From positions 1 to 39,015 of the forward strand of contig JAMCQI010000050.1 of NCBI GenBank assembly GCA_023381515.1: a stretch of DNA of 39,015 bases, written 5' to 3'. Position 1 is the first letter of the stretch. Every line of letters starts with the position of its first letter. The translations under genes were made by a program, and so were the position numbers. Positions 1 to 39,015 of the stretch are shown piece by piece. Under the pieces are notes generated by a model. That model did no database searches. It was given only the letters and a program-made list of their open reading frames with translations, and was not told the origin of the DNA. The DNA comes from Chloroflexota bacterium. GTDB lineage: Bacteria; Chloroflexota; Anaerolineae; UBA4142.

Positions 1-103
1 GGGATCGATGATCCCGCAGACCCCGCGGGACCATAGCGGGGCGGGCGCAATCTCAGCCTCGGGTGAGATTGCTTCGCTCCCTACGGTCGCTCGCAATGAC
101 GAG
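1..103. repeat. REP-like compound hairpin repeat
   Basis: Several inverted repeats follow one another. GGGATC/GATCCC pairs around GAT at 1-15. CCCGC/GCGGG lies at 13-29. A perfect 9-bp stem, GCAATCTCA at 47-55 with TGAGATTGC at 64-72, has an 8-nt loop. It runs into TTGCTTCGCTCC and GTCGCTCGCAA at 69-97, an imperfect hairpin. On the minus strand the 65-103 part begins CTCGTCATTGCGAGCG and ends GAAGCAATCTC. From memory this resembles a hairpin repeat common in intergenic regions of Chloroflexota and other environmental genomes. That identification is recalled and was not searched. Confidence 0.6.
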
Positions 104-142
104 TTGCCCCCAATCTGAACCGCACTCGTCCATGTCCGACGC

Positions 143-171
143 TTGAACCCACCTAACGAATGCGCTATAAT
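143..171 (+). promoter_or_regulatory. Sigma70-like promoter TTGAAC-17-TATAAT
   Basis: TTGAAC at 143-148 and TATAAT at 166-171 are separated by exactly 17 nt. The predicted start lies near 178. The promoter faces the P-II-like remnant and, beyond it, the chloride channel gene at 457, so it may now drive that gene with a leader of about 280 nt. Confidence 0.6.
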
Positions 172-181
172 ATCTTTGCAG

Positions 182-372
182 AATGCCGATGCCTTCGATA
201 TCCCCCTCGCTCCTTCCATGCACGCTCTATTCCAGCATGTCGAGGACAACAACCGTGCTCTATTCGCCGTAATCGAGGATGATGCCATTCCGGAACGTGC
301 GGTCGAGGCGGTCTAGAAGGTGATCGGCGATTTCGTCGATTCCCGCAGCGGCATCCTCTCGGTTGTGGCGGT
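182..372 (+). pseudogene. Remnant of a P-II-like regulatory protein gene
   Basis: One forward frame reads roughly FDIPLAPSMHALFQHV, then NRALFAVIEDDAIPERAVEAV, then an in-frame TAG at 314-316, then KVIGDFVDSRSGILSVVAV. This matches, from memory, the C-terminal half of small P-II-like (GlnB-fold) proteins of the type IPIFAGFRxLL...NKTIFxVVEDEExVExxVExVExVxGDLxxPGTGILFxxPV. The N-terminal half is missing, because the frame runs into the promoter region, and the stop codon interrupts what remains. I read it as a decayed gene. P-II-like genes next to ClC channels are plausible neighbours, since both can form small ion- or nucleotide-sensing units, but that link is an inference. Confidence 0.45.
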
Positions 373-456
373 CTCACGCACGTGGGTTGTGCCCAAATCT
401 GAACCTCGTCTCCCGCGGTTGCAAACCCGGAACCGAGTGAGGTGAAACAAACCTAA

Positions 457-2559
457 TTGAAAGAACAAGAGACTCGCCGCAATTCCAGCCAGGCTTCCAT
501 GCCGCGTTCATATCTCGCCTCGTGGACCTCCCGCATTTTTGCACTCTGGCGACTCCTCGTCGCACGTTTTTGGGCCTCGGAGACCGCCGTGATGACCACC
601 ATGGCCGTCCTTGTTGGCTTGGGAGGGGGACTGGGAACGGTGCTGTTCCGCAAAGCAGTCGAAGCAGCCATGGCCGCCTCTGCCCAAGTTACGTCGGCTG
701 GCGGCATTGACACATGGAGCGCACTCTTCCTGCCTGCCTTGGGCGGTCTCGTCGTCGGCCTGTGGATCCATTGGATCAGACCCAAAGGCCCTGGACAGGG
801 CGTCGCCGGCATCATGGAGGCGGTTCATCTTCACGCCGGTCGCATCGAGCCACGCGGCGCGATCGGGCGGGTCATCGGTGCCGTGATCACGATCGGCTCG
901 GGTGGTTCAGCGGGCCCTGAGGATCCAAGTGTCCAGATCGGAGCCACGCTCGGATCGCTCACCAGCCAATTCTTCCGGCTGTCTCCGTCTCGAGTCAAGA
1001 CGCTTATCGGCTGTGGGGCCGCCGCTGGCATTTCTGCTGCATTCAATGCGCCGATCGCGGGTGTCTTCTTCGCGATCGAACTCATCCTCGGCGAATTCTC
1101 CAGCGCCGCCATCGGCTATGTGGTCATGAGCGCCGTCGCCGGCGCCGTCGTCTCCCAGACCTTCCTCGGGAGTCAGCCCGCCTTTCAAGTTCCCACTTAT
1201 GAACTCAAAAGCCCGCTCGAGTTGGGTCTTTACGGGGTACTGGGCATTTTTGCCGCGCTCGTCGCCGTTCTCTATATCAACTTGCTCCAATATGTCGAGG
1301 CCACTGCCGAGCGGCCAAGCCCTATTCCGGACTGGGTCAAGCCGGCTCTCGGAGGACTCGTCGTCGGCATGATGGGGTTTTTTATCCGCCCCGAGATTTT
1401 CGGCATCGGTTATTCCGTCATCCAGAATGTGTTCCTGCATCCTACTCTGGATTGGACTGTCTTTATCGGCCTCGTGTTCCTCAAACTGTTGGCGACCACC
1501 GTCACGCTTGGCTCGGGTGGACAGGGGGGCCTCTTTGCGCCTTCCCTCTTTTTGGGCGCCCTGCTCGGCGTTGGATTTGCCGTCGCGCTCAACACGACCT
1601 TCCCCGGTCTCGCCCTAGCTCCCGCCGCTTACGGTATGGTAGGTATGGCCGCGATAGTGGCCGGCGCCGTCCGCGCTCCCATTACGGCCATCGTACTGCC
1701 ATTCGAAATGACCAACGATTACCGCGTCATCGTCCCCTTGATGACCTCAGCTGTTTTGAGCTATCTTATCGCGCAGAGACTCCAACCCTTCTCCGTGTAC
1801 ACCCAAAAGCTGAGACGGCGCGGGATTGACTTGCATTTCCGCAAGGATGAAAACTTGATGCGAGCCATTCTCGTGGGCGAGGCCATGACGCCGTTGAAAA
1901 GAGTGATACCCGTACAGGAGACCCTGCCTATCCAACAGCTTGCCGTCCGCTTTCAAAAGACCGGCTTTCATGGTTTCCCAGTGGTCGACCAGAACGGCCG
2001 CCTCGCAGGAGTGGTCGCTCTTCAAGACCTGGAGCGGGCAACTGCCCAGGGTCATGTCGAGGGGGTTGTGGGGGACATTTGCACGCACGACGTCATCACG
2101 GCGTTTCCCGATGAATCGCTGGAGGAAGCGCTCGGAAAACTGGGCGCACAAGATGTGGGCCGAATTCCGGTAGTCGACCGGCGCGACTCGAAACACCTTG
2201 TCGGCGTCCTCCGCCGGAGCGACATCACCCGCGCTTACACCCACGCCCTCGTCGACGAGACCGATCGGGAACACCACGTCGAGCGATTAAGGCTCGAAGG
2301 CATCACAGGAATGCAGTTCGTGGAGCTGACCCTGGACGAAAAAGATGTGGCCGCCGGCAGAAAACTCGGCGACCTAAAGTTACCTCCGGAAGCTATCCTC
2401 GTTTCTGTCCGCCGCAACGGGCGCATTATCATCCCTCGCGGCGGTACCGTCCTGCTTGCCGGCGACCACATCCTCGCCGCTGCCATGCCTGCTCGCCTCG
2501 AGCAACTCCAAAACGCCTTGACCGGCCAACCCGAGCACACCCCCCCTGCGGACCGCTAA
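457..2559 (+). CDS. ClC-family chloride channel/antiporter with CBS pair and TrkA-C domain
   Basis: Integral membrane chloride channel or Cl-/H+ exchanger, 700 residues with the TTG start. That start has a strong ribosome-binding site (GAGGTGA, 439-445); an ATG at 499 is the alternative. The ClC membrane core covers about residues 45-445. The motif around residues 146-160 reads GSGGSAGPEDPSVQIG: the gating glutamate is kept (E155), but the usual GREGP is GPEDP. A second pore motif, GGLFAPSLFLGA, lies near residue 352. Two CBS domains follow at about 473-530 and 535-595, with conserved GFPVVD and GRIPVVD strands. They probably bind adenine nucleotides. A TrkA-C-like domain ends the protein (about 620-690). 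Long CBS/TrkA-C tails are usual in ClC proteins of this type and suggest gating by cytoplasmic ligands. The gene stands alone, after the P-II-like remnant and before a convergent operon. Confidence 0.9.
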   Translation: MKEQETRRNSSQASMPRSYLASWTSRIFALWRLLVARFWASETAVMTTMAVLVGLGGGLGTVLFRKAVEAAMAASAQVTSAGGIDTWSALFLPALGGLVVGLWIHWIRPKGPGQGVAGIMEAVHLHAGRIEPRGAIGRVIGAVITIGSGGSAGPEDPSVQIGATLGSLTSQFFRLSPSRVKTLIGCGAAAGISAAFNAPIAGVFFAIELILGEFSSAAIGYVVMSAVAGAVVSQTFLGSQPAFQVPTYELKSPLELGLYGVLGIFAALVAVLYINLLQYVEATAERPSPIPDWVKPALGGLVVGMMGFFIRPEIFGIGYSVIQNVFLHPTLDWTVFIGLVFLKLLATTVTLGSGGQGGLFAPSLFLGALLGVGFAVALNTTFPGLALAPAAYGMVGMAAIVAGAVRAPITAIVLPFEMTNDYRVIVPLMTSAVLSYLIAQRLQPFSVYTQKLRRRGIDLHFRKDENLMRAILVGEAMTPLKRVIPVQETLPIQQLAVRFQKTGFHGFPVVDQNGRLAGVVALQDLERATAQGHVEGVVGDICTHDVITAFPDESLEEALGKLGAQDVGRIPVVDRRDSKHLVGVLRRSDITRAYTHALVDETDREHHVERLRLEGITGMQFVELTLDEKDVAAGRKLGDLKLPPEAILVSVRRNGRIIIPRGGTVLLAGDHILAAAMPARLEQLQNALTGQPEHTPPADR

Positions 2560-2568
2560 AAGAAAGAA

Positions 2569-2592
2569 CGCACGCCCCGTGTCCTGCGTGCG
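2569..2592 (+). terminator. Hairpin after the ClC gene
   Basis: CGCACGC at 2569-2575 pairs perfectly with GCGTGCG at 2586-2592 across a 10-nt loop, 10 nt after the ClC stop codon. No clear T-tract follows, so it is terminator-like rather than a textbook intrinsic terminator. Confidence 0.4.
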
Positions 2593-2604
2593 CCCAGAAA
2601 TCAG

Positions 2605-2700
2605 TTTCAGGTTCAGGTTTCCGGTTCAGGTTTCGGACGATGCGAAAAGCCTGCGACCTGAACTTGCTCCCAAGCTGGAACCTCGAACTTGGCATGAACG
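2605..2700. repeat. Degenerate GTTCAGGTTTC / AACCTGAAC intergenic repeat
   Basis: The 2605-2640 stretch repeats TTCAGG and GGTTTC units (CAGGTTCAGGTTTCCGG, then GTTCAGGTTTCGG). The 2657-2700 stretch carries the opposite orientation (GACCTGAACTTG, GAACCTCGAACTTGG, CATGAACG). The two halves can pair imperfectly. The same word family recurs at 7455-7565. Confidence 0.5.
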
Positions 2701-2718
2701 ATGTTATAGGGCACTGGC

Positions 2719-4527
2719 TTATTGGCCGACCCCGGCACTCACTCTGATCTTCGCCATTTCCATCATGTCTCCTCCCCCCACCGGCAGCCATTCCCATCGC
2801 CCCATCGGGTGCAGCCCGAGGCGCAGCGTGTATGTCCCGGGTGCCGCGTCAGCCGGTATCGCTATCGTGTGCGAAGAAACAAATATCTGCCCCTTGCTCC
2901 ACCAGTCCGTCGTCGTTCGTCCGCCTGATGGAACGCCGTCTTTGTTCGCGATCGCGCCCCTTTCATCTCCCAGCTGAACTAGCAACCAGTAATTCTCCGT
3001 CAAATCCTCCAGCGCCTGCCACTCGATTTGCACTTGGATCGAGGTGCCAGGCGCCGCTTGCGTCCGGTCCACCCGGTAATCGACCACCCGAATCGCTTGC
3101 CCGAAATCCGCCGGTCGATGACCGTCCAGGGGAACAGGCGCAGACGGACTTGGCACTCCAGGAGAAAAGACCGACCCGAGATAAACGAGCGCGCCTGCTG
3201 CCACCCCGAGCGCCCCAGCGCTCCACAATACCGACGCGAGTTTCTCGCGCGCCTGGAACAAGCGCGCTAGACCGGCGCTCAGGACCACGGCCAAGAGCGG
3301 CAGTCCGGGAAAGAGCTGACGTGCCTGGTCCGTCCCCAACACTGTCATCGTCCAGCGGATGTGCGCGGCGAGCATGACGCCCCAGAACAACGCGCACAAG
3401 CCGAGTGCCTTGAGCACTCCCGGAGCAAGCCGCCCTTTTCGTCCATCCCATGCGTAACCGATCCACCCTGCCAATGCGCCCAGCGCCACGATTCCCAACC
3501 CTGCATATACCGCTTCCGCCATGCGGATGACAAGAGCCCCTCCAAACCGCCCCCAAAAGCTTGTGTACAACTGCTCCGCCCACCATATCCAGTCCCCAGC
3601 GGTCATCGGCGTCTGTCGCCCCGGTGTCGCCGCGAGCACCAGCGACCAACCCACTGGATCGCCGTACTTGGCCCAGTTGTACAACATCCAGGGCGCGACA
3701 ATCACAAGGGCACACGCAAACACGATCCCCATGCTCAGCGCATATCTCTTCCATGAGCGCGTTCGATAGGCGCTCCACGCCAACACTCCCGCAGCGAAAA
3801 TCCACACCACCAGCCCGCTCAATTTGGCAAGCAGTGCCCACCCGAGGATCAATCCCAGAATAACCGACCCGCGCCACCGATGCGTCAGCGGAGGCCGACG
3901 CTCGGCGGAACGCCCGAGAGGGGCGTTTGAAAACGCCGAATTCCCCGCCGCCAATCGCCCCGCCAGCCGCACCGTCTGCAGGGCACCCAGCGCCGACAAC
4001 ATCACCACCAGATTGTCATTGTTCACTGCGGAGCTGATCGAAAGGAACCCGGGCAAGAAAGCAACGAACGCAGCCGCGCTCACTGCAATCCATTCACGAT
4101 CGGGAAAGAGCTCGAGGGAGAGCCGCGCCGTCGACCACACGGTGACGGCACCCATCAAAACGGAGAGCAATCGGACAAGGTGCCACGCGAGCGCGGCGCC
4201 CTGATACGGCCAGCCCTCGCTGCGCGTATGCAAAAGCAGATTCGGAGTACGGGGATCGCCGAGGGCGTAGTCAGGGTTGGCCAACGGCTCATAATGCTGA
4301 GAGGTTATCCAGAACGTCGCTAGCGCGCCTGCGACATAATAAAGCGGAGGTTGATGCGACTCGCCTAGAACGGCGCCTTCAGGGCTAGGTAGGTGTTGGT
4401 ACGCCGCGAGGTATTGGACGTATGCCCAATGCGACACCTCGTCCGGCGCTTCGCCCAGCGGCACCACGACACTATAGGCCGCCCCCACCATCACGAACAC
4501 GCCGATGAGTATCCAAATCTTGTTCAT
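2719..4527 (-). CDS. Multi-pass membrane glycosyltransferase-like protein (DUF2142/GT39-like)
   Basis: A 602-residue membrane protein, probably a GT-C-fold sugar transferase using a polyprenyl-linked donor. It opens with a signal-anchor segment. The first outer loop carries an acidic motif (GEAPDEVSHWAYVQYL, about residues 25-40) and a QPPLYY motif (about 59-64), typical of PMT/ArnT/DUF2142 proteins, where the acidic pair is catalytic. About ten hydrophobic segments follow up to about residue 450. The C-terminal 130 residues form a soluble beta-sandwich (VQIEWQALEDLTENYW ... APGTYTLRLGLH) of the type seen three times in the upstream gene. It starts 15 nt after that gene, so they form an operon. 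No Shine-Dalgarno sequence precedes the ATG, so translation may be coupled. A hydrophilic insert near residues 193-220 coincides with an inverted repeat. The acceptor is unknown. Confidence 0.75.
   Translation of the reverse strand: MNKIWILIGVFVMVGAAYSVVVPLGEAPDEVSHWAYVQYLAAYQHLPSPEGAVLGESHQPPLYYVAGALATFWITSQHYEPLANPDYALGDPRTPNLLLHTRSEGWPYQGAALAWHLVRLLSVLMGAVTVWSTARLSLELFPDREWIAVSAAAFVAFLPGFLSISSAVNNDNLVVMLSALGALQTVRLAGRLAAGNSAFSNAPLGRSAERRPPLTHRWRGSVILGLILGWALLAKLSGLVVWIFAAGVLAWSAYRTRSWKRYALSMGIVFACALVIVAPWMLYNWAKYGDPVGWSLVLAATPGRQTPMTAGDWIWWAEQLYTSFWGRFGGALVIRMAEAVYAGLGIVALGALAGWIGYAWDGRKGRLAPGVLKALGLCALFWGVMLAAHIRWTMTVLGTDQARQLFPGLPLLAVVLSAGLARLFQAREKLASVLWSAGALGVAAGALVYLGSVFSPGVPSPSAPVPLDGHRPADFGQAIRVVDYRVDRTQAAPGTSIQVQIEWQALEDLTENYWLLVQLGDERGAIANKDGVPSGGRTTTDWWSKGQIFVSSHTIAIPADAAPGTYTLRLGLHPMGRWEWLPVGGGDMMEMAKIRVSAGVGQ
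3909..3937. repeat. Overlapping inverted repeats inside a coding sequence
   Basis: AACGCCC (3909-3915) and GGGCGTT (3921-3927) form a 7-bp stem. GGCGTTT (3922-3928) and AAACGCC (3931-3937) form a second, mutually exclusive 7-bp stem. They lie in the stretch coding for a hydrophilic Pro/Arg-rich loop between two membrane segments of the glycosyltransferase-like protein. This looks like a palindromic element tolerated in frame. Confidence 0.45.
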
Positions 4528-4542
4528 CTGGAGGCAGGCATT

Positions 4543-7407
4543 TCACGGCGTATTGAACGACCCTACCACCACATGGTCCTTCCCATCCGTCATCTTGAGT
4601 CGCGCTCCGCTTGCCGCGTCATATACTCCGACTTCAATTGGATAACCGCCCGGAGAGAGACCGGGAGGCAGCGCCAGAGTATGAGCATCCGTAATAAATT
4701 CGTCTTCAATCCACCCCGTGGTCGGCATTTCCCCGTCCGCTGGGATGGCATCTCCCGCGCCGATTATCTGGCCCTGGGTATTCAGGAGATGAACAAAAAC
4801 CGTGTACGACGTGTCCATCAACGCGAGCGCCTTCCAGTACAGAGTGATCTTGAGCGTCTGATCCGCGGGATCATAGGCAAGATCATAGCCAAGCAATCGG
4901 ACCTTTTGGCCGAAGGTCGCTTCGAACGGATGCTGGACATCTGGCGCCGTGGTGACATGAGGGCGACCCTTGACCTCTATTTGTCCCAGTTGCGCAATCG
5001 TCGTGCCGAAGGGCAGCCAGGAGGGTCCCCATCCGAGCAGATCGCTCCCTCGCGCCGCTGCGAGTTTCACCGTATACTTGCCGTCGGCGACATTCGCGGG
5101 AACGCGAACGGCCGGCCAATTGCGGATGTACTGCCCGGGCTTCCACGCGGTGACAGGCACTCCATCTCCCAACCGCGCCTCGCGTGTGGCTGCCGTTCGC
5201 CCCTCGGTATCCTCCAGCCAAATCCTCACAACCAGACCGTCGGGGATCGGTTTATCGCCGGCATGCCAGAGCAGCGTCAACGGCAAGGCATTTCCGGGTT
5301 GCACCGGACCCTCGGCATCAAGCGAGTAACCCGCGAGCGAAAACGCCCCGAAATCCGCTTCGCTAGTCCGGTTTACATTCCAGACTTCGTCGCGCGGGTT
5401 CGGTCCCTCTGCACGGCGCGGGGCTGTCATATCCCCAGGCAGAGCGACTTGCGCCAGGCTCGTCTGCCCCATCGTCGCCCCCGATGCCGCATCGTACATC
5501 GTCACTTGCAAATCATAGCTCCCTGCAGGCGCTCCGAGAAAGATGGGCACCGCGTAGGTATCCGTAATGACTTCACCCGCCCGCCACTGCGTCGTCGGGT
5601 AGGCGCCGAGGACAGGCCGCCGGTCCACTTGGCCCACCGCATGCTGGTCCGGCCCCAAGACCTTGAGGGACACCATCGCATCTTCCTGCACCTTGTCCAA
5701 CACTTGCCAGTACAACGTCACATTGAGCCAGCGTCCGTTCTCCGCATGCCACTGGCCTGGGACTGCCTCCAACTGCGACTGGTCGAGGTCATAGCCGAGC
5801 AACCGCACCGTCGAGCCAAACTCCACCCTAAGCGGGTGCGAGATCCGGGGCGTCTGATCTGTTGGCTGGGCATGTACTCGTATGAGCGGGCCTTGAGAAC
5901 TGAGGGAATAACGCTCACCGATCCCTTTCAGAACACGCGTCAAGTAGACGGTACGGTTCTCTGCGAGCGCCCTATCCACCGCCGCGAGTCGCGCGTCCTC
6001 TTGATCCGCGGCGACCGTTTGCACATCCGGCCTCAGCCCAAGATTTTCCTGAAAATAGCGCACCAGAGTCATCTCGCCCAGAATGCCGATGATGGTCGAA
6101 TTCTTCTCGAGCGGCTGGCTCAGTATCTCTATCCCATAGTCATGCACATCCCATTTGTTCGCCAAATCATTACGCACATAATTCGCCTGCACCAACCTTA
6201 TCGGCATCAGCGCGAGCAGTAGCGCCATTGCTGCAACGGCCGGCTTGAAATCAGAAATCTTCAATCCGAAATCCGAAATTACTGTTAGCAGCCCGTCCGC
6301 TCCTGCTCCCACAAACGCAGCCAGCAGCAGGAACGTGGTCAAAAAGTGAACGTAGACATTCTCAACCCGGTAATTGAACGCAAAGCCTGCTTCAAAGATG
6401 AGGGCCAACGCAAGCAGCACGAATTCCCGCGGCCGTCGCAGCATCCACACGACGCCGACTGCCGCCAGCGCCAAACCGACTGAGCCGAATTGGGCCATGA
6501 ACAGAGAAATGTAGTACGCGGCGTCGCGCTGCACCTGGAGAGGGTTGCCCGTCAAGAACACCGTGTACTGCTGGGCCATTATCCATGCCCAGAACCCCTG
6601 CAGCGTATTCACATACTCGCCATCTGCCGAACCTACCGCACCGCGGAGCGGCAAATACAGATACAGGACGAGTGGAAGGACGAGCAAAATTGCAGCCCGC
6701 ACGAACATCCCCAGCCGGCGGAAATCTGCGCCTGCGGACCGGAGAACGAGGACGATATAGACGAGCAGGGCGGGGTAAAGTAAGATGATCAAGCGGTGGT
6801 GCGTCAGCCCGATCCCCACCAAGAACGCGAGACCGTAAAAGCGCACGCGCGCCCGTCCGATGCTCCCCTGCTCCACCTCCTCCCGCCAGACAAGCGCAAG
6901 ATACAACAGCCCTGCGACGATCAGCATCTGAGTCGTATACGTCTCGGCGATCACCGCCTGAGACCAGAACGTCTGGCCGACCGCGAATGTCGCTGCCCCC
7001 ACGATCGCCGCCCAGCGGTGGACCAGCAAGTGACGCAGGACGAGATACATCATCCCGACCGCGAGCGCGCCCATCAGCGCGGAAAAAAGATTCAGCCGAA
7101 AAGCAGGGTCGTTGAGCGGAACGAGGAGCGTGAACAGCTTGCCCAAGAGGGCATACAGGGGATAGCCTGTTTGGTGAATGATGCCGAGCCGGGGGACGAC
7201 ATACTGCAGCTCGAGAGTATCGTCAAAGATGAAGGCGACCGACGGCGCCAGCGTCCGCACGTAGAGCCCAAAAGCCAAGACTCCCATCGTCGCGCCGATC
7301 ACAGAATCCCATCGCCTGCCTGCCGCGCCGGCTTTTTTCACGTCCGCAGAACTCGACGAGCTCCCCGCCGTCATCGGCTGTGAACCTGGCGAATTTGCTC
7401 TTTCCAT
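4543..7407 (-). CDS. DUF2723-family membrane glycosyltransferase with three C-terminal beta-sandwich modules
   Basis: A 954-residue protein. The N-terminal membrane part (about 30-430) has the DUF2723 signature: an acidic first loop (FDDTLELQYV) and HQTGYPLYALLGKLF, then RLNLFSALMGALAVG. DUF2723 proteins are GT-C-like and related to protein O-mannosyltransferases. Three related beta-sandwich modules follow at about 523-665, 682-815 and 824-954. The first and third begin alike (HPLRVEFGSTVRLLGYDLD, HPFEATFGQKVRLLGYDLA), and all end in a GxYxxxVxxYDAASG-like strand or a variant of it. I chose the ATG at 7407: a TATAGT box lies 11 nt upstream, and the longer frame back to 7470 runs into repeat DNA. 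Residues about 375-390 (VISDFGLKISDFKPAV) are repeat-encoded. It is first in a two-gene operon, probably for cell-envelope glycosylation. Confidence 0.75.
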   Translation of the reverse strand: MERANSPGSQPMTAGSSSSSADVKKAGAAGRRWDSVIGATMGVLAFGLYVRTLAPSVAFIFDDTLELQYVVPRLGIIHQTGYPLYALLGKLFTLLVPLNDPAFRLNLFSALMGALAVGMMYLVLRHLLVHRWAAIVGAATFAVGQTFWSQAVIAETYTTQMLIVAGLLYLALVWREEVEQGSIGRARVRFYGLAFLVGIGLTHHRLIILLYPALLVYIVLVLRSAGADFRRLGMFVRAAILLVLPLVLYLYLPLRGAVGSADGEYVNTLQGFWAWIMAQQYTVFLTGNPLQVQRDAAYYISLFMAQFGSVGLALAAVGVVWMLRRPREFVLLALALIFEAGFAFNYRVENVYVHFLTTFLLLAAFVGAGADGLLTVISDFGLKISDFKPAVAAMALLLALMPIRLVQANYVRNDLANKWDVHDYGIEILSQPLEKNSTIIGILGEMTLVRYFQENLGLRPDVQTVAADQEDARLAAVDRALAENRTVYLTRVLKGIGERYSLSSQGPLIRVHAQPTDQTPRISHPLRVEFGSTVRLLGYDLDQSQLEAVPGQWHAENGRWLNVTLYWQVLDKVQEDAMVSLKVLGPDQHAVGQVDRRPVLGAYPTTQWRAGEVITDTYAVPIFLGAPAGSYDLQVTMYDAASGATMGQTSLAQVALPGDMTAPRRAEGPNPRDEVWNVNRTSEADFGAFSLAGYSLDAEGPVQPGNALPLTLLWHAGDKPIPDGLVVRIWLEDTEGRTAATREARLGDGVPVTAWKPGQYIRNWPAVRVPANVADGKYTVKLAAARGSDLLGWGPSWLPFGTTIAQLGQIEVKGRPHVTTAPDVQHPFEATFGQKVRLLGYDLAYDPADQTLKITLYWKALALMDTSYTVFVHLLNTQGQIIGAGDAIPADGEMPTTGWIEDEFITDAHTLALPPGLSPGGYPIEVGVYDAASGARLKMTDGKDHVVVGSFNTP
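6246..6282. repeat. Degenerate repeat inside the DUF2723 gene
   Basis: The plus strand reads GAAATCAGAAATCTTCAATC, then CGAAATCCGAAATT: tandem degenerate GAAATC units. On the coding strand it yields ISDFGLKISDFKP. ISDFGFRISDF-like peptides are, from memory, a known mark of this AT-richer repeat being read through in annotated proteins. It is AT-rich against a GC-rich gene. Confidence 0.6.
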
Positions 7408-7417
7408 AGTCCTAAAA

Positions 7418-7445
7418 CTATAACACACTCTCCCCAATCCCGCAA
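7418..7445 (-). promoter_or_regulatory. Promoter of the glycosyltransferase operon
   Basis: On the minus strand TTGCGG (7445-7440) precedes TATAGT (7423-7418) by 16 nt. The expected start is near 7411, leaving about 4 nt before the ATG at 7407. No Shine-Dalgarno sequence is present, which fits a leaderless or nearly leaderless transcript. Confidence 0.45.
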
Positions 7446-7454
7446 AAAAGGCTG

Positions 7455-7565
7455 AAGGTTTCATGTTCAAGTTTCACGTTCAGGACCAAGTTCAATGTTC
7501 AAGTTCAAAGCAAGGCATCCGCAATCTGAAGCTCAAACTGAGAACCTTGAACTCTGAACCATGAA
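7455..7565. repeat. Degenerate TTCAAGTTCA / AACTTGAAC repeat between divergent genes
   Basis: The stretch is built from variants of GTTCAAGTTTC, GTTCAGG, TTCAATGTTCAAGTTCA, then the reverse sense GAACCTTGAACTCTGAACC and ATGAAC. It is AT-richer than its surroundings and related to 2605-2700. The rest of the intergenic region (7566-7757) shows no gene or clear structure. Confidence 0.5.
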
Positions 7566-7757
7566 CTCTTTCGCCTATAGGCTCGTTATCCTGTTACCTG
7601 TCACTTGGCATTTGCCCCGTTTGCCAACGGTCTAAACCACTCGCGCTTTTCGCTCTCTTTCGCACTCTTTATATTCCAAACGCCCCCGCCCTCCTTTCAT
7701 CTCGGCTCGTCCCGTGTCACTTGTCTCAGGGCGCTTTTCCATTTGTCATTTCTTTAG

Positions 7758-7763
7758 TATAAT
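7758..7763 (+). promoter_or_regulatory. -10 box TATAAT of the acetate-CoA ligase gene
   Basis: A perfect TATAAT lies 7 nt before the ATG at 7771. The -35 region at 7735-7740 (TTTTCC, 17-nt spacer) is weak. Transcription should begin at or next to the start codon, and no ribosome-binding site is seen, so a leaderless mRNA is expected. Confidence 0.55.
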
Positions 7764-7770
7764 CTTGCCA

Positions 7771-9879
7771 ATGGACACTTTTCATCGCGCCTTCTTCGCT
7801 CCCCACTCCGTCGCCGTCATCGGTGCTTCCGCCGACACCACGAAACTTGGCCATGCCGTCCTTTTGAACGTCACCCAGTACGGCTACCCCGGACGCGTTT
7901 ATCCGATCAATCCCAAAGCGGACACCATCTTGGGCCTCAAGGCCTATCCTTCCGTTCTCGCGGTCCCCGATGAAATCGACCTGGCCGTCGTCGTCATTCC
8001 AGCCCCCCTTGTCGCGGCCGCTGTTGAGCAGTGCGGTCAGAAGGGAGTCAAAGGTGTCGTCATCATCACTGCCGGCTTTCGCGAAGTCGGCGGCGATGGG
8101 ATGAAGATGGAACGGCAGCTCGTCGACATCGTCCGCCAATATCAGATGCGCATGGTCGGCCCGAACTGTATCGGCATCATCGATACCGTCATCCCTCTGA
8201 ACACCTCCTTTGCCGCCGGCATGCCGCGTCCCGGCAACATCGCATTCATGACCCAGAGCGGCGCCCTCGCGCAAGCGGTTCTCGATTGGGCCGCGGGCAA
8301 GGGGATCGGCTTTTCTCGGTTCGTCAGTATCGGCAACAAGGCCGACTGCAACGAGAATGATTTTATCGAGGCCTGGGGCGATGATCCGCATTCCAAGGTC
8401 ATTCTCGCCTACCTGGAAGACATCCGCGATGGCGCCGCGTTCATGGCCCTGGCTCAGCGCGTCGGCCGCGAGAAAAAGACTCCCATCCTTGCCATCAAGA
8501 GCGGCACGACCGAGGCTGGCACTCGCGCCATCTCCTCGCACACCGGGTCTCTCGCCGGTTCTGAGCGCGCCTATAACGCGGCGCTCAAGCAGTCCGGCGT
8601 CGTCCGCGCGACTTCGATCGAGGGGCTGTTCGATTATTCCATTGCCTTTGCCTACCAACCGGTCCTGCGCGGCAACCGCCTAGCCGTCGTGACGAACGCG
8701 GGCGGGATGGGCGTCATGGCGACCGATGCCATCGAACGCGCCGGCCTTTCCATCGCCCGTCTCGCACCCGAGACAATCCAATCCCTACAGCAGAAAATTC
8801 CCGAGATCGCGAACGCCGCCAATCCGATCGACGTACGCGGCGACGCGTACGAGGACCGCTACGAAATCGCCCTCCGGTGTGCGCTCGCCGATCCGAATGT
8901 CGATGCAGCCATTCCCATTCTGATTCCACAGGAATTGACACGCGTCAAGGAGAGTGCGCTCGTCATCGCCGCCGTCGCCCGCGAGTATGCGCCCTCAGGC
9001 AAGACCGTCGTCGCCTGCTTTATGGGCGAGGAGCGCTCGCGGGAGGGCGTCCAACTGCTCACCGAGAACAATATTCCCAACTATCCTTTCCCGGAACGCG
9101 CCGTCGATGCCCTCCGTGCGATGTGGGAATACCGTCAATGGCTCGACCGCCCCTCTGAGGACATGCCGCATTTCGATTTCGACGACGCCGCCATCCGCAA
9201 GACAATCGCCGCCGTCCGCGCCGACAGGCGCACCGCCCTCGTCGAGAGCGAAGCGCGGACCATTGCGCAGGCGATCGGTCTCCCCGTCCCCCGGACAAAG
9301 CTCGCGCGCAATGCCGAGGAAGCCATCACGATCGCGTCTGGCATCGGTTATCCTGTCGTGATGAAGATCGCCTCGCCGGACATCTTGCACAAGTCTGATA
9401 TTGGCGGCGTCAAAGTTGGCATCGCGAGCGACCAGGATGCGCGCGACGCCTTTGACCTCGTCACCTACCGGGCGAGTCGTTTTATGCCCGATGCCCAGGT
9501 ATGGGGGGTGACTGTCCAACAGATGATCCCCCCGGGCAAAGAGGTGATCATCGGGATGAGCCGCGATCCGCAATTCGGCCCACTCCTCGCCTTCGGCATG
9601 GGAGGAGTCTATGTCGAGGTGCTCAAAGACGTGACTTTTCGCGTCGCTCCCATCGCCTCGCGTGATGCGACCGAAATGATGGAGGAAATTCGCGGAGCTC
9701 CACTCCTGCGCGGCGTCCGCGGCGAACCGCCGTCTGACCTAAACGCGGTCCGCGATGCGATTCTCCGTGTGTCTCAATTGGTCAGCACGTTCCCCGAGAT
9801 CGTCGAAATGGACGTAAATCCGCTCGTCGTCCATCGCAGCGGCGCCGTCGCCATCGACGTTCGCATGGTTATCCAATAA
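7771..9879 (+). CDS. Acetate--CoA ligase (ADP-forming), fused alpha-beta subunits
   Basis: A 702-residue NDP-forming acyl-CoA synthetase. It interconverts acetyl-CoA, ADP and Pi with acetate, CoA and ATP, usually making ATP from acetyl-CoA in fermentation. The CoA-binding Rossmann domain is N-terminal (SVAVIGASADTTKLGHAVLLN, about residues 13-33). A succinyl-CoA-ligase-like domain follows with the phosphohistidine loop SSHTGSLAGS (about residue 255). The ATP-grasp domain is C-terminal (about 480-700; PVVMKIASPDILHKSD, EVIIGMSRDPQFGPLLAFGMGG, EMDVNPLVV). Length and domain order fit the fused bacterial type. The start is set by the TATAAT box 7 nt upstream and by MDTFHRAFFAPHSVAVIG matching family N-termini. 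The BioD/DRTGG gene follows after 162 nt, a pairing that suggests acetate metabolism. Confidence 0.9.
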   Translation: MDTFHRAFFAPHSVAVIGASADTTKLGHAVLLNVTQYGYPGRVYPINPKADTILGLKAYPSVLAVPDEIDLAVVVIPAPLVAAAVEQCGQKGVKGVVIITAGFREVGGDGMKMERQLVDIVRQYQMRMVGPNCIGIIDTVIPLNTSFAAGMPRPGNIAFMTQSGALAQAVLDWAAGKGIGFSRFVSIGNKADCNENDFIEAWGDDPHSKVILAYLEDIRDGAAFMALAQRVGREKKTPILAIKSGTTEAGTRAISSHTGSLAGSERAYNAALKQSGVVRATSIEGLFDYSIAFAYQPVLRGNRLAVVTNAGGMGVMATDAIERAGLSIARLAPETIQSLQQKIPEIANAANPIDVRGDAYEDRYEIALRCALADPNVDAAIPILIPQELTRVKESALVIAAVAREYAPSGKTVVACFMGEERSREGVQLLTENNIPNYPFPERAVDALRAMWEYRQWLDRPSEDMPHFDFDDAAIRKTIAAVRADRRTALVESEARTIAQAIGLPVPRTKLARNAEEAITIASGIGYPVVMKIASPDILHKSDIGGVKVGIASDQDARDAFDLVTYRASRFMPDAQVWGVTVQQMIPPGKEVIIGMSRDPQFGPLLAFGMGGVYVEVLKDVTFRVAPIASRDATEMMEEIRGAPLLRGVRGEPPSDLNAVRDAILRVSQLVSTFPEIVEMDVNPLVVHRSGAVAIDVRMVIQ

Positions 9880-9993
9880 GAGATGTTGTGCAATGTCCGA
9901 CCAGCCGTCTCCCAATGGTTTTCGCACCTTCCTGATCGTCTTGGCCACCCAGTCCATCTCGATCTTGAGGAGCCCGCTTTTAACTCTTGTCCC

Positions 9994-10021
9994 TTGGCTG
10001 ATTGGATATTTGGCTGATTGG
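9994..10021. repeat. Two copies of TTGGCTGATTGG
   Basis: The 12-mer occurs at 9994-10005 and 10010-10021 (16-bp period), just before the ribosome-binding site of the next gene. The remaining gap (9880-9993) holds no recognisable gene or terminator. Confidence 0.5.
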
Positions 10022-10041
10022 CTCATTGTCCAGGAGGCTCC

Positions 10042-11109
10042 ATGATCACGCTTTATATCGTTTCTACCGAATCCTTTTCCGGCAAGACTTCTCTCTGTTA
10101 CGGGCTTGCGGCTCGCTTGCAGCGCGACGGCCTCCGCGTCGGCTATTTCAAACCTCTGGTCTTTCATGGCAGGCTTGTTCAGGGCCGCGCCATTAGCGAG
10201 GACGCGACGTTCATGCGCGAGGCCATCGGCCTCGCCGAGGACGACCGCCTCCTCGCTCCTGTCGTCCTCGACGAACTCGCCATCGAGCAAGCTGCCTCCG
10301 GCAAACCCAACGACTATGCCGCGCGCATCGACCGCGCCTTTGCCGAGGTCGCGCGAGGCAAAGACGTCATCGTGTCCGAAGGTGCCACCAGCCTCACGGA
10401 AGGCAATCTCGTCGATCTCCCGCCTGAGAACGTGGCCGAGCGTTTGGACGCCCGCGTCCTAGCCATCTCCAAATGCACGAATGACCTCGTCAGCGATCGT
10501 ATCATTGCCTCTCAACGCCAGTTTGGCAGCCGGTTCTTGGGCGCCATTATCAACGAAGTCCCGCGGCCCCGACTCGACTTTGTGAACCAGATGATGGTCC
10601 CAGCTCTTGCCGCGCGCGGGATCACCGTCTATGCGACGCTCCCGCAAGAGCGCCTGCTTCTCTCCATGACCGTCAAAGAAATCGCCGAGGTCCTTGACGC
10701 CGAAATCATCGGTGCGGCCGAACGCGGCGAAGATCTTGTCGAGAATCTCATGGTCGGCGCCATGGGCATGGACTCGGCTCTCTCCTATTTCCGTCGAAAA
10801 CCCAACAAAGCGGTCATTACGGGCGGCGACCGCGCGGACATCCAGTTGGCGGCACTCGAAACGTCCACCCGCTGCCTTGTTCTCACCGGCAATTTCCACC
10901 CCAGCCCTCTCATCGTAGGGCGGGCGGAGGAGCTCCAAGTGCCGCTCATCATCGCCAAACAAGACACTCTCACAGCCGTCGATATTATCCAGCAATACTT
11001 TGGCAAAATCCGTTTGCACGAGCCTCGCAAGGTCGAGCGGTTTATCGACCTCCTGAACGAAACCCTTGACTTTGCGCGTCTCTATCAAGCCGCTGGGATC
11101 AAGGTCTAG
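10042..11109 (+). CDS. BioD-like P-loop protein with DRTGG domain (phosphotransacetylase N-terminal-like)
   Basis: A 355-residue cytoplasmic protein. The N-terminal 200 residues resemble dethiobiotin-synthetase-like P-loop NTPases: IVSTESFSGKTSLCYGLA is a Walker A variant, and GRAISEDATFMRE and VIVSEGATSLTEG follow. The C-terminal part is a DRTGG-type domain (about 215-320), with AVITGGDRADIQLAAL at the signature position. The same two-part layout forms the N-terminal regulatory half of long phosphotransacetylases. Here the catalytic Pta domain is absent. The ATG has AGGAGG 6 nt upstream. The gene follows the ADP-forming acetate-CoA ligase, so I infer a role in sensing or controlling the acetyl-CoA/acetate pool; no catalytic function can be assigned. 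A further possible start (10018) lacks a ribosome-binding site. Confidence 0.75.
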   Translation: MITLYIVSTESFSGKTSLCYGLAARLQRDGLRVGYFKPLVFHGRLVQGRAISEDATFMREAIGLAEDDRLLAPVVLDELAIEQAASGKPNDYAARIDRAFAEVARGKDVIVSEGATSLTEGNLVDLPPENVAERLDARVLAISKCTNDLVSDRIIASQRQFGSRFLGAIINEVPRPRLDFVNQMMVPALAARGITVYATLPQERLLLSMTVKEIAEVLDAEIIGAAERGEDLVENLMVGAMGMDSALSYFRRKPNKAVITGGDRADIQLAALETSTRCLVLTGNFHPSPLIVGRAEELQVPLIIAKQDTLTAVDIIQQYFGKIRLHEPRKVERFIDLLNETLDFARLYQAAGIKV

Positions 11110-11152
11110 AACCAACTGCGTTTCCAGCCATTGTTACACTCTAGAGGTAATC

Positions 11153-13210
11153 ATGCCCCGTGATCTGCCCGTCGGGAACGGCACCCTGCTCGTCAATTTC
11201 GACAGCACCTACCAACTCCGCGATCTCTACTACCCACATGTGGGCAGAGAAAATCAGACAAACGGCGGTCCCTTCCGTTTTGGCGTTTGGACGGAGAACC
11301 AATTCCGATGGATCACCGACCCGCGCTGGTCTCGCCAGCTCAACTATGACGACGATACGCTCGTTACGCGCGTTCAGCTCAGCCACCCTGACCTTCAAGT
11401 CCACCTTGTCTGCGCCGACGCCGTGGATTTTCACGAAAACATTTACTTGCGCCGCCTTGACGTCACCAATGCCGCCGACCACGCGCGCGAAATCCGCCTT
11501 TTCTTCAATCAGGACCTGAACATCTACGAGACCGAGATCGGCGACACCGCTTATTACGAGCCGCAGCGCCGCGCCCTCTTCCATTACAAAGACAGGCGCT
11601 GGTTCCTCATCAACGGGTGCAGGCTGGGGGAGCCGGAAGGCGTGGACCAGTGGGCGACCGGGCTAAAGCAACTGCCTGGGTATGAAGGAACCTGGCGTGA
11701 CGCGGAGGACGGCCAGCTCAGCGGCAATCCGATTGCCCAGGGCAGCGTAGACTCGACCATCGGCTTGCATGTCCAATTGAACGCGGGTGAGACCAAGACT
11801 CTGTACTATTGGATTTGCGTGGCCGAAGACTTTGAGAGCGTGATCCTCCTCAACCGCCTCATCCGCGACCGCGGCCCGCAGCGCTTTATGGACCGCACCG
11901 CCGCTTATTGGCGCCTCTGGGTTAACAAACAAGAGTACGCTTTCAACTCTCTTCCGCCCGATATTGTTCAGGCCTACAAAAAGAGCACACTCATCATCCG
12001 GACCCAGACGGATAATGGCGGCGCTATCATCGCCGCGAATGACAGCGACATCACCTCCGCCGTGCGCGACACCTATTCGTACATGTGGCCCCGCGACGGC
12101 GCCCTCGTCGCTCATGCGCTTGACCTCGCCGACCAGTCCGAACTCGCGCAGAGTTTCTCCAACTTTTGCGCGCGCGTCATCACCAGCGAAGGCTACTTTT
12201 TGCACAAATACAACCCCGATGGCTCCCTCGCCAGCTCCTGGCAGCCCTGGTACGAGGACGGCCACAAGGTCCTTCCCATTCAAGAGGACGAAACCGGCCT
12301 GGTCCTCTGGTCACTCTGGAAACATTTCGACAAGTTTCGCGACGTCGAGTTCATCAAGCCGCTCTTCCGGCCTTTGCTCATGGATGCGGCCAATTGGATG
12401 GTTAGCTATCGCGATCCCGCGACCTCCCTCCCCCTTCCCAGTTGGGACTTGTGGGAAGAACGCCGCGGCGTGCATGCTTTCACCCTCGGCGCGACTTGGG
12501 CCGGTCTGAGCGCCGCCGCGAGCTTCGCCGAGGCGTTCGGCGAAGACGCGAGCGCTGAAAAATACCGGCGCGCCGCCGCCGAGATCAAAGCGGCATCCGA
12601 CAAATACCTCTGGCAGCCAAGCGCAAACCGTTTTGTCCGCCGCTTGATCCCCAACGACAAAGGGGGGTACGACGTGGACTGGATTTTCGACGCGAGCGTG
12701 TACGGCCTCTTCCAGTTTGGTATGTACGCGCCGGATGATCCCCGCATCGTCTCCACGATGAAGGCAACGCGCGAGCGTCTTTGGGTCAAATCGGATGTCG
12801 GCGGCATGGCACGTTACGAGAATGACCTTTACCACCAAGTCAGCCAGGACATCGGCAACGTGCCCGGCAATCCTTGGTTCGTTTGCACCCTGTGGCTCGC
12901 CTCTTGGCATATCGCGATGGCCAAATCAACGGAGGACCTGCAGCCCGCTCGCGACATCTTCCGCTGGGTTGTCGATCACGCGCTTCCCAGCGGCGTCCTC
13001 GCCGAACAGGTCAACCCATACACGGACGAGCCTCTCAGCGTGTCCCCCTTGACTTGGAGCCACGGCGTCTTTGTCACTGCCATTCTCGAATACCTTGACA
13101 AGCTTTCCGAGCTCGACCTCTGTCCAGTCTGCGGCAATCCGCGCTATTCCCGCGAGCTTGACAAGCTACGTACGGAGCACACGCATCATCACTTTCAAGA
13201 GACAAGCTGA
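11153..13210 (+). CDS. GH15 glucoamylase-like glycoside hydrolase
   Basis: A 685-residue protein of the GH15 family, which releases glucose from alpha-glucan or trehalose non-reducing ends. The N-terminal beta-sandwich (about 1-270) begins with MPRDLPVGNGTLLVNFD and the YYPHVGRENQ motif. The (alpha/alpha)6 catalytic barrel follows: MWPRDGALVAHAL (about 315), the general-acid region SWDLWEERRGVHAFTLG (about 428-444), and the general-base region GVLAEQVNPYTDEP ahead of SPLTWSHG (about 615-640). There is no signal peptide, so it should be cytoplasmic and act on stored glycogen or imported oligosaccharides. A short tail carries CPVCGNP, a possible half zinc site. The ATG is preceded by GAGGT; an earlier in-frame ATG at 11066 overlaps the previous gene and is not favoured. 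Confidence 0.88.
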   Translation: MPRDLPVGNGTLLVNFDSTYQLRDLYYPHVGRENQTNGGPFRFGVWTENQFRWITDPRWSRQLNYDDDTLVTRVQLSHPDLQVHLVCADAVDFHENIYLRRLDVTNAADHAREIRLFFNQDLNIYETEIGDTAYYEPQRRALFHYKDRRWFLINGCRLGEPEGVDQWATGLKQLPGYEGTWRDAEDGQLSGNPIAQGSVDSTIGLHVQLNAGETKTLYYWICVAEDFESVILLNRLIRDRGPQRFMDRTAAYWRLWVNKQEYAFNSLPPDIVQAYKKSTLIIRTQTDNGGAIIAANDSDITSAVRDTYSYMWPRDGALVAHALDLADQSELAQSFSNFCARVITSEGYFLHKYNPDGSLASSWQPWYEDGHKVLPIQEDETGLVLWSLWKHFDKFRDVEFIKPLFRPLLMDAANWMVSYRDPATSLPLPSWDLWEERRGVHAFTLGATWAGLSAAASFAEAFGEDASAEKYRRAAAEIKAASDKYLWQPSANRFVRRLIPNDKGGYDVDWIFDASVYGLFQFGMYAPDDPRIVSTMKATRERLWVKSDVGGMARYENDLYHQVSQDIGNVPGNPWFVCTLWLASWHIAMAKSTEDLQPARDIFRWVVDHALPSGVLAEQVNPYTDEPLSVSPLTWSHGVFVTAILEYLDKLSELDLCPVCGNPRYSRELDKLRTEHTHHHFQETS

Positions 13211-13290
13211 AGCAAGCGGTGGTGGGACCCAACCCTGGTCCCAATTCTGTCTTATGTAGCTCACCGGCTGTTCATCGAAATCGCCTGGAG

Positions 13291-13673
13291 GAAAGTATAA
13301 CGCGACCTCAATATGCGCTTGTCCCGATTCTGTGCGGGGTCGTTTCCGCTAGGTTCATCGCAGGAAGCAGTCCACGACTCCGCTCCACCGCGGTTCCGAC
13401 CCGCGCGCTTGCGCCAACCTCCGCCGCCGCTGTGGCCACAGTTCAGTCCGCTCCCCCCACCCTCGAGTTGATCCTTTCCGCCTGACGAGCGCCGTCATTT
13501 CGGGGGGAAAGGCCACAATTCATCTCTCCGGCACCTACAAGCTCGGCGGCGCGTGCGACAACCCACGCCTCTCCGGACAAATCGAGCAGACGGCCCTGCA
13601 GTTTTCGACTGTCAAGCAGGTGGCCGTCTTCATCAATGGTGTCCCGCTTGACACAATCCTCACAAGCAAGTAA
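13291..13673 (+). pseudogene. Decayed lipoprotein gene with C-terminal GerMN-type domain
   Basis: Two unjoined pieces. Near 13290 a GGAGGAAAG ribosome-binding site precedes a hydrophobic leader-like frame (QYALVPILCGVVSARF) and then a Pro/Thr/Ala-rich linker that stops at 13485. In another frame, about 13470-13673, the text reads GGKATIHLSGTYKLGGACDN, then PRLSGQIEQTALQF, then VKQVAVFINGVPLD and a TAA. The second piece matches, from memory, the end of GerMN-domain (spore-germination-like) secreted proteins. The core that should join them is missing and the frame changes, so I call it a pseudogene. It fills the 475-nt gap between the GH15 gene and deoC. Confidence 0.55.
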
Positions 13674-13676
13674 CAT
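13648..13676 (+). promoter_or_regulatory. Promoter of deoC, TTGACA-17-TAACAT
   Basis: A perfect -35 TTGACA (13648-13653), 17 nt, then TAACAT (13671-13676), whose first three bases are the stop codon of the GerMN remnant. The ATG of deoC is 10 nt downstream, giving a leader of only a few nucleotides and no ribosome-binding site. Confidence 0.6.
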
Positions 13677-13685
13677 CCGACTGCT

Positions 13686-14336
13686 ATGACCCCGTTTGAA
13701 CTTGCCCAGAGAATCGATTTCTCGCTCGTCGGTCCCGAAGTCTCTCGCTACGAAGTGGAACAGGGTTGCGAACTCGCCAAGCGACTCAGGTTGTACGCCG
13801 TCGTCGTCAAGCCGCACTATGTCGAGTTGGCGCGCAAAGTCATCAAGGAAGGGCGCGTCAAGATCGTCTCCGTCGTCGGTTTTCCCCACGGTGGCGTCAC
13901 CACCGCCGTGAAGATGGTTGAAGCGCGCGACGTACTTCAGCGCGGCGCCGACGAAATTGACATGGTCATCAACATCGGCGCGCTGCGCGACAACGACGCC
14001 TTGGTTGTCAAGAACGACATTGCCATCGTGGCCAAGACGGCCCGCTCCCATCCGGTCAAAGTGATCCTGGAAACAGGTTTCTTGTCCGAAGAGGAAATCG
14101 TGCGGGGCTGCAAACTCGCCGAAGACGCCGGGGCATCATTCGTCGCGACGTCGAGCGGCTATGGCCCCGGCGGAGCCACGGCCGAGGACCTTCGCATCAT
14201 GCGCAACACCCTCGGCCCCACTATGCAAATCAAAGCTGCCGGCATCACCAGCTGGCAAATCGCCCTCTTGGCAGTCGAATCTGGCGTTGCACGTATCGGG
14301 ACCACAACTCCGGACCGGATTCTGCGCGGCGAATAG
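13686..14336 (+). CDS. deoC: Deoxyribose-phosphate aldolase
   Basis: A 216-residue class I aldolase that splits 2-deoxyribose-5-phosphate into acetaldehyde and glyceraldehyde-3-phosphate in deoxynucleoside breakdown. DeoC marks: IDFSLVGP at the N-terminus (usually IDHTLL), VVGFPHG (about 60-66), GADEIDMVINIGAL (about 90-103), the Schiff-base lysine region VKVILETGFLSEEE (about 123-136), TSSGYGPGGAT (about 155-165) and the second lysine in MQIKAAGI (about 178-185). Length fits the family (210-260). The ATG lies 10 nt after a TAACAT box. Acetaldehyde from this enzyme could feed the acetyl-CoA and aldehyde metabolism encoded on either side, which is an inference. Confidence 0.9.
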   Translation: MTPFELAQRIDFSLVGPEVSRYEVEQGCELAKRLRLYAVVVKPHYVELARKVIKEGRVKIVSVVGFPHGGVTTAVKMVEARDVLQRGADEIDMVINIGALRDNDALVVKNDIAIVAKTARSHPVKVILETGFLSEEEIVRGCKLAEDAGASFVATSSGYGPGGATAEDLRIMRNTLGPTMQIKAAGITSWQIALLAVESGVARIGTTTPDRILRGE

Positions 14337-14407
14337 GTTCATGGAACACATTCGAGCGATCGAACGTCTCCAGAGTGTAGGACAATATTGCTCACATGGA
14401 GGCCGCT

Positions 14408-15874
14408 ATGAACCGTCGCCGCATCTTTGTCGTCCTTGCCTTCTCCGGTCTGCTCATGGTTCTCATGACCTACGCGGTGCGCAATCCCCTTACATCGGAC
14501 GTGCCCGTGGCGCAGGCCCAGAGCGCCGGCGTGGACATTACCGTTTACAACCAGAATATTGCCCTCGTCAAGGATAGACGCACCCTAGCCCTAAAGCGCG
14601 GCGCGAACCAGGTGCGCTTTTCCGATGTCGCAGCCCAGATCGATCCGACGAGCGTCCAGTTCACGTCTCTGAGCGACCCCGCCGGCACTCACGTCGTCGA
14701 GCAAAACTATGCCTATGATGTTGTGAACAGCGGCAAGATCCTCCAGCGCTACCTCGACCAGAACGTCTCCCTTGTTACGGAAGATGGAACCAAGTACAGC
14801 GGCAAGCTGCTGAGCGGCGCGGACGATGTGATTCTGCAGGGAGAGGATGGCCAGGTCACCTCGGTCAAGCTCGCCAAGGTGCGTGAGCTGAAATTCCCTC
14901 AGCTGCCAGGTGGTTTGATCACCAAACCGACCCTCATGTGGACGATTGACTCGGCTCAAGACGGCAGCCAGGACACCCAGGTGACCTATCTGACGAACGG
15001 CATGAATTGGCGTGCCAATTATGTAGTCGTCGTGGATGCCAAGGACACGTCGATGAACCTCAACGGCTGGGTGACGGTTGACAACCAGAGCGGCGCCACC
15101 TTTCCGGATGCCAAACTAAAACTCGTCGCCGGCGATGTCCGCACGGTGACTCCTCCTCTTGCAGCCAAGTCGGACATGGCCCCACGCCCCGCCGCGACCA
15201 GTGCGCCCGCCGGACAGCAATTCAGCCAGCAGTCCTTTTTCGAATATCACCTCTACACGCTGCAGCGCTCGACGACTCTCAACAATCGCGAGACCAAACA
15301 GATTGAATTCACCAGCGCGACTAGAGTGCCCATCGACAAGATCTTTGTCTACGATGGCGCACCGGGCCTCGGCTTTTACGGCTACCCGATCAGCGATGCG
15401 GCTTATGGCAAGACAAGCGACACCAAGGTCGCCGTAATGATCGAGTTCAAGAACTCGGACAGCAACTCGCTCGGCATGCCTCTCCCCAAAGGGACGATCC
15501 GTGTCTATAAGCAAGATAGCGATGGCGGGAACCAGTTCATCGGCGAAGACAATATCGATCACACCGCCAAGGACGAGACTATCCGCCTGAATGTCGGCAA
15601 CGCGTTTGACGTCGTCGGCGAGCGCACCCAGACCAACTTTAGCAAAACGAGCGAACGGTCCATCGAGGAAACGTACCAGATCAAATTGCGCAACCACAAG
15701 ACGGAAGCCGTAGAAGTGCGCGCAGTAGAGCACCTGTTCCGCTGGTCCAACTGGCAGATCTTGCGTTCCAGCGCCGACTATACCAAGCTCGATGCCCAGA
15801 CGATAGAATTTCGCGTCCCCATCGGCCCCGACGCCGAACAGACCGTCACTTACACGGTCAAGTACACTTGGTAA
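14408..15874 (+). CDS. DUF4139-domain exported protein
   Basis: A 488-residue protein of unknown function. An N-terminal signal or anchor segment (RRRIFVVLAFSGLLMVLMTYAV, about residues 3-24) is followed by an N-terminal domain beginning VDITVYNQNIALVKDRRTL, typical of DUF4139 proteins. The body is rich in beta strands. YLTNGMNWRANYVVVVD, WVTVDNQSGATFPDAKLKLVAGDV and a C-terminal VPIGPDAEQTVTYTVKYTW are family landmarks. It is probably on the outer face of the membrane. I chose the ATG at 14408 because GGAGG lies 6 nt upstream; the ATG at 14396 overlaps that site. It follows deoC by 71 nt, with no clear functional tie. Confidence 0.75.
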   Translation: MNRRRIFVVLAFSGLLMVLMTYAVRNPLTSDVPVAQAQSAGVDITVYNQNIALVKDRRTLALKRGANQVRFSDVAAQIDPTSVQFTSLSDPAGTHVVEQNYAYDVVNSGKILQRYLDQNVSLVTEDGTKYSGKLLSGADDVILQGEDGQVTSVKLAKVRELKFPQLPGGLITKPTLMWTIDSAQDGSQDTQVTYLTNGMNWRANYVVVVDAKDTSMNLNGWVTVDNQSGATFPDAKLKLVAGDVRTVTPPLAAKSDMAPRPAATSAPAGQQFSQQSFFEYHLYTLQRSTTLNNRETKQIEFTSATRVPIDKIFVYDGAPGLGFYGYPISDAAYGKTSDTKVAVMIEFKNSDSNSLGMPLPKGTIRVYKQDSDGGNQFIGEDNIDHTAKDETIRLNVGNAFDVVGERTQTNFSKTSERSIEETYQIKLRNHKTEAVEVRAVEHLFRWSNWQILRSSADYTKLDAQTIEFRVPIGPDAEQTVTYTVKYTW

Positions 15875-15887
15875 GTAGGCTGGCCGA

Positions 15888-15916
15888 TTGCCATTTCCGC
15901 CGATTTCTGCTAGATT
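15888..15916 (+). promoter_or_regulatory. Promoter TTGCCA-17-TAGATT
   Basis: TTGCCA (15888-15893), a 17-nt spacer and TAGATT (15911-15916). The GTG start codon of the methyltransferase begins 6 nt later at 15923, at the expected transcription start. This is one of the clearest leaderless arrangements in the window. Confidence 0.55.
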
Positions 15917-15922
15917 TAGGTC

Positions 15923-16660
15923 GTGATTCAGCAAGACAAGGCAATCCGCCTCGGCCATCCTTCTTACGTTTGGCGGTTTGGCCAGGACCGGCGGCTAGAT
16001 CTCATCCGGCAGCATGTCCCGCTCGAAGGGGCGCGCATCCTCGATGTCGGTTGTGGGATCGGAACCTATCTCGAGAAATTCCGCGGACTCACGGCCCTCC
16101 CTTTCGGCGTGGACATTGATCCTGACAAACTGGAAAGGGCCGGAAAGGAGAAAGGGCTCAAAACGCTCGCGCTCGCAGCGTCCGAGTTCCTGCCGTTCCC
16201 TTCTGAGAGCTTCGACGCCGTCCTTCTCCACGAAGTGATCGAACATGTGACGGATGACGGTCGTACCGTTCGCGAGGCGCACCGCGTGGCCAAGTTCGGA
16301 GGCTTGGTCCTCGTCTTCGCCCCCAATCGCTGGTATCCCTTCGAGACGCACGGCGTCTACCTCGGGCACCGCTACTTCTTCGGCAACATCCCCTTCGTCG
16401 GCTATCTTCCCGATTCCTTGCGCCGTCGTCTTGCCCCTCATGTCCGTGCCTATCGCGCGGAACAAGTCCAGGCTCTCTTCGCGGGTCTCGATGGTAAGGT
16501 GGTCCGCTTGACGCAGATCTATCCCGGCTACGACAAGACGGCGGGGCGGCGGCCCCGGCTCGCGCGCCTCTTCCGCCGCGTCACCTACTGGCTCGAGTCT
16601 ACACCGCTGCGCACGTTCGGCTTGTCCCATTTCCTCGTGTGGCGCAAAGGGCATGACTAA
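15923..16660 (+). CDS. Class I SAM-dependent methyltransferase
   Basis: A 245-residue cytoplasmic methyltransferase. Motif I is ILDVGCGIGTYLEKF (about residues 39-53), followed by the acidic motif II GVDIDPDKL (about 62-70), a motif near LPFPSESFDAVLLHEVIEHV (about 91-110) and AHRVAKFGGLVLVFAPNRWYPFETHG (about 117-142). NRWYPFETHG, and a C-terminal part rich in Arg and aromatic residues, resemble methyltransferases of polysaccharide or lipid pathways, but the substrate cannot be told from sequence. The start is GTG, at the predicted transcription start. Confidence 0.8.
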   Translation: MIQQDKAIRLGHPSYVWRFGQDRRLDLIRQHVPLEGARILDVGCGIGTYLEKFRGLTALPFGVDIDPDKLERAGKEKGLKTLALAASEFLPFPSESFDAVLLHEVIEHVTDDGRTVREAHRVAKFGGLVLVFAPNRWYPFETHGVYLGHRYFFGNIPFVGYLPDSLRRRLAPHVRAYRAEQVQALFAGLDGKVVRLTQIYPGYDKTAGRRPRLARLFRRVTYWLESTPLRTFGLSHFLVWRKGHD

Positions 16661-16684
16661 CTGACGATTTAGCCAGCCCACGCT

Positions 16685-16713
16685 TTGACAACGCCCATAT
16701 AGCACAATATAAT
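16685..16713 (+). promoter_or_regulatory. Perfect consensus promoter of the AOR locus, TTGACA-17-TATAAT
   Basis: TTGACA (16685-16690), exactly 17 nt, TATAAT (16708-16713). It is the only fully consensus sigma70-type promoter found in the window. Transcription should begin near 16720, which leaves a leader of about 269 nt before the AOR start codon. A strong promoter in front of a long structured leader is the usual arrangement for RNA-level control. Confidence 0.8.
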
Positions 16714-16719
16714 GGTAGG

Positions 16720-16988
16720 GTAATTGACTTGCCACATTCGCCAGGGGAGCACGGCGAACTCGGCAAGACCCAATTGCAGGGCCATCGGGCCTGGTCGCCA
16801 CGCCACGCCGATTTCTTTTGGCCCCGCGTGCGTGAGCCTGCCTTGAGCGACACCTTGGCGCTCGGAGACAGGTCTTTGGCTTGCCATTGCAAGGAGGAGG
16901 TAAAAGACCAAGACTTGCGCTTGAACGAGGTTGCTCAATTCTCGGCTATGTCAGTATGCCACACTGTTTTTGAAAAGGAGACGAAACT
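16720..16988 (+). ncRNA. Structured 5' leader of AOR, candidate cis-regulatory RNA
   Basis: This region lacks a convincing gene but is dense in inverted repeats. H1: CTTGCC (16728-16733) with GGCAAG (16762-16767), enclosing TTCGCC (16737-16742) with GGCGAA (16753-16758). H2: CAGGGCC (16777-16783) with GGGCCTG (16787-16793), one mismatch. H3: GAGCG (16845-16849) with CGCTC (16859-16863), flanked by CCTG and CAGG. H4: GGTCTTT (16871-16877) with AAAGACC (16903-16909), enclosing CTTGC/GCAAG at 16880-16893. The single-strand arm of H4 carries GGAGGAGG. A weak CAGT/ACTG stem followed by TTTTT (about 16952-16972) sits shortly before the AOR ribosome-binding site. The position before a tungsten/molybdenum enzyme suggests a cofactor- or metal-sensing riboswitch. 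I could not match it by eye to the known Moco RNA motif. Confidence 0.5.
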
Positions 16989-18752
16989 ATGTGGTTCATT
17001 CGGATCAACATGTCCGACCGGACCTACCGCGTCGAGCCGGCCCCCGAGACCTACAAGAATTTCGGCGGCCGCGGCATGACCTCCTCGGTCGTCGCCGATG
17101 AAGTTCCTCCCCTTTCTCACCCCCTCGGCCCTAACAACAAGCTCGTCTTTAGTCCGGGAATTGTCACCGGCACCGCGGCCCCCACTTCGGCCCGCGTCTC
17201 TGTCGGCGGCAAGTCTCCGCTGACGGGAGGCATCAAGGAAGCCAACGCCGGGACCTCCTGGGCGCGTGACCTCGCCGTCATGCAGGTCAAGGCATTGGTC
17301 GTCGAGGGCCAACCGAAAGATCAATCCAAATCCTGGGGCGTCAAGTTGACTTGGGATGCCGCGGCCGGCAAACCCAAGATCGAGTTCTTCGACGCGACCC
17401 AGTTCGAAGACCAGGACCTGTATCAAGTCTTCCCGCAGGTCTACAAGCAGTTTGGAGACCAAATCTCGATCGCCGGATATGGTAACGCCGGCCAGCGCAA
17501 CTATGCTAATTCGGGCGTTGTGTTCAACGACGAGTCGAAACGCCCCAGCCGCTATGCCGGCCGTGGCGGTCTGGGCGCCGTCATGGGCAGCAAGCGGCTC
17601 AAATTCATACTGATCGACGACAAGGGCGCGCCCGGAGTCCCGGTTGCCGACAAGGCCTTGTTCGAGCAAGGTCGGAAAAAGATGACGGACGCCTTGATGA
17701 AGCACGACATCACCAAGCCCAAGGGCGCCCTGAACAGCTACGGGACTGCCGTTCTCATCAACATCATGAACGAAGCTGGCGGTCTCCCGACCCGCAATTT
17801 CACAGCCGGCCGCTTTGAAGGCGCCGCCAAGATCGCGGGCGAGGCCATCTTCGAGGGGAACAAGCAGCGCTTGGGCAAGGAACTTTATAACCACGCTTGC
17901 AGCCCGGGCTGCATCATCCAGTGCTCCAACACCTGGCATGCCGCGGATGGCAAAGAGATTGCCTCCTGCGTCGAGTACGAATCGGATTGGGCTCTCGGGG
18001 CGAACTGCGGCATTGACAACCTGGACGATATCGCCGAGATGGTCAGGCTGTGCAATGCCTATGGCCTGGACACGATCGAAGCCGGCGCCACCATCGCCGT
18101 CGCCATGCAGGCCGGCGTCATTCCGTTTGGCGATAGCAAGGGCGCGATCAATCTGCTTCACGAAATGGGCAAAGGCACGCCGATGGGTCGTATCCTCGGC
18201 AGCGGCACCGCTACCGCCGGCAAGGTCCTGGGCGTGACCCACGTTCCGACCGTCAAGGGTCAGGCGATGCCTGCTTACGAGCCGCGCGCCGTCAAGGGCA
18301 TCGGCATCACCTATGCCACGACGACGATGGGTGCAGACCACACCGCCGGCTATACCATCGCACCCGAAATCCTCGGCGTCAGCGGCAAGCAAGACCCGCT
18401 CTCTCCGGAAGGCAAAGCCGCCCTGAGCCGCGCATTCCAGGCAACGACCGCGTTTGTCGACAGCAGTGGGCACTGTCTCTTCATCGCGTTCGCCATCCTC
18501 GACATCGCCAGCGGCTTTGAAGGCATGGTGGAAGAGGCGAATGGTGTCTTGGGCACCCACTGGAGCAACGACGACGTCGTCGCGCTCGGCGCCTCCATTC
18601 TCAAGAAAGAGCGCGCGTTTAACGAAGCGGCCGGTATCGGCAAGGCCGCCGATCGCGTTCCCGAATTCATGAAGACCGAACCGCTGCCTCCTCACAACCA
18701 GGTCTTTGATGTGCCCGACAGCGCTCTTGACTCTGTATTCGGCGAACTCTAG
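16989..18752 (+). CDS. aor: Aldehyde ferredoxin oxidoreductase, tungsten-type
   Basis: A 587-residue enzyme of the AOR family, which oxidises aldehydes to acids (or runs in reverse) with ferredoxin and a bis-pyranopterin tungsten, rarely molybdenum, cofactor. The N-terminal domain has NFGGRGMTSSVV (about 20-31), GPNNKLVFSPGIVTGT (about 48-63) and KSPLTGGIKEANAGTSWA (about 76-93). The [4Fe-4S] ligands are C304, C308 and C312 (CSPGCIIQCSN, a CX3CX3C spacing) and C496 (DSSGHCLF). The ATG has AAAAGGAG upstream. It follows a consensus promoter and a structured leader, and ends before a strong terminator. Maturase, MoaD-like, MoaA and ModBC genes follow, so cofactor supply is encoded next door. The substrate is not evident; acetaldehyde or other short aldehydes are plausible. 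Confidence 0.9.
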   Translation: MWFIRINMSDRTYRVEPAPETYKNFGGRGMTSSVVADEVPPLSHPLGPNNKLVFSPGIVTGTAAPTSARVSVGGKSPLTGGIKEANAGTSWARDLAVMQVKALVVEGQPKDQSKSWGVKLTWDAAAGKPKIEFFDATQFEDQDLYQVFPQVYKQFGDQISIAGYGNAGQRNYANSGVVFNDESKRPSRYAGRGGLGAVMGSKRLKFILIDDKGAPGVPVADKALFEQGRKKMTDALMKHDITKPKGALNSYGTAVLINIMNEAGGLPTRNFTAGRFEGAAKIAGEAIFEGNKQRLGKELYNHACSPGCIIQCSNTWHAADGKEIASCVEYESDWALGANCGIDNLDDIAEMVRLCNAYGLDTIEAGATIAVAMQAGVIPFGDSKGAINLLHEMGKGTPMGRILGSGTATAGKVLGVTHVPTVKGQAMPAYEPRAVKGIGITYATTTMGADHTAGYTIAPEILGVSGKQDPLSPEGKAALSRAFQATTAFVDSSGHCLFIAFAILDIASGFEGMVEEANGVLGTHWSNDDVVALGASILKKERAFNEAAGIGKAADRVPEFMKTEPLPPHNQVFDVPDSALDSVFGEL

Positions 18753-18763
18753 TTTGCAGCAGG

Positions 18764-18798
18764 AAACGGGCAGGGCAGACATGGCCCTGCCCGTTTTT
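18764..18798 (+). terminator. Strong intrinsic terminator after AOR
   Basis: AAACGGGCAGGGC (18764-18776) and GCCCTGCCCGTTT (18784-18796) make a perfect 13-bp stem with a 7-nt loop, and T's run to 18798. It starts 11 nt after the AOR stop. It should separate most AOR mRNA from the maturase gene. A second small hairpin, GGGC/GCCC around GCTC, follows at 18799-18810. Confidence 0.85.
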
Positions 18799-18826
18799 GG
18801 GCGCTCGCCCGAGTACCATACCTTGT

Positions 18827-18858
18827 GTCGCTCCCCGCGTGGGTGCGTGAATTGAAAC
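18827..18858 (+). CRISPR. Solitary type I-C-like CRISPR repeat abutting a start codon
   Basis: A 32-nt sequence beginning GTCGCTCCCCGCG and ending GTGAATTGAAAC. It has the size, the palindromic core (CGCTCCC / GGGTGCG, one T:T mismatch where GGGAGCG would pair fully) and the ATTGAAAC 3' end of type I-C repeats. Read on the minus strand it gives the peptides THPRGER and IHAPTRGAT, familiar from memory as mistranslated repeats of this class. Only one copy exists here and no cas gene is near, so it is not an array. It ends 4 nt before the ATG of the radical SAM maturase and lies in the only space where that gene's own promoter could be. Confidence 0.75.
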
Positions 18859-18862
18859 AAGA

Positions 18863-20050
18863 ATGCCCAAGATCACGACGGACGACCAGGGCAGGCTGGT
18901 TCTGCCCGAGGATTTCCTTCAGCGGAGGCGACTCGATCGCAATCAAGAGTACTGGCTGGACGAGCGTGAAGGCGAACTGATCCTCCGCCCGCGTCTCCCC
19001 GACGCTCGCAAGATATACATCGAGCCCACGACCGGCTGCAATCTCCATTGCCGTACGTGCATTCGGAATGTCTGGGGCGATCCCGAAGCCAAGATGTCGA
19101 TGCACTCCTTCCGGCGAATCGTGGACAGCCTGGACGGCTTGCCCCATCTGAATCGCGTGATTTTCACTGGCTTTGGCGAACCACTCTCCCACCCTGATAT
19201 CCTCGACATGATCGAAGCGGTCCGTCAGCGCGATCTCGCCGTGACCGTTGGATCCAACGGTTTGATGCTCAAGGCGGACACGGCACGCGCGCTGGTCAAG
19301 CTCGGCGTGGACCGTCTCGTGATCTCGGTGGACGGAGTCAGACCCGAGACTTATGCGGGGGTGCGCGGCGCGATGCTGTCTCACGTGTTGGACAACATCC
19401 GCTACCTGAATGAAGCGAAACGGCAACTCGGTTCACTCTTCCCCGCTCTGGGAATCGAATTTGTCGCCTTGAAAAGCAATGTGGCCGAGCTGGCCGAGCT
19501 GACCGGCCTGGCCTCGCGACTGAACGCATCGCGCGTCCTCGTGAGCAACGTTCTTCCCTACTCCGAAGACATGCGCGACGAAATGCTCTACGGTTACGAG
19601 CCGCGCCCTCCTTTCAAAGCGGGCGGGTGGCCGGTGAGAGCGGATGCCTGGGTGATGTGGGGCACGTTGGAGCTTCCTCGGATGCATTGGGGCGCGGAGA
19701 GACGCTGCCGGTTCGTGCAGGACAGATCCATCGTCGTCGGCTGGGACGGCGGCGTGGCCCCATGCTACGCACTGTCGCACAACTATAGCTACTTTGCAAT
19801 CGACGGCCGCAAGAAGCAGGTGAATCGCTATCTCTTGGGGAATGTGAACCAACAATCCCTCGCAGAGATATGGATGTCGGAAGATTACGAATGCTTCCGT
19901 GGTGAGGTCCGCAGTTTTCATTTTCCTTCTTGCCCCAACTGCGACCTGCGTGAAACCTGCGATCTCAGAGAGCGCAACGAAGCGTGTTGGGGTTGGAATC
20001 CTTCTTGCGCCGATTGCCTCTGGGCGCAGGATATAGTCCGATGCCCTTGA
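18863..20050 (+). CDS. Radical SAM maturase of tungsten oxidoreductase, with AbrB-like N-terminus
   Basis: A 395-residue protein resembling the tungsten-cofactor oxidoreductase radical SAM maturases found beside AOR genes. Residues 1-48 look like a SpoVT/AbrB swapped-hairpin domain (ITTDDQGRLVLPEDFLQRRR ... EGELILRPR). The radical SAM core starts with CNLHCRTC (C59, C63, C66), then FTGFGEPLSHPD (about 102-113) and a VISVDG strand (about 153-158). The C-terminal cysteine-rich part (CPNCDLRETCDLRERNEACW ... CADCLWAQDIVRC) resembles a SPASM-type auxiliary cluster region, with an earlier cysteine in CRFVQD. It probably matures AOR, but the modification is unknown. The ATG follows a lone CRISPR-type repeat by 4 nt and has no Shine-Dalgarno sequence. 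It is followed after 10 nt by the first MoaD-like gene. Confidence 0.8.
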   Translation: MPKITTDDQGRLVLPEDFLQRRRLDRNQEYWLDEREGELILRPRLPDARKIYIEPTTGCNLHCRTCIRNVWGDPEAKMSMHSFRRIVDSLDGLPHLNRVIFTGFGEPLSHPDILDMIEAVRQRDLAVTVGSNGLMLKADTARALVKLGVDRLVISVDGVRPETYAGVRGAMLSHVLDNIRYLNEAKRQLGSLFPALGIEFVALKSNVAELAELTGLASRLNASRVLVSNVLPYSEDMRDEMLYGYEPRPPFKAGGWPVRADAWVMWGTLELPRMHWGAERRCRFVQDRSIVVGWDGGVAPCYALSHNYSYFAIDGRKKQVNRYLLGNVNQQSLAEIWMSEDYECFRGEVRSFHFPSCPNCDLRETCDLRERNEACWGWNPSCADCLWAQDIVRCP

Positions 20051-20060
20051 GTGAATTCCG

Positions 20061-20300
20061 ATGCATGTGAACGTGAAATTGTTCGCCAATCTCCTCACCC
20101 ATGTCGCGGATGCGAAAGTGGGAGTGCCCTTTCCGGTCGATTTGCCGGATGGCGCCACCGTAGGCGACCTGATCAGACTGCTCAAACTACCGGCGGACCA
20201 AATCAAGGTGACCTTTGTCAACGGCCGCTCCCGCTCAGACGACTGGCGACTGGAGAGTGGAGACGAGATAGGTATTTTCCCGCCAATCGGGGGAGGATAA
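20061..20300 (+). CDS. MoaD/ThiS-family sulfur carrier protein
   Basis: A 79-residue ubiquitin-fold protein. It begins MHVNVKLFANLL, has the family core LPDGATVGDLIRLLKLP and VTFVNGRSR, and ends DEIGIFPPIGGG. The terminal Gly-Gly is the residue pair that is adenylated and thiocarboxylated in MoaD, so it can act as a sulfur donor, most likely for molybdopterin dithiolene formation. No MoaE or MoeB partner is encoded in the window. It starts 10 nt after the maturase and its stop (TAA, 20298-20300) abuts the next start, so translation is probably coupled. Confidence 0.85.
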   Translation: MHVNVKLFANLLTHVADAKVGVPFPVDLPDGATVGDLIRLLKLPADQIKVTFVNGRSRSDDWRLESGDEIGIFPPIGGG

Positions 20301-20301
20301 A

Positions 20302-20673
20302 TTGAGCGACATTGTTGTCGATACCTGGTTGTATGGCGAGTTAGCGCGATATGGAGGCCAGGCGGGGCAGGTGGGTTATGGGAACGTACAGATTCATCTC
20401 AAAGCGGGCGCCACACTGGCCGACTTGTTAGCAAACCTTAGCATGCCAACAGAGGTTCGTGGCATAACTTTTATCAACGGACAGTTGAGCGCCATGCCTG
20501 GTCTGCAGCCAGACCTCGTTCACGTTCTGCATGACCTCGACCGGGTGGCATTCTTCGATCCTCACAGCATGTGGCCTTTCCAGTATCGTCACGGCGTCGC
20601 CATGGTGGGCGAAATGGCCGACGCCATGGTGGCGAGCAAAGACCAGGGCCTGCATCACACTTACAACAAATAG
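20302..20673 (+). CDS. MoaD/ThiS-like protein without terminal Gly-Gly, with C-terminal extension
   Basis: A 123-residue protein with a TTG start preceded by GGGGGAGG. Residues about 5-88 follow the MoaD/ThiS ubiquitin fold (VDTWLYGELARYGG, LKAGATLADLLANLSMP, ITFINGQLSA, DLDRVAFFDP). Where a carrier would end PPxxGG, this one continues HSMWPFQYRHGVAMVGEM and about 25 further residues. It therefore cannot be activated in the usual way. The aromatic/basic tail looks conserved-functional rather than random, but I know no function for it. It overlaps the regulatory region of the preceding gene and lies in the AOR cluster, so it may bind the enzyme, the maturase or the cofactor. Confidence 0.7.
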   Translation: MSDIVVDTWLYGELARYGGQAGQVGYGNVQIHLKAGATLADLLANLSMPTEVRGITFINGQLSAMPGLQPDLVHVLHDLDRVAFFDPHSMWPFQYRHGVAMVGEMADAMVASKDQGLHHTYNK

Positions 20674-20757
20674 ATGGAACCGGCGAACCAAGTCACTTTC
20701 CGGCCGGGAACACTCCGCGTGATATAACGAAACGCCGGCGATCTCAGAAGGACCTGT

Positions 20758-21735
20758 ATGCGCGATTCTTTCGGGCGTGAAATTCATTATTTGCGTATCT
20801 CTCTGACCGACCGCTGCAATCTCCGCTGCATCTATTGCATGCCGGAGCAGGGACAGACTTTCCTTGCGCAAGCACCGCGCATGACCGACGACGAACTCGT
20901 GCGGATCGTTTCTCTGACCGCACGTCTCGGTTTCAACCGCATTCGCCTCACGGGCGGCGAGCCCACCGTACGTCCCAATCTCACCCTTCTTATTGAGAGA
21001 ATCAATCAGATTTCCGGTATCCGGGAAATTGCGATGACGACGAACGGGATGCAGCTGGAAAAGATGGCCGAGCCGTTGGCGCGTGCGGGGCTGAAACGCG
21101 TGAACGTCAGTCTGGACTCGCTCGATTCTGAGCAGTTCGCACTGATGACGCGCTTTGGCAAACTCGATGCCGTGTGGCGCGGCATTTTGGCCGCCGAAAA
21201 CGCCGGCATGCAGCCGATCAAGCTGAATGCCGTCGTCGTCCGCGGCTACAACGAGAACGCGATCGCCGACCTGGCGCGGCTGACGCTCGATCACCCCTGG
21301 CAGATGCGTTTCATCGAAGTCATGCCGCTCGGTTCCATCGCGGACTTTCAAATGGACTCGCTCGTTCCGGTCGCCGAAATGAAAGAGCGGATCGAGTCCG
21401 CACTCGGTCCGCTTGAACCGCTCGAATGGAGCGGCCATACGCCTCATCGCCCTTACCGTTTGGCGGGTGCCGTTGGCACCCTGGGCTTTATCAGTTCGGT
21501 GAGCGACCCCTTTTGCGCCGGATGCAACCGGATCCGCATGACGGCCGACGGCCACATCCGCCTATGCCTCCTCAGGGACGATGAGGTCGATGTTCTCTCC
21601 CCCTTGCGCCGGGGAGCCGACGACGAGGAACTCCTCGAGCTGATGCAGGCCAGCATATTCAAAAAGCCGTGGGGCCACGGCCTCTCGGAAAAGAGTTGGC
21701 CGCAGACGAGTGACATGTCAGAGATCGGCGGTTAG
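20758..21735 (+). CDS. moaA: GTP 3',8-cyclase MoaA
   Basis: A 325-residue radical SAM enzyme for the first step of molybdopterin synthesis, turning GTP into 3',8-cyclo-7,8-dihydro-GTP. The radical SAM cluster motif is CNLRCIYCMPEQG (from about residue 20). RLTGGEPTVRPNL (about 62-74), TTNGMQL and NVSLDSLD follow in the expected order. The C-terminal second [4Fe-4S] site is CAGCNRIRMTADGHIRLCL (about 257-275). The protein ends EIGG; the conserved C-terminal Gly-Gly of MoaA is present. Length is normal. AAGGAC lies before the ATG. It is 84 nt after the MoaD-like gene. A TATAAC at 20723-20728 could be a -10 box, but I see no good -35. MoaC and MoaE are not in the window. Confidence 0.93.
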   Translation: MRDSFGREIHYLRISLTDRCNLRCIYCMPEQGQTFLAQAPRMTDDELVRIVSLTARLGFNRIRLTGGEPTVRPNLTLLIERINQISGIREIAMTTNGMQLEKMAEPLARAGLKRVNVSLDSLDSEQFALMTRFGKLDAVWRGILAAENAGMQPIKLNAVVVRGYNENAIADLARLTLDHPWQMRFIEVMPLGSIADFQMDSLVPVAEMKERIESALGPLEPLEWSGHTPHRPYRLAGAVGTLGFISSVSDPFCAGCNRIRMTADGHIRLCLLRDDEVDVLSPLRRGADDEELLELMQASIFKKPWGHGLSEKSWPQTSDMSEIGG

Positions 21736-21834
21736 GTTGGCATCAAGCTGGCATCAGGCTGGCATCAGGCTGGCATTGGGCTGTCATTGGGCTCTCATTA
21801 GGCTGTCATTAGGCTGTCGTTAGGCTGTCATTAG
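21736..21834. repeat. Nine-copy 11-bp tandem repeat between moaA and modC
   Basis: Nine consecutive 11-nt units: GTTGGCATCAA, GCTGGCATCAG (x2), GCTGGCATTGG, GCTGTCATTGG, GCTCTCATTAG, GCTGTCATTAG, GCTGTCGTTAG, GCTGTCATTAG. The array begins at the base after the moaA stop codon and its last unit supplies the modC stop codon (minus strand), so it fills the whole space between two convergent genes. The units drift gradually from GGCATCAG to GTCATTAG, as expected from stepwise duplication. Confidence 0.9.
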
Positions 21835-22934
21835 GCTACTAGATGAATCGCATTCTTGCGCAACGAGACGGTCCACTCCCGCTGATGGGCAAGATCAAGA
21901 CGTTCGTAGATATAGACGGGGAGTTCAATCTGCAGGTCATAGTCCTCGTCGGCGAGCAGGCGCTTTCCGTTCGCCCTGAAATACAGCGTCACATTAGCCC
22001 CATCGCTCATTTCGCGAACGATCGTTCCGCATAATGCATTCTCGTCGCTCGACCTGCCCGCGCGCTCGGGACGCAGGAGCATGATCCGCTCGGGTCGCAA
22101 GCATACATGGACTGGCGTCCCCAACTCGAAGGGGAAATACGGCGTATCAACGAGGGCTTCCCCCACCTGCACCTGCATCTCCGACGGCGACCTGGATGCG
22201 ACGATGCCCGGCAAGGTATTCTTCACTCCCACTGCCCGCGCGACGAACAAATCCTGAGGATGCCGCAGAACCTCCCCCGGTGGGCCTTTTTGCAGGATCT
22301 TGCCCGCGCCCATGACCGCGAGCTGGTCTGCCAAAAAGTACGCCTCGCCCATATCGTGCGTCACAAACACGACTGGGATTCCGAATTCTCTCTGCAACTC
22401 TCGCAGGTCGCCCCTTAGCTGCATCCGTGTGGGCGCGTCCAGCGCACTCAGCGGTTCGTCCAGAAGCAGCAGTTCGGGGTGAGTGGCGAGTGCCCGTGCG
22501 AGCGCCACCCGCTGCGCTTGCCCCCCCGAAAGTTGTCCTGGATATCGATCGGCATAATCAGTCAGGCGGGCCAGCGCGAGCATCTCTCCTACGCGCGCCT
22601 GCTTCTCACCACGGCTCCGGACTCCGAATGCAATGTTCTCGCGCACGGTGAGGTGGGGGAAAAGTGCATAGTTCTGAAAGACGTAACCGATCCTCCGACT
22701 GCGTGGAGGAACGTGAATTCGCTGCTCGTGATCGCTTAGCACCCGTTCGTTCAGGGTGATTCGCCCCTTGTCGATAGAGACCAGCCCCGCGAGCGCATTC
22801 AGGGTCATGGTCTTGCCCGCCCCAGAGGCCCCAAAGAGGACAAGTATCTCCGGTCCCACCTCCAAATCGACACACAGCGAAAAATCTTTCAGCCCCTTTT
22901 CGAAATGCGCCTCAAGCATGGGAGCGAATCTCAT
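21831..22934 (-). CDS. modC: Molybdate/tungstate ABC transporter ATP-binding protein
   Basis: A 367-residue ATPase that powers uptake through ModB. Walker A is GASGAGKT (residues 35-42), the Q-loop is YVFQNYALFPHLTVREN, the signature is LSGGQAQRVALARAL and Walker B is LLLLDEPLSALD, followed by VVFVTHDM. The C-terminal 130 residues form a TOBE-like domain (HVCLRPERIMLLRPER), as in ModC-type proteins. It overlaps modB by 23 nt, so the two are translated together. A second start, MLEAHFEKGLKD (codon 6), is possible. The last codons and stop lie at the edge of, or inside, the 11-bp tandem array. No modA or tupA lies in the window. Confidence 0.85.
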   Translation of the reverse strand: MRFAPMLEAHFEKGLKDFSLCVDLEVGPEILVLFGASGAGKTMTLNALAGLVSIDKGRITLNERVLSDHEQRIHVPPRSRRIGYVFQNYALFPHLTVRENIAFGVRSRGEKQARVGEMLALARLTDYADRYPGQLSGGQAQRVALARALATHPELLLLDEPLSALDAPTRMQLRGDLRELQREFGIPVVFVTHDMGEAYFLADQLAVMGAGKILQKGPPGEVLRHPQDLFVARAVGVKNTLPGIVASRSPSEMQVQVGEALVDTPYFPFELGTPVHVCLRPERIMLLRPERAGRSSDENALCGTIVREMSDGANVTLYFRANGKRLLADEDYDLQIELPVYIYERLDLAHQREWTVSLRKNAIHLVA

Positions 22935-23577
22935 GGGAGCGGCGCTGGAGGCGCCCGACCGCTGAGAGGCTTGCCAGCGATAAGAGCGTCAGCATCCCCA
23001 CCAGCCAATTCGCGTCCGCAAAACGTCCTGCCTGCACGGCATCGTAGATCGCGAGCGGCGCCGTCTGCGTCCGGCCTGGGATGTCGCCGGCCACCATCAG
23101 CGTTGCGCCGAACTCGCCCAGGGCACGCGCGGCGCCCAGGATCAGGCCCGCCCAGATTCCCCGCCGCGCCAGGGGCAAGGTGACGCGCCAAATGACCTCC
23201 GCTTCCGAGGAACCCAGTGTGCGAGCAGCATTTTCCATCGCCGGGTCGACATTCTCAATCGCCGCTCTCGCCGCCTGGATCATGAGCGGCAGCCCCACTA
23301 TGCTCGATGCAATGACGGCAGCCGGCCAAGTGAACAAGACATTCAAGTCGAACCACCTCACGAGCGGCCCATTCCTCCCCAAGACTATGAGGAGATAATA
23401 GCCGACGACGCTCGGAGGAAGAACGAGGGGAAGCGTAATCAACGTTTCGATGATCAGTTTGCCGCGGATGTGCGTGCGCGCCAGGAAAAGCGCCAGCGCG
23501 ATCCCGGCGACCAAAATCACCACTGTGGCGAACAGCGCGACCTGAAGGGTAAGCAAGAACGGTTGCCAATCGATCAC
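22912..23577 (-). CDS. modB: Molybdate/tungstate ABC transporter permease
   Basis: A 221-residue membrane permease with about five to six hydrophobic segments, beginning WQPFLLTLQVALFATVVILV. TLPLVLPPSVVGYYLL is typical of ModB/CysTW-type permeases. The EAA loop that docks on the ATPase is AARTLGSSEAEVIWRVTLPLARRGI (about 140-164, split here for length), followed by GAARALGEFGATLMVAG, the molybdate-permease signature. The GTG start is supported by GAGAGGAAG about 5 nt upstream and by a promoter at 23645-23673. It is first in the modBC pair. The substrate, molybdate versus tungstate, cannot be read from the permease; the neighbouring AOR favours tungstate. Confidence 0.88.
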   Translation of the reverse strand: MIDWQPFLLTLQVALFATVVILVAGIALALFLARTHIRGKLIIETLITLPLVLPPSVVGYYLLIVLGRNGPLVRWFDLNVLFTWPAAVIASSIVGLPLMIQAARAAIENVDPAMENAARTLGSSEAEVIWRVTLPLARRGIWAGLILGAARALGEFGATLMVAGDIPGRTQTAPLAIYDAVQAGRFADANWLVGMLTLLSLASLSAVGRLQRRSHEIRSHA

Positions 23578-23644
23578 GGCTTCCTCTCTCGTACGTCGAA
23601 GCGAAGATACATTGGATGCACACGGTTATTCTGCACCGCAGCGT

Positions 23645-23673
23645 ATGTTAACCTCATCATACCACCTTGTCAA
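23645..23673 (-). promoter_or_regulatory. Promoter of modBC, TTGACA-17-TAACAT
   Basis: On the minus strand a perfect TTGACA (23673-23668), 17 nt, then TAACAT (23650-23645). Its -10 is identical to that of the deoC promoter. The leader would be about 60 nt. No ModE-type palindrome was recognised. Confidence 0.6.
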
Positions 23674-23702
23674 ACCCGGCAGCCGATGTCTCTCCTATTT
23701 AT

Positions 23703-23731
23703 TTCTCAATCACCGTGATTTGTTGTATAAT
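23703..23731 (+). promoter_or_regulatory. Promoter of the methylmalonyl-CoA mutase subunit operon
   Basis: TTCTCA (23703-23708), 17 nt, TATAAT (23726-23731). The expected start is near 23738, with the ATG at 23760 and a GAGGAAG ribosome-binding site between. Confidence 0.6.
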
Positions 23732-23759
23732 GTTTTTTGATCTCAAAGCGAGGAAGATT

Positions 23760-24197
23760 ATGAGCGAGCGACCGATTCGCGTACTCATTGCCAAGCCCGG
23801 CCTGGACGGCCACGACCGCGGCGCCAAAGTCGTCGCGCGCGCGCTGCGGGACGCAGGGATGGAAGTCATTTATACCGGCATCCGGCAGACGCCTGAAATG
23901 ATCGCCGAGGCGGCTCTACAGGAAGATGTCGACGTTATCGGGCTGTCCATCCTCTCCGGGGCGCACATGGACCTCTTTCCGCGTATTGTCGAAGAGATCA
24001 AGCGCAGAAATGTGAATGATGCCTTGCTCGTCTGCGGTGGAATCATCCCAGAAGAGGATATTCCGGCACTAGAGCAAATGGGGTTTGTCGGAGTGTTCGG
24101 GCCCGGCACCTCCACCCAGGACCTTGCCAAATTCATCCGTGATGAGGTCGGACAACGCCGTACCCGTTCGGCGCAGTCACCCTCTCCTGCGAGGTAA
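23760..24197 (+). CDS. Methylmalonyl-CoA mutase small (B12-binding) subunit
   Basis: A 145-residue stand-alone cobalamin-binding domain. It holds the B12 cofactor for methylmalonyl-CoA mutase, or a related acyl-CoA mutase, which interconverts methylmalonyl-CoA and succinyl-CoA. The signature is [18 protein letters not shown] (about residues 11-28), with the DxHxxG histidine that replaces the lower axial base. [10 protein letters not shown] (about 61-70), and [25 protein letters not shown] (about 97-121) in the nucleotide-tail pocket, complete the domain. The ATG has GAGGAAG upstream. The 530-residue catalytic subunit is not in the window and must be elsewhere if the enzyme is complete. meaB starts 7 nt downstream. 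Confidence 0.9.
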
Positions 24198-24204
24198 CCG
24201 CGGC

Positions 24205-25158
24205 GTGGATACTGAATGGATCGAAGCGGTCCGCGCAGGCAACCCGCGGGCGGTGGCGCGAGCCATCAGCGCCGTTGAGCGCGGCGGTCCCGGCGCTCAT
24301 GCAGTGATTGCGGCCCTTTTCCCGTTTACGGGCAGGGCCCAGATCATCGGCGTGACGGGCGCCCCAGGGACCGGCAAGAGCACGCTCGTCAATGAGCTGG
24401 CCAAGTACTATCGCCGACGCGGAGACCGCGTCGGTATTGTTGCCGTCGACCCGACTAGCCCGTTCACGGGCGGCGCGATCCTCGGAGACCGGTTGAGGAT
24501 GCAGGACTTGAGCGGTGATCCCGGCGTCTTTATCCGAAGCATGGCGACGCGGGGCAGCCTCGGCGGTCTCGCTTCGGCAACTTTTGATGCGGTGCAAGTA
24601 TTGGATGCAGCCGGATTTGACCTCATCCTTGTGGAAACGGTGGGCGCCGGTCAAAGCGAAGTCGACATCGCCAAGAACGCTCAGACGACGGTGGTCGTCG
24701 ATGCCCCCGGTCTCGGCGATGAGATACAAGCGATCAAAGCCGGCATCCTTGAGATTGCGGATGTCCTTGTCGTCAACAAAGCGGACCGGGATGGCGCCGG
24801 CGCGACGGTTGCGGCGCTGGAGATGAATCTGAATCTCAAGCCGAAATCCGAAAAGAGCTGGCGCCCGCCTGTGCTCAAGACCGTCGCCATCCGGGGCGAG
24901 GGCACAGGAGATGTCGTGGACTGGATTGGCAAGCACCGGGCCTACTTGGAGGCGGAGCATTTGCTCAAGGCGAAAGAAAGAGCGCGGTTTCGATCCGAGT
25001 TGGATATGGTGCTCCAGCGCGAGCTCATGAGTCGTTTGCTCAGCCATCTGGATGGGAACGAAATGGATTCTCTCGTGGACAAAATGGCGTCTCGCGAGAT
25101 GGACGTGTATCAGGTCGCGAACCAGCTTCTCCATGCCGCCGAGCGATCACAGGCGTAA
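24205..25158 (+). CDS. meaB: Methylmalonyl-CoA mutase-associated GTPase MeaB
   Basis: A 317-residue G3E GTPase that gates cofactor loading and protects B12-dependent acyl-CoA mutases. Motifs in order: VTGAPGTGKSTLVNEL (Walker A, about 51-66), AVDPTSPFTGGAILGDRLRM (about 81-100), ETVGAGQSEVDIAK (about 149-162), APGLGDEIQAIKAGILEIAD (about 172-191) and VVNKADRDG (about 193-201). The C-terminal arm, about 60 residues, is the usual dimerisation segment. The GTG start is favoured over upstream frames: GAGGT lies 9 nt before it and it follows the small subunit by 7 nt. Residues about 207-218 (MNLNLKPKSEKS) come from a GAAATCCGAAA-type stretch similar to the repeat at 6246-6282, though the family has variable sequence at this point. 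Confidence 0.9.
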   Translation: MDTEWIEAVRAGNPRAVARAISAVERGGPGAHAVIAALFPFTGRAQIIGVTGAPGTGKSTLVNELAKYYRRRGDRVGIVAVDPTSPFTGGAILGDRLRMQDLSGDPGVFIRSMATRGSLGGLASATFDAVQVLDAAGFDLILVETVGAGQSEVDIAKNAQTTVVVDAPGLGDEIQAIKAGILEIADVLVVNKADRDGAGATVAALEMNLNLKPKSEKSWRPPVLKTVAIRGEGTGDVVDWIGKHRAYLEAEHLLKAKERARFRSELDMVLQRELMSRLLSHLDGNEMDSLVDKMASREMDVYQVANQLLHAAERSQA

Positions 25159-25257
25159 AGGTCCTACCTAGTTTGTGCCTTTTGGCTCTCTCGGCGTCTT
25201 GGTCGCTTGGGTGGCCATCGCGCCTGGAATATTGATTCAGATAGAACTTGGTCTGCG

Positions 25258-25288
25258 CCCCGCGCCGTTCCGTAGTGGGCGGGGTTTT
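25258..25288 (+). terminator. Intrinsic terminator after meaB
   Basis: CCCCGC (25258-25263) pairs with GCGGGG (25279-25284), followed by TTTTCTT. It closes the mcm/meaB operon. The rest of the 25159-25289 gap holds nothing recognisable. Confidence 0.6.
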
Positions 25289-25289
25289 C

Positions 25290-25874
25290 TTGATTGTACA
25301 ACTCGAGCGATCATCCATATTATGGCTTGAGGGAGCTCATATCCATACATCTAACCCGCCGCGTGAATATTCACTTTGGCTAATGCCGTCCGGAGAAACA
25401 CATCAACGATTGGCCCGCCTCATCTTCCGCTTGAGCGAAGAATACTCGACTCCTCTGTTCGAACCGCACATTACACTACTCGGCGGTCTGACGGCCACGG
25501 AAGATCGTCTCCAGTCTCTGTCCCACCAGCTTGCTGCTCGACTCACAGCCTTTGAGGTGCCGCTCACCCGCGCGGATTATTTAGACGAGTTCCATCGCGC
25601 CCTGTTCGTTCGGGTAGCGGAGATTGAGCCGGTGATGAATGCGAACCGCCAGGCCAGGGATGTATTTGGCCGTGAGCAAGGGAGCGCGTACATGCCTCAT
25701 CTGAGCCTCCTTTACGGCAACTTGAGCCAGGACCTCAAAGAGGAGATTCTTTCCAAGATCGGGCGTGAATTCAACACGTCCTTCCCGGTCAATCGCTTCT
25801 TTTTGCAGTGTACGACCGGTGACACCAAGGATTGGTACCGTCTGGGTGAGTTCCTGATGGCAGCAGAGGTCTAA
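25290..25874 (+). CDS. 2H phosphoesterase, cyclic phosphodiesterase (CPDase)-like
   Basis: A protein of about 180-195 residues. The two HxT/S motifs of the 2H family are present as FEPHITLLGG and MPHLSLLYG, and the YSLWLMP strand is close to plant-type cyclic phosphodiesterases, which open ADP-ribose 1'',2''-cyclic phosphate or nucleoside 2',3'-cyclic phosphates. A role in RNA end or cyclic-nucleotide metabolism is therefore likely. The start is unclear. TTG at 25290 is the only ordinary start codon that keeps the conserved YSLW strand, but it lies in the T-tract of the previous terminator. The next, ATG at 25383, would lose that strand. A TATTAT at 25318-25323 could be a -10 box, which would place the real start later or at a non-standard codon. 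Confidence 0.7.
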   Translation: MIVQLERSSILWLEGAHIHTSNPPREYSLWLMPSGETHQRLARLIFRLSEEYSTPLFEPHITLLGGLTATEDRLQSLSHQLAARLTAFEVPLTRADYLDEFHRALFVRVAEIEPVMNANRQARDVFGREQGSAYMPHLSLLYGNLSQDLKEEILSKIGREFNTSFPVNRFFLQCTTGDTKDWYRLGEFLMAAEV

Positions 25875-25882
25875 GAAGAACG

Positions 25883-26563
25883 ATGCACCTGCTTTTGATT
25901 CGTCATGGTGAAACCGATTGGAATAACGAAGGGCGGCTGCAGGGTCACACAGATATACTTCTCAATGCACGCGGGATTGAGCAGGCCAGGATATTGTCAA
26001 TGCGACTTGCCGCCGAGGAGAACATACAAACCATCTACTCTAGCCCTCTCTCACGCGCGCGTGTCACGGCCGAAATCGTCGGAGATATCTTTCACCTCCA
26101 TCCGATCATCGACGAGCGACTCATGGAGCGAAATGCGGGCCATCTTGAAGGCCTCACGGCCGGCGAGGTCAAGACTCGTTTTCCAGAGTTTTTCAAAGTG
26201 TGGCATGGACCGCGTGACCAACCTCTCCAACTGCCCGGCGGCGAGGACGATCTTGGTTTCCAAAAGCGTGTAGCTTCGTTTCTGCAAACTCTCCAGGATG
26301 AGCAAAGAGACAAGAGCATAGCCGTCGTCACCCATGGCGGCACTCTCGCCATGATCATCGCCACGCTGCTGGGCTTGAATCTGAACCATCGCTTACCGTT
26401 TCGATTTGACAATACATCACTGAACGTAGTAGATTTCACCGACGGGCGCCTATGCCTCAAGCGACTCAACGACACTTTTCACTTGAGGAACGGATATGCC
26501 GCATCGTCACCGGACAGGCTCTTGCGGCCCGTCTCTCTCGGAACGGAGCTAGAAACCCAATGA
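25883..26563 (+). CDS. Histidine phosphatase family protein (phosphoglycerate mutase-like)
   Basis: A 226-residue cytoplasmic phosphatase of the branch-1 histidine phosphatase family. The phosphohistidine motif is [19 protein letters not shown] (about 4-22). A conserved [14 protein letters not shown] (about 53-66), [14 protein letters not shown] and the second histidine in [11 protein letters not shown] (about 152-162) follow. This family includes cofactor-dependent phosphoglycerate mutases and CobC/alpha-ribazole phosphatase. The sequence fits the broad-specificity or CobC-like phosphatases, but the substrate cannot be fixed. It starts 8 nt after the 2H phosphoesterase and is probably co-transcribed. 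Confidence 0.85.
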
Positions 26564-26579
26564 GCGAAGGGAGAGTGGA

Positions 26580-27299
26580 ATGCGACCCAGTCATCTCGAT
26601 CCCGTGACGGCGCGAACTCCCGGAGGAGATGCTCGCGGCGCGCACGCTCGCGGAGTGCAGTATCCTGTGGCTGCAAAGCGGTACTCCCTGCCCCACGGAA
26701 TCGCGCTCTCCTTAGGAGTGGCCGCAATTTTACTCTTGGCCGCGTGCTCTTCGGCCGCAACGCCGGCAGCAACGTCGGGAAATGCGGCCAAACTACCACC
26801 TCAACAAAGGAGTAATATGTACCAGGCACCACCGCCAATGACGATCGACGTCAAGAAAACCTACGTAGCGACCATCAAGACTGCCAAGGGTGACATCGTG
26901 GTAGACCTCTACCCGAAAGACGCACCGCAGACAGTCAACAATTTTGTCTTCCTCGCCCGGGACGGCTTTTACAACAATCTGACCTTTCACCGCGTTGAGC
27001 CGGGTTTTGTGATCCAGGGCGGAGACCCGCTCGGCACGGGCACCGGAGGCCCGGGCTATACGATTCCCGCCGAAATCAAGGAAAAACACAGCAAGGGCGC
27101 GATCGCCATGGCGCGGCTTCCGGATCAGGTGAATCCCAAGCGCGACTCCAGTGGCAGCCAATTCTACATCACTCTCGAAGCTACGCCGTTTCTGGATGGA
27201 GCTTATACGGCTTTTGGCCAGGTAACACAGGGCATGGACGTGGTCCAGAAGATTGCCCGCGGCGATGTGATCCAGTCGATTTTAATCAGCGAAAAGTAA
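26580..27299 (+). CDS. Cyclophilin-type peptidyl-prolyl isomerase, lipoprotein
   Basis: A 239-residue exported prolyl isomerase. After a basic, unusually long N-terminal region comes a hydrophobic segment ending in a lipobox (ILLLAACSS, about residues 53-61), so the mature protein is anchored on the outside of the membrane. A Ser/Ala-rich linker precedes the cyclophilin domain (about 95-239): [40 protein letters not shown] and [24 protein letters not shown]. It probably assists folding of exported proteins. The ATG has AAGGGAGAG upstream. A GTG at 26655 would give a more typical signal peptide length. It lies 16 nt after the phosphatase. Confidence 0.88.
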
Positions 27300-27317
27300 A
27301 GGTCAGGAGGTCCTTCG

Positions 27318-28274
27318 ATGGCGAAGATGTATGGTGAATTGGCAATGTTCAGCGGGCGCAGCAATCGCCCTCTTGCGGAGGGTATTTGCAAGCATTTGCA
27401 CGTCCCATTGGATGACGCAGACGTCTTTGACTTTCCCAACGAGAACATCTTCATCCAACTCAAGTGTAGCGTCCGCGGGCAGGACGTCTTCCTCGTCCAG
27501 GGCCTCTCGTCGCCGGTCAATCGCAACATCATCGAGCTCTTGATTTTCCTAGATGCGCTCAAGCGAGCGTCGGCAGGACGTATCACCGCCGTCATACCTT
27601 TTTACGCTTACGGTCGCAGCGACAAGAAGGACCAACCCCGCATCGCCATCACCGCCCGACTCCTTGCCGACCTGGTTAGTGTTGCCGGCGCGACCCGCTA
27701 CATGACGATCGATCTGCACGCAGGTCAAATCCAGGGCTTTTTCCAGATTCCCGGCGACGAATTCTCCGCTTTTCCCATCTTGACGGATTATCTCGTGGAA
27801 AAGAACATTCCGAATGCGGTCGTCGTCTCTGCCGATCTCGGGTTTGCGAAAAAGGCCCGTAACTTTGCCCGCAAACTCGATATGCCACTCGCCTTTGTCG
27901 AAAAACGACGGATCGGCAATGACCCCACCGCTCAAGCGATGACTGTCATTGGAGATGTGCAGGACAAGAACGTCATTCTAGTGGACGACGAGGTCGATAC
28001 GGGCGGCACACTCGTCGAAGCCGTGCACCTCCTCAAACGGAGCGGAGCCCATTTGATCTATACCGCGTGTACCCACGCTACGCTGTCCCACCCGGCCGTG
28101 GACCGACTACGCAACGCTCCGATCGACGAGTTCATCTGTACGGATACCGTCCCCGTCCCACCCGAAAAGCGGCTGCCAAATTTCAAGATACTTTCTGTGG
28201 CTCCCCTGCTCGCCGAGACCATCGCCCGCACTCATACGGGCCGAAGCGTAGGCGAGTACCTGAAAGATGCGTAG
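27318..28274 (+). CDS. prs: Ribose-phosphate pyrophosphokinase
   Basis: A 318-residue PRPP synthetase, making phosphoribosyl pyrophosphate from ribose-5-phosphate and ATP for nucleotide, histidine and tryptophan synthesis. Landmarks: FSGRSNRPLAEGI (about 11-23), QGLSSPVNRNIIELL, FYAYGRSDKKDQPRIAITARL (about 95-115), TIDLHAGQIQGFF (the metal-binding histidine loop, about 130-142) and the PRPP loop VILVDDEVDTGGT (about 215-227). The usual FPDGE is FPNEN here. The ATG has AGGAGG 8 nt upstream. It lies 19 nt after the cyclophilin gene and is followed by a strong terminator, so it is the last gene of this run. Confidence 0.92.
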   Translation: MAKMYGELAMFSGRSNRPLAEGICKHLHVPLDDADVFDFPNENIFIQLKCSVRGQDVFLVQGLSSPVNRNIIELLIFLDALKRASAGRITAVIPFYAYGRSDKKDQPRIAITARLLADLVSVAGATRYMTIDLHAGQIQGFFQIPGDEFSAFPILTDYLVEKNIPNAVVVSADLGFAKKARNFARKLDMPLAFVEKRRIGNDPTAQAMTVIGDVQDKNVILVDDEVDTGGTLVEAVHLLKRSGAHLIYTACTHATLSHPAVDRLRNAPIDEFICTDTVPVPPEKRLPNFKILSVAPLLAETIARTHTGRSVGEYLKDA

Positions 28275-28291
28275 CATTGCATGCGAAACGG

Positions 28292-28324
28292 CAGGGGCGC
28301 CCGGGTGGCGCCCCTGGGTCTTTT
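28292..28324 (+). terminator. Intrinsic terminator after prs
   Basis: CAGGGGCGCC (28292-28301) and GGCGCCCCTG (28307-28316) form a perfect 10-bp stem with a 5-nt loop, followed by GGTCTTTTG. Confidence 0.8.
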
Positions 28325-28356
28325 GATTCGCCACTGTGCCCGAGTCCCAGATTTTG

Positions 28357-28385
28357 TTGCAATCCGTCTCGAATGATGCTAGAAT
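28357..28385 (+). promoter_or_regulatory. Promoter of secA, TTGCAA-17-TAGAAT
   Basis: TTGCAA (28357-28362), 17 nt, TAGAAT (28380-28385). The predicted start is near 28392. AGGAG at 28402-28406 precedes the ATG at 28420 with a rather long spacing. Confidence 0.55.
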
Positions 28386-28419
28386 TAGATGCTTTAAGCT
28401 CTAGGAGTACTGCGACTTT

Positions 28420-31400
28420 ATGCTCAAGAATCTGTATACCAAGATTACCGGCGACCCCAACGAGAAAGAGATCAAGCGTCTCATGCCGGTGGTCGAGGAA
28501 ATCAATCAGCTCGAACCCGAATTTCAAAAACTGACGGACGCGGAACTGCGCGCCAAGACGGATGAATTCAAAAAGCATTTGAACGACGCACTCGCCGCGC
28601 CCCGCCAAGCTGTCGGCGACGCTCGTGAGCAGTTCAATACCGCGGCAGATGCCGAAGACCGGCGGATGCTTGAAGAACACCTGAAGCAAGTTCAGCAAGC
28701 CTTGACCGAGGCGCAGCGCGCGGCCCTGGACGACATCCTCCCCGAGGCTTTTGCGGCCGTGCGCGAGGCCAGCGTTCGCACGATTGGCCTCCGGCACTTT
28801 GACGTCCAGCTCATCGGCGGCATGGTCCTGCACTCGGGCAAAGTCGCCGAGATGAAAACCGGCGAAGGCAAAACCCTGGTCGCCACCCTCCCGCTGTACT
28901 TGAACTCCCTTCTTGGTCAAGGCGCTCACCTGGTCACCGTCAACGATTACCTGGCCCGTCGCGATGCCCAGTGGATGGGACCGATTTACCACGCCCTTGG
29001 CCAAAGCGTCGGTATCCTTCAGCAGGGCGAGAAGAACGGCCTGGTGTTTGACCCGAGCGCCAAGGGCTCGACCCCGGAGACGGATTTTCTTCGCAAGGCC
29101 GATCGGCATGAGGCTTATCTGGCCGATATCACTTACGGCACCAACAACGAATTCGGTTTTGATTATTTGCGAGATAATATGGCCTGGCGCCTCGAGGACC
29201 GCGTCCAGAGCCAACTTTATTATGCGATCGTCGACGAGGTGGACAACATCCTCATCGACGAGGCGCGCACCCCCCTCATCATCTCCGGCCCAGCAGGAGA
29301 AGCATCCGAGGAATATTACCGGCTCGCCGAACTCGTTCGCAAGCTGAATCCGGACGACTATACGATCGACCAGCGCACGCGCTCGATCACCCTGACAGAA
29401 GCGGGGTACGACCGTGTTGAGGCGCTCCTTGGAACGCCGCTCTATAATGTGGAACGGCCGGAAGAGTCGGACCCACAGCAAGCCAAAGTGATGCACCACC
29501 TTGAAGCGGCCATGAAGGCCCAGTACCTCTTCCAACGCGACAAGGACTATATCATCCGCAAGGGCCAGGTCATCATCGTGGATGAGTTCACGGGGCGCTT
29601 GATGCCGGGACGGCGGTGGTCGGATGGCCTTCACCAGGCGGTAGAGGCGAAAGAGCGAGTACCAATCCAGCAAGAGTCCGTGACCTACGCAACGGTCACG
29701 CTGCAGAACTATTTCCGCCTCTATCGGCGGCTCGCAGGCATGACAGGCACGGCCAAGACCGAGGAGGATGAGTTCCAAAAGGTCTACAACCTGGACGTGA
29801 TCGTCATCCCGACTCACAAACCCATGATCCGGGCCGACCAGCCCGACCTGGTCTACCGCAGCGAGGAAGCCAAGTGGCGTGCGGTCACTCTCGAAATCCT
29901 CAGCCTTTACGCCAAAGGCCAGCCCACTCTCGTGGGCACCACTTCGGTGGAACTGTCGGAACACCTCAGCGATCGTCTCGCGGCATCCAAGCTGCAGCTG
30001 CTGGCACGAGTGCGGCTCCTCGGAAACGCCATCGAAAACAGCAAAGACCTCTCCGACAAACAGCGGACGGCTCTCAAGCTCATCCTCTCACGCGATCTCG
30101 CCGAAGAGCCTGAGCAGTATGAAGAGGCGCTCTCTGCGCGTTTGTTCCACGAATTTGATTTGCGCGGGGTCAGCGAAGCTTCGCGCAAGCTCCGCTTGCC
30201 CGTGCGCGACCTCATTCGCATCAAGGCTCGTCTGGGCGGCCGGGGCAAAGAAACCTCGAACGTCGCCAAGCAATACAATCTCGGCGACAAAGAGATCCGC
30301 GAGCTGGGCAATTTGAGCGAGCGCGATTTGAAATTCGTCTCCCGATTGGAAGAGCGGCAGCTCCGCCTCGACAACATCGACGCGCTGGCCGCAGAGATTA
30401 GCGAGCATCCGGACGATTTGGCAAAGATTGCGCCCCGCTTCAACCTGCCAGTCGAAACGGTCATGGACATTTATCAGGACTTGCGTCTCTCCCGCCCGGA
30501 AATGATGGAAATCAATCGTGCCTTGATCGAGAACCTCGGCCAGGTGGATACCGTAGCGCACGAGTATCGTGCCCGCGCCGCGGCGATGGATGCGATTCTC
30601 AAACGGCTTTACCTTCGCGAAGAGGACGTTGTCCGATTGGCGAAAAAAGCGGGCGTGGAGGTCGACCCCTTCGCGACCGAGAATCTCGGCTATCTCTCCG
30701 AGAGCTATGGGGTCGAGGATCCCGCTCGTCTTGAGCAAATCCTGCGCGAAGGCGTCCCCCACTCCGTCTTGAACGCCAAAGAGCACGAAAAGGAGGCGGG
30801 GATAATCGCCCGCGCAGGCGAGCCGAACTCGATCACCGTCGCGACGAACATGGCAGGCCGTGGGGTCGATATCAAGCTGGGCGGCGAATTGCCAGAGGAC
30901 ACGCTCAACGAAATAGGGCGTGTTTTGCACCGGGCCGGCATTGATCCGTACAATCTGACGTTCGACCAAATCGCCGAGGCCCTTACCAAGATTCCGCCGG
31001 AAGAGTACTTCCTTTACGCCGAGCATGTGGAGCGTTTCCAGAAATACATGCACGATCGCGAGCGCGTGCGCGAGCTGGGAGGACTGCGCATCGTCGGCAC
31101 AGAGCGTCACGAGGCGCGGCGTATTGACAACCAGTTGCGCGGCCGCTCTGGACGTCAGGGCGACCCCGGCTCCTCCCGTTTCTATGTTTCGCTCGAAGAT
31201 GAAATCATGAACCGCATGGGCGGCAAGGGTCTGGTCGATCGCGTCTGGATCGAGGATATTCCGATTGAACATGACTGGGTCACTCGCGCCATAGAGCAAG
31301 CCCAAGTCAAAATGGAGTCCTACAACTTTGACATCCGCAAGCACTTGCTCGAATACGACGATGTCCTGAATAAGCAGAGGGAGATCATTTACGGACAGCG

Positions 31401-32955
31401 GTCTCGGATTCTTACCAAGGCCGATTTGCGGGAAGACCTGCGAAGTTGGTTGGAAGAGGAAATTGCTCGACTCGTTTCCGAGGACCTGAAATCCGATCAC
31501 GGCGATTCGGACCACGCCGAGTCCCGCTTGCTGTTTCACCTGGATTCGCTCTTACCCGGCTTTTTCCTGACCGAGAACGAAATCTGGCCGCCGCTCTCCG
31601 TGGAGTTGGTTCAGCGCGATCTTGTTTTCGCCGAGGACGACGCGCTCGATGCCATCTGCCGTCGCATCCTCGACGCCGCCCGCCGCGGCATGGAGCTGCA
31701 TCGCGACTATATTGCCCAGTCCGTCGTCCCCGAGGCCATTAATCAGTTCGAGCAGCAATATCAGACCACTTGGAACGACCTCGAGGACGTGGCGAAGAAT
31801 ACGTTCTCCACAACCCGGCACGAGGCCGAAGAGCAGAACCAACACCTTGATACCGGGGCCCTCGCCATGACGATCGGGCAGGCCGTCGGAATGCCCATCA
31901 GCCTGAATGCCGAGCGCGGCGCAGAGGTGGGCGAGCGCGAGATTGTAGATGCTGTCCGGCAAGCCTATGATGCACGTGTCGCCGAACAGGTCTTGAGACG
32001 CGTCGAAAAACGCGTCGGCATGAATCTAGACGTGCACCGGCCCACCGACGCGGGACTGAGCTTCGACGAACTGCGTAACGCGCTCGTCCAAGCCGTCAAC
32101 TCGACGTATAACCAGCAAGCCGACAAGTATTTAGCAGACATCGAACGCGAGTTGGCCGAACGGATCAAGAGCATCGACGATGTTCGCGGAATGCATCTTT
32201 CGAGCCTCCTCTTTGCGATCAGCCATACTCGCCATTCCGCGTTCGATCAACGCACGCATCGGCGCTTTGATCTCATGGTCCCCCGTTTTCCATGGGTGCA
32301 TTTGGCCGCCGACAAGATTCGCGGGTTGGACCAGCCCGGTCTGCGAGAGGAAATCCTCGCGTACTGGACGCGCTCACTCGGCCAGCTTGAGGTCGTGCGT
32401 GGCGGCACCCAGACCTTCAACGATCTCCTGCGCGAGCTGATGCTCAGCGTCGTCACGAACTTGTGGGTAGACTATCTTACAGAAATTGAAGCGCTGCGCG
32501 AAGGCATCGGCTTACAGGCGTTCGGTCAGCGCGATCCGCTCGTCGAGTACAAGCGCAGGGCGTATGAGATGTTCCAAGACCTCTACTCCCGCATCCGCTC
32601 CCAGGTCGTAACCTACATCTTCACGTATCAATACCGTGGCTTGGCCAAGCTGGAAGACGAAGCGCGAGACCGCGCTTCCCGTCAGGCGGTTGAGGCTCCC
32701 CGAAAGGAGCCGCCAGCCGTTGCGGCCCAGACGGCAGCCCCTCAGCCGGCGAAGGCAGCGCCCCAATCCCCCAAAGCGACCAAGGCTCCTGCACCGGCTC
32801 GCACGCCTATAGGCTCTTCCGGAGTGGCAAAGCTTGGGCGCAACGATCCATGCTGGTGCGGCAGTGGCCGAAAATACAAAAACTGCCATATGGCAAGCGA
32901 TACCGGCCAAACGGCACCGGCCCGTGCGAGCGGCAATGGTAAGGGTCGCCGGTAG
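28420..32955 (+). CDS. secA: Preprotein translocase ATPase SecA, greatly enlarged
   Basis: The motor ATPase that drives proteins through SecYEG. At 1511 residues it is about 500-650 longer than most SecA proteins. Walker A is MKTGEGKT (145-152); the DEAD-type motif is VDEVDNILIDEARTPLIISG (271-290). NBD2 starts normally (GQPTLVGTTSVELSEHLSDRL), then from about 525 to 778 comes an all-helical insert of about 250 residues before SVLNAKEHEKEA (782 on). ATNMAGRGVDIKLGG and GTERHEARRIDNQLRGRSGR then follow, separated by a further insert of about 60. The helical scaffold is also stretched: EYDDVLNKQRE (978) is about 380 residues from LREGIGLQAFGQRDPLVEYK (1359), roughly 200 more than usual. The C-terminus keeps the zinc-binding SEC-C motif DPCWCGSGRKYKNCH (C1478, C1480, C1489, H1490) after a Pro/Ala linker. 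All catalytic motifs are intact, so it is expected to work. Confidence 0.95.
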   Translation: MLKNLYTKITGDPNEKEIKRLMPVVEEINQLEPEFQKLTDAELRAKTDEFKKHLNDALAAPRQAVGDAREQFNTAADAEDRRMLEEHLKQVQQALTEAQRAALDDILPEAFAAVREASVRTIGLRHFDVQLIGGMVLHSGKVAEMKTGEGKTLVATLPLYLNSLLGQGAHLVTVNDYLARRDAQWMGPIYHALGQSVGILQQGEKNGLVFDPSAKGSTPETDFLRKADRHEAYLADITYGTNNEFGFDYLRDNMAWRLEDRVQSQLYYAIVDEVDNILIDEARTPLIISGPAGEASEEYYRLAELVRKLNPDDYTIDQRTRSITLTEAGYDRVEALLGTPLYNVERPEESDPQQAKVMHHLEAAMKAQYLFQRDKDYIIRKGQVIIVDEFTGRLMPGRRWSDGLHQAVEAKERVPIQQESVTYATVTLQNYFRLYRRLAGMTGTAKTEEDEFQKVYNLDVIVIPTHKPMIRADQPDLVYRSEEAKWRAVTLEILSLYAKGQPTLVGTTSVELSEHLSDRLAASKLQLLARVRLLGNAIENSKDLSDKQRTALKLILSRDLAEEPEQYEEALSARLFHEFDLRGVSEASRKLRLPVRDLIRIKARLGGRGKETSNVAKQYNLGDKEIRELGNLSERDLKFVSRLEERQLRLDNIDALAAEISEHPDDLAKIAPRFNLPVETVMDIYQDLRLSRPEMMEINRALIENLGQVDTVAHEYRARAAAMDAILKRLYLREEDVVRLAKKAGVEVDPFATENLGYLSESYGVEDPARLEQILREGVPHSVLNAKEHEKEAGIIARAGEPNSITVATNMAGRGVDIKLGGELPEDTLNEIGRVLHRAGIDPYNLTFDQIAEALTKIPPEEYFLYAEHVERFQKYMHDRERVRELGGLRIVGTERHEARRIDNQLRGRSGRQGDPGSSRFYVSLEDEIMNRMGGKGLVDRVWIEDIPIEHDWVTRAIEQAQVKMESYNFDIRKHLLEYDDVLNKQREIIYGQRSRILTKADLREDLRSWLEEEIARLVSEDLKSDHGDSDHAESRLLFHLDSLLPGFFLTENEIWPPLSVELVQRDLVFAEDDALDAICRRILDAARRGMELHRDYIAQSVVPEAINQFEQQYQTTWNDLEDVAKNTFSTTRHEAEEQNQHLDTGALAMTIGQAVGMPISLNAERGAEVGEREIVDAVRQAYDARVAEQVLRRVEKRVGMNLDVHRPTDAGLSFDELRNALVQAVNSTYNQQADKYLADIERELAERIKSIDDVRGMHLSSLLFAISHTRHSAFDQRTHRRFDLMVPRFPWVHLAADKIRGLDQPGLREEILAYWTRSLGQLEVVRGGTQTFNDLLRELMLSVVTNLWVDYLTEIEALREGIGLQAFGQRDPLVEYKRRAYEMFQDLYSRIRSQVVTYIFTYQYRGLAKLEDEARDRASRQAVEAPRKEPPAVAAQTAAPQPAKAAPQSPKATKAPAPARTPIGSSGVAKLGRNDPCWCGSGRKYKNCHMASDTGQTAPARASGNGKGRR

Positions 32956-32967
32956 GACAAAGCAAGC

Positions 32968-33798
32968 ATGCAATTGGGCAATACGGAAATCCATGTCGTC
33001 AACGATGGGATTACATACAGCGATGGAGGCGGAGTATATGGTTTGGTCCCCCGCGTTCTTTGGGAAGCGATCACTCCGCCAGATGACAAGAACCGGGTCC
33101 AAACGACCCTGAATTGCCTCCTCGTCGTTTCTCAAGGAAAAAAGATACTCGTCGACAATGGACTTGGCTCCAAGTTCGATGCCAAGGCGGAAGCGAATTG
33201 GGGACGAACGGGAGGGTCCAGGCTGATTGCAGAGTTGGAACGGCTGGGGGTAAGACCCGAGGATATTGATATCGTCATTAATACACATCTGCACGCCGAT
33301 CACTGCGGGGGCAACACACGGCGCGAGGGGAGCGAGATCATTCCCACGTTTCCCAGGGCCGCGTATTGGATCCAGCGCTTGGAATGGGCAGATGCTTCGT
33401 TTCCAAATGAACGAACACAGGGAACGTACTTTGCGGAAAACTTTCGCCCTCTCGGCGACCAGGCGCGTCTCGTCAGCGGCGATGTTCGGGTCACAGACGA
33501 GGTAAGATGTATTACCACTCCCGGCCATACCCGCTCGCACCAGAGTGTCCTCATTGAATCGCAGGGCCAGAAGGTGTTGTTCCTTGCCGATATGGCCGGC
33601 CGATCGGTTTATATGGAGCGACTGGCATGGGTCCCCTCTTTCGACCTTGACCCCATGCAGTCCATCGAAACCAAACGGCGTATCCGGGACTGGGCAGTCG
33701 AGGAGCAAGCCCTGCTCATCTTTCAGCATGATCCGCTCGTGACGATGGGATGGCTTCGCAAAGATGGAGACAGGTACAGGATTGAAAAAGTCGGTTAG
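32968..33798 (+). CDS. Metallo-beta-lactamase-fold hydrolase
   Basis: A 276-residue MBL-fold enzyme. The zinc-binding motif is NTHLHADHCGGN (about residues 104-115). TTPGHTRSHQSVLIES (about 187-202) gives the next ligand histidine, VLFLADMAG (about 208-216) the bridging aspartate, and LIFQHDP (about 253-259) the last histidine. KILVDNGLGSKF is a typical early strand. It resembles lactonase- and quorum-quenching-like MBL hydrolases, but the substrate is not deducible. It follows secA by 12 nt with only a weak ribosome-binding site, so it is probably read from the secA promoter. Confidence 0.85.
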   Translation: MQLGNTEIHVVNDGITYSDGGGVYGLVPRVLWEAITPPDDKNRVQTTLNCLLVVSQGKKILVDNGLGSKFDAKAEANWGRTGGSRLIAELERLGVRPEDIDIVINTHLHADHCGGNTRREGSEIIPTFPRAAYWIQRLEWADASFPNERTQGTYFAENFRPLGDQARLVSGDVRVTDEVRCITTPGHTRSHQSVLIESQGQKVLFLADMAGRSVYMERLAWVPSFDLDPMQSIETKRRIRDWAVEEQALLIFQHDPLVTMGWLRKDGDRYRIEKVG

Positions 33799-33822
33799 CG
33801 CAACCACTCGGCGAGAAATCGC

Positions 33823-33853
33823 AAGGCCTCGGGGATTCCCGAGGCCTTTTTTT
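33823..33853. terminator. Intrinsic terminator between convergent genes
   Basis: AAGGCCTCGGG (33823-33833) and CCCGAGGCCTT (33838-33848) form a perfect 11-bp stem with a GATT loop, then TTTTT on the plus strand. It terminates the secA/MBL unit. On the minus strand it sits immediately after the manC stop codon and may act both ways. Confidence 0.85.
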
Positions 33854-34946
33854 AGAGGTACTTGTGCTTGTTGTTCTTGCGCAGCGCTTCGACCAGATGT
33901 TTGACTTCTTGGGCTCGGCTTTTAGGACAGACCAAGATGACATCCTCTGTGTCAATGACGATCATATCCTCAAGGCCGACGGTAGCGATCAGTCGGTTGG
34001 GGCTGTAAAAGAGCGACGAACTGGTGTCCACGCCGATGTGTTCGCCGACGACGACATTCGCCTCTCGGTTGCTCGGCAGGAGGTCGAGCAACGTCGCCCA
34101 ACTCCCGACATCACTCCAACCGACGTCAATCGGCAGCACCACGACTCGTTCCGATTTTTCCATGATCCCGACGTCGATCGTTTCGATCGGTACCGTGCTC
34201 CATACGCTTTGCAACGTCGCCTGAGCGCGTGGCGTCCCCAGCGCCCGCCCGATCTTTTCAAGTGGCTTGCAAATCTTGGGGAGCAAGCGGTCGTACTCCT
34301 CCCACAGCGTCGCGATCCGCCAGGCAAAGATCCCGCTGTTCCAGTAGTACTCGCCGCTCCCGACAAAAAGCTTCGCCGTGACCTCGTCGGGTTTTTCGAG
34401 AAACTGGCCGACACGGTAGACCGGTTGGTCCCCGATCGATTTGACGAGTTCGCCCCGGTGAATATAGCCATAACCGGTCTCGGGACTGCGGGGATGGATC
34501 CCGAGCGTTACCAGATAGCCTTCCTCAGCCACTTGAGACGCATCCAGTAAAGCACGCCGGAAAGCATCCGGCCGCTCGATATAGTGATCTGCGTGAAGCG
34601 AGACCATCACCGCATCGGGATCCTGCTCTTGGATGTAGAGAGCCCCCAAGCCGATCGCCGGCGCCGTCCCATGTCCTTCGGGCTCGCCGATCACGTTCTT
34701 CCTCGGGAGCTCGGGCAGCTGCTCACAAACCTTCTCGACATAGTCTTCGTTCGTTATCACGAACGTATGCTCGGCCAAGATGACGGGCCGAATCCGATCA
34801 ACGGTCTCTTGAAGCATGGTCCGGTCGGAAAAGAGCTTGAGCAACTGCTTGGGGCTTTCCCTCCGGCTCCGCGGCCAAAGGCGCGTGCCTGTGCCTCCCG
34901 CCAGAATCAATGCAAACAGAGAGCTTTCGGTTTTCTTCTGCGGCAT
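33852..34946 (-). CDS. manC: Mannose-1-phosphate guanylyltransferase
   Basis: A 364-residue nucleotidyltransferase that makes GDP-mannose from mannose-1-phosphate and GTP for glycan synthesis. The nucleotide-binding motif is LILAGGTGTRLWPRSRRESPKQLL (about 13-36, split for length); the FLEKP motif (QFLEKPDEVTAKLF) and YYWNSGIFAWR (about 200) are diagnostic, as is GWSDVGSWATLLDLLP. There is no C-terminal isomerase domain, so it is the monofunctional type. I chose the ATG at 34946, preceded by GGGGAT and 2 nt after the dprA stop codon; the ATG at 34961 lacks a ribosome-binding site and overlaps dprA. Its product could feed the glycosyltransferases at 2719-7407, which is an inference. Confidence 0.9.
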   Translation of the reverse strand: MPQKKTESSLFALILAGGTGTRLWPRSRRESPKQLLKLFSDRTMLQETVDRIRPVILAEHTFVITNEDYVEKVCEQLPELPRKNVIGEPEGHGTAPAIGLGALYIQEQDPDAVMVSLHADHYIERPDAFRRALLDASQVAEEGYLVTLGIHPRSPETGYGYIHRGELVKSIGDQPVYRVGQFLEKPDEVTAKLFVGSGEYYWNSGIFAWRIATLWEEYDRLLPKICKPLEKIGRALGTPRAQATLQSVWSTVPIETIDVGIMEKSERVVVLPIDVGWSDVGSWATLLDLLPSNREANVVVGEHIGVDTSSSLFYSPNRLIATVGLEDMIVIDTEDVILVCPKSRAQEVKHLVEALRKNNKHKYL

Positions 34947-34947
34947 C

Positions 34948-36069
34948 TTATCCCCGACCATCGGATTTGTACGATTCTTGCTGCTCGCGCGCCAGCACGT
35001 AGCTCATCCCGCCCACTTGCTTGACCAATCCTTTGAGCTCCATCAGCGCCAGCGTACTCGAGACTGTGGCAATGGGCAGTCCGGTTTCCCGTCTCAGTTC
35101 GTCGACGTGCATGGGCTCCGTGGAGAGATGCTTGAGCAATGCCGATTCGGTAGGGTTCTCGGGCATGACCGCCCTGACTTCCTGATGCTGGGCAACCATG
35201 GTCAGGTTCAGTTCCTCCAGAATATCGGCTGCGCATGTGACGAGTTTCGCTTCGCCCCGCTGAATGATACTGTTGCCCCCGCGACTTTCTCGGCGAAAAA
35301 TGTTCCCTGGTATTGCAAATGTCTCACGGTCTTGTTCCAGGGCATATCGTATCGTAATAAGCGCGCCGGTCGTTTCATCCCCTTCGGTAATGAGCGAGCC
35401 GAGAGATAGACCGCTAATGATGCGATTGCGCGGGGGAAAATTGACTGCTTCGGGCTGTGCGCCCAGCGGATATTCGCTGACGACGGCTCCTCGCTCGGCG
35501 ATCGCGCCTGCCAGAGCCTTGTGTTCAGCCGGATAGATGACATCCACCCCGCTGCCAAGCACTGCTATCGTCCGCCCCTGGGCCTCCAGAGCTGCACGGT
35601 GGGCTTCGCCGTCGATCCCGCGCGCCAATCCGCTCACAATCGTAATATGATTACGTACCAAATCACCGACAAGCTGCCGAGTCACTTCTCGGCCATACGC
35701 ACTCGCCCGCCGAGTTCCGACGACGGCAATGGACCATTCGTCTTCCGGCAGTATTTGACCTTTGACGTACAGAACGAAGGGAGGACTGGGAATCGCTTTC
35801 AGCAAACGAGGATAGGCAGGGTCCTCCCATGTCAGCACCTGTACTCCGGCTCGTTTGACCTTGTCTAGCTCGACATCCAAGTTGATCAGGTGACGAGCCG
35901 AGATCAAGTTCTCGATTGCCCGTCGATCCAAGCCCGCTTGTGCCAGTTCCATAGTCCCGGCCGTCCATGCCGTTTCCAGGTCGCCAAAGTGATCCAGCAG
36001 TCGTTGCACCTTGGCCGGACCGATCTGCGGAATGAGGTTAAAGCCAATCCAATGTCGTAGATCGGTCAA
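34948..36069 (-). CDS. dprA: DNA-processing protein DprA
   Basis: A 373-residue protein that loads RecA on incoming single-stranded DNA during natural transformation. It begins with helix-hairpin-helix/SAM-like repeats (IGFNLIPQIGPAKVQRLLDHFG). The Rossmann-like core carries SIAVVGTRRASAYGREV (about 113-129), IVSGLARGIDGEAHRAAL (about 143-160), VLGSGVDVIYPAEH and FPPRNRIISGLS (about 210-221). A C-terminal winged-helix domain (about 305-360; MHVDELRRETGLPIATVSSTL) is present, as in longer DprA proteins. The TTG start is preceded by GGGAG with 7-nt spacing and a TTGACA-type promoter. manC follows without a gap. Confidence 0.92.
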   Translation of the reverse strand: MTDLRHWIGFNLIPQIGPAKVQRLLDHFGDLETAWTAGTMELAQAGLDRRAIENLISARHLINLDVELDKVKRAGVQVLTWEDPAYPRLLKAIPSPPFVLYVKGQILPEDEWSIAVVGTRRASAYGREVTRQLVGDLVRNHITIVSGLARGIDGEAHRAALEAQGRTIAVLGSGVDVIYPAEHKALAGAIAERGAVVSEYPLGAQPEAVNFPPRNRIISGLSLGSLITEGDETTGALITIRYALEQDRETFAIPGNIFRRESRGGNSIIQRGEAKLVTCAADILEELNLTMVAQHQEVRAVMPENPTESALLKHLSTEPMHVDELRRETGLPIATVSSTLALMELKGLVKQVGGMSYVLAREQQESYKSDGRG

Positions 36070-36097
36070 AGGGATGCTCCCAGGAGAGTATGCTCAT

Positions 36098-36126
36098 AAA
36101 ATACCACTTCAACATGGGATTGTCAA
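36098..36126 (-). promoter_or_regulatory. Promoter of dprA-manC, TTGACA-17-TATTTT
   Basis: On the minus strand TTGACA (36126-36121), 17 nt, TATTTT (36103-36098). The expected start is near 36091, giving a leader of about 20 nt with GGGAG before the TTG codon. Confidence 0.6.
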
Positions 36127-36183
36127 GGTAATGGCACGATCCAGTTGAGAAAATGGTAGCCCGTTTCTGCTCCAATGCCGCTC

Positions 36184-36234
36184 CCGAAAAACAAGACCTC
36201 CCGGATCGCCCGACCCGGGAGGTTTGTTTTTCGG
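36184..36234. terminator. Long bidirectional terminator hairpin
   Basis: ACCTCCCGG and CCGGGAGGT form a perfect 9-bp core near 36196-36223. Flanking CCGAAAAACAA and TTGTTTTTCGG also pair, giving A-tracts and T-tracts on both sides. It lies after the rimM stop (minus strand) and upstream of dprA, so it closes the ffh-rpsP-khpA-rimM operon. Confidence 0.85.
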
Positions 36235-36257
36235 ATGATCGCTGGCCCACGAGGGCC

Positions 36258-36776
36258 TCAAGTCAAACCCGGCAAGAGTTCCACGATCATGTCGCCGTGA
36301 TTCAAATCAATTTCCTTGACGACGGAAGGGATCGCCGGAATGAGAACTTCTCGCGCCTCGTTCCGGACCACATAGACATCGTTCGCTCCCGTATCGAGCA
36401 CGTCCTCTACCTGGCCGAGGGGTTCCCCTTGAGTGGTCTTGACCTGCAGACCGATAAGCTGATAGAGATAGAGTTTCCCTTCGGGGAGTGGAACGGCCTC
36501 CTTGGTTGGCACTTGGACAAGTTGATTGCGCAACCTGTCCACCTCTTCAGGAGTCTCCACGCCCTTGAGTTTGAGGAGGGCCGCGTTCCCGTGCAAGCGA
36601 GCGCGCTCAACAGAAAAACGTTTCGCATCCTCCCCGATAAAGACGGTTTGGAGCGACGCGAAACGCTCTGGAAAATCAGTGAGGATCTGGATTTTGAGCT
36701 CGCCGCGGAAGCCCCACGGTTTGAGCACGCGCCCGACGATCAGATAGCGCGGCTCGGACGACCTTTTCTTTGGAAT
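36258..36776 (-). CDS. rimM: Ribosome maturation factor RimM, start codon non-standard
   Basis: A 30S maturation factor that binds ribosomal protein S19. The N-terminal RimM domain reads RYLIVGRVLKPWGFRGELKI; the PRC-barrel half has LYLYQLIGLQVKT (about residues 105-117) and LIPAIPSVVKEIDLNHGDMIVELLPGL at the end. No ATG, GTG or TTG precedes the conserved YLIVGRV strand in this frame. The first available, GTG at 36728, would remove it. Upstream codons run back to the TAA of khpA, which is in the same frame, with an ATT two codons after it (36776) and GGAGATT 12 nt before that. I therefore mark ATT as the likely start (173 residues); CTG at 36743 is another option. It is last in the operon. 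Confidence 0.85.
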   Translation of the reverse strand: MPKKRSSEPRYLIVGRVLKPWGFRGELKIQILTDFPERFASLQTVFIGEDAKRFSVERARLHGNAALLKLKGVETPEEVDRLRNQLVQVPTKEAVPLPEGKLYLYQLIGLQVKTTQGEPLGQVEDVLDTGANDVYVVRNEAREVLIPAIPSVVKEIDLNHGDMIVELLPGLT

Positions 36777-36779
36777 GGG

Positions 36780-37013
36780 TTAAACAATCTCCAGCGTCGC
36801 GCGTTTGCCTTGCCGGATCGCCGCGACGCGTACCAGCGTCCGCATCGCATTCGCAATACGCCCGCTTTTCCCGATCACCCGTCCCATGTCACTGGGTGCA
36901 ACATGCAATTCTACAGTGACCGAATTGGTTCCCTCGATCACGCGAACCTCGACCTGGCTTGGATCCTCGACAAGCGTCTTTGCGATGTACTCCACCAAGT
37001 CCTTCAAGTTCAC
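36780..37013 (-). CDS. khpA: KH-domain RNA-binding protein KhpA
   Basis: A 77-residue single KH-domain protein. It starts NLKDLVEYIAKTLVEDPSQV after the GTG, and the RNA-binding GxxG loop is in MGRVIGKSGRIANAMRTLV (about residues 47-65). KhpA proteins (YlqC/DUF2469-neighbour type) bind many RNAs and usually lie between rpsP and rimM, exactly as here. The GTG at 37013 has a perfect AGGAGG 5 nt upstream, so the longer frame to 37040 is not used. Its stop codon is in frame with, and two codons from, the presumed rimM start. Confidence 0.93.
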   Translation of the reverse strand: MNLKDLVEYIAKTLVEDPSQVEVRVIEGTNSVTVELHVAPSDMGRVIGKSGRIANAMRTLVRVAAIRQGKRATLEIV

Positions 37014-37109
37014 GATTCCTCCTACGAGGAGCAAAGTCAAAGCGGAGCAAGTCGGAGTTGTAGACCGCTTCTCCTGGTGAGTGCCGGCGAACCAAGCATT
37101 GCAAAAAGA

Positions 37110-37478
37110 CTAACTAGCTTCCGGGGCCGTACCAGCCTCTCCGCTCGGGGCAGCTTGAGGAGGGGCGGCCGGGGTAGCCCCCTCCTCGGCTTGGGCCGAT
37201 TTGGATTTGCGCGCGGTCCGTTCACGCACATACTTGTCACTGATGCCGGCTCGGCGCAGTATCAAACCGAGCGCGTCGGTCGGCCGCGCACCGACACCCA
37301 GCCAATAGCGGGTACGCTCTTCGTTCAAAACAATTGTCGGCGGGTCGGTCCGCGGGTCATAGTGCCCCAGGCGCTCCACGATGCGACCGTCGCGTTTACT
37401 GCGCTCCTCGGCCACGACCACCCGATAGGTAGGCTGTTTCTTTGCCCCCATGCGAGAAAGACGAATCTTTACTGACAC
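37110..37478 (-). CDS. rpsP: 30S ribosomal protein S16
   Basis: A 122-residue S16. The conserved core is KIRLSRMGAKKQPTYRVVVA (about 4-23), RDGRIVERLGHYDP (about 29-42) and GARPTDALGLILRRAGI (about 63-79). The family usually ends near residue 85-90; here an Ala/Pro/Glu-rich tail of about 35 residues follows (EEGATPAAPPQAAP), as seen in some other bacteria. The GTG start has GAGGAG upstream. It lies 27 nt after ffh and 96 nt before khpA. Confidence 0.95.
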   Translation of the reverse strand: MSVKIRLSRMGAKKQPTYRVVVAEERSKRDGRIVERLGHYDPRTDPPTIVLNEERTRYWLGVGARPTDALGLILRRAGISDKYVRERTARKSKSAQAEEGATPAAPPQAAPSGEAGTAPEAS

Positions 37479-37505
37479 TCAGAACAACTCCTCTAGATGA
37501 TGAAT

Positions 37506-38837
37506 TTACAGGCCGAGGCCGGGGAAACCCGGAAAGAGGCCGCGCCCCTTGCCGCTTTTCAATTGCTGCATCATTCGCTGCATCTGCTTGAATTGGCTGA
37601 CCAACTGGTTCACTTCCTGCACGCTCGTTCCGCTACCTTGAGCGATTCGGCGACGCCGCGACCCATTCAGAACTTCCGGACGACGCCGCTCTTCCCGCGT
37701 CATCGAATTGATGATAGCTTCGATCCGCTGCATCTGCTTGTCCGTGACGTCCGCCGGTAGTTCCTTCGTGACTTGGTTCAGTCCAGGCACCATCCCGAGC
37801 AGTTGTGAGAGCGGCCCCATCTTTTTGATTTGCTGCAGCTGCGTCAAAAAGTCTTCAAAATCGAACTGACCTTTGAGCAGTTTTTCCGCGTCCTTCTTTG
37901 CCGTCTCCTGGTCGATGTTCTCCTGCGCCTTTTCAATGAGGGTGAGAACATCCCCCATGCCCAAAATGCGCGAGGCCAGCCGGTCCGGGAAAAAAGGCTC
38001 CAGGGCGTCGAGCTTTTCGCCTACGCCGAGGTACTTGATGGGGACACCGGTCACAGAGCGGATAGAGAGCGCCGCCCCGCCCCGGGCATCGCCGTCCACT
38101 TTGGTAAGAATCAGACCCGTCAACCCAACGCGTTTGTGGAACTCGTCGGCCACTCGCACCGCGTCCTGGCCTGTCATCGCATCGGCGACGAGCAACACCT
38201 CAGCGGGATGAGTCTTGGCCTTGACTTCTTCGAGTTCGCGCATCAACTCGTCGTCGATATGTAGGCGACCTGCGGTATCAAGGAGGACAACGGTGAACGC
38301 GCCCGCCGCGCGGCGGACGGCATTCGCCGCAATCGCAGGAGGAGGTACTGTAACTGGCTCGGAATGAACGGTAATATCTAACTGCTTGCCCAGCGTCTGC
38401 AATTGCTGAATCGCCGCGGGGCGACGAGTGTCCGCCGCGACGAGGAGCGGCTTTTGCCCGTGTTTCCGCAGCTGCAAGGCAAGCTTGGCGGCGGTGGTAG
38501 TCTTGCCGGAGCCCTGAAGCCCGACGAGCATCACGACGTGCGGCGGGTCGCCTGAGAGGTCAATTTTCGCTGGCTCGCCCAGCGTCGCAATCAGTTCTTC
38601 GTTGACGATCTTGACAACGGTCTGCGCGGGCGATAAGGAGCGCATAACCTCTTCGCCAACGGCCCGCACTCGCACTCTGGCAAGAAAATCCTTGACGACT
38701 TTGAAATTGACGTCCGCCTCAAGCAATGCAAGGCGCACCTGCCGGAGTGCCTCGTCGACATCTGCCTCGGACAGTTTCCCCTTGCCGCTGAGCTTCTTAA
38801 AGACGGCGTTTAGCTTGTCGGATAGGTTCTCGAACAC
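37506..38837 (-). CDS. ffh: Signal recognition particle GTPase Ffh
   Basis: A 443-residue SRP54 protein that binds signal peptides and 4.5S RNA and docks on FtsY. The N domain is followed by the G domain: MLVGLQGSGKTTTAAKLA (G1, about 104-121), DTRRPAAIQQL (about 137-147), LLDTAGRLHID (G3) and LTKVDGDARGGAAL (G4). ITGVPIKYLGVGEK-type text appears as VTGVPIKYLGVGEKLDALE. The M domain (about 300-443) has the methionine-rich finger and the RNA-binding GSRRRRIAQGSGTSVQEVNQL, and ends in a short Gly/Phe tail. The GTG start follows AGGAG. It is first in the operon, expressed from a TTGACT-TAGAAT promoter. Confidence 0.96.
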   Translation of the reverse strand: MFENLSDKLNAVFKKLSGKGKLSEADVDEALRQVRLALLEADVNFKVVKDFLARVRVRAVGEEVMRSLSPAQTVVKIVNEELIATLGEPAKIDLSGDPPHVVMLVGLQGSGKTTTAAKLALQLRKHGQKPLLVAADTRRPAAIQQLQTLGKQLDITVHSEPVTVPPPAIAANAVRRAAGAFTVVLLDTAGRLHIDDELMRELEEVKAKTHPAEVLLVADAMTGQDAVRVADEFHKRVGLTGLILTKVDGDARGGAALSIRSVTGVPIKYLGVGEKLDALEPFFPDRLASRILGMGDVLTLIEKAQENIDQETAKKDAEKLLKGQFDFEDFLTQLQQIKKMGPLSQLLGMVPGLNQVTKELPADVTDKQMQRIEAIINSMTREERRRPEVLNGSRRRRIAQGSGTSVQEVNQLVSQFKQMQRMMQQLKSGKGRGLFPGFPGLGL

Positions 38838-38846
38838 AACGCTCCT

Positions 38847-38875
38847 ATTCTAATGCACAAACCTCCAATAGTCAA
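38847..38875 (-). promoter_or_regulatory. Promoter of the ffh operon, TTGACT-17-TAGAAT
   Basis: On the minus strand TTGACT (38875-38870), 17 nt, TAGAAT (38852-38847). The predicted start falls near 38840, only about 3 nt before the GTG at 38837. The AGGAG at 38841-38845 would then lie at or before the first transcribed base, unless transcription starts slightly earlier. Confidence 0.6.
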
Positions 38876-39015
38876 ATGGGACAGCCGCAGAGAGTGTGGA
38901 TTAATGGCGGCTTTTGGGGACTTGAAGCCGGAGTGGTCCGAAAGGCGGTTTGGGACGTCGCTGCCCGCCCAGGGATCAGCCTGCCGTAGTGTCGCGTCCC
39001 CTGGTTTCAGTCAGT
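38876..39015. other. Non-coding end of window
   Basis: No gene is supported. CGGCTT and AAGCCG can form a 6-bp stem near 38910-38932. It could be the terminator of a gene beyond the window, but no T-tract is clear. Confidence 0.3.

Follow-up and report, generated by a model that had tools for sequence, protein, structure and literature searches.

A solitary type I-C-like CRISPR repeat, probably a relic, in the leader of a tungsten-enzyme maturase gene of one Chloroflexi lineage

Introduction

Solitary CRISPR repeats outside arrays are an already known kind of element. Solitary repeat units (SRUs) and Racrs lie outside arrays on mobile elements, and PMC10651486 delimits SRUs by identity and coverage of 90% or more relative to a known repeat, with no second repeat within 100 nt. 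CreTA modules carry degenerated ectopic repeats outside arrays (PMC9458426). Among open PMC papers, we found none describing a metabolic gene with a lone repeat in its leader. Here we describe such a repeat in the spacer between an aldehyde:ferredoxin oxidoreductase (AOR) gene and its downstream maturase gene, within a 39,015-nt stretch of Chloroflexota DNA (hereafter the window), and compare the locus with its relatives.

Results

The 32-mer GTCGCTCCCCGCGTGGGTGCGTGAATTGAAAC lies at 18827-18858 on the plus strand; AAGA separates it from the maturase ATG at 18863, and both pattern matching and comparison with array repeats confirmed the preliminary description of a lone I-C-like repeat 4 nt before this start codon. 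With up to 3 mismatches allowed, the I-C pattern matched once in the window and in 0 of 100 shuffles. The 32-mer differed at 3 positions (29/32) from the main array repeat of a Peptoclostridium acidaminophilum plasmid, where 68 of the 70 pattern matches in the stretch are that main repeat and an annotated cas7c adjoins the array; of the 14 copies in a Parabacteroides distasonis plasmid array, which adjoins cas5c-cas8c-cas7c-cas4-cas1-cas2, 3/14 differed from it at 3 positions and 11/14 at 4. At 29/32 to repeats of arrays adjoining I-C cas genes, the sequence is of the I-C kind. For four such I-C repeats, the runner-up site in the window had 11-13 mismatches, and the lowest count in 40 surrogate windows was 9, versus 3 for the real 32-mer; a chance resemblance was rejected on the basis of these shuffles and surrogates. 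Judged by its sequence, the 32-mer is homologous to type I-C repeats. It stands in sense orientation relative to the maturase and keeps an intact 3' handle, ATTGAAAC. The pattern gave a single match in the window and in the nearest genome, rather than two or more regularly spaced ones, and no second repeat was found near 18827-18858. Nothing reached the gathering score in Rfam, and tblastn of five I-C Cas proteins (cas8c, cas7c, cas4, cas1 and cas2) against the window gave a best E of 0.24. The nearby repeat scans, tblastn and the Pfam scan described below bore out the earlier statement that neither a second repeat nor a cas gene is present.

The genes around the repeat all lie on the plus strand. 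The AOR gene (587 aa, 16989..18752) matches Pfam AFOR_N and AFOR_C above cut-off and is followed by a terminator-like hairpin with a T run (18764..18798), whose 13-nt arms pair perfectly (18764-18776 / 18784-18796); inverted-repeat and terminator scans upheld the suggestion of an AOR terminator 5' of the repeat. Directly 3' of the T run, sequence and predicted folds indicate a small hairpin, GGGC-GCTC-GCCC (18799..18810), and the 24 nt starting at 18799 are present in the nearest genome, G001, and absent at ≤3 mismatches in three other genomes (G012, G007 and G011). The gene after the repeat (395 aa, 18863..20050) encodes a tungsten cofactor oxidoreductase radical SAM maturase, with Radical_SAM and SPASM domains and a score of 425 bits against NCBIfam TIGR04317 (cut-off 380). 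Next come a MoaD/ThiS-like small protein (79 aa, 20061..20300; Pfam ThiS above cut-off), a 123-aa ORF (20302..20673) with no match in Pfam or NCBIfam, and a MoaA-like protein (325 aa, 20758..21735; Pfam Radical_SAM and Mob_synth_C). A Pfam scan of 24 window proteins, a subset of the ORFs, recognised no mobile-element or cas gene; those with matches belong to metabolism, transport, secretion and other ordinary chromosomal functions. A prophage or other mobile context was rejected, there being no such gene among the 24 proteins and no exact viral match for a 21-nt piece of the upstream flank. PADLOC matches for 8 window proteins (radical SAM proteins to viperin models, a methyltransferase to mad2, a GTPase to mad8, AbiO and Nhi) were not read as defence genes. 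Elsewhere in the window, a SecA-like protein of 1511 aa (28420-32955) has SecA domain matches spread far beyond the profile lengths, and a typical SecA has about 900 aa.

The nearest genome, G001, is a Chloroflexi MAG (Chloroflexi bacterium FK_Sedi_B_Bin.16, contig JAMDCU010000030.1) estimated to be 70% complete. It aligns to the window with 98.96% identity across 7,992 bases (72 mismatches) and holds an identical 32-mer at the same place, with no further copy at ≤3 mismatches. Because this separate MAG shares the sequence at the same locus, with SNPs around the repeat, an assembly artefact was considered unlikely. The unchanged 32-mer says little about constraint, since at 1% divergence two strains would be expected to share it most of the time. 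The preliminary description had proposed a genome search for arrays and cas genes: in G001, Cas5d, Csd2/Cas7c and Cas1 were looked for and none was found, nor was a TTGAAAC triple at array spacing. With about 30% of the genome lacking, the missing Cas proteins and array are suggestive only, and the absence of Cas5d is not proven. As a separate observation, 3 of the 72 mismatches fall within the 4 nt (18823-18826) directly 5' of the repeat; there, G001 reads CCTACG (18822-18827), 5/6 bases of which equal the reverse complement of the repeat's CGTGGG, while the window reads CTTGTG (2/6). A templated (quasi-palindrome) mutation would produce such a pattern, and in G001 folding predicts that this stretch pairs with the repeat in an alternative stem of 7 pairs.

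Across the 396 genomes of the class, the 32-mer at ≤3 mismatches occurred in none except G001; the stem-constrained I-C pattern occurred in no other of 400 phylum genomes, and a scan of genome contigs for the exact 32-mer returned only the JAMDCU record. A looser I-C pattern matched 22/396 class genomes, 18 of them two or more times. The single match in G394 sits among degenerate repeats, and the G279 match and one lone G387 contig match end at contig edges 3' of an ORF, which we take to be Cas2. By pattern and neighbour test, a solitary I-C repeat was thus left in 2/396 class genomes (G001 and G205). Besides the window, 18 maturase loci were compared, 10 of which had a same-strand AOR upstream within the flank retrieved (G001 plus nine others: L003 and L005-L012) and 8 of which had no AOR there. 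The AOR-maturase gap measured 63-275 nt in 8/9 of these relatives and 919 nt in G007 (L011). This comparison of AOR-maturase spacers, which the preliminary description had named as a check, separated G001 from the rest: the genomes of all nine others (9/9) lack the 32-mer at ≤3 mismatches. Scored over the last 150 nt 5' of the maturase, a stretch that the gap exceeds in L003, L009 and L011, the nine gave best local scores of 8-11, against 28 in the window and G001, a value contributed by a viral repeat (that of L083, below) in the repeat set; shuffled sequences gave a median of 9, a 95% point of 12 and a maximum of 14. All 17/17 loci other than G001 scored 7-11, inside the shuffled range, and repeat traces in these relatives were rejected, as was GTTTCAAT, 27 nt 5' of the L016 start, whose score of 10 is chance-like. 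The next closest relative after G001 is G012, with an 85% identical maturase; its T run and ATG are 13 nt apart, versus 64 nt in the window, 32 of which are the repeat. The absence of the repeat in relatives and the short G012 leader therefore make it best read as a lineage-specific addition. The same family has an I-C-type array in G007 (GTCGCTCCTCACATGGGGAGCGTGGATTGAAAC) and an array with Csd2 in G011; G007 carries this maturase with the repeat absent 5' of it, and no Cas5d (by PF09704) or Csd2 was found in that genome. An AOR-maturase pair lacking the repeat is likewise present in G006 and G013, each with a match to PF09704 (Cas5d family) that is ambiguous as to CRISPR subtype, because Csd2 was not found in either.

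The spacers of these relatives offered a further observation. A long hairpin is predicted in the window, in G001 and in 8/8 relatives with a 63-275-nt gap (L003, L005-L010 and L012), several with a T run, as judged fold by fold without shuffles, and L003 has an additional long inverted repeat. Such a hairpin could be an attenuator holding the maturase below the level of the enzyme.

The I-C repeat forms a seven-pair stem, which in the 32-mer is interrupted by a T6-T18 mismatch. When the 32-mer was folded alone, the six remaining pairs had a probability of 0.33-0.42; with 20, 40 or 64 nt of window flank this was 0-0.13, and in G001 it was 0, whereas array repeats folded alone reached 0.76-1.0. 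Three array copies with their flanks varied widely (first, 0.76-1.0 and 0.03-0.06; second, 0.14-0.44 and 0.51-0.66; third, 0.90-1.0), which makes in-context folding a weak and noisy control. The 32-mer alone folded no better than chance, with a z of -0.78 and 49/200 shuffles folding as well or better; the 141 nt around the spacer did fold better than shuffles (z -2.82), a stretch that includes the terminator hairpin. The stem is thus predicted to be broken in context, and neither the intact stem of a Cas5d-processed leader nor a cognate-like fold is indicated, given the mismatch and the low predicted pairing, both alone and against that noisy control. Array repeats disagree on which arm changed: an A6-T18 pair in those of the plasmids (GTCGCACCCC...GGGTGCG) would make T6 of the 5' arm the changed base, and a T6-A18 pair in those of Chloroflexi (GTCGCTCCC...GGGAGCG) would make it T18 of the 3' arm. 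Because these comparisons point to opposite arms, the earlier argument that a mutated 3' arm marks a terminal repeat found no support.

Solitary I-C repeats were also sought in viral contigs, where 127 pattern matches fell in 74 stretches (not de-duplicated); 60 had no neighbour, and 52 of these also lay clear of an edge. One of the 52, at 8764-8795 of L083 (viral contig IMGVR_UViG_3300032053_000217), is a lone I-C repeat matching the window's at 30/32, flanked on both sides by an identical 34 nt that by eye resembles part of a transposase gene. A TTC, the I-C PAM, precedes the left copy. The duplication could stem from an integrase event or from an assembly that looped through a spacer of a host array, and the case bears on metagenome surveys of solitary repeats. 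Against a background of 1/52 lone viral repeats and 5/1480 random positions, neither the window nor G001 had a flank duplication, and integrase insertion by this route was rejected. A guide role for the 34 nt 3' of the repeat was also rejected: no TTC with a perfect 8-nt seed match was found on either strand of the window, so that at this seed level no spacer-like part pairing with a PAM-adjacent promoter, as in CreTA, is seen.

Discussion

The explanation we favour, at a probability of roughly 0.7 taken as a whole, is that the repeat is a relic or ectopic copy without CRISPR function. In an ancestor of one Chloroflexi species, array decay or an ectopic copying event would have left a solitary I-C repeat in the space that separates the AOR terminator from the maturase start. 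We infer that this repeat most likely has no CRISPR-dependent function, because the stem appears lost and neither a Cas protein nor a cognate array was detected, and that it is tolerated because the spot is permissive. The preliminary description had offered such a relic as its plainer reading, and the restriction to one lineage among the genomes searched, the solitude of the repeat, the lack of a detected cas gene or array in G001 and the predicted broken stem all agree with it. Its bolder proposal, that a resident Cas5d cuts the maturase mRNA within the repeat just 5' of the ATG and so couples crRNA processing to AOR maturation, appears very improbable. The sense orientation, the handle beside the start codon and the I-C arrays or genes of the family (in G007 and G011) would suit it, but G001, at its 70% completeness, has no detected Cas5d, Cas7c or Cas1, the stem should, by prediction, barely form in the window context and not form at all in G001, and the maturase is present with no repeat 5' of it in G007, which has an I-C-type array, and in G006 and G013, which have PF09704 matches; the proposal was accordingly not supported. 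We regard as extremely unlikely the related case of an I-C system in the missing part of the genome, in which Cas5d processing or binding at the leader would set maturase translation and CRISPR activity would tune a metalloenzyme.

A role independent of Cas is also conceivable: the repeat may have been retained as part of an ordinary leader, in which its partial hairpin and A-rich 3' end would set the translation or stability of the maturase mRNA. The repeat lies within the last 36 nt 5' of the start, where G012 has a different, short leader, and the two leaders show equally weak predicted anti-Shine-Dalgarno pairing (-5.9 here, -5.6 in G012), so that the start codon may be selected through other features of the leader. 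The spacer has no promoter-like site, though, selection could not be detected with two strains of a single species, and 49/200 shuffles fold at least as well as the 32-mer alone; we therefore consider this role unlikely. Capture from a phage or plasmid as a Racr-type solitary repeat unit, a repeat-mimic RNA titrating Cas proteins, seems quite unlikely. In sequence the 32-mer falls inside the main SRU limits (90.6% identity, 32/32 coverage, 46 bits, no nearby second repeat), the 46-bit score coming from a BLAST set-up that differs from that of PMC10651486, and solitary I-C repeats do occur in many viral contigs. Yet the 24 scanned proteins nearby are ordinary chromosomal or unassigned, with no mobile-element gene to indicate carriage on a virus, prophage or plasmid, and the same locus recurs in a MAG contig; moreover, no promoter was found, the repeat matched none of the phage records, exact matches to the upstream flank were absent from viral contigs, and the stem is predicted to be broken. 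A relic thus remains the preferred reading of the repeat.

At this locus, one lineage carries a solitary I-C repeat within the 5' leader of a metabolic gene on the chromosome, a cautionary case for surveys that infer function from lone repeats. If it were functional, it would be a natural example of CRISPR RNA processing governing a metabolic gene.

Compared with known systems, the 32-mer resembles the I-C arrays of the P. distasonis and P. acidaminophilum plasmids, G007 and G011 in its 5' GTCGC, its 3' GCGTG(G/A)ATTGAAAC and a length of 32-33 nt, but differs from them in having no repeat-spacer periodicity, no nearby cas genes and an unpaired T6-T18. Like the SRUs and Racrs described in PMC10651486, it is a single intergenic repeat with no cas genes or second repeat and about 90% identity to array repeats; those surveyed there lie on phages, prophages and plasmids, and the ones tested were transcribed, whereas the 32-mer here is chromosomal, lacks a visible promoter and has a stem predicted to be broken. 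Like the ectopic repeats of CreTA, as PMC9458426 presents them, it stands outside an array and is partly degenerated; CreA consists of one or two repeats with a spacer-like part guiding Cascade to the toxin promoter, whereas here the repeat is followed by the maturase coding region.
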